Source: Bacteroidota bacterium
GTDB taxonomy: Bacteria > Bacteroidota > Bacteroidia > UBA8524
Reading direction: 5' to 3'
Length of the DNA stretch: 64,000 nt
Assembly: GCA_008933805.1 (NCBI GenBank)
Contig: WBUH01000009.1
Coordinates: forward strand, 1 to 64,000
How positions within the stretch are numbered: position 1 is the stretch's first letter; every line of letters starts with the position of its first letter. Under the pieces are notes generated by a model. That model made no database searches. It worked only from the letters and a program-made list of their open reading frames with translations, and was not told where the DNA came from. Both the position numbers and the translations under genes were made by a program. Positions 1-64,000 of the stretch are shown in pieces.

Positions 1-1
1 T

Positions 2-1249
2 TGCGTAATAAGAGTGTATTCAGATAGCTCTCAGGGTAAAAGATTATATAACTCCTGTATTAATTATCGTTTTGACGTTTTTGGCAATCAAATAAATAAT
101 TTTAGATGCTTACCATTTTTGGAGCAAGACGGAAATATTGGAGTTTGCGCAACATCTGCTATTTGGAGTTGCTTGTTTAAAACTTCAAAGCTTTTCAGAA
201 ATAAGTTTCCAATCCCACACGAGATAACCTCAGCAGCAGGATTAACCTACTCAACAGATACCCAACCGTTATTTCCAAATAAGGGATTAAATACGAGCCA
301 AATAGCAAAAATATTAGAACATTATAATCTTACTTTCGAAAATATTGGTCCAAAAGCAAACGAAAAAGGAGGGGTAATTAGTCATGCGGAGTTAAAAAAG
401 ATTTGTTACTCTTATAACAAAATGGGCATACCAATTTTGCTAGGGTATAAAATGTTTAATAATGACACGCATATGGTTTGCATAACAGGCTACCTTAGTG
501 GAGAGTTAAATAAAGTAGCTACTGGTGATGGCTCTACCAGTGAATCAATGGCATTTCAGCACAATACAATTAAAGAATTATATGCTCATAACGATCAGTT
601 TGGCCCATATGAGAGCATAGATTTTTCCGTTTCAGGTAACAAATATCAGAAATTTATAAATGCGCAACAGGAGGTACTACTGTCATTCCAAATTGAAGGC
701 AAAAATCGCCAAAGTGTGCCTATAATTGCCATCATACCTTTGGATAAAAAGATAAGGGTTAGTTACTCGGAAGTATATTCGTCTGTTAATGGATTTAGTT
801 ATCTATTTGATTTAGCCAAAGATGTTGATCGAACGTTAAATTTTGATTTCAGAACATTTTGCTGGGATGTTTATTTAGACTTTTCTTCAAACTTCAAACA
901 ACAAAGGGTCCAGGATACTAGTTTAGATGTTCAAACTCGGAAAGAGATTTCTTTTAAACCAATGCCTAAGTTTATTTGGGTAGCGTCATTAAGAATTCAA
1001 AATAAATTGATATTAGAGTTTATTGTGGACAGTAACTCAATAACAAATTCGTTTTTAATCTTTGATATGTTTTTTTATGATATAAGTTTTGCAAAGAGAA
1101 TTTTAGCGTTCTTTCCCAGTCTTATTGATAAAGCAGTAAACGACAATTACTTAGGTCAGTTTAGATCAGTAAGACGGAGAAAATTTTATAATAGTTGGCT
1201 AACCTCCACTCACTCAAGATTTTTGCGAAAGAAATTATTTAGTCTTTGA
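2..1249 (+). CDS. C39-like (papain-fold) cysteine peptidase, 5'-truncated by window edge
   Basis: The frame is open from the first bases, so the true start may lie outside; a GTG at 14 would give 411 residues. Numbered from that GTG, a Gln (38) shortly before Cys (45) in the stretch QDGNIGVCATS, followed by THMV with His 153, matches the Gln/Cys/His layout of C39-type peptidase folds. The first 180 residues would be this domain. The remaining 230 are unassigned, rich in Phe, Lys and Asn, and show no membrane segment. It is the first of three same-strand genes in mobile-element cargo, and its A/T-rich composition differs from the mobilization genes. No secretion signal is seen, so a cytoplasmic role is likely. 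The peptidase assignment is motif-based, and the substrate is unknown. Confidence 0.55.
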   Translation, partial: CVIRVYSDSSQGKRLYNSCINYRFDVFGNQINNFRCLPFLEQDGNIGVCATSAIWSCLFKTSKLFRNKFPIPHEITSAAGLTYSTDTQPLFPNKGLNTSQIAKILEHYNLTFENIGPKANEKGGVISHAELKKICYSYNKMGIPILLGYKMFNNDTHMVCITGYLSGELNKVATGDGSTSESMAFQHNTIKELYAHNDQFGPYESIDFSVSGNKYQKFINAQQEVLLSFQIEGKNRQSVPIIAIIPLDKKIRVSYSEVYSSVNGFSYLFDLAKDVDRTLNFDFRTFCWDVYLDFSSNFKQQRVQDTSLDVQTRKEISFKPMPKFIWVASLRIQNKLILEFIVDSNSITNSFLIFDMFFYDISFAKRILAFFPSLIDKAVNDNYLGQFRSVRRRKFYNSWLTSTHSRFLRKKLFSL

Positions 1250-1275
1250 CTATTGAAATTTTAACGTTAACTTTG
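1245..1275 (+). promoter_or_regulatory. Bacteroidota-type promoter (TTTG-N19-TAACTTTG)
   Basis: TTTG at 1245-1248 and TAACTTTG at 1268-1275 are separated by exactly 19 nt, matching the Bacteroidota -33/-7 consensus. It overlaps the end of the peptidase-like gene and lies about 85 bp upstream of the ATG at 1360, so the two small downstream genes probably have their own transcript. Confidence 0.7.
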
Positions 1276-1359
1276 CGCCTGTTTAAAAAGTGTTGAAAAA
1301 ATAGAGTGCGATACAACATTATTAATTGTATAGTTGTTTATATTTGAGTGGAGGTACGA

Positions 1360-1602
1360 ATGAGCATAGTCAATAATATCAAGCAAGGCGAAGATTTAGA
1401 AGGATTGAGCCCATTTCAACAAGAGGTTCTTACTTTACGGGACGAGTTTGAAAAGAAATTGAATGCTTTGCCCCCTAACTTTCATAAAAAATCTACGAAA
1501 CTTTACGTTTCCAGAATGGAAGATGTGCAAAAGAGCTTGGAGGCAAGGAATCTTGACGAATCCCTAATGAAGGTGACATTTGATGGGGTCAATTTAGATT
1601 AG
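1360..1602 (+). CDS. Small hypothetical protein (80 aa), predicted helical
   Basis: I do not recognise this protein. The ATG at 1360 is chosen because GGAGG lies at 1350-1354, an unusually good Shine-Dalgarno for this chromosome; an in-frame GTG at 1348 would overlap it. The product is charged, mostly helical-looking, without Cys or membrane segments, and has the stretch SPFQQEVLTLRDEFEKKL. It follows its own promoter and is followed 16 bp later by a membrane-protein gene. It may belong functionally with the C39-like peptidase gene upstream, as substrate, regulator or immunity partner, but that is inference from position only. Confidence 0.5.
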   Translation: MSIVNNIKQGEDLEGLSPFQQEVLTLRDEFEKKLNALPPNFHKKSTKLYVSRMEDVQKSLEARNLDESLMKVTFDGVNLD

Positions 1603-1618
1603 ATATATTCTGAATGTT

Positions 1619-2017
1619 TTGTCAGTTCTATTGAACATAAATCAAGAAGAATTTTTTACTGTTGAGAGCATTACTTCTTTAGGTGGTGGAAGTACAGTAG
1701 TTGTATTAATAACAAATACAGTATGTTACTTAATCCCAAATATAAAAAATTCCAAATGGATATCATTCATTGCGTCACTGTTAATCCCTTTTTTATTTGT
1801 CAATGCCGGGACAATTGATGTTTCCACTGTATTCCTTTCTGTTGTTAATGGATTTCTAATTTTCAACACTGCCGTTGGATTTAGTGTTTTAGGAAGAGAG
1901 TTAAAAGGTAAAGGTCGTAACTTTTCAGAAACAATTGATAATATCGATGTCTTTAAGGGTGTTCAAACCGACCGAGCTAAAAAGGAGCGAGTATTTTGGA
2001 AAAAATGGACTTGGTAA
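1619..2017 (+). CDS. Small hypothetical membrane protein (132 aa)
   Basis: I do not recognise this protein. The only plausible start is TTG at 1619; the nearby ATG at 1614 is in another frame and stops at once. Three hydrophobic stretches (about residues 22-38, 44-60 and 62-85) suggest two or three membrane segments, followed by a basic cytoplasmic-looking tail of about 40 residues ending in KKWTW. It lies 16 bp after the 80-aa gene and probably shares its transcript. The peptidase, small soluble protein and membrane protein together form a compact cargo group in the mobile element. Confidence 0.45.
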   Translation: MSVLLNINQEEFFTVESITSLGGGSTVVVLITNTVCYLIPNIKNSKWISFIASLLIPFLFVNAGTIDVSTVFLSVVNGFLIFNTAVGFSVLGRELKGKGRNFSETIDNIDVFKGVQTDRAKKERVFWKKWTW

Positions 2018-2139
2018 TCAGCAAGTTTACGACTAATAGCTTGTCATATGAATCTGAGTAACATATTTCGCTAGACTAGTTTCATTCTGAGTTTGTTGCA
2101 ACACAATTATGTTGCTTTAAGATAAAATAGGAATATAAT

Positions 2140-2166
2140 CCTGTCTGTTTGCCCCAAACAGACAGG
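2140..2166 (+). promoter_or_regulatory. 12-bp perfect inverted repeat with 3-nt loop
   Basis: The arms CCTGTCTGTTTG and CAAACAGACAGG flank CCC. The right arm runs into an AGGAG sequence (2164-2168) placed before an ATG at 2174, so in RNA the stem could partly hide that ribosome site. There is no T-tract, which argues against a simple terminator. Confidence 0.5.
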
Positions 2167-2173
2167 AGAAATT

Positions 2174-2305
2174 ATGTCTTTGAATTTTCCCAACTTCCGA
2201 AATTCTTTTCCTTCTCAATTCAGCACCTGGCTTAAGTCAACGCGGGTCATCATGAACCGTTTGCGGGTTCATTTCAAAAACGTTCGTATATTCGAAAAAC
2301 CGTAG
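2174..2305 (+). CDS. Possible small protein or leader peptide (43 aa)
   Basis: The ATG at 2174 follows AGGAG with good spacing and the frame stays open for 43 codons. The product is basic (many Arg and Lys, no acidic cluster) and has no recognised domain. The hairpin at 2140-2166 touches its ribosome site, so it could be a regulated leader peptide before the mobilization genes, or simply chance. The assignment is weak. Confidence 0.25.
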   Translation: MSLNFPNFRNSFPSQFSTWLKSTRVIMNRLRVHFKNVRIFEKP

Positions 2306-2319
2306 GAATAGCAAGATAT

Positions 2320-2339
2320 GTTTTTGTATATACAAAAAC
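2320..2339. promoter_or_regulatory. Perfect 20-bp palindrome (likely protein-binding site)
   Basis: GTTTTTGTATATACAAAAAC is identical to its reverse complement. It lies just outside the G/C-rich oriT-like hairpins and 85 bp before the MobC-like gene. A dimeric relaxosome or repressor protein such as the ribbon-helix-helix MobC-like protein is a plausible binder; this is inference. Confidence 0.55.
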
Positions 2340-2351
2340 GATCTTGGCAAG

Positions 2352-2400
2352 GGGGGCGAACCCCCGTTGCATCCCCCGGTGAAGCGGCTTTGAGCCGCTT
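2352..2400 (+). other. oriT: Putative origin of transfer (oriT) hairpin pair
   Basis: A GGGGG-CGAA-CCCCC hairpin (2352-2365) and an AAGCGGC-TTTGA-GCCGCTT hairpin (2382-2400) lie 17 nt apart, directly upstream of the MobC-like and relaxase genes. Strong inverted repeats next to a relaxase gene are the usual layout of an oriT. The exact nick site is not identifiable from sequence alone; the stretch between or just after the hairpins is the natural candidate. Confidence 0.5.
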
Positions 2401-2423
2401 GTGAACCTATCAATTCAGCTATC

Positions 2424-2756
2424 ATGACGCGACCTGTAAAAGACGAAACCGAGAAGCAAAACACCGTTTTGCCGCCCATCCGCTGCACGGTGTATGAGAA
2501 AGCCCAAATCAGCCAAAAGGCTGAGCAATCGGGCATGACTTTAAGCGAGTATGTCCGGCAAATGGCCCTGAAGGGCAAAATCGTAATCAAGCAAAGCCTT
2601 GTTGAGTTTACCTACTTCGACCAGCTTCGCAAAATCGGCGTGAACATCAATCAGCAGACGCGGCAGCTTAACGCGACGGGCATCGTGCCGGAGCAATTGC
2701 CCCGGCTATGGGAAAAGCTTGAAGAACTCATGGATAAAATGCTGGAGAGTAAATAA
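2424..2756 (+). CDS. MobC-like plasmid mobilization / relaxosome accessory protein
   Basis: This 110-aa protein has the layout of bacterial MobC-type relaxosome proteins: an N-terminal ribbon-helix-helix-like part (PIRCTVYEKAQISQKAEQSG, then MTLSEYVRQMALKG), and a C-terminal part with GVNINQQTRQLNATG, close to the NxNQIARxxN motif of the family. It would bind oriT as a dimer and help the relaxase nick the DNA. It lies 24 bp after the oriT-like hairpins, and its stop is followed after 2 bp by the relaxase ATG, which indicates translational coupling. It has no membrane segment and no secretion signal. High G+C wobble bases set it apart from the cargo genes to its left. Confidence 0.85.
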   Translation: MTRPVKDETEKQNTVLPPIRCTVYEKAQISQKAEQSGMTLSEYVRQMALKGKIVIKQSLVEFTYFDQLRKIGVNINQQTRQLNATGIVPEQLPRLWEKLEELMDKMLESK

Positions 2757-2758
2757 TC

Positions 2759-4063
2759 ATGGTTCCCAGGATTGCCAGACGCGGACACAGCTTTAAGGGC
2801 GCGGGAGCCTATTATCTGCACGATAAGCAGGCCAGCAGCAATGAGCGTGTGCTTTGGACGCATACGGTCAACCTGCCTACTAAAGACCCTGAGAAGGCCT
2901 TTCGCTGGATGGCGCATACGTCCATGAATGCAGGCCGCCTTAAAAAACAGGCAGGCATTCCCTCAACAGGACGTAAAAGCAAGGCGGGTGAAGTTTATTC
3001 ATTCAGCCTTGCATGGCATCCTGAGCAAAACCCCGACCAGAAGACCATGCTTCAATCCGCGCTGGACACACTAAACCTTTTAGGTTTGCATGAACATGAA
3101 GCCGTCATTATAGCCCATAGCGACAGACCCCATCCGCACGCCCATGTTATCTGCAATCTTGTTAACCCTGAAAACGGTAAAACAGCCGTAGTCAGCTATG
3201 ACCGTTTGACCCTTTCGCAATGGGCAGAGAATGTCGAGCGCAATGACGGTAAAATTCTGTGCGAGCAGCGGGTAATCAATAACCAGAAGCGGCGCGAGCG
3301 CGGCGCGGAAGGGATGAAAAAGCTGACCCTTGTGAAGCACCGGGAAAGCCGTTTAGACCGTGCGCAGGAAATACAGGCGCTCTATGACCAATCCGACAGC
3401 AGCGCAGCCTTTAAAGCAGCTTTGCAGGACAAAGGCTATACGCTCGCCCAGGGCGATCAGCGTGGCCTTGTGCTGGTGGATGAAGCAGGTAAAATTTATA
3501 GCCTTTCGCGGCAGCTAAAGGCTCAGCGGGCGGCTGATATGAAAGCCCGCTTGAGCGGCTTTAAAAATCTGCCCTTGGCCGTTGACCTTGCGGCGCAGCG
3601 TCAGCAGGCAGGTAAAGAAACTACAAACAAGGCCGGAAATGATTCCGGCGAACACTTGCGCAGGCTGGATGAGCTAAGGGATTGGGAACAAAAAAGCGAG
3701 CGTGAAAAACACCGCCTGAAACAACAGCAGGAAGAATTATACAGGCGCGGCGACCTATTAAAATCTATCTGGGAACTGCAAGACCAGCTTGCAGCAAAAG
3801 AAACCCTGATGGATAAACTCACGGGAAAACGCGGTCAGCTCGAAGAGCGGCTTGCAGCCTTAAATGCGAACCTTGAGACGGTAGATAAGCGCATGGCCGA
3901 GCAGCTTTCCGCTCTTGAAGCCGAGCAGCTTAAAACAAAGCCCGGTTATTCAGAGCAGCGGGAAGATGAACGGAGGGCAAAAGAACAGGACTACGAGCAG
4001 CGTATGCAGAAGTACAGGAATGCCAAGCGGGACAGAGACGGGGATAATGATTTAGGGCGTTAG
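2759..4063 (+). CDS. Relaxase / mobilization nuclease
   Basis: This 434-aa relaxase nicks oriT and pilots the DNA strand during conjugation. Residues 1-190 form the nuclease domain: Tyr residues in GAGAYYLHDK are candidate nucleophiles, and HSDRPHPHAHVICNLVNP carries the metal-binding His cluster. Residues 280-434 are charged and mostly coiled coil. The wording of the N-terminus and the His motif resembles relaxases of alphaproteobacterial plasmids more than those I know from Bacteroides elements. The C-terminus (QRMQKYRNAKRDRDGDNDLGR region) is echoed in two other proteins of the module and may be a transfer signal. Its last bases overlap the convergent gene at 4060. Family assignment is firm; phylogenetic origin is inferred. 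Confidence 0.9.
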   Translation: MVPRIARRGHSFKGAGAYYLHDKQASSNERVLWTHTVNLPTKDPEKAFRWMAHTSMNAGRLKKQAGIPSTGRKSKAGEVYSFSLAWHPEQNPDQKTMLQSALDTLNLLGLHEHEAVIIAHSDRPHPHAHVICNLVNPENGKTAVVSYDRLTLSQWAENVERNDGKILCEQRVINNQKRRERGAEGMKKLTLVKHRESRLDRAQEIQALYDQSDSSAAFKAALQDKGYTLAQGDQRGLVLVDEAGKIYSLSRQLKAQRAADMKARLSGFKNLPLAVDLAAQRQQAGKETTNKAGNDSGEHLRRLDELRDWEQKSEREKHRLKQQQEELYRRGDLLKSIWELQDQLAAKETLMDKLTGKRGQLEERLAALNANLETVDKRMAEQLSALEAEQLKTKPGYSEQREDERRAKEQDYEQRMQKYRNAKRDRDGDNDLGR

Positions 4064-4488
4064 TGAACAACCCTTGTTTCAAAACGGCTCATAATATGAT
4101 TGTTTAAGGCCTCATAAAATTCACGATTCATTACTTCATCAAAAGCCTTGTCGGCTTCCACCCGTATTTTTTCGCGGTAGCTTTCAGCTTCTTCTTCTGT
4201 TTTAAAACAAGCGTAGTAATGCTCGCTTGTAGGCTTGGGGATATGAGCCAGCATTAGCTCATAAACCTTATCAACGGCCTTTCCGGCATTTGCTAAAGCG
4301 GTATTCCAACGTTCAGCAGCTCTCTTGGGGCAGTTATCAAATGTTTCGATGATATCCATGTAGCGCAGCGTCTTTTCCTTATATTCCTCAAACGGCGTAC
4401 TGTCATCGGGAAAGTCGTCAATATCGGCAAGCTCGATATACTGCATGATTTTTTTCCGTTCCTCATCACTGATAAAAAGAAATTCCAT
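4060..4488 (-). CDS. Hypothetical acidic protein (142 aa)
   Basis: I do not recognise this protein. It is an acidic, Glu/Asp-rich, helical soluble protein without signal or membrane segment; the N-terminus EFLFISDEERKKIMQYIEL is followed by DDFPDDSTPFEEY. Its stop overlaps the relaxase stop on the opposite strand by 3 bp, and the gene runs against the two mobilization genes flanking it. It shares their G+C-rich codon use, so it probably travels with the mobilization module. A regulator or anti-restriction role would be a guess. Confidence 0.6.
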   Translation of the reverse strand: MEFLFISDEERKKIMQYIELADIDDFPDDSTPFEEYKEKTLRYMDIIETFDNCPKRAAERWNTALANAGKAVDKVYELMLAHIPKPTSEHYYACFKTEEEAESYREKIRVEADKAFDEVMNREFYEALNNHIMSRFETRVVH

Positions 4489-4555
4489 TCGCTCTGCCCC
4501 TGTTTTTTATCTTTGATATGGAAATTATATCAGAGACTATCAATCAAATCAAATT

Positions 4556-5101
4556 ATGGACAGGGAAGGTTTTAACCTCGTTGACGCAGAACTCAAAAAA
4601 GAACTTCAGGCAGATTACAAGCGAATAGATGTAGAGCTTGCCTCAAAGTATGACGCGCAACGTACAAATATTTTCGGCGCGACAGCAAAAGACAAGGCGC
4701 AGGCCAGAGCGGAGATTGACCGCCAGCAGAAGGAAGAAGCGCAAAAACTGAAGCTGGAAATGAAAGATAAACGCGAGCGTGCGCATTTTGAAGGCAAGAC
4801 GCGGCAAGAGGTAATGCAGGAACTTCAGGCCCGGGAGAAAGAGCAGATGGAACAGCGCAGGCGGCAGGAGGAAGAAAAACGCCGCGAGGAGCAGCAGCGG
4901 CGTAATGAAGAGCAGGAGCGTGTCCGTCAGCAGGAGCAATCTAACCAGCAGAAGACCGAAGCTGAGCAGAAGAAAAAGGAATTATCCGTCCAGGAGGAGT
5001 TTAACAAAAAGGCTAAAATGCAGGAGTACGACCAGCGCATGCGTGAGCACCGGGCAAACAAAGAGCAGCAGAAAGATAAGGATACCGACCGGGGCCGATG
5101 A
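4556..5101 (+). CDS. Coiled-coil mobilization accessory protein (181 aa)
   Basis: The product is almost entirely Lys/Arg/Glu/Gln-rich coiled coil from about residue 40 to 170, with no membrane segment. Its last 30 residues (MQEYDQRMREHRANKEQQ, then DKDTDRGR) match the relaxase tail in spacing and residues and end in Gly-Arg. The N-terminal 35 residues (MDREGFNLVDAELKKELQAD) are less repetitive. It lies between the relaxase and coupling-protein genes, reads with the relaxase, and its stop is 2 bp from the convergent coupling-protein stop. It probably takes part in relaxosome or coupling-protein docking, or is itself a transferred protein. That role is inferred from position and tail only. Confidence 0.6.
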   Translation: MDREGFNLVDAELKKELQADYKRIDVELASKYDAQRTNIFGATAKDKAQARAEIDRQQKEEAQKLKLEMKDKRERAHFEGKTRQEVMQELQAREKEQMEQRRRQEEEKRREEQQRRNEEQERVRQQEQSNQQKTEAEQKKKELSVQEEFNKKAKMQEYDQRMREHRANKEQQKDKDTDRGR

Positions 5102-5103
5102 TT

Positions 5104-7083
5104 TTACCAGTCTTCAAAGCAGCCTCGTAAAGCGTCTTTTGAATATTCAAGAAAACCGTGCTTGCCCAAATTTAATGGTTTATAGGAACACCGCTCCAGC
5201 CGCATCGGAAAGCCTTCCGCCGTCTTTACAATCTGGCGGTTTTCAGTTTTACCCAGCATAATCATCACCTCATTGGGCGTGAGCAAAGGGTAAATTGTTT
5301 CATGCCTGCTTTTATCCTTTCCGCTTTTTCGGACGTAGTTGGACGCGCCTAGCATTTCACTGACCCATTCGGCAGTATTCATATCATTCACGCCAAACAC
5401 CTGCACCGTTGAGTTGGCCGTCATGCTTGTCCAGCGGTCAGGATAATCCCGCTCAAGTTGACCTATATCTTGAATAAACGCCCATAACTTTATCCCGTAT
5501 CCACGCAAGATTCCGAAGCCTTCGGCTACTGCCTCAATCTTGCCGCCCAGCCGCGGCAGCTCATCGATTATAAACAAAGTCGGCAAGGTGGGCTTGTACG
5601 GGATATTTTTAACCAGCCCGAGCGAAACGGAAATCATGGTGCGCAGCCAACGCATTTGCTCTTTTATAAGGCCGTCCGGCAGCACAAAATAAACCGTTGT
5701 CGATGCCCCAATTTGTGAAAATCGAAAGTCTGAGTTAACCAGATGCTTGCGCATAGCAGGATCGCCCGCCCATTTTAATGAGCGGGATACTGTGGAAAGC
5801 ACCGAACCTTTTTCACGGTCTCCCATTTCAAGGATATTTGCCGCAACTTGTTGCGGCAGACCGCCTGCGGCATCATTGCGCAGCATTTCATATAAAAGCC
5901 TGTTTAGCAGAGAAGGGTCAGAGCTCTTAAGGCTCGTATCAACTCCGCTTATCAGGTCAAACACGAAAGGCATTGTATGGTCTTCCTCAGGATACCAGCT
6001 TAGAACGTGTGCTATTGCTCCTTCGATAAAATACTTTGCCACTTCTTCAAAATGGATGTTTTCGTCCTTCTCAGGTCTAACGCAGCCATCGGAAATAGCC
6101 GAGAGCAATTCCCTCACACGGTCGCTGTTAATATCAATTTCGCAAAGAATATTATACGACCAGCGCGGCAAATCCTTTGTTTCACCGAACGGATCAAATA
6201 CAAAGGCGCGTCCACCTCTTAAATGACGAGAAGTCCGCCCGTTGACATTATTTTGGCGGAGCCAGTTTTCATCACTTCGGCAGCGGAAGGTCTTCATTGC
6301 AAGCTCCCCTTTGGGGTCGAATACAATCACAGACCCCCTATATGTTGCCAGATTAGGCAAAAGCACGGTTGTTGATTTGCCCGAGCCTGTCATGCCGACG
6401 GTAATCATATGCGCATCGTCGTCTATGCCTATAACGCTCGGTTTCATATCATCTTCAAACAAGCTACGCCCCAGCACGAGTTTTTTGTTCTCCATATATG
6501 CGTCCGCCCGGAAGCGCTCATAGGTCGGCGTAGTTGCCCAGCGGGCGGAACCGCCGCGCCCTTCCTTGAAAATCTGTCTGAATTTCCTGTGTTCTTTTAA
6601 TTTCTGAATTTCCTCCACAACAAACACGGGAAACCGCTGGATGAACAATGGCAGAGCGATAATCAACCCTGCTATTTTCAGCAGGTTTTTCCATTCGTGT
6701 TTAAAGAGATATTCAGCATATTTTTCACTTGATGGGTTGGCATTGTATGCTTCGACAAGACCCTTGCCGATAAAGAATAAATCCCGGGCACAGAGGATAA
6801 ATACAACAACCGGAATTATATATAGAATTGTTGAGACGATTCCGCCGTTTTCCGTTCGCTCAACATGCCTTCCGGCAAGCTCGACCATTTTAAAAAGAAA
6901 ATCGACAATGATAAAATACCGGACGGCGCGTGCAGCGAAATACAAAGATTCTTCAAATCCTGTTAAATAAAAGTAATGGGTGAGCGAAGTATCGGTCGGA
7001 TAAAAAATCCAGGTTGCGATCAAGGCAAGGACTGTACAAAGGATGGTTTCCAAAAGCCACCTGTAGCCATAGGGTAATTCCAT
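5104..7083 (-). CDS. VirD4/TraG-type type IV coupling protein
   Basis: This inner-membrane ATPase of 659 aa connects the relaxosome to a type IV secretion channel. Start at the ATG (7083) gives MELPYGYRWLLETILC; an upstream TTG at 7137 is also possible. Several hydrophobic segments lie in the first 180 residues, followed by the T4CP core with Walker A GMTGSGKST and Walker B LFIIDELPRLG, and motifs FDPKGELA and FVFDPFGET. Length is normal for the family. It is transcribed after the excisionase-like gene and the 76-aa gene on the same strand. A mobilizable element carrying its own coupling protein without channel genes would have to borrow a host or plasmid channel. No such channel genes are in the window. 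Confidence 0.92.
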   Translation of the reverse strand: MELPYGYRWLLETILCTVLALIATWIFYPTDTSLTHYFYLTGFEESLYFAARAVRYFIIVDFLFKMVELAGRHVERTENGGIVSTILYIIPVVVFILCARDLFFIGKGLVEAYNANPSSEKYAEYLFKHEWKNLLKIAGLIIALPLFIQRFPVFVVEEIQKLKEHRKFRQIFKEGRGGSARWATTPTYERFRADAYMENKKLVLGRSLFEDDMKPSVIGIDDDAHMITVGMTGSGKSTTVLLPNLATYRGSVIVFDPKGELAMKTFRCRSDENWLRQNNVNGRTSRHLRGGRAFVFDPFGETKDLPRWSYNILCEIDINSDRVRELLSAISDGCVRPEKDENIHFEEVAKYFIEGAIAHVLSWYPEEDHTMPFVFDLISGVDTSLKSSDPSLLNRLLYEMLRNDAAGGLPQQVAANILEMGDREKGSVLSTVSRSLKWAGDPAMRKHLVNSDFRFSQIGASTTVYFVLPDGLIKEQMRWLRTMISVSLGLVKNIPYKPTLPTLFIIDELPRLGGKIEAVAEGFGILRGYGIKLWAFIQDIGQLERDYPDRWTSMTANSTVQVFGVNDMNTAEWVSEMLGASNYVRKSGKDKSRHETIYPLLTPNEVMIMLGKTENRQIVKTAEGFPMRLERCSYKPLNLGKHGFLEYSKDALRGCFEDW

Positions 7084-7158
7084 AGAAGTAATTGATAGTT
7101 TAATTAAAAGCGAAAATACCGCGCTGTAATTAAACAAAGGCGCAGAAAGTTTTAAAAA

Positions 7159-7389
7159 TCAGCGCCCTGCGTCTTTGCCGTCCCGGCTTTTGGTATTTTT
7201 ACTTTCGTAATGTTCCCGGATTTTATTCATCTGCGCTTCCTTTTTATATTCGAGGTGACCATCTTTCAGACCTTGCAGATATTCATTTTCTCCTTGTGTT
7301 CCAGAGAGAAGCTTTTCAAGCATACCCGGCTCAATTTCGCTTAGGAAATAGCCGTTATTAAATCCTTCGGTGTATTTTTCCTCATCCAT
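7159..7389 (-). CDS. Small mobilization-module protein with Gly-Arg tail (76 aa)
   Basis: I do not recognise the body of this protein. It is soluble and charged, starting MDEEKYTEGFNNGYFLSE and containing GLKDGHLEYKKEA. Its end (MNKIREHYESKNTKSRDGKDAGR, given here in two parts as MNKIREHYESK and NTKSRDGKDAGR) resembles the tails of the relaxase and of the coiled-coil protein. Its ATG lies 3 bp after the stop of the excisionase-like gene, so the two are co-transcribed, with the coupling protein following. It may be a small relaxosome or secretion-substrate protein. Confidence 0.6.
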   Translation of the reverse strand: MDEEKYTEGFNNGYFLSEIEPGMLEKLLSGTQGENEYLQGLKDGHLEYKKEAQMNKIREHYESKNTKSRDGKDAGR

Positions 7390-7392
7390 AAA

Positions 7393-7662
7393 TTAAAAGG
7401 TTTCTCGGGCGTTTTTATCCAAATAAGTCATGATTGAATCCCGGTCATAAAGAATGACCTTCTTCTGTGGCTGGGTAAATCTTATCCGTCCTTCATTGCG
7501 GATCTGTTGGAGCGTAGTCTTTGAAGATATGCCAAGAAGTTTCATACAATCTTCAGTGCCTATCCATTTATCCGGTTTGCGGTTTACCTCGGTGCTAAGC
7601 CTGCGTACCACCGTTTCGACCAGCTCATAGAAGGCTGGTTCATCCATGCAAATGACATTCAT
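7393..7662 (-). CDS. Excisionase-like helix-turn-helix protein (89 aa)
   Basis: A winged-helix, MerR/excisionase-type HTH is seen in KWIGTEDCMKLLGISSKTTL followed by QQIRNEGRIRFTQPQKKVILY and a final helix. This is the usual layout of the small HTH proteins beside Bacteroidota integrases, which act as excisionases or transfer-gene activators. It is the first gene of the leftward transcript that includes the 76-aa protein and the coupling protein, so it may control both excision and mobilization. It lies 3.3 kb from the integrase, which is farther than usual. Confidence 0.8.
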   Translation of the reverse strand: MNVICMDEPAFYELVETVVRRLSTEVNRKPDKWIGTEDCMKLLGISSKTTLQQIRNEGRIRFTQPQKKVILYDRDSIMTYLDKNARETF

Positions 7663-7692
7663 AATCGCAAGTTATGAAATTGCATTAAAAAT

Positions 7693-7724
7693 ATGAGCCG
7701 ATTAGGTGTATCTAATCGGCTCAT
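7693..7724 (-). terminator. Strong hairpin, likely terminator
   Basis: Thirteen-bp perfect arms (ATGAGCCGATTAG / CTAATCGGCTCAT) with a 6-nt loop lie after the stop of the leftward T9SS gene. On the minus strand the stem is followed by ATATTTTTAA. A third copy of GAGCCGATTA lies at 7740-7749, so the sequence may also serve as a protein-binding site for the excisionase-like gene that starts 31 bp away. Confidence 0.6.
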
Positions 7725-7753
7725 AAATACGGCTTTTTTGAGCCGATTATTAA

Positions 7754-9571
7754 CTATCGCACTATTAGTCGCTGTGTTGAATTTATCTGTCCGCCTGTAA
7801 TGCGGACGAAGTATAGACCTGCTGATAAGTAACCTATGTTTATCTCCAATAGCTCAGATTGATTGATAGTCGTGCTGTGCAGGACAGAGCCTTGTAAATT
7901 TAAGATTTCAACTGTACAGGCTTCCAAATTATTATTCAGCGATAGCGTAATTACATTCGTCGCGGGATTAGGATATAAGCGGAAATTATTAGTTTCAGAA
8001 TGCTTAATTCCGGTCGGTTCTATCGGTATTTGGGTAAAGTTCCCGTTTTCATCAAACCCTGTAATAAAGCTGACGCTGTGTTCAGTATAAAGGCTGTAGG
8101 TTTTAGCGGAGGGGTCAATGTCCATCGAGTCTGCTTTGAACTCACCAGTCATAAAGATTCTGTTATTGCTGCCAATACACACGCCTTTACCTTCGCTTGA
8201 AGTGCTGGCGGTAAAGCTATGTGCAAAATTCAGGGTTCCATTCGGCCTGTATGAAGCGAGAAAGGCATTTTTGACAAAGCCAGTATTAATAGTTGGCGAA
8301 CGTAAAATTGTAGTGTCGATGTTGGGCGTAAAATCCAAATGACCTTTAAACACGCCTGTAATAATTGCATTGCCTTTTTCATCCAAAGCCATCGAGACAG
8401 GCACGGCATAAGAAGGGTCGGATACATCATTGTATATCTCATGATCCAGCCTCTCTGTCATGAGTTTGCTGTCTGATATATAGCGTACTAAAAACATATT
8501 CGCCGAAATATCATCCGCAGTGGCAATGAGCTTACCGTTACGCCCCTTCTTACTAATAAAATCCACGGTGTCGCAGAAAATCCCGGCCATATAAACTTCA
8601 CCGTTATTGACTATCTGCAAGTGTGTAATCTGAGGGTTTAATAGCAGGCTCTCATCTTTTACATCTTTAGCTATCAGGCTAGCGTCCTGAAGCAGGCCGG
8701 CGGGCGAATATTTAGCCAGATAGAAGTGCTGCCTTTTGGTGTATTCCTCGTTCACAATAAATGCAGTGTCGCCCGACACATCAAAATCCTCTTTGCCCTG
8801 GCTTGCACCAGCGCAGTAAATAATGCCGCTGCTATCTATTGCATATGCGCTGGGGCCTGCGGTGTATTTGGAAAGCTCTATAAGGGCATAGGCCGAAATA
8901 AATACGCCGTTTGTATCGAGGAGCGAAACAAACGCACTTCCCTCTGCCGAGGGCGTAAGCTTATATTCACCCTGTCCGGGATCAAAATCAGCTTCATTGC
9001 TGAATGTGCCGAATAAATGGATTTTGCCATGCTTATCGAATAATGCGGCTTTAATTATGTATTGAGGGTCATAATAGCCGTTTAGCTTATGAGCAAAGCG
9101 CAGATTGCCGTTTGCATCGTATGAAGTCAGAAATTGGGCAGGCTGCGGGGCATGGAGTTTTTTCTCCCCCGCGCCGGGGTCGAAATCAACCGAACCCATG
9201 AAGTTGCCGATTAAAAATGTGTTTCCGTTTTTATCGGCGCCGAAACGTTCTATTTCAGGGTAGCCGATCGGTAGCGAAAAAGCGAAGCGCAAAACACCTG
9301 CATGGGTGTAGGAAGCTACATAGGCATCTAAAAAACCATTTGTGTTATTGCTTATGATAGGACGGTTCGCGGAGCTTGGGTCAAAGTCTACCGTACCGCC
9401 GAATGTTCCGGCGATATAAATATTGTCGTTTTTGTCGGAAGCAATGCCGACAACAGTGTTATGGCTTGTACCGTTTAAGCTAAATCCCGGTTGGGCAATG
9501 GAAGAGGTTACAAAGAAAAAAGCAGCAGTGCTTAGCACCGTTCGCGCAATGCGCAGGGTATATATGTTCAT
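7754..9571 (-). CDS. T9SS-secreted repeat protein with type A sorting domain
   Basis: This 605-aa protein has a signal peptide (residues 1-26, cleaved near SSIAQ) and a C-terminal type A sorting domain starting at LYPNPATNVITLSL and ending in IVR, so it is exported by the type IX system to the surface or medium. Between them are about seven repeats of 60-75 residues marked by variants of VDFDPGAGEKKL and by GxxxIYIAGxF-like strands, as in SBBP or beta-propeller-like proteins. Its gene diverges from the XRE regulator at 9684, sharing a region with two hairpin operators. Carriage of a T9SS cargo gene inside a mobile element is unusual. The function of the propeller-like part is not known. Confidence 0.85.
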   Translation of the reverse strand: MNIYTLRIARTVLSTAAFFFVTSSIAQPGFSLNGTSHNTVVGIASDKNDNIYIAGTFGGTVDFDPSSANRPIISNNTNGFLDAYVASYTHAGVLRFAFSLPIGYPEIERFGADKNGNTFLIGNFMGSVDFDPGAGEKKLHAPQPAQFLTSYDANGNLRFAHKLNGYYDPQYIIKAALFDKHGKIHLFGTFSNEADFDPGQGEYKLTPSAEGSAFVSLLDTNGVFISAYALIELSKYTAGPSAYAIDSSGIIYCAGASQGKEDFDVSGDTAFIVNEEYTKRQHFYLAKYSPAGLLQDASLIAKDVKDESLLLNPQITHLQIVNNGEVYMAGIFCDTVDFISKKGRNGKLIATADDISANMFLVRYISDSKLMTERLDHEIYNDVSDPSYAVPVSMALDEKGNAIITGVFKGHLDFTPNIDTTILRSPTINTGFVKNAFLASYRPNGTLNFAHSFTASTSSEGKGVCIGSNNRIFMTGEFKADSMDIDPSAKTYSLYTEHSVSFITGFDENGNFTQIPIEPTGIKHSETNNFRLYPNPATNVITLSLNNNLEACTVEILNLQGSVLHSTTINQSELLEINIGYLSAGLYFVRITGGQINSTQRLIVR

Positions 9572-9590
9572 AAAGGTAAAATATTGATTA

Positions 9591-9648
9591 GCGTCTTTTT
9601 AGACGCAAGTTAGTTGAATTTTTATGATTTGCGTCTAAAGAGACGCAA
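9591..9648. promoter_or_regulatory. Two palindromic operators in a divergent promoter region
   Basis: GCGTCT-TTTT-AGACGC (9591-9606) and TTGCGTCT-AAAG-AGACGCAA (9629-9648) share the same arms and have centres exactly 40 bp apart, nearly four DNA turns. They lie between the leftward T9SS gene and the rightward XRE gene. The XRE protein is the obvious candidate to bind them and control both genes; this is inference. Confidence 0.65.
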
Positions 9649-9683
9649 AAGTTTTAGAAAAGGTTTTGAACTTTTGAGGTTGC

Positions 9684-9911
9684 ATGGATGAAAAGCAAAC
9701 CACGGAAGTACAAAAGATAGCAGAGAAGGTAAAAAAGCTGCGGATTGAAAAAGGCTATACAAGTTACCGTAATTTTGCGGACGAACACGAAATCGAGCCG
9801 AAACAGTATTGGAAGTTGGAAGAAGGGAAGTCTGATTTTAGAATAAGTAGCCTGATACGTATTCTTGAAATTCACAACATTAAGCTGGAGGAGTTTTTTC
9901 GTGGGCTGTAA
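9684..9911 (+). CDS. XRE-family transcriptional regulator (75 aa)
   Basis: A single Cro/CI-type HTH fills the protein: IAEKVKKLRIEKGYTSYRNF, then ADEHEIEPKQYWKLEEGKSD and a final helix pair ending LEEFFRGL. It would act as a dimeric repressor with no ligand domain. The ATG at 9684 lies 36 bp after the paired operators, so autoregulation and control of the divergent T9SS gene are likely. Its 3' end overlaps the 3' end of the convergent HEPN gene by 32 bp, an antisense arrangement that could couple expression of the two. Confidence 0.85.
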   Translation: MDEKQTTEVQKIAEKVKKLRIEKGYTSYRNFADEHEIEPKQYWKLEEGKSDFRISSLIRILEIHNIKLEEFFRGL

Positions 9912-10917
9912 AGAATTTTCCTAGTTCCTTATTTAATGGAATATCAATCTTTACTGTATAAGCACGATTAAATGAAGGTGGCTGTATTTCGGGAGGGACA
10001 TTTTCAGATAAGTATGCAATTATCCTTTTCACACCTTCAAGAAGTTCCCTTACCTTAGCTACGGTCGCATCCTCATTATCAATTTTCAAAATTCCATTAT
10101 GTGCGAAGCCGTTTCGAGCTGTTTGAAGTTTTTTAAAGATATTCCAAAGTTCATTTCTCTCTTTTAATGAATTCCCGAGAATGATCTTACTCAGTAAGTC
10201 CAGACGTTCAGCAATGGATGGTGTTTTCAAATAATTATTGTCCCGAATGTTAATCCACTTCCATAATTCCGGATGAAATTGATTTTTATCGGCCATCAGA
10301 TCGAGTGTCTGACTTATAAACACTTCGATTGCCGTTAGCATCAAAACTATAGAAGCTCCTTTTTCAGTTATTAATTCTTCAGCATCTAAAAGGAGAAGTT
10401 TCCAAACAGGAAGGTTATTCTTACCAAATACAGAGAATACATCTTTCCACGTATCTGGAGTAAGTACTGCATAGGGAATGGTGTATGCTGCTTTCCCTTT
10501 ACCACGCAGCTTGCCTTTAATAATTTCCAAATCGCTTCCATCATCATTGAAATAATTAATATTAACGGAAGTTTTAGAAAATTCGAGGGGCTTTATATGT
10601 GCAGCATTTGTAACGTATCGTACGTTGATAAGAAACTCATTACAAATGTCTGCTATTAAATTTATAGGAGGATCAAAATCAATACCCTCACTTCGTAAAA
10701 ACTCATCTTTCTTGAAGGTTATTAGAAGGATGTTTGTATTTTGGGTGAGTTCATCGTTAACGTATATTCTATCAGGTGAAATATCTTGCTCAGAGATCCT
10801 TACTGGCGGGTGGATTGTGACTTCATAACCAGCAATTTCAAATACTGGTGTTTCATAATCTCGTCCACTAAGAACCTGTAAGTTAAAAGGTAATGGGATG
10901 AGTACTTTTGCGAGCAT
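9880..10917 (-). CDS. HEPN-motif protein, possible ApeA-like defence ribonuclease
   Basis: This 345-aa protein has about 165 N-terminal residues of unknown, beta-rich character and a helical C-terminal part. In the latter, KLQTARNGFAHNGILK carries the R-N-x3-H signature (RX4-6H) of HEPN ribonucleases, preceded by the helix IVLMLTAIEVFISQTLDLM and by ERLDLLSKII. This order resembles Apea-like HEPN proteins of phage-defence and abortive-infection systems, although those known to me are longer. It lies between the integrase and the XRE gene of the mobile element, a usual place for defence cargo. HEPN catalytic residues look intact. The defence role is inferred; it could also be a non-catalytic HEPN protein. 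Confidence 0.55.
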   Translation of the reverse strand: MLAKVLIPLPFNLQVLSGRDYETPVFEIAGYEVTIHPPVRISEQDISPDRIYVNDELTQNTNILLITFKKDEFLRSEGIDFDPPINLIADICNEFLINVRYVTNAAHIKPLEFSKTSVNINYFNDDGSDLEIIKGKLRGKGKAAYTIPYAVLTPDTWKDVFSVFGKNNLPVWKLLLLDAEELITEKGASIVLMLTAIEVFISQTLDLMADKNQFHPELWKWINIRDNNYLKTPSIAERLDLLSKIILGNSLKERNELWNIFKKLQTARNGFAHNGILKIDNEDATVAKVRELLEGVKRIIAYLSENVPPEIQPPSFNRAYTVKIDIPLNKELGKFFTAHEKTPPA

Positions 10918-10971
10918 TCCAAATATTTTTAATGACTAAGATAAAATTTTTAATAGACTTTAAAATTGATT

Positions 10972-12192
10972 TTATTCGCCATTTATCACTAAGTCATTAT
11001 AGTTATCTAGAACATTCGTTGGCAGGCTTTTCAGATAAATCTCAGTCGTCTTCAGGCTTGAATGGCCGAGCATGGCACTGATTGCATTGAGTGGCACTTC
11101 CTTGAGCATCGCTTGCGTTGCGAAAGAATGACGGCTTACATAGCTGGTCAAGTTTTCAGGTATTTCGCACAGCGTCGCCAGCTCCTTTAATTTCTTATTA
11201 TACCGCTTCCTGGCCCATTGAATATCCTTGCTTTGCAGCATGGGCGTAGCCCTGTTTATGATAGGAAACACATATTCATTTTCGGGCTCTTGATTAATAT
11301 AGTATAAGAGAATTTTCTCAAGGTTATCGGTAAGCTTTATATCGTATAGCTTACTTGTTTTCCTGCGGCGATATTTTATCCTGCCGTTCTTTATATCTTC
11401 CTTCTTTAGGTAAGCCATATCCGTAAAGTTCATACCGTACATCATATAGCTAGCTAAAAAATAGTTTCGCGCATGAAAGCACAGTTCGCCCGGTTCAATT
11501 TCCTTCTCAATTATTTTCTTGATGTATTCCCAGTCCAGCGCCCGCTTTTGCGTAGGGACTGACTTAATTTTATAGTCATCAAAAGGATAAAGATCTTTCT
11601 CAACCAGTCCGGCCTTAATAGCCTTATTGAATAAGGAGCGGACGGCACGGATATATACTGAGAGGCCGTTGTATGAGTTGCCCTTACTCAAATGGAACGC
11701 TTCAAATTTTGTTAGAAAGCTGAAGTTGATTTCCTGAAAAAGCAGATCCCGCCCTTTAAGATATTTACTAAGCACATCTGAAACGCCTTTAAAGGATCGT
11801 GCCGTCCCAATTCTGCCTGCCTTTATCAGTTCCTCAATTTCCTGGGCAGTGAACTTGAAAAAAGACAGGCTTGCGCCATTTTGTTCAACCCTATCCCGTA
11901 GAGCGGTAATGGACATGGTGTTGAGTTGGCCAGCTTCGTTAAGCTTAAATATCACATCCATTGCCTTTGCTTTTTTCTTTTGGATGATATTATTCAAACG
12001 GCTAACTGATGACACGCCGACATAGGATTTTTTAACCTGACGGTTTTTTGCATCCCAGTCTTTTTCCAAAACACTTATGCCTGTGGGTATAGAGGTTGTA
12101 CGTTTGTTATGACCCAATCGCATCACTACCGGAAAAGTACCATCTTTTTTTGTTCTGCGAGTGTCTAAAGAAATGACTATGTTAGTATTCAC
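10972..12192 (-). CDS. int: Tyrosine recombinase (site-specific integrase)
   Basis: It integrates and excises the element. Start is set at the GTG (12192), giving NTNIVISLDTRRTKKDG, the normal N-terminus of Bacteroidota integrases; a TTG at 12231 would add 13 unlikely residues. An arm-binding N-terminus is followed by a SAM-like core-binding domain (about residues 95-200) and the catalytic domain. In the latter, YGMNFTDMAYL replaces the usual first Arg, as in IntDOT-type enzymes, and the other landmarks are RRKTSK, SRHSFAT, LGHSSLKTTEIYL and the nucleophile Tyr. It lies 145 bp from the tRNA-Pro remnant, in line with tRNA-targeted integration. Confidence 0.92.
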   Translation of the reverse strand: MNTNIVISLDTRRTKKDGTFPVVMRLGHNKRTTSIPTGISVLEKDWDAKNRQVKKSYVGVSSVSRLNNIIQKKKAKAMDVIFKLNEAGQLNTMSITALRDRVEQNGASLSFFKFTAQEIEELIKAGRIGTARSFKGVSDVLSKYLKGRDLLFQEINFSFLTKFEAFHLSKGNSYNGLSVYIRAVRSLFNKAIKAGLVEKDLYPFDDYKIKSVPTQKRALDWEYIKKIIEKEIEPGELCFHARNYFLASYMMYGMNFTDMAYLKKEDIKNGRIKYRRRKTSKLYDIKLTDNLEKILLYYINQEPENEYVFPIINRATPMLQSKDIQWARKRYNKKLKELATLCEIPENLTSYVSRHSFATQAMLKEVPLNAISAMLGHSSLKTTEIYLKSLPTNVLDNYNDLVINGE

Positions 12193-12210
12193 AAGCCGAA
12201 GGTACGAAAA

Positions 12211-12232
12211 ATTTGCACAAGATTTGCACAAG
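12211..12232. repeat. Two tandem 11-bp repeats upstream of integrase
   Basis: ATTTGCACAAG occurs twice without a gap, a period of one DNA turn, 18 bp upstream of the integrase GTG and about 105 bp from the att remnant. It could be an arm-type site for the integrase or excisionase, or an operator on the integrase promoter. Confidence 0.5.
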
Positions 12233-12336
12233 AACTCCGTAATTTTGAGAAAAAATGCGTGTCCATTAAAACAATAAACTATTGATAATCAATACAAATA
12301 GTTGCAAATCATTTCATATCGATACGGAAATCCCGC

Positions 12337-12380
12337 GCTTTGGGAGCAGAGGGTCGTAGGTTCGAATCCTGCCACCCCGA
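12337..12380 (+). other. attR: 3' half of tRNA-Pro(TGG), anticodon loop to acceptor
   Basis: The sequence from GCTTTGGGAGCAGA through the T arm GGTTCGAATCC to the acceptor strand CACCCCG and discriminator A is that of a tRNA-Pro with anticodon TGG. To its left the expected 5' anticodon stem (TCTGC) and the D arm are missing, so this is not a functional tRNA. It is the chromosomal end left by integration into the 3' part of tRNA-Pro, with the crossover near the anticodon loop. Confidence 0.85.
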
Positions 12381-12392
12381 CGAAAAAGTAAA

Positions 12393-12420
12393 AAAGCCTT
12401 TCAGGAAACTGAAAGGCTTT
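12393..12420. terminator. Bidirectional terminator of the original tRNA-Pro unit
   Basis: AAAGCCTTTCAG-GAAA-CTGAAAGGCTTT has 12-bp arms with A- and T-runs on both sides. It lies 13 bp after the tRNA remnant and before the convergent AHSA1-like gene, so it can serve both directions. Confidence 0.85.
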
Positions 12421-12447
12421 TTTGTTTTAGACAGCACAGTATAATTA

Positions 12448-12888
12448 TTAAGCTCTTTCAGCCATTTCTTTTATTTTGTTCATGGCTTTAGGCCAAGCGT
12501 CTTTAAAATAGTCTTCGTGTTCTTCGGTAATGTCAATATCCACTTTAAGATGTGTATGTCCGTTTACATCGGTTAGCGTATAGTTTTCCATAGCCCCGTA
12601 CCATTCTTTGGCTTTTTCGTTGTCCAAATCCTCCACTCCGTTTTTTACCATCCCTAAGTGTTTTATAGACATGTATTCATTAGGAATGTTTTGTGCAATC
12701 ATTGAGAGCATTCCATCGTTATCGGCATTCACAAACAATACTTGGCTGCCTGTTTGCCAATCGGTAACCGCTCTTGAGCCTTCGCTAAATATCGAGGTCC
12801 ATTCTTGGTAGGAGGCATCCGCCCATAACAACCCCCAAACTTTTTCGCGCGGTGCATTGATGGTAATTTCAAATTCAAGCTTTTTCAT
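12448..12888 (-). CDS. SRPBCC / AHSA1-like domain protein (146 aa)
   Basis: Start is set at the ATG (12888), giving MKKLEFEITINAPREKVWGL, the standard beginning of this fold (START/Bet v1-like, AHSA1 group). The rest carries the usual strands and a long C-terminal helix (DAWPKAMNKIKEMAERA). These proteins bind small hydrophobic ligands or act in stress response; the exact role is unknown. It is divergent from the TetR gene at 13043 with a 154-bp gap and may be under its control, though the TetR-type palindromes are not seen on its side. Confidence 0.85.
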   Translation of the reverse strand: MKKLEFEITINAPREKVWGLLWADASYQEWTSIFSEGSRAVTDWQTGSQVLFVNADNDGMLSMIAQNIPNEYMSIKHLGMVKNGVEDLDNEKAKEWYGAMENYTLTDVNGHTHLKVDIDITEEHEDYFKDAWPKAMNKIKEMAERA

Positions 12889-13019
12889 AGTGGTACTATT
12901 TTTAGCAAAGTTGCACAATGCAAGCTACTTTTTTGGGGTGTTATTGCGGCAGTTTTGGGGGGCAATTACAAATTTTTAGCAATATGTATTGTAATTCAGG
13001 AATCGGGTTTTATGTTTGC

Positions 13020-13042
13020 AAAACATACCATTTGGTATTTTT
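13020..13042. promoter_or_regulatory. TetR-type operator overlapping start of tetR
   Basis: ACATACCATTTGGTATTT is a near-palindrome ending right at the ATG (13043). Nineteen bases (13020-13038) recur unchanged at 13644-13662 behind the gene. Binding here would block transcription or translation start of the regulator itself. Confidence 0.7.
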
Positions 13043-13630
13043 ATGACTAAGGCTGCATCAACACGGTTAACAATTTTACAAAAGGCGTTTGAGCTTGTGT
13101 ATAGAAACGGGTATCAGGCTACCAGTGTTGATGACATTATTGCGACTACAAAGCTAACCAAGGGGGCTTTTTTTTATCATTTTAAAAGCAAGGACGAAAT
13201 GGGGCTGGCCATGATAAATGAGGTAATGTATCCCGGCATGTATGAGGTGTTGGTGAAACCGTTGGAGAACACTAACAACCCTGTGAAGGATATTTATTCG
13301 ATGATGAAACACTTGTTGTTAACGGCTCCTTTTTTTGATGTGAAATACGGATGTCCGGCTGTTAACCTTGTTGAAGAAATGGCTCCACTAAATGATAAGT
13401 TTAAGCACGCACTAAATATGTTGCTTGAACAATGGCAACAAGCAATTAAGCTGTGTTTGACAAAAGGTGTTGAGGATGGTAAAATAAAGAACACAACAAA
13501 TCCCGGTTTTGTTGCTGTATACATTACTGCGGGATACGGGGGGGTCAGAAATATGGGGAAGTTGCAAGGCACCGAGGTGTATAAGATGTATTTGAAAGAG
13601 TTTAAAAATTATCTGGAAGGTTTGAGATAA
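13043..13630 (+). CDS. TetR/AcrR-family transcriptional regulator
   Basis: Start is placed at ATG 13043; an upstream TTG would put the operator inside the gene. The N-terminal HTH is clear: TRLTILQKAFELVYRNGYQ, then ATSVDDIIATTKLTKGAFFY and HFKSKDEM. The C-terminal ligand domain of about 140 residues has the YGCPAVNLVEEMA segment seen in a TetR subgroup that often regulates detoxification genes. Identical palindromic sites flank the gene, which supports autoregulation and control of the two membrane-protein genes downstream. The ligand is unknown. Confidence 0.92.
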   Translation: MTKAASTRLTILQKAFELVYRNGYQATSVDDIIATTKLTKGAFFYHFKSKDEMGLAMINEVMYPGMYEVLVKPLENTNNPVKDIYSMMKHLLLTAPFFDVKYGCPAVNLVEEMAPLNDKFKHALNMLLEQWQQAIKLCLTKGVEDGKIKNTTNPGFVAVYITAGYGGVRNMGKLQGTEVYKMYLKEFKNYLEGLR

Positions 13631-13643
13631 AAAATTTTCACTA

Positions 13644-13667
13644 AAAACATACCATTTGGTATGTTTT
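13644..13667. promoter_or_regulatory. Second TetR-type operator before the membrane-protein operon
   Basis: ACATACCATTTGGTATGT with A/T flanks forms a 24-bp near-perfect palindrome 13 bp upstream of the ATG at 13681. It repeats the operator in front of tetR, so one regulator probably controls both transcripts. Confidence 0.75.
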
Positions 13668-13680
13668 GTAAACAAAAACT

Positions 13681-14142
13681 ATGTATTATTCACTTATAAT
13701 TATTCACTCAATAGTACGTTGGCTGGTGGTAGTGACGTTACTTTATGCTGTTTACAGAGCTTATATAGGCTACAAAGGCAGTAGGTTATTTTCTAAAACT
13801 GATAATTTTATCAGGCATACAACCGCCACCATTGCTCACATTCAACTAATTGTTGGAATTTTATTGTATTCAAAAAGTCCTATAGTAAAGCATTTTCTTA
13901 TTCATCCCCAAAATAGCGAAGGAAGCTTAGAACCATTGTTTTTTGGGGTGTTGCACATTACTGCTATGTTGGTAGCCATTGTACTGATTACGGTTGGGTC
14001 TTCATTGGCCAAGCGTAAAGACGCAGATGTAGAGAAATTTAAAACAATGTTTTGGTGGTTTTGTGCTGCGCTGATACTCATTTTTATAGCGATTCCATGG
14101 CCGTTTTCGCCCTTAGCCCAGCGTCCGTTTATTCGATTTTAA
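13681..14142 (+). CDS. Four-helix membrane protein (153 aa), cytochrome-b-like appearance
   Basis: Four hydrophobic segments are visible (about residues 3-25, 47-65, 82-104 and 121-140). His residues in the first, second and third (HSIVRW, TIAHIQL, GVLHITA) are spaced in a way that recalls b-type heme proteins, but heme binding is not shown. I recognise it only as a conserved Bacteroidota membrane protein without firm function. It lies directly behind a TetR-type operator and 9 bp before a DUF3817 gene, so it is probably derepressed by the ligand of that regulator. Confidence 0.75.
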   Translation: MYYSLIIIHSIVRWLVVVTLLYAVYRAYIGYKGSRLFSKTDNFIRHTTATIAHIQLIVGILLYSKSPIVKHFLIHPQNSEGSLEPLFFGVLHITAMLVAIVLITVGSSLAKRKDADVEKFKTMFWWFCAALILIFIAIPWPFSPLAQRPFIRF

Positions 14143-14151
14143 CATAAAAAA

Positions 14152-14460
14152 ATGATACAATTATTAAAAACCAAAGTTGGCCGCTTACGGATAATAGGCT
14201 TTTTAGAAGGGGTGTCTTTACTGATATTAGTATTTGTAGCTGTTCCGCTTAAGTACGCTGCGAATGATCCTTCGGTTACTAAATTTATGGGACCTGTACA
14301 CGGCGCATTGTTTTTGTTGTTTGTATTTAACACATTAAGTGTGGGTGTTGAACAACAATGGAAGTTTAGGGACACCACATGGAAAGTTTTGTTGGCCTGT
14401 ATTATTCCGCTGGGGACATTTTATATCGATCAAAAAATATTAAAGAACATTAAGGATTAG
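14152..14460 (+). CDS. DUF3817 membrane protein (102 aa)
   Basis: The sequence GRLRIIGFLEGVSLLILVFV, then AVPLKYAANDPSVTKFMGPVHG and a C-terminal hydrophobic stretch, is typical of DUF3817, a family of about 100-residue inner-membrane proteins with three helices and no known reaction. The final KNIKD is basic and cytoplasmic. It is the second gene of the operator-controlled pair and ends before a strong terminator. Confidence 0.88.
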   Translation: MIQLLKTKVGRLRIIGFLEGVSLLILVFVAVPLKYAANDPSVTKFMGPVHGALFLLFVFNTLSVGVEQQWKFRDTTWKVLLACIIPLGTFYIDQKILKNIKD

Positions 14461-14484
14461 TGCAATTAACTGAGCAAGCGTTTT

Positions 14485-14517
14485 ATTTCAAAGGCGCAAT
14501 TTTTGCGCCTTTGAAAT
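14485..14517. terminator. Bidirectional terminator
   Basis: ATTTCAAAGGCGCAA and its exact complement form a 15-bp stem around a 3-nt loop, between the convergent DUF3817 and DsbA-like genes. Confidence 0.85.
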
Positions 14518-14537
14518 AGGTTGATATTTATTTACTA

Positions 14538-15539
14538 TTATTTTTTCAGTTTCCAAAGTGCACCGTTTTTGGTGTTGTGTTTTTCAAGCATACCGTCTGC
14601 TACCCAGTTATCCAGCGTTTGTGTGCTTTGGCTTATTGTTTGGCCTGTGAGTACTGCAAATTCTTTTGCTGTTAGGGTAGGGTAGTGGTTAAACAATTCG
14701 TTGTTGGCCGGCAGTGGTTTTTTCACTGCATCAGGGTACATAAACTGTAAAATACGTTCAAAATCTTGGTAGGGACGCGCACCGTACAGCATTTGCCTGT
14801 TATTGCTGCTATCTACAAAAAACAAAGTAGGGAAGCCTCTTACCCCGTTAGTACGGGCATAGTCCAAATCATTTTTAAACAGTTGGTTGGCTTGTCCTTC
14901 GTAATCTTTTTTCAGTTGTACGGTATCCAAACCTGCTTTCTCGGCGGCAGCTTTCAGGTGTTCCCATTTGGTAATGTTTTTCTTTTCTAAAAACACCATC
15001 TCGCGTATATGGCGCAAAAACTTCACCGCCTTGGCCTTGTTTTGTAATTGTGCCGCTATAAAAGCAATTGAAGGCGGGTACGAAGATGATAACGGGTCTT
15101 CCAGCCACACATCACCGTCAATAGGCATTTCGTAATGCAGGCTCACTTCATCCCAATGATGGGCAACATCAGAAGGCTTGGTGATACCGCCGCTGTAAAA
15201 GTTTTCCCAACCGGGCAGTAGTCCGCCCATGTGGTATTCTATGTTAATGTAATCACCGTATTCAAGTTTCAGCCTGCGTAGCTGCGGCTCAATGCCCCAA
15301 CACGATGAGCAAATAGGGTCTGTAAAATATATTATTTGTACAGGCTTGGCTGTTGCTTCTTTGGCGTCAATGTTATCGGCAGTTCCGGTTGCAGGTACTT
15401 CGCAGGCTCCGCTTTCAGGCGAGCATAGCAAAGGGTTATTATCATTCGTGTTCATTTTTTGTGATATATTTTTTCTATTGCAGCTTGTTGCCACAAAAAG
15501 AAGTGTTATTAAGAGGGTTGAAAATGCTATCTTCTTCAT
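14538..15539 (-). CDS. DsbA-family thioredoxin-fold protein with winged-helix-like tail
   Basis: Residues 68-275 form a DsbA/FrnE/SpxH-like domain with the redox motif CSSCW and cis-Pro loop GVRGFPTLFF. The N-terminus reads as a lipoprotein signal (LLFVATSC, Cys 20). However, an internal Met at 15455 would give MNTNDNNPLLCSPESGACEV, which resembles the N-terminus of cytoplasmic SpxH-type proteins. The last 50 residues (LTAKEFAVLTGQTISQSTQT onwards) look like a winged helix, which fits a cytoplasmic protein better than a lipoprotein. It diverges from an HxlR-type regulator with a conserved Cys, so a redox role is likely. Which start is used is unresolved. Confidence 0.85.
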   Translation of the reverse strand: MKKIAFSTLLITLLFVATSCNRKNISQKMNTNDNNPLLCSPESGACEVPATGTADNIDAKEATAKPVQIIYFTDPICSSCWGIEPQLRRLKLEYGDYINIEYHMGGLLPGWENFYSGGITKPSDVAHHWDEVSLHYEMPIDGDVWLEDPLSSSYPPSIAFIAAQLQNKAKAVKFLRHIREMVFLEKKNITKWEHLKAAAEKAGLDTVQLKKDYEGQANQLFKNDLDYARTNGVRGFPTLFFVDSSNNRQMLYGARPYQDFERILQFMYPDAVKKPLPANNELFNHYPTLTAKEFAVLTGQTISQSTQTLDNWVADGMLEKHNTKNGALWKLKK

Positions 15540-15693
15540 TCAGTATACTGTGTAAGGAGCTAATTGTGCTTACAAAAGTCCCGCTGTTTTTTGGGTAAAT
15601 CAATTAGTCAGAAAAAAATGACTACTGTAATTTACTAATTATCAATGGGTTTATTTTTTATGTATGGAATGATTTTTGAAGTTATAACAACGA

Positions 15694-16029
15694 ATGTCAG
15701 AAAAAGTTGATACTACTGCCGAATGCCCTGCCGAGGCAATGTTGAAATCCCTTTCGGGTAAGTGGAAGCCACAGATATTACGCTTGGCGGACGAAGGAAC
15801 GTTGAGGTTTAACAGTATTATGAAAGTGCTGCAAGGAGCTAATAAACAATCGGTTTCTGTAGCATTAAAAGAACTGGAAGAAGAGGGTATTTTGAGCAAA
15901 ACTATTGTTAGCCAAAAACCATTACATATAGAGTATTCACTAACTGAAAAGGGCAGAGGGGTAATTCCGTTGCTATTGAACCTTGGGGGCTTTGCACAAG
16001 AACATGGGAGTGCAAAAGACGTCAAATAA
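15694..16029 (+). CDS. HxlR-family winged-helix transcriptional regulator
   Basis: The family hallmark Cys-Pro (residue 11) is followed by the winged helix: SLSGKWKPQILRLADEGTLR, FNSIMKVLQGANKQSVSVAL and a C-terminal helix. HxlR regulators sense thiol or electrophile stress through that Cys. It is divergent from the DsbA-like gene, with a 154-bp gap that could hold its operators; a weak TAGTCA/TGACTA inverted repeat lies near 15607-15630. The stop is 6 bp from the convergent histidine kinase gene. Confidence 0.9.
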   Translation: MSEKVDTTAECPAEAMLKSLSGKWKPQILRLADEGTLRFNSIMKVLQGANKQSVSVALKELEEEGILSKTIVSQKPLHIEYSLTEKGRGVIPLLLNLGGFAQEHGSAKDVK

Positions 16030-16035
16030 AGACAT

Positions 16036-17355
16036 TTATACTTTCAATACAATGCGGGTATTTCCTGCTTCTGCTTTTTCAAAATACAGGCTACCGCCGT
16101 GCATCAATGCTATTTGTTTAGACAGACTAAGACCAATGCCTGTACCTTGTTTTTTGGTGGTAAAAAAGGGAATAAATATTTTATCTAAGATGTCTTTGGG
16201 TACTCCGGGGCCGTTATCACTTACGCTTATTTGTATTTTATTCAGGTAATCAAACCCTGCGGTTATCTCAATACGGGCATTTGCAGTATCAATGATTGCG
16301 TCGGCAGCGTTGTTTACTAAATTTATAACTACTTGTTCCAACAATTCATAATCGCCTTCCATCTCAAGGTCTTCGGGGATAATAGCGGTGGTTAGCTGAA
16401 TGTTTTTTGCCCGTAATTCTTCTGATTTTAAAATAGCAATGCTGCTGATTAATTCACCCACCCTGAAAACGGTTTTTTGCAGGGGTTTAATATTGGTTAT
16501 TTTTCGGTAAGAGTGAACAAAGCCTAATAAACCTTGCCCGCGTTTGTGGGCAATTTCAAGCGATTGTTGCAATATCTCGGTTTGGTTTTCTTGTTTGGTA
16601 AGCTGTAATGCCGTTTCAGTCAGAGAAACTACAGGGGTTAGCGAGTTCATTATTTCGTGGGTTAATACACGGATAATGTTTTGCCAGCTTTCCTGCTCCT
16701 TACGGTCAAGCGGGTCTGAGAAATTTTGCAGGGTTAATAATTTAAACGTTTTTTTATCGTGAACAAACCGTTGCTCCTGCACGGCTAAGGTGAGCGAACC
16801 GTTTTCCTTTGCCACTTCAACAATGGTAGGGGCCGGTGATGCCGCATACCCCGGTAAATCAGGCAGAAAATTATATTTCTCTAATAGCTTATTTACGTGT
16901 GCCGTAGTGTTATCCCCAAGTATTTTGCGCGCATGATTATTATAGCGGTACAAGGTATTATCAGCATTAAAAATTAAAATGCCCAACGGTATTTGGTCTA
17001 TCACCGTTTCATTAAACTTAATACTGTCTTCAGCCTGCATTTTCCGTTGCCTAAAACGGTCGGCTACGCTGTTTAGTGCAGCGTGCAGTTCTTGTGTATC
17101 AGGATTGGTGTCGTTTTTTGTAAAGGTGAAATTAAAATCGTGGTACAATGCCGATTCAAAAAAGCGGGTTACTTTGCGTTGGGTGCGACGTAAATACACC
17201 ACCAGTTCAACCACCAGCAGGGTTTCGATTCCTAATAATACAGCAGGGGTGTAGGTATAGCGGTTTTCAAACAGCAAAAAGCCGGCGGCTATTGCCACCA
17301 TATTCAACACAATTATGCGTAGAATAAGTCCCGTATTAAACCTACTAAATACCAT
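16036..17355 (-). CDS. Membrane sensor histidine kinase (NtrY-like)
   Basis: This 439-aa protein has two N-terminal membrane segments, a HAMP-like linker, a PAS domain (VIDQIPLGILIFNADNTLY), a HisKA phosphorylation site in VLTHEIMNSLTPVVSLTETA and a full HATPase domain (N box INLVNNAADAI, G boxes SDNGPGVP and GTGIGLSLSKQI). Its N-terminus overlaps the end of the sigma-54 response regulator gene by 11 bp, so they form one operon and a phosphorelay pair. The regulated target is probably the divergent export operon. Confidence 0.93.
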   Translation of the reverse strand: MVFSRFNTGLILRIIVLNMVAIAAGFLLFENRYTYTPAVLLGIETLLVVELVVYLRRTQRKVTRFFESALYHDFNFTFTKNDTNPDTQELHAALNSVADRFRQRKMQAEDSIKFNETVIDQIPLGILIFNADNTLYRYNNHARKILGDNTTAHVNKLLEKYNFLPDLPGYAASPAPTIVEVAKENGSLTLAVQEQRFVHDKKTFKLLTLQNFSDPLDRKEQESWQNIIRVLTHEIMNSLTPVVSLTETALQLTKQENQTEILQQSLEIAHKRGQGLLGFVHSYRKITNIKPLQKTVFRVGELISSIAILKSEELRAKNIQLTTAIIPEDLEMEGDYELLEQVVINLVNNAADAIIDTANARIEITAGFDYLNKIQISVSDNGPGVPKDILDKIFIPFFTTKKQGTGIGLSLSKQIALMHGGSLYFEKAEAGNTRIVLKV

Positions 17356-18688
17356 ATTTTTCCATTCTGCGATATAGTGCGGCCCTTGTAATACCCAGCT
17401 GGGCTGCCGCCTTGCTAATATTGCCCCCGTGCGCTTGTAATACCTTTTTTATTAACTGTATTTCGTTTTCTTCAAGGTTAAAACTGCTGTTGCCGCCATC
17501 GTCGGTAATTTCGTACAACGGTAATAAGAAATCACCGGGTAATAACTCGCCGTTATCATTCAAAATTACTGCGCGTTCAATGGCGTGTTGCAGTTCGCGC
17601 ACATTGCCCGGCCAATGGTACTTTTCAAGCTGTTTTAGTGCAACTGTGTGGAGTCGTTTCTCCTGTTTTCCATACTTACTACAATACAGCTCAATAAAAA
17701 AGTCGGCCAGCAGCGCAATATCTTCCTTACGTTCACGTAAAGGTGGTAGGCTGACTTCAACCGTGTTTATGCGATACAATAAATCCTGTCTGAATTTATT
17801 TTCCTTTACCATTTGCAGCAAAGGCATATTGGTGGCGCACACCAAACGTATATCAACGGGTATCTGAGTATTTGAGCCTACTTTGTATATCACCCTGTTT
17901 TGCAATACACTAAGCAGTTTTGCCTGCATAACGGGTGAAAGGTTTCCTATTTCATCCAAAAACAAGGTACCGCCGTTCGCTGCCTCAAAGCGACCTTGGC
18001 GTTCTTCGCGTGCATCTGTAAAAGCCCCTTTTACGTGGCCAAACAGTTCACTTTCAAACAGGTTTTCGTTCAGGCTGCCCATGTCCACACTCACAAACGG
18101 TTTTTGACTACGCTGTGAATGCTGGTGCAGTAGTTTGGCAACTAACTCTTTTCCAGTTCCGTTTTCGCCCAATATCAACACATTTGCATCGGTGGGGGCT
18201 ACTTTTTTTAAGGTAGAAAGGGTTTCTTGTAATTTGGGATGTTGCCCTATTAAATGTACTCCATCGGTATTAACAGGTTGGGTTTTCCCCGTGCGTGCCT
18301 CATGCAATCGGATGGCCGTTTGTATCGATGCCAACACCTTCTCGTTTTGCCACGGTTTCAGTATAAAATCGCTGGCACCTGCTTTTATAGCCGTTACCGC
18401 CAACTCCACATCGCCATAACCCGTTATCATTATTACCACAATGTGAGGATGCTTCTTTTTCACCTGTTGCAACCAGTACAAACCTTCATTGCCCGTGTAA
18501 ACAGTACCCCTAAAGTTCATGTCAAGCAGCACCACGCCCACTTGTTGTTTTTCAAGGGTGGGCAGTAATTTTTCGGGGTTGGTTTCAAACGATGCCTTAA
18601 AACCGTATGTTTTCAGCATGATAGTGGCAGCCTGTGCCACATCTTCGTCGTCATCAACCACCAATATATTCAGGTCGTGCTTGTGCAT
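17345..18688 (-). CDS. Sigma-54-dependent NtrC-family response regulator
   Basis: This 447-aa protein has a receiver (LNILVVDDDEDVAQAATIML; phospho-acceptor Asp in VVLLDMNFRG), an AAA+ domain (Walker A LGENGTGKE; the sigma-54 contact loop reads GAFTDA rather than GAFTGA; FLDEIGNL Walker B) and a Fis-type HTH (GGNISKAAAQLGITRAALYR). It would activate sigma-54 promoters when phosphorylated by the kinase encoded downstream. Two 16-bp palindromic sites at 18758-18795, in front of the divergent efflux operon, are likely targets. Confidence 0.95.
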   Translation of the reverse strand: MHKHDLNILVVDDDEDVAQAATIMLKTYGFKASFETNPEKLLPTLEKQQVGVVLLDMNFRGTVYTGNEGLYWLQQVKKKHPHIVVIMITGYGDVELAVTAIKAGASDFILKPWQNEKVLASIQTAIRLHEARTGKTQPVNTDGVHLIGQHPKLQETLSTLKKVAPTDANVLILGENGTGKELVAKLLHQHSQRSQKPFVSVDMGSLNENLFESELFGHVKGAFTDAREERQGRFEAANGGTLFLDEIGNLSPVMQAKLLSVLQNRVIYKVGSNTQIPVDIRLVCATNMPLLQMVKENKFRQDLLYRINTVEVSLPPLRERKEDIALLADFFIELYCSKYGKQEKRLHTVALKQLEKYHWPGNVRELQHAIERAVILNDNGELLPGDFLLPLYEITDDGGNSSFNLEENEIQLIKKVLQAHGGNISKAAAQLGITRAALYRRMEKYGI

Positions 18689-18757
18689 TAGCTTTGGTAA
18701 AATCGTTCACAAGTAAAAACAAAAGCGGTTTCACTTTTTATAAAATCTGACCAAAGG

Positions 18758-18795
18758 TGTCCGAAATCGGACAAATTAGTGTCCGAGGTTGAACA
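18758..18795. promoter_or_regulatory. Tandem upstream activator sites for the NtrC-type regulator
   Basis: TGTCCGAAATCGGACA (18758-18773) is a perfect palindrome; TGTCCGAGGTTGAACA (18780-18795) is a degenerate copy. They start 22 bp apart, about two helix turns, as usual for cooperative NtrC-family sites, and are 50-90 bp upstream of the sigma-54-like element. Confidence 0.65.
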
Positions 18796-18847
18796 AGCAA
18801 ATTATATCGGATTGTGTTATACGTTTGATTTTTAGTGTTTTATGTTT

Positions 18848-18862
18848 TTGGCACTGAATTGC
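18848..18862 (+). promoter_or_regulatory. Sigma-54-like promoter element (spacing short by one)
   Basis: TTGGCACTGAATTGC resembles the sigma-54 consensus, but GG and GC are separated by 9 instead of 10 bases and the ATG is only 16 bp away. It is kept because its neighbours are a sigma-54 activator and its likely sites. Confidence 0.35.
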
Positions 18863-18877
18863 GTTGTAAAACAGTGA

Positions 18878-20128
18878 ATGGACAGGCCTATTGATAATAA
18901 AACTGCCAAGTGGCGCAAGAAAGGAATAACCGCAGTGGTTGTGCTGGGGATATTGGCATTGCTGTATTCGTTTTATGCAAGTGCGGGCAAACCGTCTTCT
19001 TTTAAAGCAGATAAAGACAAAATTTCGGTAAGCAAGGTGGAGATGAAGGAGTTTCAGGAGTTTATACCTGCCGATGGTGTGGTAGTCCCCTTGAAAACAG
19101 TGGTGTTGGATGCCTTAGAAAGCGGTGTTGTGCGTGAAAAATTTGTGGAAGACGGAACGCAAGTAACCGAGGGTCAACCCTTACTGCGATTGGATAATAC
19201 CGATTTGCAGCTGGATTTATTGAACAAAGAAGCACAAGTGTTGGATTTGCTGAACAACATACGCAACAGTCGTAACACGCTTGAACAGAATAAAACCAAC
19301 CGACTTACCCAGTTGGCCGATGCAGAGTTTCAGTTAGCCGAGGCGCAACGAGCCATGAAGAATAGTGAGAAGCTTTATAAAGACAAAGTGATATCAGAGC
19401 AGGAGTATTTGCAAACCAAAAACAACTACGAATACCAAAATAAACGATTGAAGCTTTTACAAAAAGCGTTGGTACAGGATTCAGTATCAACTGCTGACCA
19501 GATAACCCAAATGACAGCTTCGGTAAACCGTATGCAGCAACACCTTGAATTGGTTCGCAAGAAGAACGAAGGACTTACCATTGTTGCGCCTGTGGCCGGA
19601 CAGCTATCAAATTTTGACAGTGAAATTGGTGAAACGAAGGCCAAAGGGCAAAATATCGCTTCGATAGATGTATCAAAAGGGTTTAAAGTGAGGGCAAATA
19701 TTGATGAACTATACATTGCCCGCACCTATGTGGGGCAATATGCTTTTTGCGAGTGGGACGGGAAGGAGTACCGGTTGGAAGTGCTGAAGATATATCCGCA
19801 AGTAACCAACGGTTTGTTTGCCATTGATTTAAAGTTTAGCGAAGACGCTCCCGAAACCTTGAAACGCGGGCAAAACATATCGCTTAAACTGCAAATGAGT
19901 GCAAAAACACAAAGTTTGGTGATAGAAAGGGGAGGGTTTTACCAGAAAACAGGGGGCGCATGGATTTTTGTACTTGCAGATAATGGTAAAACGGCTGAAA
20001 AAAGAGCCATAAAAGTGGGCAGGCAAAATCCCCAATATTTTGAAATACTGGAGGGATTAAAAGTGGGTGAACAAGTAATTATATCGAGCTACGAAAATTT
20101 TGGAGAGAAAACAGTGCTTGAATTTTAG
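18878..20128 (+). CDS. Periplasmic adaptor (HlyD/MacA-type membrane fusion protein)
   Basis: This 416-aa protein has an N-terminal membrane anchor (GITAVVVLGILALLYSFYAS), a lipoyl-like hinge (SGVVREKFVEDGTQVTEGQP), a long coiled-coil hairpin (about residues 115-215) and a beta-barrel domain (residues 235-330). It would link the inner-membrane ABC transporter to an outer-membrane exit duct. It is the first gene of an operon with a MacB-like ATPase (44 bp later) and an FtsX-type permease. The NtrC-type activator sites lie in front of it, so expression is likely to respond to the envelope signal sensed by the divergent kinase. Confidence 0.93.
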   Translation: MDRPIDNKTAKWRKKGITAVVVLGILALLYSFYASAGKPSSFKADKDKISVSKVEMKEFQEFIPADGVVVPLKTVVLDALESGVVREKFVEDGTQVTEGQPLLRLDNTDLQLDLLNKEAQVLDLLNNIRNSRNTLEQNKTNRLTQLADAEFQLAEAQRAMKNSEKLYKDKVISEQEYLQTKNNYEYQNKRLKLLQKALVQDSVSTADQITQMTASVNRMQQHLELVRKKNEGLTIVAPVAGQLSNFDSEIGETKAKGQNIASIDVSKGFKVRANIDELYIARTYVGQYAFCEWDGKEYRLEVLKIYPQVTNGLFAIDLKFSEDAPETLKRGQNISLKLQMSAKTQSLVIERGGFYQKTGGAWIFVLADNGKTAEKRAIKVGRQNPQYFEILEGLKVGEQVIISSYENFGEKTVLEF

Positions 20129-20172
20129 TACTGCATATAAAGGATAAATACTAACTGTGATACAATCAGACT

Positions 20173-20856
20173 ATGATAAAAACAATAAACCTGAGCAAAA
20201 TGTACCAAACCGATGAGGTAGAAACCATATCACTGGATAAAATAAACCTTACCGTGAGAGAGGGAGAATTTTTGGCAGTTATGGGGCCTTCGGGGTGCGG
20301 TAAATCTACCTTGTTGAATATTTTGGGATTAATAGATAACCCGTCATCAGGCGAGTTTTATTTTTTGGGTAAAGAAGTATCCAATTATACCGAACGCCAA
20401 AGGGCCGAACTAAGAAAACAAAATGTGGGGTTTATTTTTCAGAGTTTTAACCTGATAGATGAACTGACTGTTCAGGAAAATATCGAGCTGCCTTTGTTGT
20501 ATCAAAAACTATCGGCCACAGAGAGGAAAAAACGAGCCGTAGAGGTGATGGAAAAGTTGCAGATAGCCCATAGGGCAAAGCATTTTCCGCAACAGTTATC
20601 AGGCGGGCAGCAGCAACGTGTGGCCGTAGCAAGGGCAGTAATTACCCAACCCAAACTAATACTGGCCGATGAGCCTACCGGAAACCTTGATAGCCGAAAC
20701 GGGGACGAAGTAATGGACATTATCAAATCGTTGAATGCGCTGGGCACAACGGTGATAATGGTAACCCACTCGCCCGAGCACGCCCAACACGCCGAGCGTG
20801 TGGTGAACTTGTTTGACGGGAAATTATTAACCGAAACCGAAAAAGCATTAATGTAA
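20173..20856 (+). CDS. ABC transporter ATP-binding protein (MacB/LolD-type)
   Basis: This 227-aa ATPase has Walker A GPSGCGKST, Q-loop VGFIFQSFNLI, signature LSGGQQQRVAVARA, Walker B LILADEPTGNLD and the H-loop VTHSPEHA. This set and the length match MacB/LolD/FtsE-type ATPases that work with FtsX-like permeases on substrates in the periplasm or inner-membrane outer leaflet. It lies between the adaptor and the large permease gene, 26 bp before the latter. The substrate cannot be read from sequence. Confidence 0.96.
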   Translation: MIKTINLSKMYQTDEVETISLDKINLTVREGEFLAVMGPSGCGKSTLLNILGLIDNPSSGEFYFLGKEVSNYTERQRAELRKQNVGFIFQSFNLIDELTVQENIELPLLYQKLSATERKKRAVEVMEKLQIAHRAKHFPQQLSGGQQQRVAVARAVITQPKLILADEPTGNLDSRNGDEVMDIIKSLNALGTTVIMVTHSPEHAQHAERVVNLFDGKLLTETEKALM

Positions 20857-20882
20857 TCCCAATCCCTGTAAAACTCAAACCT

Positions 20883-23285
20883 ATGATTAAGAATTATTTA
20901 CTTACAGGATTACGGAATATTTATAAAAACAAAACGGTATCGTTTATAAATATTTTCGGGTTGGCCGTGGGTATCTCATCGTGCATACTTATTTTCTTAT
21001 ACGTGAGTAACGAATTGAGTTACGACCGAAATCATACAAAGGCTGATAGGATTTACCGTATCACCTCTATTCTTAACCTTTCGGGGCAAGATGATAACCT
21101 CAGTTACAGTTCATATATGTTAACCCCTACTTTGAAGGCTGATTACCCCGAAGTAGAAGAGGCGGTTAGGTTAAGTCCGCTGCCAAAGCAAACCCTTTGG
21201 TACGGTGATAAGGTATTTCAAGTAGAGCGAATCTATTTTACCGACCCTGAGTTTTTCAAAATATTTGATTACGAATTTTTAGCAGGAAACCCTGCCACGG
21301 CACTTCAAGAGCCGCAAACCATTGTCATAACCGATGAGCTTGCCCGCACCTTTTTTGGCACCACCGAAGGGGTGCTGGGCAAAATGCTCAAGTTTACCCT
21401 TAAGAGCTATAAAATAACGGGCATCATCAAGCACAAACCTGATGTATCACACATCGTCCCAAATGCGCTGATATCAATCAGCTCGATGCATCCAAATTTA
21501 GTAGAAGCCCTAACCCGCGATTGGTTTTATATGCAACAAACCAATTACGTATTGTTTAAACAACCGATTGATAAAACAACTGTTGAGGCCAAGCTGGCCG
21601 CGATGGTGCAAAAGGTTATTATTCCTTGGTTGAAGAGCGAAAATGTAAACGGCAGTATCACTTATAAATTACAACCCTTGTTGGATATACGTTTAAACAG
21701 CGGCGACTTTAAACATGAGTATGCCCAAACAACCAAAAAATCTAACATCTATATATTTTCATCTATTGGTTTTTTAATTCTGGTGATTGCGTGTATCAAT
21801 TACCTGAACCTTGCCACGGCGCGTTCAGCGCGCCGTAGCCGCGAGGTTGGTATTCGTAAAACGGCGGGTGCAAGTCGTAGCCAATTATTTTTCCAATTTA
21901 TTGGTGAGTCAGTATTAACTGTGATATTCAGTTTAATTATTGCCCTGTGTTTTGTTGAGCTGTTATTACCCGGGTTTAATTATTTGTCGGGTAAAGAACT
22001 AAACCTTGATTTCAGCTTAGGATTAATCGGTGTATTAGCAGTAGGGGCACTTTTGGTAGGCATTTTTGCAGGCTTATACCCCGCGTGGTTTCTATCAGGG
22101 TTTCAGCCTGTAAAGGTGCTTAAAACAGGACAGATACCGGGTTCGGGGTCGGCAATATTCCGTAAACTATTAGTAACCGTTCAGTTTGCCATTGCTGTAT
22201 TTATGATAAGCTGCACCCTGATAGTGTACGGACAAATGCAGTACATGAAAAACAAAAATCCGGGGTTTGACAATCAACGGGTACTGGCATTCAGAGTGCC
22301 CGGAGCCGATACCACATTTATCGAAAAATTTGATGTGATGAAGACTGAACTGATGGGTAACCCCAATGTTCAGAAAGTATCACTTGCCAGCCAAGTTCCC
22401 GGTGAATTTGGAGGTAAAATATTGCAATACATTAATTATAAAGGCAAGGCCGAAGAACGGTTGATGAATATATACGGGGTAGATGATGAGTTTTTAGAAT
22501 TGATGAAAATACCCATCACCCAAGGGCGTAATTTTAATAAAGAAAGCCTTGCCGATGATACCGGAGCATTTATAGTGAACCAAGCAGCGATTAGAGAGTT
22601 TGGCTGGGATAAACCTTTTGATGTTTCGCTGAAAAACGGATTTGGGTACGATGGAAAAGTAGTAGGAGTGATAAACGATTATCATTTTATGCCCATGCAA
22701 CAGCCCATTGAACCTATGGTGCTTGTGCGCAAACGAGGCAGCGTAGGGGGAGGTGTGATGCTGCTGAAACTTGGCGAGCATAATACCAAAGAAACCGTTG
22801 CCTTTGTGGAAGGTGTTTGGAAGAAATACTCAAAAAAATACCCTACTGAATACTTTTTTGTGGATGAGAATTTTAACAGCAAATACGAGGCCGAGGATAA
22901 GAGGCTAAAAATATTCGGCTACTTTTCAATCGTGGCCATCATTGTAGCCTGCCTCGGTCTTTTTGGCCTTGTATCCTACAGTATTGAGCAGCGCACCAAA
23001 GAAATAGGTATCCGCAAAGTAATAGGAGCCAGTACTTTACAAGTAGCCTATGTGCTAATAAAATCATACTTGTTGCTGATACTGTTGGCAATCGTTATCG
23101 CCATTCCTTGTGCCTATATGTATATGAATAAATGGCTCACCGGTTTCGCATATCATATTAATCCCGAGGTAAAATATTTTGTGTTGGCTGTTTTTGTCGC
23201 CGCTGCAATAGCCCTCGGAACAATGCTTTGGCAAGCATTGCGTGCGGCTTGTCTAAACCCCGCTAATAGTTTACGCTACGAATAA
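20883..23285 (+). CDS. MacB/FtsX-type ABC transporter permease (800 aa)
   Basis: There are two halves, each with a MacB periplasmic core and FtsX-type helices: TM1 near residues 18-42 (IFGLAVGISSCILIFLYVSN), a periplasmic domain to about 285, three helices to about 390, a second TM/periplasmic unit (about 425-670) and three final helices with SIEQRTKEIGIRKVIGAS, the usual coupling segment. The 800-residue two-half form is common in Bacteroidota. It would act as a mechanotransmission exporter for peptides, lipoproteins or drugs with the adaptor and ATPase encoded upstream. Confidence 0.95.
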   Translation: MIKNYLLTGLRNIYKNKTVSFINIFGLAVGISSCILIFLYVSNELSYDRNHTKADRIYRITSILNLSGQDDNLSYSSYMLTPTLKADYPEVEEAVRLSPLPKQTLWYGDKVFQVERIYFTDPEFFKIFDYEFLAGNPATALQEPQTIVITDELARTFFGTTEGVLGKMLKFTLKSYKITGIIKHKPDVSHIVPNALISISSMHPNLVEALTRDWFYMQQTNYVLFKQPIDKTTVEAKLAAMVQKVIIPWLKSENVNGSITYKLQPLLDIRLNSGDFKHEYAQTTKKSNIYIFSSIGFLILVIACINYLNLATARSARRSREVGIRKTAGASRSQLFFQFIGESVLTVIFSLIIALCFVELLLPGFNYLSGKELNLDFSLGLIGVLAVGALLVGIFAGLYPAWFLSGFQPVKVLKTGQIPGSGSAIFRKLLVTVQFAIAVFMISCTLIVYGQMQYMKNKNPGFDNQRVLAFRVPGADTTFIEKFDVMKTELMGNPNVQKVSLASQVPGEFGGKILQYINYKGKAEERLMNIYGVDDEFLELMKIPITQGRNFNKESLADDTGAFIVNQAAIREFGWDKPFDVSLKNGFGYDGKVVGVINDYHFMPMQQPIEPMVLVRKRGSVGGGVMLLKLGEHNTKETVAFVEGVWKKYSKKYPTEYFFVDENFNSKYEAEDKRLKIFGYFSIVAIIVACLGLFGLVSYSIEQRTKEIGIRKVIGASTLQVAYVLIKSYLLLILLAIVIAIPCAYMYMNKWLTGFAYHINPEVKYFVLAVFVAAAIALGTMLWQALRAACLNPANSLRYE

Positions 23286-23293
23286 TTAAAACT

Positions 23294-23989
23294 ATGAAAC
23301 AGAAGTTTTTCAGCGATAAGTTTATGAGTGCTTTAGGCCGTTCATACCTTGTGCCTTGCAACATGTGGAATAAGGAGGATGAAGATTTTTATACAAAAAA
23401 CATCCTTCCTGTTTTCAGGCGGTTTATGAAAAATTTATTGCCCCGATTGAAAAAGTGCGACGGCAGTGTTAATGATAACTTAAAAGAGATTTTAATCACC
23501 TGTGCAAACCGCTCGTTTTTTGAATTACCAACCGGCGAGTTTGCCGAAGTGGGGGCTATAATTACACAACAGCACGTGGTTGCCGGAATGCCTGTAGAAG
23601 GTATGGTGTTTGGTTTTACGCCCAAAAAAATTGTATTGGCTGGCGGAATTTTCGGGATTGAAGACCATAAGCTGGAACAGATTAAAGGTTTTTTGACTGA
23701 ACAGAATGAAAAATATACACTGTTGCAAGACAACGAAGATTTTTCAGAAAGTTTTGGGAAGGAGGGTTTTTGCCGCCCAACCAATCCTTTGGGAGTAAAT
23801 ACCTGTTCGGACGGGTTGGTGTTGAATCAAGGCTTCGCAGGCTGTGTTGGCTATATTCCGGGGCGGTTTATTACGGATGATATTTTGCCCGATATTATTA
23901 TTGCTCATTACAAAGGGATAAAAGCGATGAACCGCTTTCTGAACAAAGCAGTAAAACCTTTGAAGGTATCGTGTGAAATAACGGTTTGA
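23294..23989 (+). CDS. Conserved hypothetical protein (231 aa)
   Basis: I do not recognise this protein. It is soluble, with no signal or membrane segment. It has a Cys-containing N-terminal helical part (YLVPCNMWNKEDEDFYTKNI) and a C-terminal part with several Cys and Gly-rich stretches (EGFCRPTNPLGVNTCSDGLV, GFAGCVGYIPGRFI). The Cys spacing does not match a familiar cluster motif. The start is 8 bp after the permease stop, in the AAACTATG context common here, so it is likely the last gene of the export operon. A promoter for tRNA-Arg overlaps its stop. Confidence 0.65.
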   Translation: MKQKFFSDKFMSALGRSYLVPCNMWNKEDEDFYTKNILPVFRRFMKNLLPRLKKCDGSVNDNLKEILITCANRSFFELPTGEFAEVGAIITQQHVVAGMPVEGMVFGFTPKKIVLAGGIFGIEDHKLEQIKGFLTEQNEKYTLLQDNEDFSESFGKEGFCRPTNPLGVNTCSDGLVLNQGFAGCVGYIPGRFITDDILPDIIIAHYKGIKAMNRFLNKAVKPLKVSCEITV

Positions 23990-24015
23990 ACTATGAAACG
24001 ATAGCTGTATCTTTG
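23985..24015 (+). promoter_or_regulatory. Promoter of tRNA-Arg (TTTG-N19-TATCTTTG)
   Basis: TTTG at 23985-23988 and TATCTTTG at 24008-24015 are separated by 19 nt, matching the Bacteroidota consensus, with the tRNA starting 13 bp downstream. It overlaps the stop codon of the preceding gene. Confidence 0.8.
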
Positions 24016-24028
24016 CAGCCGTTTTCAT

Positions 24029-24102
<74 letters not shown>

Positions 24103-24111
24103 CAAACATTT

Positions 24112-24136
24112 AAAGCCACATTTTGTGGCTTTTTTT
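24112..24136 (+). terminator. Terminator after tRNA-Arg
   Basis: AAAGCCACA-TTT-TGTGGCTTT followed by a T-run; it also faces the convergent DUF1801 gene. Confidence 0.85.
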
Positions 24137-24149
24137 ATTCTTAAGAATG

Positions 24150-24575
24150 CTAATTCTTTGCCTCAAATCCAAAACGGATAGCATCTTTAAGCACTTCAAT
24201 ATTAATATCCTGAAGCTTCTTAAACTTAATGCAGTAGCCTGTTACGCCGGCTTTTCCCAAACTTTTTCCATATGTATCGGCTAAGTACGTTTTATCATCA
24301 ATGCCAAGAATATATACTGAGATTCCGCTTGTGTTTGCACTAATACCAATTTGATAGAACTCTCTGGTTTTGCCGTCAGTATATTTCATGGTTTGAAATC
24401 CATATCCGATATTAGGGTTTGAAACCACTTTGTTTTCACTGTTTTTCCCATCCAAGAACCATAATCGGCAGTCAGGGTTTATCCCCATTATAACACGGTG
24501 CAACTCCTGCATGTCATTCCGTTTTGCTTCGGGCTGACTTGTAATATACTCGTTGATTTGTTCTAGAACGTTCAT
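24150..24575 (-). CDS. DUF1801 / YdhG-like protein (141 aa)
   Basis: The fold is that of small DUF1801 proteins: an N-terminal helix (MNVLEQINEYITSQPEAKRN, then DMQELHRVI), NPDCRLWFLDGKN in place of the usual W-NxPxY segment, GYGFQTMKYTDGKTREFYQI and a C-terminal GKAGVTGYCIKFKKLQDIN. No catalytic function is known. It lies alone between a tRNA and the porin gene, and a paralogue is encoded at 42644. Confidence 0.8.
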   Translation of the reverse strand: MNVLEQINEYITSQPEAKRNDMQELHRVIMGINPDCRLWFLDGKNSENKVVSNPNIGYGFQTMKYTDGKTREFYQIGISANTSGISVYILGIDDKTYLADTYGKSLGKAGVTGYCIKFKKLQDINIEVLKDAIRFGFEAKN

Positions 24576-24725
24576 GGGTGTGAATTTGTAAGGTGCTTAT
24601 TTTCGCCTAATCAAAGGTATGAACCATAAAATGATTTAGTTAGAAACGTTTGAACTTAAAATTGTCTTACTATAACACTTAAGATATTTTAGCTTTAGCC
24701 GTGTGAGAGAATATTTCATTTCACA

Positions 24726-25838
24726 TTAAAACCAAAGAGTCAGGTTTGATATTACTAAATTGGAGGTATTAACAGCAGACCCTTTGCGTATATAGACCTT
24801 CTCATCCGACCAAAAAGTTCTACCTTCAAACCTCACCATGATATTGTGTGCAATTTGATAGTTGTAGCCCACCGAAGCACTGAACGAAGAAAACCCGTTA
24901 GTGGCTGTGATGGGGGCTATTTGTACGCTGTTAGGGTCGTTAAAATATTCAACCCTTGCGGCAACGGATGATGCTTTGCCAAACCGTAACCTGCCGATTA
25001 GGTTGGCCTGCCACCAGTTATGGTTTACCATTTTTCCAGCAAGGTCTCTGCGTTGCTGCACTCCAAAGTAAGCGCAGCCGGTGGCAGAAAACTTACCATC
25101 GGGATTGTAAATGAAAAATACATCAGTAAAATAACGGGCTCTGTTTTGGGGTGTAACAGATGATACTTCATTGCCTACGTATGTGTTCCAGTTTATCAGC
25201 CATTTTTTGGCAGGGCGGTATTCAACCTGTGTGCCGATGGATTTATCACTGTTAAGATCTTGTATTTGCTGCCAGCCGTTTAGCAGATATAAGTACAGGT
25301 TTACTTTGGAATTAAGCGTATAGCTGAGTTTTAACCCCGAAAGATAGTAGGGCACGTATTCAGGGGCGAAGGAACGGGTGTACATTAAATGGTCTTTTGA
25401 TATGGCACTCTCGTTGGTGTAGGGAGAACCGAATACCCCGGCATCTAACCAAATCTCGCGTTTTTGTGATAAACGTATGCCCGCATACCCTTCAACAATA
25501 TTTTTTAACACCCCGGGTTCAGCGGTGTAATTGGCATTGATATACGTGCCAAAACCGGGCACAAAACGCGCTCGGATGTTTTGAGAACTGTATTTAATAT
25601 CAGCGTAGGCAAGGTTAATGGTAAACTCGTTGTGGCGCGCCATTGAAACAAAGTAAGGTCTGTCTGCTGATTTGGGCTCGTTAAAATCAAACCCGTAATA
25701 GGCATCTACATAACCCCCAACGGTTACTTTGCCTTCTTTTTGCACATCGGTGGTATCCATAACCCCTGTATTGGTAACCTGTGCTATCGAAACTGCACTA
25801 TTGCAAAACGCACTAGCTATTAAAATAAACTTCCTCAT
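24726..25838 (-). CDS. Outer-membrane beta-barrel porin (BBP2-like)
   Basis: After a signal peptide (about residues 1-20) the protein is built of alternating strands with aromatic belts: VTVGGYVDAYYGFDFNEPKS near the N-terminus and a final strand ending NLVISNLTLWF, with a C-terminal Phe as usual for outer-membrane proteins. FVSMARHNEFTINLAYADIK is typical of the Bacteroidota porin group described as putative beta-barrel porin-2. Its 370 aa would fit roughly 16 strands. It is monocistronic; the substrate is unknown. Confidence 0.9.
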   Translation of the reverse strand: MRKFILIASAFCNSAVSIAQVTNTGVMDTTDVQKEGKVTVGGYVDAYYGFDFNEPKSADRPYFVSMARHNEFTINLAYADIKYSSQNIRARFVPGFGTYINANYTAEPGVLKNIVEGYAGIRLSQKREIWLDAGVFGSPYTNESAISKDHLMYTRSFAPEYVPYYLSGLKLSYTLNSKVNLYLYLLNGWQQIQDLNSDKSIGTQVEYRPAKKWLINWNTYVGNEVSSVTPQNRARYFTDVFFIYNPDGKFSATGCAYFGVQQRRDLAGKMVNHNWWQANLIGRLRFGKASSVAARVEYFNDPNSVQIAPITATNGFSSFSASVGYNYQIAHNIMVRFEGRTFWSDEKVYIRKGSAVNTSNLVISNLTLWF

Positions 25839-26096
25839 TATTAGCTGGTTGGTTATAAATTATCAAAAGCTAAGCATAGCTTTAGTAGTGTACCCAATCC
25901 CTGCACATAGGCTTATGCATCAATGTTTAGGTTTTAAGGACAAAACAACGTCAAAGGTATTAGAATTTACAAAACAATCAGGGTGTACAGTATGCTGTAA
26001 ATCCATGTTATAAATCGCAAAAGGTAACATTGGGAAGGGTTATTTTTAATGCTTTGATAAAACACCCTTAAAGCTGCGGATGTTGTTTTGCAAAAT

Positions 26097-28886
26097 ATGT
26101 TTAGGGGGATTAAATACGCAATTTCAATTGTATTGTTTGTTGTTTTTTGTGTCAAAGGGGTTTCGCAAACGGATGATTTGATGATTGTTGAGTATGTGGA
26201 TTGGAATCCCGGAAGTGGTTTCGGGGTTAAAATTTTCAATCCCACCAATGCCAGCATCAATTTATCAGCCTATACATTGGATGTTTATAATAACGGAGCT
26301 ACGTCCCCCAACGGTTCTTATACACTTAGCGGAACACTTTCATCGGGAGCGTCAGTTATTGTAGGTAATACACCGTATTGTAATACCAACTGTGCATCAA
26401 CTTGCGGTTTGGTAAACTCTAATGCGGGTGTAAACGGTAACGATGCAGTGGCTTTGCGAAAAAGCGGGGCATATATTGATATGGTAGGGCTTGTAGGGTA
26501 CGACCCGGGTTCACAAGGGTGGAAGGTGGATAATACATCCGATGCCTTGTTGTGGCACAAGATTGTTCGCAACTCAAATAATTGTACCCGTTATACATCC
26601 ACAAGCGGTTCGGGGGCTAATTCGTGGCCCAACAGTTCGTCGGTAAACGTTACAGGCTGGATAGTTTCAGGTTATTCGTGCATTTCAGGCGGGTTCTCGC
26701 TGAGTGGTTCGGGAGGTACACCAAAAATAAATATCCCTTCTACTGATACCGTGGTGTGTAGCGGCACAGCGATAAACTTTACAGCCAATGCAACGTATAA
26801 ATGGTATCGTAAAAACAGCAACGGAACATCGACACTAAATAACAGTGCTTCTACGCTTTCTATCTCATTTAACCAAAGCGGCACCGATACAGTAATTATC
26901 GAAGGAAATTCATGCGGGGTAGCTTCCTATGATACGCTGGTAGTTAAAGTAGGAGCTCCATTTTCGTTTTCTTTCGGGGTCGATAGTACATACTGTGGAA
27001 AGATAAACGCACTATTAAACCCTGCTATCAGCAATGCTACTTATGTGTGGCAGGACAATTCAACCACATCCACTTATCAACCAACAGTTGCCGGTACGTA
27101 TTGGGCAAAAGCTACCCGTGATAATTGCACAGCGGCTGATACCATTGTTATTGGTCTTCAAAATGCAGTGGTTCCCAGTTTAGGAGTAGATACAGCCATT
27201 TGTGCGGGTGATAGCATTAGTAAATCATTTACTTGCACGGGGTGTAGTTATTTATGGAATACTAATCAATCAACCCCTGCAATTACCATTAAGCAGGCTG
27301 GCAGTTATTGGCTGGAAGTTACTGATGGTAATTGCAAAACACGAGATACGGTTGTGATTACTATAAAGCAAGGCCCTGCGGTTGCTTTGGGTAATGATAC
27401 TGCTGTATGTGCCGGCGATAGTCTTTTAAAAACGTATACCTGTACAAACTGCAAATACCTTTGGAATACAGGCGACACCACGGCTTCTATTTACATGAAA
27501 CAGGCTGGTAGTTATTGGCTGCGTGCTGATAACGGATGTGTAAACAGCGATACCATTACGCTATCAATCAATCAGCTTCCTTTAGTTAGTTTGGGTGCTG
27601 ATACTTCCTTTTGTGCAGGTGATAGCATCGCAAAATCATACAACTGTGCAGGTTGCAGCTATTTGTGGAGTACCGCAGAAACCACACCAAACATTACTAT
27701 TAAGCAAGCAGGAAATTATTGGTTACAAGTAAATAACGGGTGTAAAAACTGGGATACCGTAACGGTAACTGTTAAACAGCCTCCGATGGTTAGTTTAGGT
27801 GCTGATACTGCTGTTTGTGTGGGTGATAGTATTATTAAATCGTTTAGTTGTGTCGGATGTACTTATAACTGGAGTACAACTGATACCATGCCCTCAATTT
27901 CTATCAAACAAAGCGGGGCATATTGGCTAAAGGCCACAAACTTGGGTTGCTCAGCCTTTGATACAATTGTTGTTGCTTCTAAACCATCGCCTGTGTTTTC
28001 ATTGGGTAATGATACTTCAATATGCAGTTCAGGGGGGAGTTATACCCTTAAAATATCAATTGCAGGGGCAACAAAACAATGGAGCACAGGAGCCACTACC
28101 GATTCTGTTATTATAACCACGGCGGGATTGTATTGGGCTAAACTCTCTGCAAGCGGGTGTAGCTATACCGATAGTATTACGATTCGTGCGGCAACTGCAC
28201 CTTCAAAAAAACTGAGAGATACTTCGGTTTGTAGCGGTCAGAGTGCTGTTTTAGATGCTGCCATCGCCGGAGCCACTTATTTGTGGGATGATAACAGTAC
28301 CCAAGCAACCCGAACGGTGAGTGCTAAAGGCAAATACAAAGTAGTTTTTATGCTGAATGGGTGTGCCTTTGCAGATTCAGCGGTACTTAACTTAGACTCA
28401 TTGCCGGTAAAACCTGTAATAAATGATACTTCGGTTTGTGAGGATGCGGTATTGGCACTTGACGGTACTGCTAAAGGAGCAACCTCGTATGTTTGGAATA
28501 CAGGGGAAACCACACCCTTAATTTCTCCCGATTCAGGAGGTATTTATATTATCTCAGCCATAAACAAATGCGGTGCTGTTTTGGATACAGCTTTTATTAA
28601 CGTGGAGGACTGTAACCCGCCTTACATACCCAATGTTTTTACTCCTAATGGTGATAGTCTGAATGACGGCTTTTACATTGATTATAAAAGTGTTAATTCT
28701 TTTAAAATTGAAATATATAACCGTTGGGGAGAACGTGTTTTTGAGTCGGACTCATCGTCATTTATCTGGCGTGGTGATTATAACGGCCAGTTAGTTCCTA
28801 TGGGGGTATATTTTTATACCATTTCTTCACAGGCAGGAATTGGCCGAACATATAACACCTCAGGAACAATAACGCTTATCCGTTAG
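26097..28886 (+). CDS. Large secreted protein: lamin-tail-like domain, Cys-rich repeats, gliding-type T9SS C-terminus
   Basis: This 929-aa protein starts at ATG 26097 (a TTG lies 9 bp upstream) with a signal peptide. Residues 25-130 look like a lamin-tail domain (VKIFNPTNASINLSAYTLDV). From about residue 356 four repeats of 67 residues follow, each carrying an extra CxxC (CTGCSYLW, CTNCKYLW, CAGCSYLW, CVGCTYNW), then three related Ig-like repeats without it. The last 90 residues (IPNVFTPNGDSLNDGFYI, IYNRWGERVFESD) are the gliding-motility-associated type B sorting domain. The product is a surface or adhesin-like T9SS cargo; its partner is unknown. Confidence 0.92.
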   Translation: MFRGIKYAISIVLFVVFCVKGVSQTDDLMIVEYVDWNPGSGFGVKIFNPTNASINLSAYTLDVYNNGATSPNGSYTLSGTLSSGASVIVGNTPYCNTNCASTCGLVNSNAGVNGNDAVALRKSGAYIDMVGLVGYDPGSQGWKVDNTSDALLWHKIVRNSNNCTRYTSTSGSGANSWPNSSSVNVTGWIVSGYSCISGGFSLSGSGGTPKINIPSTDTVVCSGTAINFTANATYKWYRKNSNGTSTLNNSASTLSISFNQSGTDTVIIEGNSCGVASYDTLVVKVGAPFSFSFGVDSTYCGKINALLNPAISNATYVWQDNSTTSTYQPTVAGTYWAKATRDNCTAADTIVIGLQNAVVPSLGVDTAICAGDSISKSFTCTGCSYLWNTNQSTPAITIKQAGSYWLEVTDGNCKTRDTVVITIKQGPAVALGNDTAVCAGDSLLKTYTCTNCKYLWNTGDTTASIYMKQAGSYWLRADNGCVNSDTITLSINQLPLVSLGADTSFCAGDSIAKSYNCAGCSYLWSTAETTPNITIKQAGNYWLQVNNGCKNWDTVTVTVKQPPMVSLGADTAVCVGDSIIKSFSCVGCTYNWSTTDTMPSISIKQSGAYWLKATNLGCSAFDTIVVASKPSPVFSLGNDTSICSSGGSYTLKISIAGATKQWSTGATTDSVIITTAGLYWAKLSASGCSYTDSITIRAATAPSKKLRDTSVCSGQSAVLDAAIAGATYLWDDNSTQATRTVSAKGKYKVVFMLNGCAFADSAVLNLDSLPVKPVINDTSVCEDAVLALDGTAKGATSYVWNTGETTPLISPDSGGIYIISAINKCGAVLDTAFINVEDCNPPYIPNVFTPNGDSLNDGFYIDYKSVNSFKIEIYNRWGERVFESDSSSFIWRGDYNGQLVPMGVYFYTISSQAGIGRTYNTSGTITLIR

Positions 28887-28989
28887 CGGATAAACGGTTA
28901 TTGATTTTTCTTAGAGCGTTACCTCTGTGTTTTTTGTTGAGAAACAATTATTTTGTTTCCTGTAACAAAGTTTATTTTGAACCGAAACT

Positions 28990-29466
28990 ATGAATCCGGA
29001 AATAAAAACTATCCCCGAAAAGAAGCTGATTGGAATGCACATTACTGTTACTCCTGAAAGCAACCCCACCGGTGAATTGTGGCGCAGGTTTATGCCCCGA
29101 AGGAGAGAAATAACCAATGCAATAGGAGCGGAGGTAGTTTCGATGCAGATTTTTGACCCCTCTACTCAGTTTGGAGCTATGCAACAACCCCCAACGTTTG
29201 AGAATTGGGCTGCGGTTGAAGTTGCCGATTTCAGTGTGGTACCCGATGGTATGGAAACGTACACCCTAGCAGGCGGAAAATTCGTAACCTATTTGCACAT
29301 AGGCACTGATGCCAAGTATTTTGAAAATTTGGGATATATGTTTACTGAATGGCTGCCCGCAAATGGCTTAACCGTGGATAGCAGGGAGCATTTTGAGTTG
29401 TTGGGTGAACGATACAAAGTAAACGACCCCGCATCAGAAGAGGAAGTTTGGATTCCGGTTAAATAA
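28990..29466 (+). CDS. GyrI-like / effector-binding domain protein (158 aa)
   Basis: The layout is that of stand-alone GyrI-like domains: an N-terminal strand (IKTIPEKKLIGMHITVT), a helix with LWRRFMPRRREITNAIG, QIFDPSTQFGAM, AAVEVADF and a C-terminal WLPANGLTVDSREHFELL helix followed by EEVWIPVK. Members bind small molecules, and GyrI itself inhibits DNA gyrase. Its stop is 11 bp before a pentapeptide-repeat gene, another family linked to gyrase, so both may protect against topoisomerase poisons. That link is inferred. Confidence 0.85.
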   Translation: MNPEIKTIPEKKLIGMHITVTPESNPTGELWRRFMPRRREITNAIGAEVVSMQIFDPSTQFGAMQQPPTFENWAAVEVADFSVVPDGMETYTLAGGKFVTYLHIGTDAKYFENLGYMFTEWLPANGLTVDSREHFELLGERYKVNDPASEEEVWIPVK

Positions 29467-29477
29467 AATCTGTCGGT

Positions 29478-30047
29478 ATGATTGAAAGTTTTGATAATGA
29501 AGTCTTTGAGGGTAAAAATTACTCAGGGCAAGCATTGCTTAAGCATGAGTATGATACTTGCGTATTTAAAGGATGTGATTTTTCAGAAGCTGATTTATCA
29601 GGTACATCGTTTATGGATTGTGAGTTTATAGATTGTAATATCAGCAATGCAAAACTAAAAGACACTTCGTTTAGGGATGTAACGTTTAAAAACTGTAAGC
29701 TGTTGGGGTTAAACTTTAGCGTGTGTAATAAGTTTCTGTCGTTATTAAAGTTTGAGGATTGTGTGCTCACCATCGCATCGTTTTTTAAACTAAAGCTGGG
29801 GGGTACTAAATTTAAGAACTGCAACCTGCGGGAAGCTGATTTTGCCGATGCAGATTTTACCGCTTCGGTATTTGCAAATTGTGATTTTAGCGGAGCTATT
29901 TTTGATAATACAGTACTTGAAAAAGCTGACTTTAGAACGTCGTATAATTTCTCAATCAATCCTGAAAAGAATAAAATCAAAAAGGCCAAGTTTTCTTTAA
30001 ATACAGTAGCCGGATTGCTTGAATCGTACAATATTGAAATTGAATAA
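29478..30047 (+). CDS. Pentapeptide-repeat protein (Qnr/McbG-like, 189 aa)
   Basis: Nearly the whole protein is made of A(D/N)LxF-type pentapeptides (VFKGCDFSEADLSGTSFMDC, FANCDFSGAIFDNTVLEKAD), forming a right-handed beta-helix, with a break near residues 75-85 (LNFSVCNKFLSLL) where Qnr-type proteins carry a loop. Such folds mimic B-DNA and shield gyrase. The length is slightly below Qnr proteins. It is co-transcribed with the GyrI-like gene upstream. Pentapeptide proteins also have other roles, so gyrase protection is only probable. Confidence 0.85.
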   Translation: MIESFDNEVFEGKNYSGQALLKHEYDTCVFKGCDFSEADLSGTSFMDCEFIDCNISNAKLKDTSFRDVTFKNCKLLGLNFSVCNKFLSLLKFEDCVLTIASFFKLKLGGTKFKNCNLREADFADADFTASVFANCDFSGAIFDNTVLEKADFRTSYNFSINPEKNKIKKAKFSLNTVAGLLESYNIEIE

Positions 30048-30056
30048 CCGCAGCAG

Positions 30057-30782
30057 TTATTTTTTTAAGCCCATGTAATGTTTACGTTGGGCATCATCAA
30101 GGTGTTCAATGGCGTAGCGCAGCATTGTACGTGGCATTGTGGCGGCAAACTGGTCTAAAAACTCAAGTAAGCGGGCACGGTGTTTATTTTTACCCGCCTG
30201 CCTTATCCACCCGCCTACAGCTTTGTGAATTAAGTCCTGTTCATCGTGCAGCAAAATTTCAGCAATTTTAAAAGTATCGTCCACCTGTCCGTATTTCAGA
30301 AAATAAGCAGTACTAACAATGGCCGTGCGCCTTTCCCACATGTTATCCGAAACAGCCAGTTGGTATAATATGTCCCGGGGTTTATCAAACAGGTAACCGC
30401 CCACCACATAAATGCAACTTACATCCACCAAGTCCCAGTTGTTAATGCGGTCGTGTCTGCGTATGTATAACTCATACAGTTCTTTCCTGCGGCTTTCAGG
30501 TGTTTTTTTAATACGGGCTTGCTTATCCATAATGCTCAAAGCACCCGCCCTTATTTCGTGGATATTATCCTGCAACAGTTTTTCAATTTCAAGGGGAGGC
30601 ATGGCAACAAATTCTTTTGCTAATGCAAATAATTGCCCCATGCGCACCCCAATAAATTTGTCGCCTTCGCCGTATTGTCCTTTGCCCGATTTAAAATACC
30701 GTTGTATTTTGGCTAATTCCTCGTCAGATTGGAGTTTCCAAAGCCTTTCTACAAATAGTTCAGCAGTTATATTTTCAGGCAT
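30057..30782 (-). CDS. DNA alkylation repair protein (AlkD-like)
   Basis: This 241-aa HEAT-like repeat DNA glycosylase of the AlkD family recognises alkylated bases from the backbone side. Typical segments are FIGVRMGQLFALAKEF, NNWDLVDVSCIYVVGGYL, WERRTAIVSTAYF, LIHKAVGGWIRQAGK and RTMLRYAIEHLDD; the Trp and Asp residues expected in the groove are present. It is convergent with the pentapeptide gene (9-bp gap). Confidence 0.93.
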   Translation of the reverse strand: MPENITAELFVERLWKLQSDEELAKIQRYFKSGKGQYGEGDKFIGVRMGQLFALAKEFVAMPPLEIEKLLQDNIHEIRAGALSIMDKQARIKKTPESRRKELYELYIRRHDRINNWDLVDVSCIYVVGGYLFDKPRDILYQLAVSDNMWERRTAIVSTAYFLKYGQVDDTFKIAEILLHDEQDLIHKAVGGWIRQAGKNKHRARLLEFLDQFAATMPRTMLRYAIEHLDDAQRKHYMGLKK

Positions 30783-30807
30783 CGTTTAGCGTGTTTTGGG
30801 CAGGTGA

Positions 30808-31266
30808 TTATTGTCCGTCGCGGGCACGTTTCAAATCTTCAATCACAATTTTATTCATGCTCAACATGGCTTGCATAGCACGGTTTGCTTTTTCAGGGTC
30901 AGCATCGTTCAAATATTCGCCCAAGGCATCAGGAATAATTTGCCAAGATAAACCAAACTTATCTTTAAGCCATCCGCAGCGTTCTTCGCTACCGCCTTCA
31001 GTTAGTTTTTCCCAGTAATAATCCACTTCTTCCTGATTTTTACAGCTTACATAAAACGAAATTGCAGGAGTAAATTTAAACATAGGGCCGCCGTTTAAGG
31101 CCATAAAATCCTGTCCGTTTAACTGAAATGTGGCCGAGAATGCAGGACCGTTAGGACCTTGACGCATAATGTTGCCAATTTTAGAATCTTTAAAAACTCC
31201 GGCATAAAAGTTAACGGCCTCTTCAAGGTTGCCGTCAAACCAAAGGAATGGGGTAATTTTTTGCAT
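30808..31266 (-). CDS. VOC-family protein (PhnB-like, 152 aa)
   Basis: One vicinal-oxygen-chelate module pair of the PhnB / 3-demethylubiquinone methyltransferase-like kind is present: KITPFLWFDGNLEEAVNFYA, DFMALNGGP, CGWLKDKFGLSWQIIP and DPEKANRAMQAML. The metal-binding residues are not clearly conserved. The enzymatic role is unknown. The stop lies 25 bp from the start of the AlkD gene on the same strand, so they may be co-transcribed. Confidence 0.85.
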   Translation of the reverse strand: MQKITPFLWFDGNLEEAVNFYAGVFKDSKIGNIMRQGPNGPAFSATFQLNGQDFMALNGGPMFKFTPAISFYVSCKNQEEVDYYWEKLTEGGSEERCGWLKDKFGLSWQIIPDALGEYLNDADPEKANRAMQAMLSMNKIVIEDLKRARDGQ

Positions 31267-31469
31267 AGTTTAGTTGTATTAAATTGTTTTATAGTTTGTT
31301 ATACAAAAATAGAGAGAGCAATATATACTCCAAAGGTGGTTATGCGGCAATTTTAAGGGCACTTTGCGGCACATTGTTATAAGCCCCCCTTGTTGCTGTA
31401 TAGGATGAAATAAAATGTAAGATAGTGAAGATGGAGACGGAACGGTGTGCTATGTTTTTTGCAAAAAGG

Positions 31470-32522
31470 CTAAGCCTCTTCGTCAAAATAAATCTTGTAG
31501 AACTTTTTACCCGTTACCTCATCGTAGCCGCGCTCAATAAGATTACGGTCGCCGTGTATGTACACGTGGAAGTTCTTATCCAATTTTAGCACGCTTTTAA
31601 ACGTGCGGGATTGTTTTTTTACAGCTTGGTTTGAAATATCAAAACTCTCCTCAAACGAAAAATTGTTTTCCTTTTCGAAGGTGTCCTTAAACCCGTTAAA
31701 GCTTTCAATCAATTCGGGTTGACCAAAAATTTCCTCAGTAAAAGCGTTGTTATCAAACGATTCATTCCGTTTAAAAAAATCAACCGAACGGTTCAGAATA
31801 TCAATTTGGTCGCTTTTAGCCACTTCAAATCTGCTTGGAAGTTCATTTACCACAAAGTCTTTGCAAAGCTTCAAATAGTTAGCCGTATTAAAATAGTTAT
31901 CCTGCAAAGGTTTCACCGAAAGAAAATCATCGGTCCAAAACTGGGCTTCACTGCCGCGGTTCGTATTATCAACAATAGCAATTTTGTATCCGTCGGCCTT
32001 ATTAATATTGTATATTAAACAGCCTTTGTCCAAATGCTTAGGGTCTATCCCCTCCAGCAAGTTTAACTTAGACAAGCCCGTACGGTTAAACTCAATATTT
32101 AAAAAGCGGTCTTTGTTCTCAGATTTAAAAATACCCAGCACGTCAACCGTTTCATTGTCTATTACACAACCCGTAAAAAGCACCACATACACCTCTCCAG
32201 CCTTTATTTTGGGGTGATTAGAGCATTCGTACAAGTGCTTGCAAATATTTTTTGACAGTGGTTGAAACAAACTGATATCCTCAAACAATTGCCCTGCGTA
32301 ATTGTATATTTCATTCAAGCCGATATCAGATGAATGGTTGAAGCTGTAAAACTCTTCGGTAGTAAAGGGTTTTAAGAAAAACTTAAGCAAAACTGCTTGT
32401 TCATCATCACCAAGTTCGTTCAAAACATCTTTTTCAGTCAGCTTGCAGCCTTCGTCCTTTTGTTTGTTGCCGGCGTAGTGTATTGTAAGGCGGGCAATAT
32501 CAGCCATTGAGAAATCAACCAT
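31470..32522 (-). CDS. Nucleoid-associated protein, NdpA/YejK family
   Basis: This 350-aa protein matches the NdpA family: an N-terminal domain (MADIARLTIHYAGNKQKDEG, then FLKPFTTEEFYSF) and central strand-helix repeats with EVYVVLFTGCVIDNETVDVL, SENKDRFLNIEF and CLIYNINKADGYKIAIVD. It binds nucleoid DNA or RNA; the cell role in Bacteroidota is not defined. It is a single gene. Confidence 0.85.
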   Translation of the reverse strand: MVDFSMADIARLTIHYAGNKQKDEGCKLTEKDVLNELGDDEQAVLLKFFLKPFTTEEFYSFNHSSDIGLNEIYNYAGQLFEDISLFQPLSKNICKHLYECSNHPKIKAGEVYVVLFTGCVIDNETVDVLGIFKSENKDRFLNIEFNRTGLSKLNLLEGIDPKHLDKGCLIYNINKADGYKIAIVDNTNRGSEAQFWTDDFLSVKPLQDNYFNTANYLKLCKDFVVNELPSRFEVAKSDQIDILNRSVDFFKRNESFDNNAFTEEIFGQPELIESFNGFKDTFEKENNFSFEESFDISNQAVKKQSRTFKSVLKLDKNFHVYIHGDRNLIERGYDEVTGKKFYKIYFDEEA

Positions 32523-32686
32523 AAAGGCAAAAATAAATAAAAGGCACTACCACATAAGTAAAAATGCTGTTAGAATAGTTTTGCTTTAATAAAATAGTGT
32601 TTGAATTTATTGTTGTAGTTAATATTTTATTAACTTGTAACAGCAAGGAAAGATTTGATTTCACAGCTAACAAATTAAGCTATATT

Positions 32687-34531
32687 ATGGGTGCAGCTGA
32701 TTCTTTAACAGGCTTTTTTAGCATGGCTCCGTATGCCATGTTGGCGGTAGACATGGGTGGTATTATTGTTTTGGCCAATAAGCATCTTGAAACGTTGTTT
32801 GGTTATGATAGCGATGAACTTATTGGTAGTAAACTACATGAATTAGTACCTGAAATTCATAGGGAAGTGCATGAACGGGGCAGAATAGAATTCATGCAAA
32901 ATTCTCCAAATAATAAGATAGTTATGGGTAGGGAGTTTGAAGCAAAACGTAAAGACGGTAGTTTGCTTTTTGTTGAAGTTACCATTAACGTATACGAAGA
33001 TGCAAATGACAGGATTGCCTTTGCAGCTATAAAAGACGTTACCGAACGTCATGTGCTTTACAGCCAATTAAAGGTGAGCAATAATACCTTTAAGGGAGCG
33101 TTTCAGCACTCAGCAATCGGTATGGCGTTGGTATCCACGGAGGGTAAGTTTATTGAGGTTAACAATAATTTATGTGAAACGGTAGGCTATACTGAGGAGG
33201 AATTGCTGGCTACCGATTTTCAAACCATTACCCACCCTGAAGATTTAAGTCTTGATCTTGATCGCGTTCACATGGTATTGAGGGGTGAGATTAAAAACTA
33301 CCAGATAGAAAAACGTTATATACATAAAAACGGAAGTTTGGTTTGGGTATTACTTGCCGTATCGTTGGTACGCGATACTAAAGGTACGCCCCTGCACTTT
33401 GTTTCGCAGATAAAGGATATTACAGCAAGAAAAAAGGCTGAGGCCGAGTTGAAAAAAAGTGAACAACGCTGGTTGTTTGCCTTGGAAGGTGCGGACGAAG
33501 GTGTGTGGGATTGGGACGGTAAAAATGATACGGTGTTTTTTTCGAAGAAATGGAAGGAAATGCTGGGATATGGTGAGCATGAAATAGGGGATAAATTGAG
33601 TGAGTGGAGTGATAGAGTGCACCCTGATGATATAGACCGCTGCAATGAAGATTTGAATAAACACTTCAGAGGGGAAACACCCTTTTATACGAACGAACAC
33701 CGGTTGTTATGTAAAGACGGGACCTATAAGTGGATACTTGACCGTGGAAAGGTGATTGAGTGGGGTGATGAAGGAAAACCTTTGAGGGTGATAGGTACGC
33801 ACAGTGATATATCAATGCAAAAAGAGAAAGAGCATTTATTGCAGCAATCAATAGCTATTATTAGTGAACAAAACGCCCGTTTAATGAATTTTGCCCACAT
33901 TGTGTCGCACAACTTGCGTTCGCACTCGGGTAATTTTCAGCTGTTGTTAAATTTGCTTGAGAACGCTGAAAATGACGATGAATACAAACAAATGCTAAGC
34001 TTGCTTAAGGAGAATGCACAATCATTAGACGAAGCAATAAAACACCTGAATGAGGTGGTGCAAATACAAACAAATGCAAACATATCGAAGCAGGAGTTGG
34101 GTTTACGTTCGTTTATAGTTAAAACTACCGATACCTTGGCGGGCGAGATTACCAAACACAATGTGAAGGTGGTGAATCATGTACCTGATCACGAAAAAGT
34201 ATATTATAACCCCGCTTACCTTGAGAGTGTATTACTTAACTTTATTTCGAACGGAATAAAATACAGACATCCGGAAAGACACCCTGAAATTGAGCTTTCA
34301 ACAGGAAAAGAGGATGGAAAACTATATTTATCAATAAAAGATAATGGAATTGGTATAAATTTGGAAAAGTATGGGAAAAAGCTGTTTGGTTTGTACAAAA
34401 CCTTTCATGGTAATAGTGATGCACGCGGAGTAGGATTATTCATCACTAAAAATCAAGTTGATGCCATGGGGGGAAGTATAGATGTGAAAAGCGAACCAAA
34501 TAGCGGAACAACATTTAAAATTTTTTTTTAA
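32687..34531 (+). CDS. PAS-domain sensor histidine kinase (cytoplasmic)
   Basis: Start is at ATG 32687; a GTG at 32597 is less likely. Three PAS domains run through residues 5-385 (first MAPYAMLAVDMGGIIVLAN; second FKGAFQHSAIGMALVSTEGK; third VWDWDGKNDTVFFSKKWKEM with a PAC tail GTHSDISMQKEKE). They are followed by a HisKA-like box with HIVSHNLRSHSGNFQLLLNL (His in SHNLR) and a HATPase domain (LNFISNGIKYR, DNGIGINLEKYGKKLFGLYK, GVGLFITKNQ). There are no membrane segments. Its stop TAA shares the A of the ATG of the response regulator, a classic coupled pair. Confidence 0.95.
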   Translation: MGAADSLTGFFSMAPYAMLAVDMGGIIVLANKHLETLFGYDSDELIGSKLHELVPEIHREVHERGRIEFMQNSPNNKIVMGREFEAKRKDGSLLFVEVTINVYEDANDRIAFAAIKDVTERHVLYSQLKVSNNTFKGAFQHSAIGMALVSTEGKFIEVNNNLCETVGYTEEELLATDFQTITHPEDLSLDLDRVHMVLRGEIKNYQIEKRYIHKNGSLVWVLLAVSLVRDTKGTPLHFVSQIKDITARKKAEAELKKSEQRWLFALEGADEGVWDWDGKNDTVFFSKKWKEMLGYGEHEIGDKLSEWSDRVHPDDIDRCNEDLNKHFRGETPFYTNEHRLLCKDGTYKWILDRGKVIEWGDEGKPLRVIGTHSDISMQKEKEHLLQQSIAIISEQNARLMNFAHIVSHNLRSHSGNFQLLLNLLENAENDDEYKQMLSLLKENAQSLDEAIKHLNEVVQIQTNANISKQELGLRSFIVKTTDTLAGEITKHNVKVVNHVPDHEKVYYNPAYLESVLLNFISNGIKYRHPERHPEIELSTGKEDGKLYLSIKDNGIGINLEKYGKKLFGLYKTFHGNSDARGVGLFITKNQVDAMGGSIDVKSEPNSGTTFKIFF

Positions 34532-34935
34532 TGAACGACAAAATTGACGTTGCATTTATTGTTGATGATGACCAGATATATGTATTTGGTTTAAAGAAGT
34601 TAATAGCTATCAATAATCTATGTAAGAATATCCTTGTGTTTGAAAATGGGGAAAAAGCTATGAACTACATAACCCCTATAATGAAAAACAGCGAGCAATT
34701 GCCTGATGTGATATTATTGGATTTGAATATGCCGGTGATGGACGGTTGGGAGTTTTTGGATGAATTTGTAAAGATTAAACCCCAATTGAGCAAAAAAATT
34801 CAGATTTACATGGTGAGCTCATCAATAAACCCTGCTGATATTGAAAGGGCAAAGCAGTATGAAGAATTATCGGATTACCTGATAAAACCCATCAGCATTG
34901 AAGAACTGCACAGGGTATTTACTGTAGCCGCTTAA
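34531..34935 (+). CDS. Single-domain response regulator (CheY-like, 134 aa)
   Basis: It is a receiver domain only: VDDDQIYVFGLKKLIAINN with the acidic pocket, phospho-acceptor in VILLDLNMPVMDGWEFLD, MVSSS and LIKPIS. There is no output domain, so it probably acts by protein contact. Its ATG overlaps the kinase stop by one base, so the two proteins surely work together. Confidence 0.95.
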   Translation: MNDKIDVAFIVDDDQIYVFGLKKLIAINNLCKNILVFENGEKAMNYITPIMKNSEQLPDVILLDLNMPVMDGWEFLDEFVKIKPQLSKKIQIYMVSSSINPADIERAKQYEELSDYLIKPISIEELHRVFTVAA

Positions 34936-34941
34936 TAATAA

Positions 34942-35760
34942 TTAGTTTTTAGGGCTTGGTGGTAAACTATCCGCAGGGGTAGTTTTTTGTGGTGGATTGT
35001 CAGCCTTGTTTTTCTCCTTCTTTTCCTTCTTTTTACGCTCCAACTCCTGTTTTTTCTTGCGTTTCTCTTCTTCTCTTGCCGCTTTTTGTTTGGCTTTCTC
35101 TTCGGCTTTTAGCTTTTTGGTATCTTCTTTCTCCTTCTTCTTGGCCTCTAACTCTTTTATTTTAGCATTCTTTGCTGAGTCTTCTTCCGCTTTTTGGTTG
35201 GCTGCTGTGCGCTGTTGTTCGCGTTTCTCACGCCTACGTTCCGCCTCGCGGTCAATTTTTTCATAGTCGGGCACTTCCTCTACTTCGCGTTTTTCAATCC
35301 TGAAATCCTCACCCAAAAACCAAGCATTGTTCAACTCAATAGCCGTAAAAAACAATGTAGCAGCTCTTTTTTTATAATGACAATCAATTTCAACTACACT
35401 AAACTTTTTTCCGTCTTGCGTTTGCACCAAATGTCTCACTTCGTCCTTCTCAAGCTTAGATAACGGCATATCCAACGATTCCGCTTCCTTTTTCAAGGTT
35501 TTAAACGAACGTTTCAGCGCATATTCTACCTGCTTTTGGGCTACCAGCACTTGCTGGGCCTGCTTTTCAATATCCATAGAGTCGTAAGTGCTTTTTAAGT
35601 CATTATAACTCGGATAAAAAGGCTTCAGGCTATCAAACTCCTCGTGGTGTAATGCCATAAAAACCGAGTCAGCAAGTCCTGTTAGGGTTTGTGCGTGCAA
35701 TGTCGCACTGCTAAACAATAGGGTTAATATCAGCGAGTATATTTTAAAAAACTGTTTCAT
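34942..35760 (-). CDS. Secreted protein with long Lys/Glu-rich C-terminal tail (272 aa)
   Basis: Start is set at ATG 35760 (MKQFFKIYSLILTLLFSSAT), a good signal peptide cleaved near LHAQ. Residues 25-165 form a compact domain I do not recognise. From about residue 170 on the protein is almost pure charged coiled coil (EEEKRKKKQELERKKKEKKE), ending in a Pro/Ser-rich PPQKTTPADSLPPSPKN. Such tails are unusual for exported proteins and may bind peptidoglycan or act as a spacer. It is convergent with the response regulator gene. Confidence 0.65.
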   Translation of the reverse strand: MKQFFKIYSLILTLLFSSATLHAQTLTGLADSVFMALHHEEFDSLKPFYPSYNDLKSTYDSMDIEKQAQQVLVAQKQVEYALKRSFKTLKKEAESLDMPLSKLEKDEVRHLVQTQDGKKFSVVEIDCHYKKRAATLFFTAIELNNAWFLGEDFRIEKREVEEVPDYEKIDREAERRREKREQQRTAANQKAEEDSAKNAKIKELEAKKKEKEDTKKLKAEEKAKQKAAREEEKRKKKQELERKKKEKKEKNKADNPPQKTTPADSLPPSPKN

Positions 35761-35855
35761 GCAGGCATACAAAGGTACGGTACAAAGTATTTATATACTT
35801 GCTTTGATAAACGTAAACAACCCCGTTGAAATTATTTTGCCCCGCCAACACGTAC

Positions 35856-35863
35856 TATCTTTG
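35856..35863 (+). promoter_or_regulatory. -7 promoter element before the DUF255 gene
   Basis: TATCTTTG followed by CAGCC, 19 bp before the ATG at 35883, matches TAnnTTTG. A TTTG lies 16 nt upstream instead of the best 19, so only the -7 box is claimed. Confidence 0.5.
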
Positions 35864-35882
35864 CAGCCATAAATTAACAACC

Positions 35883-37889
<2,007 letters not shown>

Positions 37890-37932
37890 ACTCCAAACGT
37901 TTGTTTCTTCTTTTTAGTTGAGAATGTGTAAT

Positions 37933-37994
37933 ACTCCGAATGGTTTTAAACCATTCGGAGTAAACTATCACAAAAGCGTCGGGCTTTATGCCCG
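37933..37994. repeat. REP-like palindromic spacer (two hairpins)
   Basis: ACTCCGAATGGTTT-T-AAACCATTCGGAGT (37933-37961) is a perfect 14-bp-arm inverted repeat, and CGGGC-TTTAT-GCCCG (37980-37994) a second stem. Both lie between two copies of the 3' end of the DUF255 gene. The arrangement is like a repetitive extragenic palindrome; a second genomic copy cannot be checked here. Confidence 0.7.
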
Positions 37995-38004
37995 TCGTTA
38001 TAGT

Positions 38005-38138
38005 AGCGAAAACCTATCCCTGTTTGAAAACCGCTATGTGCAAGGCCAAACACTGATTTATATCTGCAAGAACGAAACCTGCTCATTGCCCGTAACAACC
38101 GTTGAGGCCGCAATGGGCTTGATGCAATAAACTCCAAA
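38005..38138 (+). pseudogene. Duplicated 3' end of the DUF255 gene (fragment)
   Basis: This segment has the same length as 37764-37897 with 7 differences in 134 bases. It encodes the last 41 residues with two changes (Pro to Ser, His to Tyr); the other four differences are silent. It includes the stop and the following ACTCCAAA. Such silent bias implies that the copy diverged while under selection, so it probably came from a related allele rather than from a fresh local duplication. It has no own start and is not a gene. Confidence 0.88.
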
Positions 38139-38262
38139 GACGATGTTAAGGTGTTACGCTGTTACGAGGTTATGATTTACGGATTGCCATTTTAAATGGG
38201 AATCCCTTGTACTCGAGTTTAAAGTTATATATTGTTATATTTGCTTAAGTAACTATTCAATT

Positions 38263-38676
38263 ATGGAGCATCGCGAATTAGAAAAGATTTTTGTGGATTT
38301 TATTCAGAATAATAAAGGCTATGGAAAAGCAACAATTATATACGAGGCTAAACTTAAATCCATTAATGAATCTAATTCATCCCCATGGCGTGCGGATATT
38401 TTAATTATTGATTCAGAAAATGATGAGTATTTAGCTTTAGTTGAGATAAAAGCCTCAAAACAAAAAAAAGACTTAATCAATGAGTTAAGAAAGATTGAAC
38501 GTTATTTAAAAGAAATTGGAAAAGAAGATTTACCGTTTTTTATAGTTAGCTCTGAAAATGAGGGAGATTTTAATATACATATTCTTTCCGAAGACAAAGT
38601 AAAGGAAGTTAGTAAAGATGATTTTCCAAGCTTTGAAGTACTTGAAGCTAAAGTTAGGGCTGATGCTAAAATTTAG
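38263..38676 (+). CDS. PD-(D/E)XK-like protein (137 aa)
   Basis: I read a restriction-endonuclease-like core: a helix (REHLEKIF-type start, RELEKIFVDFIQNN), then the metal site pattern WRADILIIDSENDEYLALVE running into VEIKAS (Asp, then E-x-K) and a following helix KKDLINELRKIERYLKEIG, as in HsdR-N-like proteins. The catalytic Asp, Glu and Lys appear present. It is followed 9 bp later by a membrane coiled-coil gene. Both are A/T-rich compared with their neighbours and lie right after the palindromic scar. A defence or nucleic-acid sensing role is possible but not shown. Confidence 0.6.
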   Translation: MEHRELEKIFVDFIQNNKGYGKATIIYEAKLKSINESNSSPWRADILIIDSENDEYLALVEIKASKQKKDLINELRKIERYLKEIGKEDLPFFIVSSENEGDFNIHILSEDKVKEVSKDDFPSFEVLEAKVRADAKI

Positions 38677-38685
38677 GCAGAAGAA

Positions 38686-39249
38686 TTGAGCAAAAGAACA
38701 TTTGAAAAATATAAGAGGAAAGAAATAATAATAAAAAGAACGGCTTGGGGCACAATAATAAGTTTAATAGCTGGGGTAACAACTGTTATCGCTTTATTCA
38801 TATCAATAGTTGACGTGTTACCATTTAGGAGGATAGAGAAACCTCTACTTGTTAGCGAGTTCGATTCAGTGAAGTTAAATAAAACAATTGTGATATTAGA
38901 CTCACTTTATTCTATACAATTGAGAGAGTTAAATAATATCTTAGAAAATAAGGATACAATGGGTAAGACATATATTATCAACAAGAAAATTGAACAGTTG
39001 GAGGGAAAAATTACTAACTTAGAATTGTTGTTTAAGTCACCATCCGATATGCTTTATAAATTGCAAGAGATTAACTATGAGATTAAAAGAATTGATGGGG
39101 AAATTTTAAATCAGGAAGAATTAATACAATTAAAATTAACCGCAATGGATGATAAAATTAATCAAATAGCAATTTGGGGTGCAGGACTATTAATTACAAT
39201 TATTGGTTCAATCATTGGATTTGCAATCAGTGCATTTAATAAAAGTTAG
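38686..39249 (+). CDS. Membrane protein with coiled coil between two membrane segments (187 aa)
   Basis: Start is TTG at 38686; no ATG is available nearby. Segment one is about residues 20-45 (TIISLIAGVTTVIALFISIV) and segment two near residues 163-182 (IAIWGAGLLITIIGSIIGFA), with a 115-residue helical, Leu/Ile/Glu-rich coiled coil between. It pairs with the nuclease-like gene upstream and is just as A/T-rich. A membrane effector working with a cytoplasmic sensor fits the layout, but that is inference. Confidence 0.55.
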   Translation: MSKRTFEKYKRKEIIIKRTAWGTIISLIAGVTTVIALFISIVDVLPFRRIEKPLLVSEFDSVKLNKTIVILDSLYSIQLRELNNILENKDTMGKTYIINKKIEQLEGKITNLELLFKSPSDMLYKLQEINYEIKRIDGEILNQEELIQLKLTAMDDKINQIAIWGAGLLITIIGSIIGFAISAFNKS

Positions 39250-39261
39250 ATGGTATTGTTT

Positions 39262-40239
39262 CTACCCCGCCACCAAGCGGCTGTATTTATTACGGTATTC
39301 AATCGGCGATAGGCCGGTAATCCGTTTAAAGGTTAAGCGGAACGCCTTAGGGTCGGTATAACCGATGTTATACATCACCTCGTTCACATTATCGCGCGAT
39401 GATTCAAGACTCATCTTTGCTGCCTCCACCTTTACCCGTTGTATGTATTCAGCCACCGTGTTAGCCGTTGCCTTTTTAAATCGTCGTTCAAAATTACGTC
39501 GGCTCAGTGCGGCCTTCTCGGCCAGTTCATCCACCGTCAGTTTTTCCCTAAAATTACTTTCAATATATTCCTGTGCCTTGCGCACCGCCTCGTCCTCGTG
39601 TCCCTTTTGTCCTTGAAACACCACAAACGATAATTGATCTTTACGTTCAATTTCAATAGCAAACACCTTGGCGCTCATAATGGCCATATCCCTGCCCGCA
39701 AACTTCTCAATCAGGTATAAAATCAAATTAAGGTACGAAAACGCCCCACCGCTTGAGTAGATACCGTTTTCATCCGTAATAATCCGTTCCGTAACCAATT
39801 CAACTTCCGGAAACATTTGGCGGAAGGCGTTTTCGGCCAGCCAGTGTGTGGCACATTTTCGTCCGTTTACCAATCCGGTTGAGGCCAGCAAAAAAGCCCC
39901 CAAACACAAACTGGCTACCTCAGCGCCGCCCTTGTATTGCTGCTCAATCCAGCCTATAAAAGGTTTGTTAATTTCTATGGCCTCCATTATATCTCCGTCA
40001 ACCGCAGGTATTATAATAAGGTCGGTTTGCTTCACATCCTTTAGCAGCGCATCTGCATTAATGGTGTACAATCCTCCCGATAATTTGGTGTGCTCTTTCA
40101 TACCCACCAACTGCACCTTAAACAAAGGGTCTTTTCCTTGCTCTCTAAAGAAGTGGTTTACTTGTGTAAACAGCTGGCGTGTGCCTTCAAGGCTGCCCAA
40201 AATAGCCTTCTCAGGTACAAGAATTGATACGTGCTTCAT
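39262..40239 (-). CDS. GlxA-type transcriptional regulator (DJ-1/PfpI + AraC HTH)
   Basis: Start is at ATG 40239 (MKHVSILVPEKAILGSLEGT), 325 aa. An N-terminal DJ-1/PfpI-like domain (residues 1-190; VASLCLGAFLLASTGLVNGR, with the nucleophile-elbow Cys in SLCLGA, and CATHWLAE) is followed by an AraC HTH pair (FREKLTVDELAEKAALSRRN, FERRFKKAT and IGYTDPKAFRLTFKRITGLS). Its target may be the divergent gene at 40355. Confidence 0.93.
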   Translation of the reverse strand: MKHVSILVPEKAILGSLEGTRQLFTQVNHFFREQGKDPLFKVQLVGMKEHTKLSGGLYTINADALLKDVKQTDLIIIPAVDGDIMEAIEINKPFIGWIEQQYKGGAEVASLCLGAFLLASTGLVNGRKCATHWLAENAFRQMFPEVELVTERIITDENGIYSSGGAFSYLNLILYLIEKFAGRDMAIMSAKVFAIEIERKDQLSFVVFQGQKGHEDEAVRKAQEYIESNFREKLTVDELAEKAALSRRNFERRFKKATANTVAEYIQRVKVEAAKMSLESSRDNVNEVMYNIGYTDPKAFRLTFKRITGLSPIEYRNKYSRLVAG

Positions 40240-40354
40240 AAAATCAAAAGTAATAAAAAACTGACGCAAAACACCCCTTTGATTGTCGTATTACCACCCA
40301 AAGTCTTTTGATTACCCATTGTAGGTTTGTAGTGTAGTTATAACCGTTGCAACA

Positions 40355-40753
40355 GTGCATACATATTACTTAAGAAAAGATATACGCGTGTTTTACACTA
40401 CTGCTGCATCGTTTCCCGAAGGTATAGAGGATGCATTTTGTACCCTGATGGAGCGAGTACCTGAAAGTGAAAAACGTGCCGTGGTTGGGGTTTCGTGGAC
40501 TGATGAACAAGGAGCTATTATTTATCACGCGGCGATGATAGAACTGTATAATGATGAGGGCGATAAGTATGGTTTTGCAACGTTTGTGATACCCAGCGGG
40601 GAGTACGTTACCGAAACGGTAACTAACTGGCGCAATAAAATTGCCTCGGTTGAACATACGTTTCGAAAACTGGCAAGGCATCCCAATGCTGCTTGCCCTT
40701 GTGTAGAGTTGTATGAGGGTAATAACATGATATGCTTGGTTAAAATTGGATGA
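40355..40753 (+). CDS. Hypothetical protein (132 aa), weakly GyrI-like
   Basis: A GTG at 40355 opens the frame; no ATG is closer than residue 32. The sequence is a compact alpha/beta protein; HPNAACPCVELYEGNNMICL VKI (split here) recalls the C-terminal strand of effector-binding domains, but the match is weak. It is divergent from the GlxA-type regulator by 115 bp and lies before the ArsR operon. Function is unknown. Confidence 0.6.
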   Translation: MHTYYLRKDIRVFYTTAASFPEGIEDAFCTLMERVPESEKRAVVGVSWTDEQGAIIYHAAMIELYNDEGDKYGFATFVIPSGEYVTETVTNWRNKIASVEHTFRKLARHPNAACPCVELYEGNNMICLVKIG

Positions 40754-40781
40754 CAATTTTTTGTGACGAAAAAAACACTTG

Positions 40782-40827
40782 TGCAACCGAAAAGTTTCAT
40801 ATAGTTTTGCAACCGAAAGGTTTCATA
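40782..40827. promoter_or_regulatory. Tandem 20-bp operator-like repeats before arsR
   Basis: TGCAACCGAAAAGTTTCATA (40782-40801) and TGCAACCGAAAGGTTTCATA (40808-40827) differ by one base and start 26 bp apart. The second carries the palindromic core AACC-GAAA-GGTT. They end 2 bp before the ATG of the ArsR-type gene, so they probably are its operators. Confidence 0.65.
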
Positions 40828-40829
40828 AA

Positions 40830-41168
40830 ATGAGAAGAGATGTTTTTCAAGCAATAGCCGACCCAACGCGGCGCGAGATTTTGGGCATGATTGCCCACAA
40901 ATCACTGAACGTTAATACTGTTTCAGAAAATTTTGATGTGAGCCGAGCGGCTATCTACAAACACATGAAAATACTGACCGAATGCGGTTTAATGGTTGTG
41001 AAGCAGCAAGGGCGTGAGCGGTTTTGCGAAGCAAAACTTGAAAAACTGAGCGAGGTGGCGGATTGGGTAGACCAATACCGTAAAATATGGACCGAGCGAT
41101 TAGATTCATTGGAGAATTATTTAACCCTATTACAAGCAAAACACAAAAACGAAAATGGAGACAAGTAA
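40830..41168 (+). CDS. ArsR/SmtB-family transcriptional regulator (112 aa)
   Basis: Start at ATG 40830 puts the repeats outside the gene; a GTG at 40779 would include them. The winged helix is MRRDVFQAIADPTRREILGM, VNTVSENFDVSRAAIYKHMK, ILTECGLMVVKQQGRERFCE and a C-terminal helix for dimer contact. The metal-binding Cys of classical ArsR is absent. Its stop overlaps the ATG of a tandem SRPBCC gene by 14 bp. This ArsR-plus-AHSA1 order is common in bacteria and usually autoregulated. Confidence 0.92.
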   Translation: MRRDVFQAIADPTRREILGMIAHKSLNVNTVSENFDVSRAAIYKHMKILTECGLMVVKQQGRERFCEAKLEKLSEVADWVDQYRKIWTERLDSLENYLTLLQAKHKNENGDK

Positions 41169-42132
41169 ACAAGGAGCAAGCGGTGGTAGCGACCGCGAAC
41201 TAATGATAACCAGGGTTATTAACGCGCCAAGAGAATTGGTATTTGAAGCGTGTACCAACCCTGAACACGTGGCACAATGGTGGGGACCAAACGGTTTCAC
41301 AAACACGGTACACCACATGGAAGTGGCACCGGGCGGAGTTTGGTTATATACAATGCACGGACCTAACGGAAAAGATTATTTGACCAAAGTTGTGTACGAT
41401 GAGGTAGTACAACCTGAAAAACTGTTGTTTACAATGAGTGATGTGAATGAAGACGGTAGTGGAGACTCATTTAAGGTATCAATGGTGTTTGAAGAGAACG
41501 GAGCAAAAACAACGTTGCACATGAGGATGGTATTTGCCACTGCTGCTGACCGCGATAGGATAGTGAACGAATCAGGCGCAATAGAAGGCAACAGACAAAC
41601 CTTTGACAAGCTGGAAAAATACCTGCCCACTATGCAGAACGCAGATAAGCAGGATTTGATTTTAGTAAGAGAATTGAATGCTCCCCGAGAACTGGTATAT
41701 AAAGTATGGACAGAGGCTGAGCACTTGGCACATTGGTGGGGACCTGTGGGAATGGGTATTAAAATACACAAGTTTGATTTTAAGCCCGAGGGTATTTTTC
41801 ATTACAGTATGGAAGCTCCCAATGGATACACAATGTACGGACGCTTTAGGTTTGTTGAGATGAATGCACCTGAGAAGTTAGTATTTGTGAACTCATTTGC
41901 TGATGCTGAGGGAAATATCATCCGCACCGATATGTTGCCCGACTGGCCGCTTGAAGTTCATAATACCTTAACCCTAACCGAGAATAACGGCAAAACCACC
42001 CTTACCCTGCGCGGCAGACCTATTAACGCAACCGAAGCAGAGGTTAAAGCATTTAACGGCAACAAACAAAGCATGCAACAAGGCTTTGGCGGCACATTTG
42101 CCCAGTTGGAAGCCTACTTGCAAAAACTATAA
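41155..42132 (+). CDS. Tandem SRPBCC/AHSA1-domain protein (325 aa)
   Basis: Two START-like modules lie in one chain: ITRVINAPRELVFEACTNPE and later LVRELNAPRELVYKVWTEAE, each with HxxxWWGP motifs (HVAQWWGPNGF, HLAHWWGPVG). Each module is about 150 residues, so this is a fusion of two AHSA1-like proteins. It overlaps the ArsR-type regulator gene and starts an unbroken run of same-strand genes up to 44774. Ligand is unknown. Confidence 0.93.
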   Translation: METSKQGASGGSDRELMITRVINAPRELVFEACTNPEHVAQWWGPNGFTNTVHHMEVAPGGVWLYTMHGPNGKDYLTKVVYDEVVQPEKLLFTMSDVNEDGSGDSFKVSMVFEENGAKTTLHMRMVFATAADRDRIVNESGAIEGNRQTFDKLEKYLPTMQNADKQDLILVRELNAPRELVYKVWTEAEHLAHWWGPVGMGIKIHKFDFKPEGIFHYSMEAPNGYTMYGRFRFVEMNAPEKLVFVNSFADAEGNIIRTDMLPDWPLEVHNTLTLTENNGKTTLTLRGRPINATEAEVKAFNGNKQSMQQGFGGTFAQLEAYLQKL

Positions 42133-42162
42133 AACAGTAATAACCCTATAAAATTTAAGACT

Positions 42163-42564
42163 ATGACAACACAGATTTTTGTTAACTTGGCAGTGAAAGA
42201 CTTAAACAAATCAATTGCATTTTTTACCAAGCTTGGGTATTCATTTAACCCCCAGTTTACTGATGAAAATGCTACCTGTATGATAGTGAGCGATAACATA
42301 TTCGTAATGCTGTTGGTAGAACCTTTTTTTAAAACATTTACCACGAGAGAAATTTGCGATACCACAAAAGCAGTGGAAGTATTAACCTCTTTTAGTGCTG
42401 AGAGCAGAGAAAAGGTGGACGAAATAGTTGACACTGCTATTGCTGCCGGTGCTGTGGGACAGGATACCAAAGACCATGGCTGGATGTATATCCGTAGTTT
42501 CAGTGATTTGGATGGACATCACTGGGAGTATGCACACATGGATTTGAGCGCATTACCTCAATAA
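42163..42564 (+). CDS. VOC-family protein (133 aa)
   Basis: The glyoxalase/extradiol-type fold has QIFVNLAVKDLNKSIAFFTK, LGYSFNPQFTDENATCMIVS and a final SDLDGHHWEYAHMD; His and Glu in the last motif fit metal ligands, a third ligand is not obvious. It is about 30 bp after the tandem SRPBCC gene, in the GACTATG start context. Confidence 0.88.
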   Translation: MTTQIFVNLAVKDLNKSIAFFTKLGYSFNPQFTDENATCMIVSDNIFVMLLVEPFFKTFTTREICDTTKAVEVLTSFSAESREKVDEIVDTAIAAGAVGQDTKDHGWMYIRSFSDLDGHHWEYAHMDLSALPQ

Positions 42565-42605
42565 TGAGACTTTAAATTGAAATAAAGCTTTCACAATAAA
42601 CCTTA

Positions 42606-42631
42606 GCAACGGGTTTTATTGAACCCGTTGC
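42606..42631 (+). terminator. Hairpin between VOC and DUF1801 genes
   Basis: GCAACGGGTT-TTATTG-AACCCGTTGC has 10-bp arms with a short T-rich tail; it may partly end the ArsR/SRPBCC/VOC transcript. Confidence 0.5.
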
Positions 42632-42643
42632 TCTTTATATAAT

Positions 42644-43027
42644 ATGGCGAAGACCGATACAGAAAAAGTGAACGAGTACATGATTGCGCTCACCCATCCT
42701 TTGAAGGCTGAAATGGAAATGGTGCGTAACATTATCAATCAGGCATCTGATAAGATTGCTGAACGGGTAAAATGGAATTCGCCCAGTTTTTATTATAAAA
42801 ACGATACAAAAAAGGACTTAGCAGCGGTGCATACCCGCGCGCAAGATTGTGTACACGTGGTGTTTGTATTTTATAACGGCGATATGATACACGAAAGTAA
42901 CGGGTTACTTGAGGGAGACTATAAAGACAGACGCATGGCAAAATTTTACAGCATGCAAGATGTGATGGATAAAAAGGCATCGCTTGAAAAAGTGGTGCAA
43001 GAATGGGTGTCGCTTATTGAGAAATGA
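42644..43027 (+). CDS. DUF1801 / YdhG-like protein (127 aa)
   Basis: The sequence starts KVNEYMIALTHPLKAEMEMV followed by ERVKWNSPSFYYK, the W-NxPxF family landmark, and ends in a helical VVQEWVSLIEK. No reaction is known. It lies in a row of small soluble stress-type proteins and is a distant relative of the protein encoded at 24150. Confidence 0.88.
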   Translation: MAKTDTEKVNEYMIALTHPLKAEMEMVRNIINQASDKIAERVKWNSPSFYYKNDTKKDLAAVHTRAQDCVHVVFVFYNGDMIHESNGLLEGDYKDRRMAKFYSMQDVMDKKASLEKVVQEWVSLIEK

Positions 43028-43066
43028 GCCGATAATAACCCTGTATACTTATAACAAACTAAAACT

Positions 43067-43480
43067 ATGAAAACAACAATTAATGCTTACTTGAACTTTA
43101 ATGGCAATTGCAGTGAAGCAATGTCATTTTACCAAACTTGTTTCGGAGGAGAACTTACCCTGCAAACGGTTGAAGATTCGCCCATGGCAGGCCAATGGCC
43201 TGCACAGGCACAACAAAACGTACTGCACGCCAGCCTTGTTAGTAACGATTTAGTGCTGCTAGGCTCTGATGTTGGCGGCCCCGACCACCTGATTGACGGT
43301 AATTCTATATCGCTGTCAATTACTTGCAGCAGCCCGCAAGAGATAGAAACCTTTTTTGCCAACCTTTCTGATGGTGCAAAAACTATAATGCCTTTGCACA
43401 ACTTTTTTGCAGGCATTATGGGCCACTTAACCGATAAATACGGCAAAAACTGGATGTTTTATTACAACAGCAACAACTAG
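43067..43480 (+). CDS. VOC-family PhnB-like protein (137 aa)
   Basis: PhnB-type landmarks: INAYLNFNGNCSEAMSFYQT, CFGGELTLQTVED, GSDVGGPDHLIDGNSISLSI and the end GHLTDKYGKNWMFYYN. Members of this subgroup usually lack clear activity. Start context is AAACTATG. It follows the DUF1801 gene by 39 bp. Confidence 0.9.
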   Translation: MKTTINAYLNFNGNCSEAMSFYQTCFGGELTLQTVEDSPMAGQWPAQAQQNVLHASLVSNDLVLLGSDVGGPDHLIDGNSISLSITCSSPQEIETFFANLSDGAKTIMPLHNFFAGIMGHLTDKYGKNWMFYYNSNN

Positions 43481-43506
43481 GTAAGCAAGATACAAAGCAC
43501 TAAACT

Positions 43507-44130
43507 ATGAGTAAAGTATTTGTGAGCGTGGGCGTATCGCTTGACGGATATATAGCGGGCCCAAACGGAGGGCCGACAAACCCTTTAGGAGACGGAGGAA
43601 CCTGCATACACCAATGGATGTACGCAACCAGAAGCTTCATGTCGCACCTTGGAAATGGCGATGGCGAAACCGGTACCGACAATGATGTGGTTGAAACGCT
43701 GTTTAACCGTGCAGGGGCACACATAATTGGTAAACGGATGTTTAATGAAGGCGAAACCAATTGGCCTGAAAATGCTCCCTTTGGGGCAGCGGTATATGTG
43801 CTGACTCAGCAAAAGCGTGACCCTTGGGAACGTTTGGGTGGTACTACGTTTTACTTCACCAACGAGGATATATACGCCGTATTACAAAAAGCCAAGCAAG
43901 ATGCAGGCACTAAAGATGTACGTATTACTGGCGGAGCAAATATCATAACCCAATACCTGAATGCAGGCTTGGTAGATGAGCTTACCCTGCACATTGCCCC
44001 CATAATGATGGGCAACGGCGTGCGCTTGTTTGATGGGGTGGATAAGACTAAGTTTTCGCTGGACGTTAAGGGTGTAATCAATTCAAATCTGGTTACACAT
44101 ATAACCTACAATGTATTAAAACAGAAATAA
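43507..44130 (+). CDS. Dihydrofolate reductase-family (RibD C-terminal-like) protein (207 aa)
   Basis: RibD-C / DHFR-like reductase: VFVSVGVSLDGYIAGPNGGP at the N-terminus, NRAGAHIIGKRMFNEGE, DVRITGGANIITQYLNAGL and DELTLHIAPIMMGNGVRLFD. These residues form the NADPH pocket in the family. It is not the essential folate DHFR; the substrate is unknown. It is 26 bp after the PhnB-like gene. Confidence 0.92.
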   Translation: MSKVFVSVGVSLDGYIAGPNGGPTNPLGDGGTCIHQWMYATRSFMSHLGNGDGETGTDNDVVETLFNRAGAHIIGKRMFNEGETNWPENAPFGAAVYVLTQQKRDPWERLGGTTFYFTNEDIYAVLQKAKQDAGTKDVRITGGANIITQYLNAGLVDELTLHIAPIMMGNGVRLFDGVDKTKFSLDVKGVINSNLVTHITYNVLKQK

Positions 44131-44160
44131 TTACCATAAACACTATTAATAATTACTACG

Positions 44161-44541
44161 ATGAAAATTACCAAAATACTATACTGGGTTTTTACTGCAT
44201 TGTTTGCAGCATTTATGACTTTTTCGGCCATCGGAAACATAATGGTTGATGAACAATCAGTGCAGTTTTTATCCGGTTATTTAAAATACCCGGTGTACTT
44301 TATCCCTTTTATCGGGTGGGCTAAGTTATTGGGTTCAGTGGCAATATTGGTACCCGGTTTTCCGCGTATAAAAGAGTGGGCTTATGCAGGCTTATTCTTT
44401 GATTTGGCAGGAGCCACTTATTCGTTACTGGCATCCGGTACACCGGCCACACAAATTGCAGGTATGTCAATGCCTGTATTATTAGGCGTATTGTCCTATG
44501 TATTTTATCATAAAAAATTAAAACAGTTGCAAAGCAACTAA
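44161..44541 (+). CDS. DoxX-like membrane protein (126 aa)
   Basis: Four short hydrophobic segments with ILYWVFTALFAAFMTFSAIG, YFIPFIGWAKLLGSVAILVP, WAYAGLFFDLAGATYSLLAS and MPVLLGVLSYVFYHKK are typical of the DoxX-like family. It lies in the inner membrane, and its function is not defined. It is the penultimate gene of the run. Confidence 0.9.
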   Translation: MKITKILYWVFTALFAAFMTFSAIGNIMVDEQSVQFLSGYLKYPVYFIPFIGWAKLLGSVAILVPGFPRIKEWAYAGLFFDLAGATYSLLASGTPATQIAGMSMPVLLGVLSYVFYHKKLKQLQSN

Positions 44542-44564
44542 ACACAACTAAAAACTGTACGAAT

Positions 44565-44774
44565 ATGGCAGAGGTATTTAAAACCAACGTGCAGCAAAAT
44601 AAGCAGGCAAAAAAACTGATAGCGGTTTTGTACAGCCACTTTCCCGATAGCAAAATCAACTTCGACCTTGAAGACTGTGATAAAATACTGAGGGTAGAAG
44701 GTAGAAATGTTGCCCCGCACCATGTGGTATCACTGGTTGAAAAAATGGGGTTTAATTGCGCTGAATTAGAGTAA
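44565..44774 (+). CDS. Small conserved protein, HMA-like fold without CxxC (69 aa)
   Basis: The pattern FKTNVQQNKQAKKLIAVLYS, FPDSKINFDLEDCDKILRVE and VVSLVEKMGFNCAELE alternates strand, helix and strand like a small ferredoxin-like (heavy-metal-associated) domain, but the CxxC metal site is missing. Small proteins of this kind recur in Bacteroidota as far as I remember. It is the last gene before a terminator. Confidence 0.7.
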   Translation: MAEVFKTNVQQNKQAKKLIAVLYSHFPDSKINFDLEDCDKILRVEGRNVAPHHVVSLVEKMGFNCAELE

Positions 44775-44814
44775 AGACTAAAACGGCCAATAATTACGGG
44801 ATAATTTTTTTAAC

Positions 44815-44833
44815 AGGGCAGTTTATCTGCCCT
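44815..44833 (+). terminator. Terminator at end of the small-gene run
   Basis: AGGGCAG-TTTAT-CTGCCCT is followed by TAGGC and eight T. Confidence 0.8.
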
Positions 44834-44910
44834 TTAGGCTTTTTTTTGACTTGCAGCTTGTTGGGCAAATGCTCGCGCAAAACAAATTATAATTATTAAA
44901 GAGTAGAGTG

Positions 44911-46305
44911 ATGACAGAAAATAAGAAAAGCTTTATTAGCAGGGCGGGCAAATTAATAGCCCAATCGCTAAATGGCGAAGAACAGGATTATACAGAAGGC
45001 AGCATACCAAAAGCAGTCTTTTTGCTGGCCATTCCCATGATATTAGAGTTGAGCTTAGAAAGTGTATTTGCGGTAGTAGATATGTTTTTTGTGGGCAAGC
45101 TGGGTAAAAATGCGATTACCACTGTAGGACTAACAGAATCGGTAATAACCTTGGTGTATTCAATAGCCATGGGATTAAGCATTGGAGCTACCGCAGTGGT
45201 TGCCCGCCGTGTGGGAGAGAAGAACCCGCAGGCAGCAGCGCAAGCAGGTGCACAGGTGCTGATAATAACCCTGATAGTTACAGCCATTGTAAGCATAATA
45301 GGAGTTGTGTTTGCTTCGGATGTGCTAACGCTAATGGGGGGTAATGAAGAAGTGGTAAGGGAAGGTACCGTATTTACCCAAATTATGTTTGGAGGCAGTT
45401 TGGCTATTATGCTATTGTTTATTATCAACGGTATATTCCGTGGAGCAGGCGATGCTACCATGGCAATGAAAAGCCTGTGGATTGCCAGCGTTATTAATAT
45501 TATCCTTTGCCCCATATTCATTAATATTTGGGGTTTAAAAGGTGCAGCTATAGCAACGGTTATTGGCCGTAGCACAGGGGTACTTTACCAATGCTACCAT
45601 TTGTTTAACGGTAAAGGAACAATAAGACTGTTAAAAGAATACTTTACGGTAGATATGACGGTAGTAAAATCGCTGCTAAATGTAGCGTGGCCGGCTACTT
45701 TACAGTTTTTTATTGCCAGCGGAAGCTGGATTGTACTTACCCGTTTGGTAGCCGAAACCGGAGGTACTAATGCTTCTGCGGGTTATCAAATTGCCATCCG
45801 TAACGTAATATTTTTTATCCTGCCAGCATGGGGGCTTAGCAATGCCGCAGCAACGCTGGTAGGGCAAAACCTTGGCGCAAACAAGTTAGACAGGGCTGAA
45901 AAGAGTGTAATCCTTACAGCAAAGTACAATGCCATATTTATGAGTATTGTAATGCTGCTGTTTTTATTCTTCTCAGTGCCCATTATCGGGTTGTTTTCAA
46001 AAGAAGCCGAGGTGATAGCCTATGGAGCTGAAGCTTTGCAAATAATAGGAGCGGGGTACATCTTTTACGGTATCGGCATGGTAATGACTCAGGCATTGAA
46101 CGGTGCTGGCGATTCAAGAACTCCAACAATCATTAACTTTATTGGTTTTTGGGTATTCCAGATACCGCTTGCGTATTTCTTGGCAAAAGGATTAGACCTT
46201 AAAACAACAGGGGCATTTATTGCAGTACCCGTTGCTGAAACATTGATAGCCATTATTGCTTGGTACTATTTTAAGCGAGGCAAGTGGAAAGAAGTGAAAG
46301 TGTAA
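44911..46305 (+). CDS. MATE-family efflux transporter (464 aa)
   Basis: Start is ATG 44911; the GTG right before it is less likely. Twelve hydrophobic segments in two similar halves are seen, with family landmarks PMILELSLESVFAVVDMFFV, VGLTESVITLVYSIAMGLSI, INGIFRGAGDATMAMKS and NGAGDSRTPTIINFIGFWVF. It is a Na+- or H+-driven multidrug or toxin exporter of the NorM/DinF group. A separate transcript lies after the terminator at 44815. Confidence 0.95.
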   Translation: MTENKKSFISRAGKLIAQSLNGEEQDYTEGSIPKAVFLLAIPMILELSLESVFAVVDMFFVGKLGKNAITTVGLTESVITLVYSIAMGLSIGATAVVARRVGEKNPQAAAQAGAQVLIITLIVTAIVSIIGVVFASDVLTLMGGNEEVVREGTVFTQIMFGGSLAIMLLFIINGIFRGAGDATMAMKSLWIASVINIILCPIFINIWGLKGAAIATVIGRSTGVLYQCYHLFNGKGTIRLLKEYFTVDMTVVKSLLNVAWPATLQFFIASGSWIVLTRLVAETGGTNASAGYQIAIRNVIFFILPAWGLSNAAATLVGQNLGANKLDRAEKSVILTAKYNAIFMSIVMLLFLFFSVPIIGLFSKEAEVIAYGAEALQIIGAGYIFYGIGMVMTQALNGAGDSRTPTIINFIGFWVFQIPLAYFLAKGLDLKTTGAFIAVPVAETLIAIIAWYYFKRGKWKEVKV

Positions 46306-46328
46306 CACAAGTATCGATTATAAATAAG

Positions 46329-46358
46329 AACAGCCTGCGGTATGCACCGCAGGCTGTT
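46329..46358. terminator. Bidirectional terminator
   Basis: AACAGCCTGCGGT-ATGC-ACCGCAGGCTGTT, 13-bp arms, lies between the convergent MATE gene and T9SS gene. Confidence 0.88.
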
Positions 46359-46380
46359 TCTATTTATAGAAGTGCTATAA

Positions 46381-47199
46381 TTATTTGGCCACCTTTTGCA
46401 CTACATTAACACCGGGGGCGTTAATGTGCAAAATGTATAAGCCTTTAGCTACCTCTTCTGTATTAAGTTCAGTTACAGTGCCTGTAAATGCAGTTTCGGC
46501 TACCAGTTTACCATCAAGAGTAAACAACTTCACAGTAGCATTTTCAAAAGTTTGCTCACCTTTGTCAACATAAATAGTATTGGTAAAGGGCACAGGATAA
46601 ACTTTTAAGCCTGCTTGCTCAGGGGTAAATACATTTAGCTTACCATCTTCGCCTACGCTAAGAGATGAAGTAAATACATTATCGCCCGCATCGGCAGAAC
46701 CGTTGTTGTTGGTTGCCAAAAATGCACCGTAAAAAGTAACAGGTCCGCTTCCGGCAGCAGGAGCAGTCCATGTAAACGTCCATGTTTTGCTACCGCCTAA
46801 GGCTGAAGTTCCTGTAAACGAGTGGGTAATGTATTTGTTGCTGCTAACTTGTGTATTAGCATCAGCAGTGCCCATAGTACCAGCCGCTGTACCGTTTGCT
46901 TTTTGCGGCGAAACTTGGAAACCAAATTTAGATACACTTGCTTGGGTAATTGAAGCAGTTATTTGGTATTGGGTACCTGGAACATACCCTGTAGAAGGAA
47001 TATTGCTGGAAATCATGCTTGCGCGTGGGGTAACAGTACCGCCGTGGCAACCGTTTTGTGAGCAGGTAGCGCCATCAAACGGCGACCCTGAGTTGCCTTG
47101 TGGGGCACCTGTAGCATTGCTATGCCCTACATTGGGGTTGATAGAAATGATAACAAAGCTAAAAATAGCAATTACAATAAATGTGTAGATGTACTTCAT
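46381..47199 (-). CDS. T9SS type A protein with choice-of-anchor V (Reeler-like) domain
   Basis: This 272-aa protein has a signal peptide or anchor (residues 1-22), then the landmark ATGAPQGNSGSP with ATCSQNGCHGG, as in choice-of-anchor V domains, followed by beta strands (YVPGTQYQITASITQASVSK) and a type A sorting domain (VYPVPFTNTIYVDKGEQ to KVAK). It would be surface-attached after type IX export. The CxxxxCH is close to, but not, a heme c motif. Confidence 0.88.
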   Translation of the reverse strand: MKYIYTFIVIAIFSFVIISINPNVGHSNATGAPQGNSGSPFDGATCSQNGCHGGTVTPRASMISSNIPSTGYVPGTQYQITASITQASVSKFGFQVSPQKANGTAAGTMGTADANTQVSSNKYITHSFTGTSALGGSKTWTFTWTAPAAGSGPVTFYGAFLATNNNGSADAGDNVFTSSLSVGEDGKLNVFTPEQAGLKVYPVPFTNTIYVDKGEQTFENATVKLFTLDGKLVAETAFTGTVTELNTEEVAKGLYILHINAPGVNVVQKVAK

Positions 47200-47227
47200 A
47201 CAGTTTTCAAAATTTTAAGTAAAATAA

Positions 47228-47258
47228 AAAATCCTTGTCAAACTTTGACAAGGATTTT
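47228..47258. terminator. Terminator of the peroxiredoxin gene
   Basis: AAAATCCTTGTCAAA-C-TTTGACAAGGATTTT forms a 15-bp perfect stem with A/T ends; it can act in both directions. Confidence 0.85.
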
Positions 47259-47288
47259 ATAAAAAACGTTGGTACGTGTAATGTTAAA

Positions 47289-47936
47289 TTATTGGTGAGA
47301 GCTCAAATACTTAGCTACACCTTCGGCATCAGCAACCATACCGTCTTGGCCTTTTTCCCAATCAGCAGGGCATACTTCGCCTTTTTCTTCGTGGAAAAGT
47401 AGTGCATCAACCATACGCAAAGTTTCATCAACACTGCGACCCAATGGCAAATCGTTTACCACTTGGTGGCGCACGGTACCTTCTTTATCAATTAAGAACA
47501 AACCACGGTAAGCAACAGCTTCGTCACCTTTATCGCTCACAAATACCATGTGTCCTTCTTCGTTGTAGTCGTAATGACCGGCCAATACACCATAGTTCAT
47601 AGCGATGGTTTTTTCCAAATCAGCTACCAACGGGAAAGTAACGCCTTGGATACCGCCTTTATCTTGAGGAGTATTTAACCAAGCCCAGTGGCTGAATTTA
47701 GAGTCGATTGAGCAACCTACCACTTGTACACCGCGAGCTTCAAAATCAGCTAAACGTTTTTGGAAGGCAAGAATTTCTGTTGGACAAACAAAAGTGAAGT
47801 CTAACGGGTAAAAGAAAAACACTACGTGTTTTTGACCAATGTATTGAGCCAATGAGAATTTTTCTGCAAAATCGCCACCGTTTACAACGGCATCTGCTTC
47901 AAAATAAGGGGCTTTTTTTCCTACTAATACTGACAT
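47289..47936 (-). CDS. Typical 2-Cys peroxiredoxin (AhpC/Prx1-type, 215 aa)
   Basis: The peroxidatic Cys lies in DFTFVCPTEI and the resolving Cys in GEVCPADWEKGQ, with the catalytic Thr and a later Arg present. It reduces hydrogen peroxide and organic peroxides with a thioredoxin-like donor. The length is a bit above AhpC. The C-terminal tail ends SSHQ, without the YF motif of overoxidation-sensitive eukaryotic forms. On the minus strand TACTTTTG at about 47988-47981 fits a -7 element. Highly expressed genes in this phylum often look like this. Confidence 0.95.
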   Translation of the reverse strand: MSVLVGKKAPYFEADAVVNGGDFAEKFSLAQYIGQKHVVFFFYPLDFTFVCPTEILAFQKRLADFEARGVQVVGCSIDSKFSHWAWLNTPQDKGGIQGVTFPLVADLEKTIAMNYGVLAGHYDYNEEGHMVFVSDKGDEAVAYRGLFLIDKEGTVRHQVVNDLPLGRSVDETLRMVDALLFHEEKGEVCPADWEKGQDGMVADAEGVAKYLSSHQ

Positions 47937-48033
47937 TGTGTTTTAATTTTTTTAGATTAACAGAATACGTGAAATTTGGTTTGCAAAAGTACAACTTTGT
48001 AAAGCTTCTAAATAAAATAATTGTTACCAACGG

Positions 48034-49029
48034 ATGAGAAAACTCCTTAAATCTAAAATATACCTTTTAGTTTTTTTAACCACTGCTGCCATAGCTTTTG
48101 GCACATTTGGCTATATGATAATTGAGGGGTATGACTTTTTAGAAGCGTTGTACATGACCATCATCACCCTATCAACAACAGGGTTTGGTGAAATACGTCC
48201 CTTATCAGAAGCCGGACGGCTGTTCACTATATTACTGCTGATACTTACCTTAAGTATATTGGCCTATTCGTTAGGCTCATTGTCCTCTTACCTTATGGAC
48301 GGGGATTTTTTATTACAGATTAGAAAACGACGTGCAAGAAACCAAACCAAACACATGCAAAACCATATAATTATTTGCGGGTATGGCCGCAACGGCCAAA
48401 AGGCGGCTGAAATGTTTGATGTACACAAAATACCTTATGTGGTGATTGAAGAAAACCATGAAAGAGCAGCACTGCTGCGCGAGAAGAATGTAACTGTGTT
48501 TGAAGAAAACGCTTTGGAGGATGAAGTATTAAAAGCAGCGGGCATATTGCACGCCAAAGCACTGTTAAGCTCATTACCTAATGATACTGATAACCTGTAC
48601 ATTGTCTTATCAGCAAGGGAAATGAACAAACAGCTAACCATTATAAGCCGTGCCAGCAACGATGGGGTAGAAAAGAAATTGAAAATTGCAGGGGCAAGCA
48701 GTGTTGTGAAACCTGATACCATAGGCGGCACACACATGGCGCAATTGGTAATTAACCCTGATGTGAAAGAGTTTATTGATTTTGTATCGTACGATGCAGA
48801 AAATACGTTTAAAGAAATTGAGGTGCAGGAGTATCCAAAATTGTGCGGCAAACCATTGCGTGAAATACGTAAACACGTTGAGTTGGATGTGAGTGTAATT
48901 GGGCTTAAAAACCAAGACGGTAAGTACCTGATTAATCCCTCATCAGAAACTTTGATGCAAGAAGGCCAGCAATTGATAATTATGGCTACCGGCGAGCAAT
49001 TGAAAAACTTTAAACAACAATTTGCCTGA
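48034..49029 (+). CDS. Two-helix potassium channel with RCK domain
   Basis: This 331-aa protein has two membrane helices (about residues 8-30 and 66-90) flanking a pore with selectivity filter TLSTTGFGE, then a TrkA-N/RCK domain (IIICGYGRNGQKAAEMFDVH) and TrkA-C (LINPSSETLMQEGQQLII). It should be a ligand-gated K+ channel of the MthK/Kch type in the inner membrane. The ATG overlaps nothing; the gene is divergent from peroxiredoxin and only 21 bp ahead of the adenylating enzyme. Confidence 0.93.
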   Translation: MRKLLKSKIYLLVFLTTAAIAFGTFGYMIIEGYDFLEALYMTIITLSTTGFGEIRPLSEAGRLFTILLLILTLSILAYSLGSLSSYLMDGDFLLQIRKRRARNQTKHMQNHIIICGYGRNGQKAAEMFDVHKIPYVVIEENHERAALLREKNVTVFEENALEDEVLKAAGILHAKALLSSLPNDTDNLYIVLSAREMNKQLTIISRASNDGVEKKLKIAGASSVVKPDTIGGTHMAQLVINPDVKEFIDFVSYDAENTFKEIEVQEYPKLCGKPLREIRKHVELDVSVIGLKNQDGKYLINPSSETLMQEGQQLIIMATGEQLKNFKQQFA

Positions 49030-49050
49030 TATTTGCAGCGCAAAACAAGC

Positions 49051-50541
49051 ATGATACATCAGTTACAACACAGTTTTACAGCAAATGCTGCCCGTGCTGC
49101 ATTTTATATGCACGATACGTTTTATACCTATAGCCAACTGGCTCAAAGGGCGTACGCAATAGCGGCATGGTTGCAACAACAAAACCCGCAACGCAAACCT
49201 GTTGGTATAATAGCCGCCGATGAGTTTGATACCTATGCCGGTTTGTGCGGCATACTAATGAGCGGCGCACCGTATGTGCCCATATTACCCGATTACCCTA
49301 AAGACCGCAGCCAAAGTATTATTGAGCAGGCGGGAATTGAGATAGTTCTTAGCCCGATACCCGCAGAGGGCTTGGTAAATACCTTGCCGCAAACAACCCG
49401 TGTTGTTGAAACCGGTAGTATTCCTGTTTTTGCAGGGGATTTTGTACTGCCAGAAATAAGCGATACCGATAGGGCATATATACTATTTACCTCAGGAAGT
49501 ACGGGCAAACCCAAAGGAGTGCCGTTAACGCACGGTAATCTGTCGTCCTTTATGGACTCATTTTTTGCATTGGGGTACGATATAACCCATAGCGACCGCT
49601 TTTTGCAAATGTTTGATTTGACATTCGACCTTTCAGTAATGTCATACCTGGCTCCCTTGCTAAAAGGGGCTTGTGTGTATCCTGTTCCCGCAGAAGGGAT
49701 GAAATACATGAGTATTTACACTTTGCTCGAGGATCAAGAAATAACATTCAGTCTTATGGTGCCCTCAATGCTTAGTTATCTGCGCCCATATTTTGAGGAC
49801 ATCAATTTACCCCAATTGCGCCACTCATTGTTTTGCGGCGAAGCCTTGTATGCCGATATAGCTGCCGAGTGGCAACAATGCGTTCCCAATGTCTTAATAC
49901 AAAACGTTTACGGGCCTACTGAAGCCACTATTTTTTGCTTGACCTATGATTGCGTAGGCACCATTAAACAATACAACGGTATGGTGTGTATTGGCAAGCC
50001 GATGAAAAATGTAGGCACATTGGTTGTAAACGATGAGAATAAACCCGTTGGGGAAGGGGATAAGGGTGAGTTATGCCTAAGTGGCGGACAAGTGACCCCC
50101 GGGTATATTAATAATCCTGAGAAGAACGCGGAAGCGTTTTTTATTCATAACAACGAACGCTACTACCGCACAGGCGATATTGTGTACGCTGATGCCGACG
50201 GTGATTATATGTATTGCGGTCGTGCCGATTATCAGGTGAAGGTAAAAGGCGGCTTTAGGGTTGAGCTGAACGAAGTAGAAGCACACGCTCGTAATTATAC
50301 CCAGTTAAGCGGTGTAGCGGCAGTAGCTCCTGTAAATACAATGGGCATAGCCCAAATTTACCTGTACCTTGAAGGATTTAGCGGAGATGCAACTGAGGTG
50401 CACGGGTACCTTAAAACCCAAATGCCCGATTATATGTTGCCTGAGCAGATAATATCTATAGAGGTGTTTCCTTTAAATAACAACGGCAAAGTAGATAGAA
50501 AAGCATTAACCAACATGCTTTCACAAGCTGCCAACTCATAA
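49051..50541 (+). CDS. Stand-alone amino-acid adenylating (AMP-forming) enzyme
   Basis: Start ATG 49051, 496 aa. Adenylation core motifs: ILFTSGSTGKPKGVPLTHGN (A3), NVYGPTEATIFC (A5), RTGDIVYADADGDYMYCGR (A7/A8), and NNNGKVDRKAL with the catalytic Lys (A10). It resembles NRPS adenylation and DltA-type enzymes but no carrier protein or condensation gene is nearby. It would make an aminoacyl-AMP and load a carrier encoded elsewhere. It lies right behind the K+ channel gene. Confidence 0.9.
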   Translation: MIHQLQHSFTANAARAAFYMHDTFYTYSQLAQRAYAIAAWLQQQNPQRKPVGIIAADEFDTYAGLCGILMSGAPYVPILPDYPKDRSQSIIEQAGIEIVLSPIPAEGLVNTLPQTTRVVETGSIPVFAGDFVLPEISDTDRAYILFTSGSTGKPKGVPLTHGNLSSFMDSFFALGYDITHSDRFLQMFDLTFDLSVMSYLAPLLKGACVYPVPAEGMKYMSIYTLLEDQEITFSLMVPSMLSYLRPYFEDINLPQLRHSLFCGEALYADIAAEWQQCVPNVLIQNVYGPTEATIFCLTYDCVGTIKQYNGMVCIGKPMKNVGTLVVNDENKPVGEGDKGELCLSGGQVTPGYINNPEKNAEAFFIHNNERYYRTGDIVYADADGDYMYCGRADYQVKVKGGFRVELNEVEAHARNYTQLSGVAAVAPVNTMGIAQIYLYLEGFSGDATEVHGYLKTQMPDYMLPEQIISIEVFPLNNNGKVDRKALTNMLSQAANS

Positions 50542-50566
50542 GCTTCTATACTTACTGTATACAAAC

Positions 50567-50600
50567 AAAAAAGGCTTCTACAAACGTAGAAGCCTTTTTT
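50567..50600. terminator. Bidirectional terminator
   Basis: AAAAAAGGCTTCTAC-AAAC-GTAGAAGCCTTTTTT is a perfect 15-bp stem between the convergent adenylating enzyme and T9SS gene. Confidence 0.92.
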
Positions 50601-50619
50601 AGTATCAGTTACTTACTAA

Positions 50620-51966
50620 TTAGCGAGTAACAGTGAATTTTTTAGAACCGATTACAGTATCACCTGATTTCAAGGTGTAGAAGTAAATACCGGGGTTAAA
50701 TTCAGCTACTACTGAAGCAGTGTGGTCACCGGCTTCAACTTTTTCGTTGTTAAGCACAGTAGAAACTTTTTTGCCCAATAGGTCATAAATTTCAATAGTT
50801 ACGTTACCTGCAGTTTTAACACCATAGTCGATAGACAAAATTTGTCCGTTAGCTACTGGGTTAGGGAATGCTTTTCCTAGAGAGAAACCTAGATCTTCAA
50901 CTTCTTTAACATTTACAGTTGAGTTACCAGATACGCGCACTTGAGCGTTTACGTACATTGGTGAGTTGAAAGCAGTACCGGGCATAAAGCCGCTCCAACC
51001 GTTGTTGGTTGTTTGACCGTAACGAGTGATGCTCCAAAGGATAAGTGAGTTATCAGCAAAGTTGCGGCTACGCAAAGTAGCAGGCAAACCGCTGGTTAGA
51101 GATACATAACGGTAACCGAAGTAGTTAACACCTTTAGCAGGCTTAACAAAACCGCGAGATTCGATAGTGTCTTCTGGGCTCCAAGCGTGACCGGGTTTGA
51201 AAGTTACTGTGTAAGCAAACCAGCTTGCAGGGTTACGGCTGATAGCAGCACCGGTAGTACCAGAGATGGTAGTTCCTACGTGTTCAACCATTGCACCTGA
51301 TCCCCAACCGTTAGCACCTAAAGTGGTGGTATCGGCAGCAGTCAACAATACAGTTTTAGTCATAAAAGGAGTAGCACCTGAAAGGCTGTTTTGGTTCAAA
51401 CCATCAACAGTTGCATACAACATGGTATCACCGTTACCGAAGATTACGCTACCACGAGTGATGTTGCTAGCTTCAGAGTTTTTGTAGAAGCTGATGTAGC
51501 AAGTATCTACAACGTTTACATCTGGGTTGTTCCTACGGTATAGGTACAAGAAACCAACTGAATCCCAAGTGTATGAATCCCTTTGACCGAAGGTTAAAAT
51601 TGGGTTGTTAGGATCGCTGGGAACAGCAGCCCAGTTATCGTGCCTCAAGTCATACAAGTGACCGAAAGCGTGTGAAAATACATAGTTTCTTTCGTTGTCA
51701 GAGTTTACGTTAACTACAGTTGAGTCAGGGAACATCAAACTTACGTAGTTTTCGAAAGGACCTGTAGAGTTGTTACGAATAAACTCTTCAGGGTCGAACC
51801 AGCCATTTACTCCGCCGCCTTGTTTAGAGAAGCCGCCGCCACCAAACTCAACTTTGTCAGATGATGGAAGGCCCTTAAACTTTTGTGGAATTTCGATGGT
51901 CTGTTGTGCGTTTGCCAACCCACAGGTAGCAACTGCTAAAGCCAGTAACAGTACTTTTTTCATCAT
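50620..51966 (-). CDS. T9SS type A secreted protein with HDNWAAVPS motif (448 aa)
   Basis: A signal peptide (MMKKVLLLALAVATCGLANA) is followed by about 350 residues of beta-rich sequence and a type A sorting domain (KAFPNPVANGQILSIDYGVK to KKFTVTR). The middle part carries HAFGHLYDLRHDNWAAVPSD, repeated in the next gene as HSAGHIFDVMHDNWAAVPST. I do not recognise the family. The C-terminus is the usual signal for secretion and surface anchoring. It has a good promoter, so high expression is likely. Confidence 0.9.
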   Translation of the reverse strand: MMKKVLLLALAVATCGLANAQQTIEIPQKFKGLPSSDKVEFGGGGFSKQGGGVNGWFDPEEFIRNNSTGPFENYVSLMFPDSTVVNVNSDNERNYVFSHAFGHLYDLRHDNWAAVPSDPNNPILTFGQRDSYTWDSVGFLYLYRRNNPDVNVVDTCYISFYKNSEASNITRGSVIFGNGDTMLYATVDGLNQNSLSGATPFMTKTVLLTAADTTTLGANGWGSGAMVEHVGTTISGTTGAAISRNPASWFAYTVTFKPGHAWSPEDTIESRGFVKPAKGVNYFGYRYVSLTSGLPATLRSRNFADNSLILWSITRYGQTTNNGWSGFMPGTAFNSPMYVNAQVRVSGNSTVNVKEVEDLGFSLGKAFPNPVANGQILSIDYGVKTAGNVTIEIYDLLGKKVSTVLNNEKVEAGDHTASVVAEFNPGIYFYTLKSGDTVIGSKKFTVTR

Positions 51967-51983
51967 ATTGGTTTTTAAGTTTG

Positions 51984-52013
51984 CAAAAATAATTAATTAA
52001 GTGTAATGTCAAA
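51984..52013 (-). promoter_or_regulatory. Promoter of the 448-aa T9SS gene (TTTG-N18-TATTTTTG)
   Basis: On the minus strand TTTG (52013-52010) and TATTTTTG (51991-51984) are 18 nt apart; the gene starts 18 bp after the -7 box. Confidence 0.7.
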
Positions 52014-52092
52014 TAATTGTTAAATGTTTTTGATGTACTCTGCTATAAAAGACTTAGACCTTTTTTAAAATGTTGTAGCGATATAAAATTTT

Positions 52093-53346
52093 TTAATCTG
52101 ATATTATAAGTTTTGCACTGTGCAACACTGCATTACTCTGATTATCTTGTAATAGAACCATATAGATACCACTGTTTAAAGCGGCTCTAAGAGTTACGTT
52201 GGTAATATCATATACGTCATACAAATCACTTTCAGCAACTGTTTTGGCTGTTACGTCCTTCACTATAACCTTTATGCTAACTTCTTTCGAAGCAGCAATT
52301 TCAACATTTATAACATTGTTTGCTGATGTAGGGTTGGGGTTGATGCTTTTAATATATACTCCTGATTTATTGTGATACTCATTAACTGATGATATGCACG
52401 CTGTTGAAAAAATAAAGGCTGCACAGTTGAAATAATCAATTTCATCACCAATTAAGGGGGCAGGTACAAAGTCTTTAAACCCCTTGTAATCGCCTCCGTG
52501 TCGGGTTTCCTTAATCAGCCAATATGAATTCTCGTTATAGTAGTCTGTGTATAAAACGGGCAATTTTGCAACCCTACTCTTGTACACCCCAAAAACGTTT
52601 GCACCATTCAAACTGCTGTCGCGGGCATCAAACAGGGTATCGCCTGTGTTTGTATGGTGTCCGGGCTTAAATACAACACTAAACCCAAACAAACCCCTGT
52701 AATGTGGGTACTTCCAAAATTCTGAAGGGTTGTATCGCTCGTAAACCGCACGCCGAAAAGTATGCGTAGTACCCTTTGCAGAAAATGTGTTGTCAAGCAA
52801 AACCGTATCTATTTTCCCATACTTTTTACCACTCAACGTATTACTATCAAAAGTAGTAGGTTGTGCCATCCGCATTAAATAGGGCGAATCAACGGTTAAT
52901 AATGCTGATGCAATCATCGTGTCACGAAAATTATGGTAGTAATACACCAAAACGGTATCAATTACTTGCGTATCGGCAAAACCACGCCGGTAAAAAAAAT
53001 CAAATTGTAAGCTATCCCAAAAGAAGTCACAGTTGAAGTTCAAAGGCATAATTAGGTTATCGGGGGTGGAAGGAACAGCGGCCCAATTATCATGCATTAC
53101 ATCAAAAATATGTCCTGCTGAATGCCTTTCTATTTCAACAGCCACCCCTGCTGTGTCAATTAGATAGCGTCCTGTGTCAGGAAAAAGTAGCGCAGTGCTG
53201 TGGTTGTAATTTGCCGGCAGCACATTACTTTCAACAAAACCTTTGGTTTCAAACCAGCCATTAATACTCAGCCGGGATTGAGATTTTACATCAGGTGTTG
53301 AAAAAAAGAGTAGAAGTAGCAAACAAAGCAAACAGCGGATATTCAT
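52093..53346 (-). CDS. T9SS type A secreted protein, paralogue of the neighbour (417 aa)
   Basis: A signal peptide (residues 1-22, CLLCLLLLLFFSTPDVKSQ) precedes a domain that follows the neighbouring protein segment by segment: NGWFETKGFVE, ALLFPDTGRY, HSAGHIFDVMHDNWAAVPST, FDSNTLSGKKY and VVFKPGHHTNTGDTL. The C-terminal sorting domain is degenerate (SINPNPTSANNVINVEI to KLIISD). It reads as an older duplicate. No enzyme motif is recognised. Confidence 0.88.
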   Translation of the reverse strand: MNIRCLLCLLLLLFFSTPDVKSQSRLSINGWFETKGFVESNVLPANYNHSTALLFPDTGRYLIDTAGVAVEIERHSAGHIFDVMHDNWAAVPSTPDNLIMPLNFNCDFFWDSLQFDFFYRRGFADTQVIDTVLVYYYHNFRDTMIASALLTVDSPYLMRMAQPTTFDSNTLSGKKYGKIDTVLLDNTFSAKGTTHTFRRAVYERYNPSEFWKYPHYRGLFGFSVVFKPGHHTNTGDTLFDARDSSLNGANVFGVYKSRVAKLPVLYTDYYNENSYWLIKETRHGGDYKGFKDFVPAPLIGDEIDYFNCAAFIFSTACISSVNEYHNKSGVYIKSINPNPTSANNVINVEIAASKEVSIKVIVKDVTAKTVAESDLYDVYDITNVTLRAALNSGIYMVLLQDNQSNAVLHSAKLIISD

Positions 53347-53386
53347 TAGTGTTTTTTTGTTAAGACGTTAAAAATCAACATAATGT

Positions 53387-54091
53387 TTACCCTATATCTC
53401 CAAGTTGCGGCCGTATTAGTAGTTCCTCTATCACTGTTGAAGGAGAGGTGTTGTAGGCCGACCAAATGGCATCTGCAATATCTGTAGGGGGCACAAAACG
53501 TTCGGGAGGTAAATCCACCCCGTCCCACGATGAAGTTAAAGTAGCCCCCGGTAATACCGCAGTTACCTTTACGTGCTTTTCTTTTAGTTCTTCGCGCAAT
53601 ACCTTAGTCATACCATACAGCCCAAACTTACTAATGCAGTAAGAGCCGCCGTTGGTATAAGCTGTAATGCTTGCTGTAGAACATATATTAAAGATATGAC
53701 CGTGCTTATTTTTTAGTAGCACAGGCAGTAACTTACGTGTAAAATAATAAGGAGCGGCAAGGTTCACGGCCATTAGTTGTTCAAATACGCCCTCTTCCTC
53801 GTTGCTAATTTGCCCCGGTTTGAAAACTCCGGCATTGTTTACCAAAACATCCACCCTGTCAAACCTATAGCCTATTTCTTCTGCAAAAAGTTCCAGTTTC
53901 GATTTATCAGCCACATCAAACGCCATTGATAACACCTGCACCTTATATTGAGATTGAAGTTGTTCAGCAAACAAGTTCAACTCTTGGCTGTTGCGTGCAC
54001 AAATAGCAATGCTGAAGCCTTGTGCAGCAAATTTTTCGGCAATAGCTTTCCCTATTCCTTTGGTTGCACCTGTTATAATAGCTGTTTTCAT
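53387..54091 (-). CDS. Short-chain dehydrogenase/reductase (234 aa)
   Basis: Start ATG 54091: AIITGATKGIGKAIAEKFAA gives the TGxxxGIG nucleotide-binding loop; NNAGVF, a catalytic Ser near ICSTAS and Tyr-x3-Lys in YCISKFGLYG are present. It is a classical NAD(P)-dependent SDR with the FabG-like order; the substrate is unknown. It is divergent from the MlaE gene by about 100 bp. Confidence 0.94.
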   Translation of the reverse strand: MKTAIITGATKGIGKAIAEKFAAQGFSIAICARNSQELNLFAEQLQSQYKVQVLSMAFDVADKSKLELFAEEIGYRFDRVDVLVNNAGVFKPGQISNEEEGVFEQLMAVNLAAPYYFTRKLLPVLLKNKHGHIFNICSTASITAYTNGGSYCISKFGLYGMTKVLREELKEKHVKVTAVLPGATLTSSWDGVDLPPERFVPPTDIADAIWSAYNTSPSTVIEELLIRPQLGDIG

Positions 54092-54194
54092 GCGGTAAAA
54101 ATAACCCTTCAACCGCAAAAACCGTCAATTTGCCGTTTAGTTCACGCCAATCCCCTCCAAAAACATTTATCTTTACGCCGTTTTTAAACCACGC

Positions 54195-54932
54195 ATGAAT
54201 ATTTTTTACCACTTCGGCAGGTATTTGTTGTTCATAAAAAGCATGTTTTCACGCCCTGAAAGGTTTAAGGTTTACTACCAACGAACCATGATGGAAATGA
54301 ACTCAATAGGGATCGGAAGCCTGCCAATTGTTGCCATAATATCATTGTTTGTAGGGGGAGTAACCACCTTGCAAATCGCATATCAGTTAGTAGCCGGGTT
54401 GGTACCTAAGTCAATCATCGGTTCCATCGTTAGCGATTCTACCATTCTTGAGTTTGCACCTACCATCACTTGTTTGGTTTTGGCTGGCCGTGTAGGCTCA
54501 AACATAGCTTCTGAAATAGGCACCATGAAGGTGTCGGAACAGATAGATGCCTTAGAAGTGATGGGCATTAACTCATCGGGTTTTTTGGCGTTACCTAAAA
54601 TTACAGCCGCCATCATTATGTTGCCCTGCCTTATTATATTGGCTATGGTACTTTCAATATGGGGCGGTATGCTGGTAGGCGATTTGGCGGGCATATTACC
54701 TACTGAGTCGTTTTTAAAAGGTGCTCGTTCTACTTTCCGTGGCTTTACGGTAGCGTTTTCGCTGATTAAAGCTGCTGTATATGCCTTTATCATTACCAGT
54801 GTATCCAGCTATCAGGGGTATTACACCACGGGCGGAGCACTTGAGGTGGGTACATCCAGCACCCGTGCAGTAGTATATAGCTGCGTAATGGTTTTGTTTG
54901 CCGATTATTTATTAGCCCAACTGCTGTTATAA
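54195..54932 (+). CDS. mlaE: MlaE-family ABC permease (245 aa)
   Basis: An N-terminal amphipathic helix (FYHFGRYLLFIKSMF) and about five membrane segments match MlaE, with IGIGSLPIVAIISLFVGGVT and ISSGFLALPKITAAIIML. It works with MlaF in phospholipid transport across the envelope to maintain outer-membrane asymmetry. The stop is 4 bp before the ATPase ATG. An MCE-domain protein (MlaD) is not in this window. Confidence 0.94.
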   Translation: MNIFYHFGRYLLFIKSMFSRPERFKVYYQRTMMEMNSIGIGSLPIVAIISLFVGGVTTLQIAYQLVAGLVPKSIIGSIVSDSTILEFAPTITCLVLAGRVGSNIASEIGTMKVSEQIDALEVMGINSSGFLALPKITAAIIMLPCLIILAMVLSIWGGMLVGDLAGILPTESFLKGARSTFRGFTVAFSLIKAAVYAFIITSVSSYQGYYTTGGALEVGTSSTRAVVYSCVMVLFADYLLAQLLL

Positions 54933-54936
54933 GAGG

Positions 54937-55665
54937 ATGATTGAAGTTAAGAACCTGAATAAAAGTTTTGGTGAAAAACATGTGCTGCAAAACGTTTCGG
55001 CCATGTTTGCCAAAGGCAGGCCCAATTTGATTATTGGTGCAAGCGGAAGCGGAAAAAGCGTGCTGATGAAGTGTATGGTAGGGCTGTTAGAAGTTGATAG
55101 CGGTGAAATATTGTACGAAGGGAAGGATTTTGCCAACGCAGCGTACGACGAGAAGAAGCTGATACGACGCGAAATTGGGATGCTGTTTCAGGGCGGTGCT
55201 TTGTTTGACTCTCTTACGGTTGAACAAAACGTGATGTTTCCGCTAAATATGTTCACCGAGATGAACAAAGAAGAAAAACTGGAGCGGGTGAATTTTTGTC
55301 TTCAACGGGTAAACCTTGTAAACTCTAACAAGTTATTGCCTTCTGAAATTAGCGGTGGTATGAAGAAGAGGGTAGGGATTGCCCGTGCAATAGCCCTTAA
55401 TCCTAAGTTTTTGTTTTGTGATGAACCAAACAGCGGTCTTGACCCTGTAACCAGCCGCGTGATTGATAATCTGATTCTTGAAATTACTGAGGAATACGAT
55501 ATGACCACCATTATAAATACCCACGATATGAAAACGGTATTTGATATTGGAGAGCGTATAGTGTTTATCTATAAAGGAAAGAAGGAATGGGAAGGTAATA
55601 AAGACCAAGTACGCGGTGCAAACAGCGAAGCTTTGAACGAATTTATAAACGCTTCGGTATTTTAG
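54937..55665 (+). CDS. mlaF: MlaF-like ABC ATPase (242 aa)
   Basis: Walker A GASGSGKSV, Q-loop GMLFQGGALFDSL, signature LPSEISGGMKKRVGIARAIA, Walker B FLFCDEPNSGLDP and H-loop NTHDMKT; the GMKKR-containing signature and FQGGALFDSL are typical of MlaF. It energises MlaE. The final stop overlaps the convergent glycosyltransferase stop by 3 bp. Confidence 0.94.
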   Translation: MIEVKNLNKSFGEKHVLQNVSAMFAKGRPNLIIGASGSGKSVLMKCMVGLLEVDSGEILYEGKDFANAAYDEKKLIRREIGMLFQGGALFDSLTVEQNVMFPLNMFTEMNKEEKLERVNFCLQRVNLVNSNKLLPSEISGGMKKRVGIARAIALNPKFLFCDEPNSGLDPVTSRVIDNLILEITEEYDMTTIINTHDMKTVFDIGERIVFIYKGKKEWEGNKDQVRGANSEALNEFINASVF

Positions 55666-56801
55666 GCCGTTGCTTGTGAACGTTTGCCAAGCACCTCCAT
55701 ATACAAATCCTCAATTTTACGGGTCATTGTAACCGAGTTAAACTCTTCCTGCACGGTTTTCAGTGCATTTTGTCCAAGTTTAGCGCGTAAATCCGCATCA
55801 TCAACAACTTTTATAAGAGCCTTTGCCAGCTCATCAGGCTTTTGTGGGGCTACCAGCAAGCCGTTTTCACCGTCTTTTATAATCTCTTTTGAGCCGTCAA
55901 CCGCACTAACTACCACACATTTGCGCATGGCAATCGCTTCCATCATACCAATGGGTAACCCTTCCCAAAGAGAGGGTAGGCAATACACATCAATACCTGC
56001 TAACACATTGGGCACATCCTGCCTAAAATTGTCAACTATCACACGGTCGCTGATGCCTAATGTATTAATAAGCTCCAATGTTTCTGCTTTCAGGGGGCCT
56101 TCGCCAATCATAAGCAGAGTAACGTCCTTGCGGGCATCACACACTTGCTTATAGGCTTTTATCATATTAATAGGGTCTTTTTGCACGTCCATACGCACAA
56201 TGTACCCAATCAATACGTGGTTAGGGTTCACTTTGTAATGCTCGCGGATATTAGAAGTAACACCGTCGGCATTAAACTTTTTAAGGTCGATACCGTAACG
56301 AATTACTTTTGATTGAAACCCTTTGATACAACCCCTGCCTGTTTCTTGGTTTGAGTAAGATACAGAGATGGTAACATCAACTTGGCGGGTTAAAAATGCT
56401 TCTGATGCAATGCGCGCATTTTTCTTTACAAATCGCTGATCGTCGTGAAACGACCAACCGTGCACGGTATATAGCATGGGAATCCCCAGTTTTTTACAAG
56501 CCCACCAAAGGTTTGATGTGGCACGTGTACCGTGGTTATGAACCAGTTGTATTTTATTATCCTGTAGAAATTTTTTGATAATCCCGAATTTACCGAAGTC
56601 GAACCCTCTTTCAGTATAAATCACATGGGTTTCAATGCCCATTTTGTTCAACTCGTCCACCATAGGGCCGGGTGTAAAAGATAGTACTACCGGCTCAAAA
56701 CGTGTTTTGTCTAACTCTTGTACCAATGTTAATACATGGCTTTCTCCCCCTCCAATTTTCCCTTGCCTAATAGTATGCAGCACTTTAATTTTAGTCGCCA
56801 T
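55662..56801 (-). CDS. Glycosyltransferase family 4 (379 aa)
   Basis: Start ATG 56801: KIKVLHTIRQGKIGGGESHV is the GT-B N-terminus; the C-terminal half has GYIVRMDVQKDPINMIKAYK, LMIGEGPLKAE, SLWEGLPIGMMEAIAMRKCV with the catalytic-site Glu and GENGLLVAP. It would transfer a sugar from a nucleotide donor, for a polysaccharide or glycolipid. The acceptor is unknown. Confidence 0.95.
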   Translation of the reverse strand: MATKIKVLHTIRQGKIGGGESHVLTLVQELDKTRFEPVVLSFTPGPMVDELNKMGIETHVIYTERGFDFGKFGIIKKFLQDNKIQLVHNHGTRATSNLWWACKKLGIPMLYTVHGWSFHDDQRFVKKNARIASEAFLTRQVDVTISVSYSNQETGRGCIKGFQSKVIRYGIDLKKFNADGVTSNIREHYKVNPNHVLIGYIVRMDVQKDPINMIKAYKQVCDARKDVTLLMIGEGPLKAETLELINTLGISDRVIVDNFRQDVPNVLAGIDVYCLPSLWEGLPIGMMEAIAMRKCVVVSAVDGSKEIIKDGENGLLVAPQKPDELAKALIKVVDDADLRAKLGQNALKTVQEEFNSVTMTRKIEDLYMEVLGKRSQATA

Positions 56802-56924
56802 CAATATCTTCGGTTCGTATTACAGACAAATCAACGGCTTTTTGCACATCTAAGCAAGCGAAATATGTGAACGTACACCCTGATAATGTGTACAGGGTTA
56901 TTTTATATGTGAAACCAAAAACAA

Positions 56925-56954
56925 CTGCCCGCACCTGCAACAGGTAACGGGCAG
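56925..56954 (-). terminator. Terminator of the lipoprotein gene
   Basis: CTGCCCG and CGGGCAG flank an inner CCTG/CAGG stem; on the minus strand it is followed by TTGTTTTTGG. It lies 30 bp after the lipoprotein stop. Confidence 0.6.
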
Positions 56955-56983
56955 CGACAAAATATAGCGGAGATGAGTTTCTT

Positions 56984-57631
56984 TTAGTTTATATGGTATT
57001 TGGTTAACCGAACTATGTAATTGTATTGGAAACTTGTTGGAGACATATAAAAGTAGGTGCGTTCTATATCACCCAACGTAGGGTGGTATTTACTATATGT
57101 GTTTTTATAACGATAGCTATAGCCGGCTTGTTGCTTATCATAAATTTTATAAACGTGCTCAATTGTTTTAACGGTAAAGGTACCGGCAGGAGTTGTTACC
57201 GGAGTTTCATTTGCTAATAGTGTAGAAGTGGCAGTAAAAAGAGTGTCGTTATTCATCAACTCCGTTCTGGAACCCAAAACACCTTCTTTATCAGGAAGGA
57301 AATTACCTAAATGATTTACGAGTTTGCCGCCCTCTTCCCTCCAATAGGATATGGAAGGGTTAACCATTGATACAACTACCTTTTTGTAATAGGTTTTACC
57401 GTTTATTACAGTGTCTTTTTCAACAAACACACTATCTCTTTGACCTGTAAGGGTTTCAACCCCGTTTGAGTCGCTATAATAAGTGTCGTACACCCAATAA
57501 CTGCCCACTTTCAGTACGGCATAATCAGGTACAGGATTAGGTTGTGGCACGGGGTCGTTTTTATCTTTTTTACATGATGACAAAACAATTAGCCCTGCAA
57601 TAGCAGTTGATAACAATAGCTTAGTATTCAT
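56984..57631 (-). CDS. Hypothetical lipoprotein (215 aa)
   Basis: A lipobox LIVLSSC with Cys 20 is followed by KKDKNDPVPQPNPVPD, a Lys/Asp/Pro-rich linker typical of Bacteroidota surface lipoproteins. The mature part is beta-rich (VGSYWVYDTYYSDSNGVETL, WREEGGKLVNHLGNFL). The domain is not recognised. It is a single gene with its own terminator. Confidence 0.8.
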   Translation of the reverse strand: MNTKLLLSTAIAGLIVLSSCKKDKNDPVPQPNPVPDYAVLKVGSYWVYDTYYSDSNGVETLTGQRDSVFVEKDTVINGKTYYKKVVVSMVNPSISYWREEGGKLVNHLGNFLPDKEGVLGSRTELMNNDTLFTATSTLLANETPVTTPAGTFTVKTIEHVYKIYDKQQAGYSYRYKNTYSKYHPTLGDIERTYFYMSPTSFQYNYIVRLTKYHIN

Positions 57632-57745
57632 TAGTTAGTTATACAATTGGTTTACAATGAAGATTAACGCGGGTAAAAAAACTTTAGTATTGCTTTTTGT
57701 CGAATAGGTGGTTTGACTGATTATATTTGACAAAAACGCACACAC

Positions 57746-58564
57746 ATGTATTTATACAACGGACAAATAACCCCCGAACCGGCTATTGAATTGTATAACA
57801 GAGCCTTTAGGTATGGAGATGCTTTTTTTGAGACCATGTTGTTTCATGATGGAAGCATTCCGTTATTACGTCTTCATTTTGAGCGCGCTGCCAAAACACT
57901 AAAGCAGCTTAAGATGCAAACACCCGACGACTTTTCGTTTGAAGGGCTGTCACCGTTGTTGTATGATTTTTTAAGGGATGAAGAACACCCCACCGCCAAA
58001 GTGCGTATTAGTTTTTGGCGAAACGGGCACGGTACTTATTTACCACACGTAAACACAGTATCGTATTTGGTTGAAGCGGCTCCTATTACCAATAAACCGT
58101 TTGTACTGAATGAAAAGGGGTTGGTATTGGGTGTTTATAAAGAAACCTACAAAAACACCGATTTTTTGGCCAATCTTAAAACCATCGGTTGCCTTACTTA
58201 TACACTGGCCAGTATGTGGGTGCGCGAAAACGGGGTGGATGATGCCGTATTGCTTAATAGTCACGGGCGTATTGCCGAATGCACCAGCAGCAATGTTTTT
58301 ATAGTGCGTGGAAGTGAGATAATCACCCCACCGCTTAGCGAGGGCTGTTTAGACGGAGTGATGCGCCGCCATTTGCTGGCTACATTGCCCAACAAAGGAT
58401 TTAACGTAAAAGAACAGCCCGTTGAAATTACTGATTTGCACCTAGCTGATGAGGTATTTATTACCAATGCGTTGGGGGTTAAGTGGATTGGTAAAATTGG
58501 AGAGAAATCTTATTCGGGTAATAAGGTGGCAACTATTAATACAATTCTTTCAGAAGTAGTATAA
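57746..58564 (+). CDS. Class IV aminotransferase (PabC / branched-chain-like, 272 aa)
   Basis: PLP enzyme of fold type IV: RAFRYGDAFFETMLF at the N-terminus, the Schiff-base Lys in NLKTIGCLTYTLASMWVREN, GRIAECTSSNVFIV and a phosphate-binding TPPLSEGCLDGVMRR. The length and features fit 4-amino-4-deoxychorismate lyase or BCAT-like enzymes. TATATTTG at 57722-57729 looks like its -7 element. The exact substrate is open. Confidence 0.92.
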   Translation: MYLYNGQITPEPAIELYNRAFRYGDAFFETMLFHDGSIPLLRLHFERAAKTLKQLKMQTPDDFSFEGLSPLLYDFLRDEEHPTAKVRISFWRNGHGTYLPHVNTVSYLVEAAPITNKPFVLNEKGLVLGVYKETYKNTDFLANLKTIGCLTYTLASMWVRENGVDDAVLLNSHGRIAECTSSNVFIVRGSEIITPPLSEGCLDGVMRRHLLATLPNKGFNVKEQPVEITDLHLADEVFITNALGVKWIGKIGEKSYSGNKVATINTILSEVV

Positions 58565-58595
58565 CTTCTTTAACACAAGAGGAGCTGATTACGCG

Positions 58596-58744
58596 ATCCT
58601 GAAACTAGTTCAGGATGACGGGAGGCAACCTTTGCCAGTCATACCGAACTTGTTTCGGTATTTCATCACAATAACTTTTATAATTAATAAATCAGAGCGC
58701 GGCTGTAGTATTAAGCCTATTGAATACTGAGTTTATCGAAGTAT
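58596..58744. repeat. Three intergenic hairpins, REP-like
   Basis: ATCCTGAA-ACTAG-TTCAGGAT (58596-58616), ATACCGAA-CTTGT-TTCGGTAT (58641-58661) and the weaker ATACT / AGTAT pair (58724-58744) lie between the class IV aminotransferase and thioesterase genes. Arms of the first two have the same general shape and are 45 bp apart, as in repetitive extragenic palindromes; they could also aid termination for both convergent genes. Confidence 0.6.
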
Positions 58745-58756
58745 GCGGGTGGAAAG

Positions 58757-59221
58757 CTAATCCCTCTTAGCAAGGTTTTTCACAACGGCCATTAGGGCGG
58801 TGCAGTGGGCTATTTGGGTAAGTTTTCCGTTTTTCTCAGTCCAAACTTCTCCCTCACAAAAGTGCAGCATTTGTCCGGGTTTCATCACCCAACCCTTGGC
58901 AATTAAACGTTCACCGTCGCCGGGGTTCAGGTAACTTACTTTTAAGTCGGCAGTAACCACAGCTTCACCCTCTGCCACCAACGAAAATGCGGCAAAGCCC
59001 GTAACCAAATCGCACAAGGTAGCAGTTACTCCGCCGTGTGTAAACCCGGCTTGTTGCAAGTGCTGTTGCTGCATAGTAAGCTCACACTCCATATATCCCT
59101 TTTCAATTACAGTAAGGTTGGCACCAATGTGGTGCATAAAATGCTGTGCGGTAAGTTTTTGGCGTATGGTATCAGCAAAATCAGGGTTTTGCGTAATGAG
59201 ATGGGATAAATCAGGCTTCAT
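58757..59221 (-). CDS. PaaI-type hotdog thioesterase (154 aa)
   Basis: Start ATG 59221 (MKPDLSHLITQNPDFADTIR); an in-frame TTG 12 bp upstream is unlikely. Hotdog-fold landmarks are GFTHGGVTATLCDLVTGFAA, VTADLKVSYLNPGDGERLIA and a final HCTALMAVVKN; the HGG motif supports acyl-CoA hydrolysis. It lies 8 bp after the COG3014 lipoprotein gene on the same strand and may be co-transcribed. Confidence 0.92.
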   Translation of the reverse strand: MKPDLSHLITQNPDFADTIRQKLTAQHFMHHIGANLTVIEKGYMECELTMQQQHLQQAGFTHGGVTATLCDLVTGFAAFSLVAEGEAVVTADLKVSYLNPGDGERLIAKGWVMKPGQMLHFCEGEVWTEKNGKLTQIAHCTALMAVVKNLAKRD

Positions 59222-59229
59222 AAATGGCC

Positions 59230-60663
59230 TCAAAAATAACTGTTTATTGATTGTATGGTTTGATAAGGTTGCACATAAGTACGTCCCGGTTTTATATCAA
59301 ACTTAAATGTAGCGGTATCCACACGGTTATTTAGTCCTTGCAAAGTAAGTTTCACTTCTTGCGGACCGGTAGGTAGTGTAACCCGTGTATAGTTGATGGT
59401 GTGCGGCAGTGAGTTCCAGCCGCGAGTGTCGGCCTGTTCTGTTAGATAATTAATCAAACCGATGGCTGCACCTGCGTCTTTGTTCTCTTTTTTTGCCTGA
59501 TGTTCAGCTACCTTTTTAAGCGTTAAGCGCAACAAGGTTTTGCCAAACTCGTGCAGCATACGGTCGTTAAGGGTTTTAAATGCAGTAGCATTAATATCTT
59601 CCAGTGTTTCAAAAGCAAAACTCTGCCCGTTGGCTGTTAAAGTAGCACTTTGGTAAAACGGCTTCCGCTCCACATAGGCGGGGAAAGCAGCTCTTATTAG
59701 TTCAACATCACTAAAGCCGCTACTTTGGTTTGGGTCGTTAGAACCATAATACACAGGGATTGAATAGCCGTATTGCGGGTTGGTAAATGTGTACCAGCCA
59801 CCCACGCCTTTTACAATTGTGAAATCAGCAGTTACTTGGCTTTTTACAGGGCCTAGTCCGTTGTTCCAAAAGAAAATAAGGTTACCTGCTTTCGCATCGG
59901 TTTTAGGGTCAAAAGTCAAACTATACTTTTTGGTGTAAAATTCTACCTCATTGCTAAAACCTGAAAGGTATGCAGCACGTATCAAGTCTTTTTTAAGTTG
60001 AAGCGGTGCATTCAGCCCGAAGAACTGGCTGTACTCGCTTTCATAGTATCCGATTGCGTTTCGGTACGAAATAAAAGAAGCGTTATAATCCAACGTAAGC
60101 TCGTACACTATTCCCAGCAGGGTGTGTGCAAAGGCATTGTGTTGCAGTTTAAATGATTTATCGCCCAATACCCAGTCTTTGTACTTGTCATCAATTCGTT
60201 GCAATTGAAGGCTCAACCGTCGGGCCTGCACACGGGCACGCTCAAGGTCGTTCATTTGTACAAAGTTCAAAATCTGGTAATAGCTAATCATTACCGCCTC
60301 AAAATCTTCGCCGCCGTACTCTTTCACACGGGGGTTAATCAGGTACGATAATGCTTCTCGACCGTAATTGGTATTCAGGTCTTCCCAGTAATAATCAGCT
60401 TTTAAAAGGTATTTATAGCTCTCGGTATTATTACCAACCATCCAGGCCAGTGCGCCCCTGTTCAGGTAATACAATACCTTGTCTTTACCCTTGTCCCACT
60501 TGTCCTCTTTCGTACTCACCATTTCGTACGCCTGTTTCACATTGCCGTTGGCAAGGTGTTGGTTCAGTTCGTACGAGTTGCGGGTGTAATACGAGCAAGC
60601 AGGGTATAGCAACAGCAAGCCTGCTGCCAGCAATAGCCGTTTTGCCTTATCTATTCCTATCAT
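59230..60663 (-). CDS. COG3014-family lipoprotein (477 aa)
   Basis: Lipobox LLLYPACSYYT (Cys near residue 23) is followed by a TPR-like helical part: ELNQHLANGNVKQAYEMVST, YYLNRGALAWMVGN and ARVQARRLSLQLQRIDDKY. The C-terminal 200 residues are beta-rich (YTFTNPQYGYSIPVYYGSND). This protein type is usually found beside LpoB-like proteins, and LpoB is indeed encoded next to it. It is probably part of an outer-membrane peptidoglycan-synthase control complex. Confidence 0.85.
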   Translation of the reverse strand: MIGIDKAKRLLLAAGLLLLYPACSYYTRNSYELNQHLANGNVKQAYEMVSTKEDKWDKGKDKVLYYLNRGALAWMVGNNTESYKYLLKADYYWEDLNTNYGREALSYLINPRVKEYGGEDFEAVMISYYQILNFVQMNDLERARVQARRLSLQLQRIDDKYKDWVLGDKSFKLQHNAFAHTLLGIVYELTLDYNASFISYRNAIGYYESEYSQFFGLNAPLQLKKDLIRAAYLSGFSNEVEFYTKKYSLTFDPKTDAKAGNLIFFWNNGLGPVKSQVTADFTIVKGVGGWYTFTNPQYGYSIPVYYGSNDPNQSSGFSDVELIRAAFPAYVERKPFYQSATLTANGQSFAFETLEDINATAFKTLNDRMLHEFGKTLLRLTLKKVAEHQAKKENKDAGAAIGLINYLTEQADTRGWNSLPHTINYTRVTLPTGPQEVKLTLQGLNNRVDTATFKFDIKPGRTYVQPYQTIQSINSYF

Positions 60664-60720
60664 AAGGTAAGGTGATGGATATTAAAACTAAAGTGGGACA
60701 AAAAGGGTAGGGGGCTGCCC

Positions 60721-61311
60721 TTAGTTTTTGATGTATTTCTTAATTTCCTTGTCGCCAATCCAAACCTTAATATTGCTTTCAAGGTCAATCAACTCAAGGT
60801 TAATCTTATAAGTCACCACTTTTTCGTTTTTGTAGGCATCAACGTTGCTGTTAATAACGCCCATCATCATAAAGTCGGCACCTTTTTCTTTGCCCCATTT
60901 TTTGCGGCTTTCTTCGGTAGAAAAAGTTTGTTGGTCTTCACGTTCAGCACGCAAATCATCGCGACCTTCTTTTGATTGAACTACGGTTACAGTAGCGGTA
61001 TTGATAAACTCTTTTTCAATATCCTTAATAAAGGTTTCGGGTTGGATATCAGGCTCGGTAGTATTGTTGCGTATGCGACCCACAATAACCACAGGTTTGC
61101 GGCCCATTTTCTCGTTAAATTCTTTTAACCAGGGGCGACCCAGTGCATCGGTAATCATTTCATCGGCAACCAGTTTGCTGTCGGTGTCGTTCCAGCGGCC
61201 GCTCAAATCGGTTACTTGGTTAGGGTCTATGCGTTCAACTTTGCGGGTTTGGCAGGCAGAAGTTACTAGCATAAGAGCGATAGCGGGGGCAATAATGTAT
61301 GCTTTTTTCAT
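60721..61311 (-). CDS. lpoB: LpoB-type penicillin-binding protein activator lipoprotein
   Basis: Lipobox VTSACQTRK followed by the LpoB landmark DLSGRWNDTDSKLVADEMIT, KPVVIVGRIRNNTTEPD and a C-terminal FMMMGVINSNVDAYKNEK. LpoB activates bifunctional penicillin-binding proteins through the outer membrane. Its gene is followed by that of the COG3014 lipoprotein, so they form one operon of about 2 kb. Confidence 0.93.
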   Translation of the reverse strand: MKKAYIIAPAIALMLVTSACQTRKVERIDPNQVTDLSGRWNDTDSKLVADEMITDALGRPWLKEFNEKMGRKPVVIVGRIRNNTTEPDIQPETFIKDIEKEFINTATVTVVQSKEGRDDLRAEREDQQTFSTEESRKKWGKEKGADFMMMGVINSNVDAYKNEKVVTYKINLELIDLESNIKVWIGDKEIKKYIKN

Positions 61312-61472
61312 AGTCCGTATATGTTTATAAGGGTAAATTCAATTTCCGTTCCAAAAAAATGGGTAGTGCAAGTTTACTGTGTTTCTATGCAAAAAGTAAT
61401 GTTAAATTAAACATCATTTACAACGTAGCACATACATTATACAATGTAAGCAGCGTTTACCCCTACGGCGGG

Positions 61473-61646
61473 TTACTTTTTCTTGTTTTTTAGTAGCAGA
61501 GTTCGTCTTGGTTCGGGCACACTGCTATATTCATACGGGCAATGTCGGCATCCGTTACCGCAGCAATACCCGCGTTTGCGGTGAAACTTCTCGGTAAGCA
61601 CCATCAAACCCTTCTCGTAATAGTAATCTTCGTTCTCTTTCAACAT
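61473..61646 (-). CDS. DUF5522 small Cys-rich protein (57 aa)
   Basis: This short gene starts at ATG 61646 and stops at 61473. The product reads MLKENEDYYYEKGLMVLTEK, then FHRKRGYCCGNGCRHCPYEY and a basic tail ending KNKKK. The CC-x3-C-x2-C pattern with DYYxExGxxVLT is the DUF5522 family of short Cys-rich Bacteroidota proteins, which may bind metal. It is a single gene between LpoB and the TonB-dependent receptor, oriented like LpoB. Confidence 0.85.
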   Translation of the reverse strand: MLKENEDYYYEKGLMVLTEKFHRKRGYCCGNGCRHCPYEYSSVPEPRRTLLLKNKKK

Positions 61647-61736
61647 TTTGTTTGCAAGGTATCAACCTTTGGGTTGGTTTTATCGTTAATATACACCGTA
61701 ATGCAAAAATTGTTTAGCTTGCGCCCGTTTTTTGCC

Positions 61737-64000
61737 ATGAAGAAATCCGTAGCGCTCATTATCCTTATATTTTCAGCTGTTTTAGCCTTTAGTCAAAAAG
61801 GCGAGATACGCGGGGTTGTATTTGATAAAACCACAGGAGAACCTTTGATAGGGGTGAGTGTGGTGCTAAAAGAACCTTTGCAAGGTGCTGCAACTGATAT
61901 TAACGGTTTTTTTACCATTAATAAAGTTGCCCCCGGTACTTATACGCTAGTAGCAACTTATACAGGCTACGATACCATTGTGATGAAGGTTACCAGCAAC
62001 AATGATGTATTGAGCAGAACACTGTATTTAAACGAATCGGTGTTGAATGTTGAAGAAGTTGTAGTAACTGCCGAGCAGCAGGAAAAGACCACTAAAACCA
62101 ATGTGGCTACTACAAAGCTTACCCAAAAGAATTTACAACAATTAGTTACTGTAGGTGGAGAACCTGATTTGGTGCAAAGCCTGCAAATATTACCGGGTGT
62201 TGTTACTACGGGCGACCAAGGCGGACAATTGTTTATACGTGGAGGTTCGCCGGTAATGAACAAAATAATGTTGGACGGGATGACTATTTACAACCCTTTC
62301 CACTCTATCGGTATGTTTTCGGTATTTGATGCCGATATTATCCGTAATGCCGATGTGTATTCGGCAGGTTTCGGAGCCCAATACGGCGGTCGTGTATCAG
62401 CGATAGTAGATGTAACCACCCGTGAAGGTAGCAAAAACCGTTTTGCGGGCAAAGTGGCCGCTAACCCCTTCACTTCAAAATTATTGTTTGAAGGACCTTT
62501 GAAAAAGTTTAAAGAGGGCGGCGGCAGTTCATCGTTCATCATATCGTATAAAAACTCATACTTAAACAAGAGCTCACAGATTTTTTACCCCCATATTGAT
62601 AAAGACCGTTTGCCTTACAGCTTCTCTGATTTGTACGGTAAATTCTCTATTAACGCCCGTAACGGTAGCAAGTTCGAGGTGTTTGGGTTTGATTTTAATG
62701 ATAAAGTAGATTTTAAAAGCAGTACCAAATACAATTGGAAATCAAGAGGTTTCGGTACCCGTTTTGTTGCCATCCCTGATGCTACAAAAACAGTAGTGGA
62801 TGGTTTCTTGTCGTTCTCTAATTATAGCATGGAGCAGCAAGAACAAGACAACCTACCCCGCAAAAGCGGTATCAACGGGTTTAATGTGGGCTTGAACTTT
62901 ACCTACTTAATGGGTTTGAGCGATATTAAATACGGGTTGGAGCTGAATGGTTTTGCTACTGATTTTTCTACGTATAACGCAGCAGGCCGTAAACTGGAGC
63001 AGTTGGATAACAACACCGAGATTGCCTTTTTTATACGCCACCGCATTGTGAAAAAGCGTTGGGTAATTGAACCCGGTTTCCGTTTGCAATACTACGCATC
63101 GTTGGCTGAACAATCGCCTGAGCCTCGTTTAAGTGCAAAGTATAACATTACTTCACGTTTAAGGATAAGTTCAGCAGCGGGTATGTACTCACAAAACCTG
63201 ATGGCTGCCACCAGCGACCGTGATGTGGTGAATTTGTTTTACGGCTTTTTGGCTAGCCCTGATAATCTTCCTTCTTCATTCAACGGCAAAAGCGTAAACA
63301 CCCGCCTGCAAAAATCACGTCACATCGTGTTGGGGGTTGAATACGATTTGAATAAAAAATGGGAATTGATGGTTGAAGGGTATGTGAAACAATTTAACCA
63401 AATAACCAACGTAAACAGGGATAAGCTGTTTGACGATAGCCCCGAATTTTATGACCGCCCTGAATACCAACGTAAAGATTATGTAGTTGAATCGGGCAAT
63501 GCAAGTGGGGTGGATGTACGCCTTAAATACGAGTACAAAAACCTGTATTTGTGGATGGTGTACTCACTTACCTACGTTAGCCGTAACGATGGTATCCGTA
63601 CCTATTTTCCCAATTTCGACCGCAGGCACAATATCAACTTTGTAGGTTCTTATGCGTTTGGTAAAAACGGCAGTTGGGAACTTAACACCCGTTGGTCGTT
63701 TGGCTCAGGATTTCCTTTTACACTTACTCAAGGCTTTTACGAGCAATTGCCACTACAAGGCGGCATAGGCCAAGACTATACCTCTTCTAACGGTGATTTA
63801 GGCATTTTGTACGGCGATATAAACACCGGACGTTTGCCAACATTCCACCGCTTAGACTTATCATTAAAGAAAAAAGTGAAATTGGGTAAATACAGCGAGT
63901 TGAATATGATAGCAAGCTGTATAAACGTTTACGACAGGGAGAATATTTTTTACTTCGACCGTGTGAATTACATCCGCGTGAACCAGTTGCCCATATTACC
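61737..64000 (+). CDS. TonB-dependent receptor, 3'-truncated by window edge
   Basis: Start is ATG 61737 (MKKSVALIILIFSAVLAFSQ, a signal peptide); an in-frame ATG at 61701 would add 12 residues. A carboxypeptidase-like regulatory domain (GEIRGVVFDKTTGEPLIGVS, DINGFFTINKVAPGTYTL) precedes the plug (VGGEPDLVQSLQILPGVVTT, IRGGSPVMNKIMLDGMTIYN) and barrel strands. The frame is open to the end, about 754 residues so far. It imports an unknown large substrate using TonB energy. No SusD-like partner is visible in this window. Confidence 0.95.
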   Translation, partial: MKKSVALIILIFSAVLAFSQKGEIRGVVFDKTTGEPLIGVSVVLKEPLQGAATDINGFFTINKVAPGTYTLVATYTGYDTIVMKVTSNNDVLSRTLYLNESVLNVEEVVVTAEQQEKTTKTNVATTKLTQKNLQQLVTVGGEPDLVQSLQILPGVVTTGDQGGQLFIRGGSPVMNKIMLDGMTIYNPFHSIGMFSVFDADIIRNADVYSAGFGAQYGGRVSAIVDVTTREGSKNRFAGKVAANPFTSKLLFEGPLKKFKEGGGSSSFIISYKNSYLNKSSQIFYPHIDKDRLPYSFSDLYGKFSINARNGSKFEVFGFDFNDKVDFKSSTKYNWKSRGFGTRFVAIPDATKTVVDGFLSFSNYSMEQQEQDNLPRKSGINGFNVGLNFTYLMGLSDIKYGLELNGFATDFSTYNAAGRKLEQLDNNTEIAFFIRHRIVKKRWVIEPGFRLQYYASLAEQSPEPRLSAKYNITSRLRISSAAGMYSQNLMAATSDRDVVNLFYGFLASPDNLPSSFNGKSVNTRLQKSRHIVLGVEYDLNKKWELMVEGYVKQFNQITNVNRDKLFDDSPEFYDRPEYQRKDYVVESGNASGVDVRLKYEYKNLYLWMVYSLTYVSRNDGIRTYFPNFDRRHNINFVGSYAFGKNGSWELNTRWSFGSGFPFTLTQGFYEQLPLQGGIGQDYTSSNGDLGILYGDINTGRLPTFHRLDLSLKKKVKLGKYSELNMIASCINVYDRENIFYFDRVNYIRVNQLPIL

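Follow-up and report, generated by a model that had tools for sequence, protein, structure and literature searches.

The window analysed here is a stretch of 64,000 nucleotides of contig WBUH01000009.1 from a Bacteroidota bacterium, and its base 1 is the start of the contig (G000:C9:1). A mobilization module occupies positions 2311 to approximately 7662. It comprises, in this order, an oriT-like palindrome and the genes for a MobC/NikA-like protein, a MOBP relaxase, P142, the coiled-coil protein CC181, a VirD4-type coupling protein, P76 and an HTH_17 protein (Table 1). The VirD4 gene thus sits between those of CC181 and P76.

Table 1. Features of the mobilization module and the nearby recombinase gene (positions in the window)
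Feature	Position	Strand	Basis or remark
oriT-like site	2311..2377	+	almost invariant before mobC in L017, L018 and L075
MobC/NikA-like relaxosome protein, 110 aa	2424..2756	+	PF21983 NikA-like 2.1e-19; PF05713 MobC 7.8e-7
MOBP-type relaxase, 434 aa, tail carrier	2759..4063	+	PF03432 Relaxase 5.4e-20
Relaxase tail, last 36 aa	3953..4060	+	score 81 with CC181 tail
P142, no shared tail	4060..4488	-	L017 homologue 1e-12; tail score 13
CC181 coiled-coil protein, tail carrier	4556..5101	+	weak L017 homologue 4e-7
CC181 tail, last 36 aa	4991..5098	+	tail alignment and profile
VirD4-type coupling protein, 677 aa, proposed tail reader	5104..7137	-	PF02534 3e-42; PF12696 2.8e-18
P76, 76 aa, tail carrier, motifs GFN.GY and GL.DG	7159..7389	-	
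P76 tail, 33 aa, extent from tail profile match	7162..7260	-	score 45 with CC181 tail
HTH_17 DNA-binding protein, no shared tail	7393..7662	-	PF12728 9.2e-7; tail score 17
Tyrosine recombinase	10972..12231	-	read from sequence, without family-library scan

The relaxase is assigned to the MOBP type with a NikA/MobC-type accessory protein and contains the motif HPHAHV. It scores 62.7 with the NCBIfam TraI/MobA(P) model against a cut-off of 250 and, being below this cut-off, is a distant member. The VirD4/TraG assignment is based on the T4SS-DNA_transf and TraG-D_C domains and the Walker motif GMTGSGKST. CC181 matches no Pfam or NCBIfam family, and P76 matches no Pfam family above the threshold. 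The end of the P142 gene overlaps the relaxase stop codon by four bases on the opposite strand; among the homologous modules described below, P142 has a homologue in L017 only.

The oriT-like site contains inverted repeats and is present in one copy in the genome. The perfect palindrome GTTTTTGTATATACAAAAAC at 2320-2339 lies within the arms CAAGATATG...CGATCTTG, after which AAGGGG...CCCCCGTTGCATCCCCC is found; the site is a putative oriT. The same palindrome in CAAG..CTTG arms (2311-2348 in the window) also occurs on conjugative plasmids of Bacteroides fragilis and Phocaeicola vulgatus (L079 near 15001 and L081 near 12001), likewise immediately upstream of mobC, and the relaxase there is barely related (24.6 bits). 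It is possibly a MobC operator or the core of an oriT, retained across unrelated relaxases.

The GC content is 46-53% at 2.0-7.0 kb vs. approximately 33% for the initial 2 kb and approximately 42% across most of the window, as expected of an acquired block. Judging from its sequence, the tyrosine recombinase is likely the integrase of the element; recombinase-like genes adjoin the modules in L018 and G757 as well. No att repeats bounding the element were identified, and its left end is possibly missing, as the contig begins at the first base of the window. A TetR-like gene flanked by a 23-bp direct repeat (96% identical; 13020-13042 and 13644-13666) was also observed. There are no mating-pore genes nearby, and the host genome (4.29 Mb, 97.7% complete) contains no match to PF03135 or TIGR03783, i.e., to VirB4 or the Bacteroidota TraG-type pore ATPase. 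With a relaxase and VirD4 of its own and no mating-pore genes, the element is a probable integrative mobilizable element; considering that the host genome lacks a pore ATPase, it must borrow the pore from a helper.

The relaxase ends in RRAKEQDYEQRMQKYRNAKRDRDGDNDLGR, CC181 in KAKMQEYDQRMREHRANKEQQKDKDTDRGR and P76 in EYKKEAQMNKIREHYESKNTKSRDGKDAGR; the genes and the ends are exactly as described in the original prediction. The shared tail begins with a charged helix, about 20 residues long, and closes with an Asp/Gly-rich end, and the window tails are mildly positive (net charge +3). The low-confidence structure models predict a helix at residues 399-424 of the relaxase (mean pLDDT 57) and at residues 43-67 of P76 (mean pLDDT 58), with disorder after the helix in both. 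A helix followed by a disordered end is the general look of short C-terminal secretion signals.

The tails (the last 36 aa) were compared by Smith-Waterman alignment with BLOSUM62. The relaxase and CC181 tails score 81; the best of 608 tails taken from other loci reaches 48, and none of 3000 shuffles (mean score 36) reaches the observed value. Internal windows of the relaxase and CC181 reach only 45 or less, so the match goes beyond coiled-coil composition. The CC181 and P76 tails score 45 (shuffle p=0.003). The direct score of the relaxase and P76 tails is 29, which is not significant alone (shuffle p=0.28); hence, P76 joins the set via CC181. The other ends in the module (MobC, P142, VirD4, the HTH protein, an Xre regulator, the integrase and an 84-aa ORF) score 13-25; against the relaxase tail, those of MobC, P142, VirD4, the HTH protein and the recombinase score 13-19 (MobC, 18). 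Searched against the 4.3-Mb genome at E<=10, a profile made from the three tails matches them and nothing else.

Searches with the relaxase led to small proteobacterial plasmids and to Bacteroidota modules on genome contigs; nothing useful was obtained with it in phages or in 396 genomes of the phylum. The query with the coiled-coil protein gave nothing useful in plasmids or in 149 related genomes. There was no useful match in viral contigs, and the same is true of the first genome scan with VirD4. Five Bacteroidota modules were compared: that of the window, L017, L018 (Flavobacterium), L019 (Saprospiraceae) and G757. The last surfaced in a later search, after the hypothesis had been formed, and played no part in forming it. 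L017 and L018 hold MobC, the relaxase, a coiled-coil protein, VirD4, P76 and the HTH protein; the CC181 counterpart in L018 was assigned by gene position. L019 has no P76 homologue, and a 225-aa coiled-coil protein occupies the P76 position. The HTH_17 protein is 52-61% identical in L017, L018 and L019, and the P76 core is conserved in L017, L018 and G757 (E from 6e-15 to 5e-9).

The genome with L017 contains a second relaxase-mobC copy (L075, 10817-12190) with the same oriT-like site. Its relaxase ends early (337 aa), the tail is absent, and there is no VirD4, coiled-coil or P76 gene nearby; this is a decayed copy without a tail.

The alignment of tails from homologous modules had been set beforehand as the test of the prediction, and the prediction passed it: the relaxase and the accessory proteins have a common tail in four of the five modules, and each module has its own version. 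The three L018 carriers end in ..REALRKQIEQDKKRDKGKDRGLSR, ..KEQLRQQLQQDRQRQQEQERDRER and ..TREKLAQQLQQGRSNDHSRGK, with pair scores of 68, 41 and 58. In L019, the relaxase ends in ..KQKRIEEIKARQLKEVNRREDKRSRDDGYGLDRG and the 225-aa protein in ..KAARLEEIKSRIGNEFDRAKEKRDRGNGIDR (score 68). These tails are unlike those of the window although the relaxase cores are 58-59% identical. G757 has the relaxase tail RRIWMEFNEIEQENNNDIDQDEGLDI, the tail RIRDEFIQIERENGLDEDADMGMEY on the P76 orthologue (E 5e-9) and the end EDQDEGLDLFLD on an 82-aa protein encoded between the relaxase and VirD4; they end in GLDI, MGMEY or LFLD. The relaxase tail there clearly matches those of the P76 orthologue and the 82-aa protein (53 and 47), and there is no match between the latter two (25). 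All of them are acidic, with a net charge of -7 for the P76 orthologue, -10 for the relaxase and -8 for the 82-aa protein. L017 has the same gene set, and no tail pair in it is significant (shuffle p 0.15-0.99). Thus, the prediction of a common C-terminal tag on the neighbours of the coupling protein is borne out in four modules and finds little sharing in L017. The proposed pattern of a basic helix, a Lys and a final Gly-Arg is not conserved: the Lys spacing and the Gly-Arg end are peculiar to the window element, and in the homologous modules the sharing is kept and the motif is lost. Since the G757 tails are acidic, the rule is the matching within a module rather than the Gly-Arg end or the positive charge; the Gly-Arg end is no conserved signature, since G757 and most proteobacterial relaxases end otherwise.

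Several observations were made on more remote loci. Nine of 31 relaxases, some of them closely related, end in hydrophobic-x-Arg (such as GIER, GFER, DLGR) vs. 53 of 703 background ORFs; these include the relaxases of L009, L015, L039, L041, L042 and the window. In Henriciella (Alphaproteobacteria; L024, 8432-8830), a 132-aa protein has an end like that of the relaxase (score 51; p=0.002 by shuffling; picked by score); this protein was left out of the main test because it was chosen by its tail score. On a Nitrosospira plasmid (L008, 2821-3054), a 77-aa protein adjoins the relaxase, and a weak W..[FY]V end common to both (p=0.02) is only suggestive of tail sharing; the transfer ATPase there is unlike VirD4 of the other modules. 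No tag sharing near VirD4 was seen in alphaproteobacterial and E. coli plasmids (L010, L013, L058-L061), and the apparent matches in the high-GC loci L020, L026 and L030 were set aside as probable spurious ORFs.

In the main test, the proteins of the five Bacteroidota modules were taken by orthology or gene position only, non-orthologous tail pairs were scored, and module labels were permuted within each ortholog class. The mean score is 45.0 within modules vs. 29.8 between modules (p=0.0003), and the excess is robust to a tail length of 25-40 residues (p from 0.0002 to 0.0007). For windows ending 36 residues before the end, the means are 19.7 within and 20.9 between modules (p=0.79), and for those ending 50 residues before the end, 18.9 and 19.7 (p=0.67). 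The tail sharing is confined to the C-terminal end.

These figures bear on two simple explanations. It is tempting to attribute the similarity to a coincidence of charged coiled-coil composition, considering that K, R, E, D and Q are abundant in all tails; however, it is reproduced neither by shuffles and internal windows nor by other module genes and upstream windows. We regard such a coincidence as extremely improbable on the whole, and for the relaxase-CC181 pair and the family-wide effect it is ruled out. Had the 3' ends been recently duplicated or converted, with no special shared function, similarity within a module would also result, and the G757 pair of the relaxase and the 82-aa protein does have the stretch DQDEGLD exactly in common, 8 of 12 codons being the same. 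However, identical tail residues have equal codons in 43 of 111 cases, which is about the codon-usage expectation, the nucleotide identity is 0.45-0.59, and the pattern recurs across modules bearing different tails. Codon agreement at the chance level means that there was no recent duplication and that the similarity has been maintained or has arisen at the protein level; copying of 3' ends is accordingly a very unlikely explanation.

The net tail charge of the relaxase correlates with that of its partners over seven modules (r=0.93 with a permutation p of 0.004; r=0.80 when G757 is left out), a set that takes in L024, with its partner picked by tail score, and the only suggestive L008; no more than five to seven modules entered the tail comparisons as a whole. 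From module to module, VirD4 identity is low (0.23-0.49), which is consistent with a fast-changing reader, and relaxase-core identity is 0.37-0.63. Tail similarity between modules rises with VirD4 identity (r=0.58, p=0.018). It also follows relaxase identity (r=0.70, p=0.036), so VirD4 is not singled out as the reader by this comparison. The all-alpha domain is the usual candidate reader within VirD4. It is acidic throughout the five modules (-5 to -11), even in G757, where the tails are acidic too; hence, simple charge pairing of the tail with this domain does not account for the charge reversal.

Type IV secretion substrates are described as ending in clusters of charged residues, which the coupling protein reads (PMC10025392, PMC6509941). 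Since short charged C-termini are known signals of this kind and VirD4 is the known receptor, VirD4 as the reader is the simplest reading of the data; the neighbours common to the tagged proteins across modules include a lone VirD4. We believe that the tail is probably an element-specific type IV secretion signal recognized by the element's own lone VirD4, with the small proteins as probable co-substrates. The coupling protein would read the tail on the relaxase, CC181 and P76, so that the same motor would receive both small proteins as well as the relaxase-DNA complex; the small proteins would then probably be sent to the recipient along with the DNA through a mating pore borrowed from a helper element. 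As to the parts of this proposal, we lean towards the docking of the tail on VirD4, and the chances of the co-transfer of the small proteins appear to us about even.

The tails could instead be an interaction helix that binds the carriers to each other or to a shared relaxosome partner such as MobC; the complex would then co-evolve, and VirD4 would not be the reader. The predicted helicity of the tails (in low-confidence models) and the abundance of coiled coils in the carriers agree with this, and a common partner would suffice for the co-variation. The G757 tails, all with a net charge of -7 to -10, disfavour direct pairing of tails; moreover, the flexible Asp/Gly-rich end that the tails also have in common is not coiled-coil-like. 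We consider the interaction helix unlikely, if worth keeping in mind. It can also be supposed that the tail is a secretion signal whose reader is supplied by the helper, as its coupling protein or its pore, and that the tails differ as the helpers differ. The element lacks its own pore in this genome, and relaxases can hold separate signals for different type IV secretion systems (PMC10025392); however, an own VirD4 is found beside the tagged genes in every tail-sharing module, and the relaxase of the decayed L075, which lacks VirD4, has no tail. A reader supplied by the helper seems to us quite unlikely.

Recognition by the element's own VirD4 has parallels in known systems. The BID domain with a charged tail, found in Bartonella effectors, toxins and alphaproteobacterial relaxases (PMC6509941), is likewise one C-terminal signal on a relaxase and unrelated proteins, and BID signals diverge together with the cognate coupling protein (PMC6509941). 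However, BID is a folded domain of about 100 aa, and the window tails have about 30 residues and occur on small proteins of a Bacteroidota mobilizable element; unlike BID, tails of the window type show complete turnover of sequence and even of charge between elements. No tagged protein scanned has a Pfam match to the BID domain. The Arg-rich C-terminal signal of Agrobacterium VirF, VirE2 and VirE3 and of RSF1010 MobA is likewise a short charged tail, and there, as in our proposal, a relaxase and non-relaxase proteins use one coupling protein (PMC10025392). The Arg motif is not a shared feature of the tails considered here; the identity with an Arg-rich positive tail of the Agrobacterium type is rejected, since the window tails have +3 but those of G757 have -7 to -10. 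The XVIPCD of Xanthomonas type IV effectors is also a shared C-terminal module and binds VirD4 (PMC10025392); it has about 120 residues, conserved motifs and a Gln-rich tail, and P76, with 76 aa in all and no Pfam match, is too short for it. By domain or motif the tails fall into none of these three classes, although they would act in a similar way.

CloDF13 (PMC11389934) and Streptococcus integrative mobilizable elements (PMC5704250) likewise have their own relaxase and VirD4 and borrow the pore. The Streptococcus elements with VirD4 have a MobC-class relaxase, and according to a 2017 review so do the few mobilizable plasmids known to encode VirD4 themselves (PMC5704250); in contrast, the window element has a MOBP relaxase and a Bacteroidota host. 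In the F plasmid pED208, proteins bearing a C-terminal or internal signal accompany the DNA into the recipient (PMC11288057); those substrates are diverse and promiscuous, and the window tail is private to its element. Open literature searches returned no report of element-specific tails common to a relaxase and small proteins, which is not proof of novelty; the short, fast-changing, element-private form of a shared secretion signal appears to be new.

Type IV secretion signals are hard to recognize, as they have no consensus; where an element repeats its tail on several unrelated proteins, comparing them is enough to expose the signal. The different tails of related elements provide natural cognate and non-cognate pairs of a tail and a coupling protein, through which the cargo choice of VirD4 becomes directly testable. 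Finding the relaxase tail on neighbouring genes is a simple way to spot candidate proteins transferred in conjugation. More tentatively, with somewhat less than even confidence, we suggest that such tails are private address tags: each element with a lone VirD4 may mark all VirD4 cargo, the relaxase as well as small proteins, with its own short tail, and the tail and the reader may change together, even with a reversal of charge. If this is true, private tags would limit the use of coupling proteins by competing elements and would deliver unknown small proteins into recipients.
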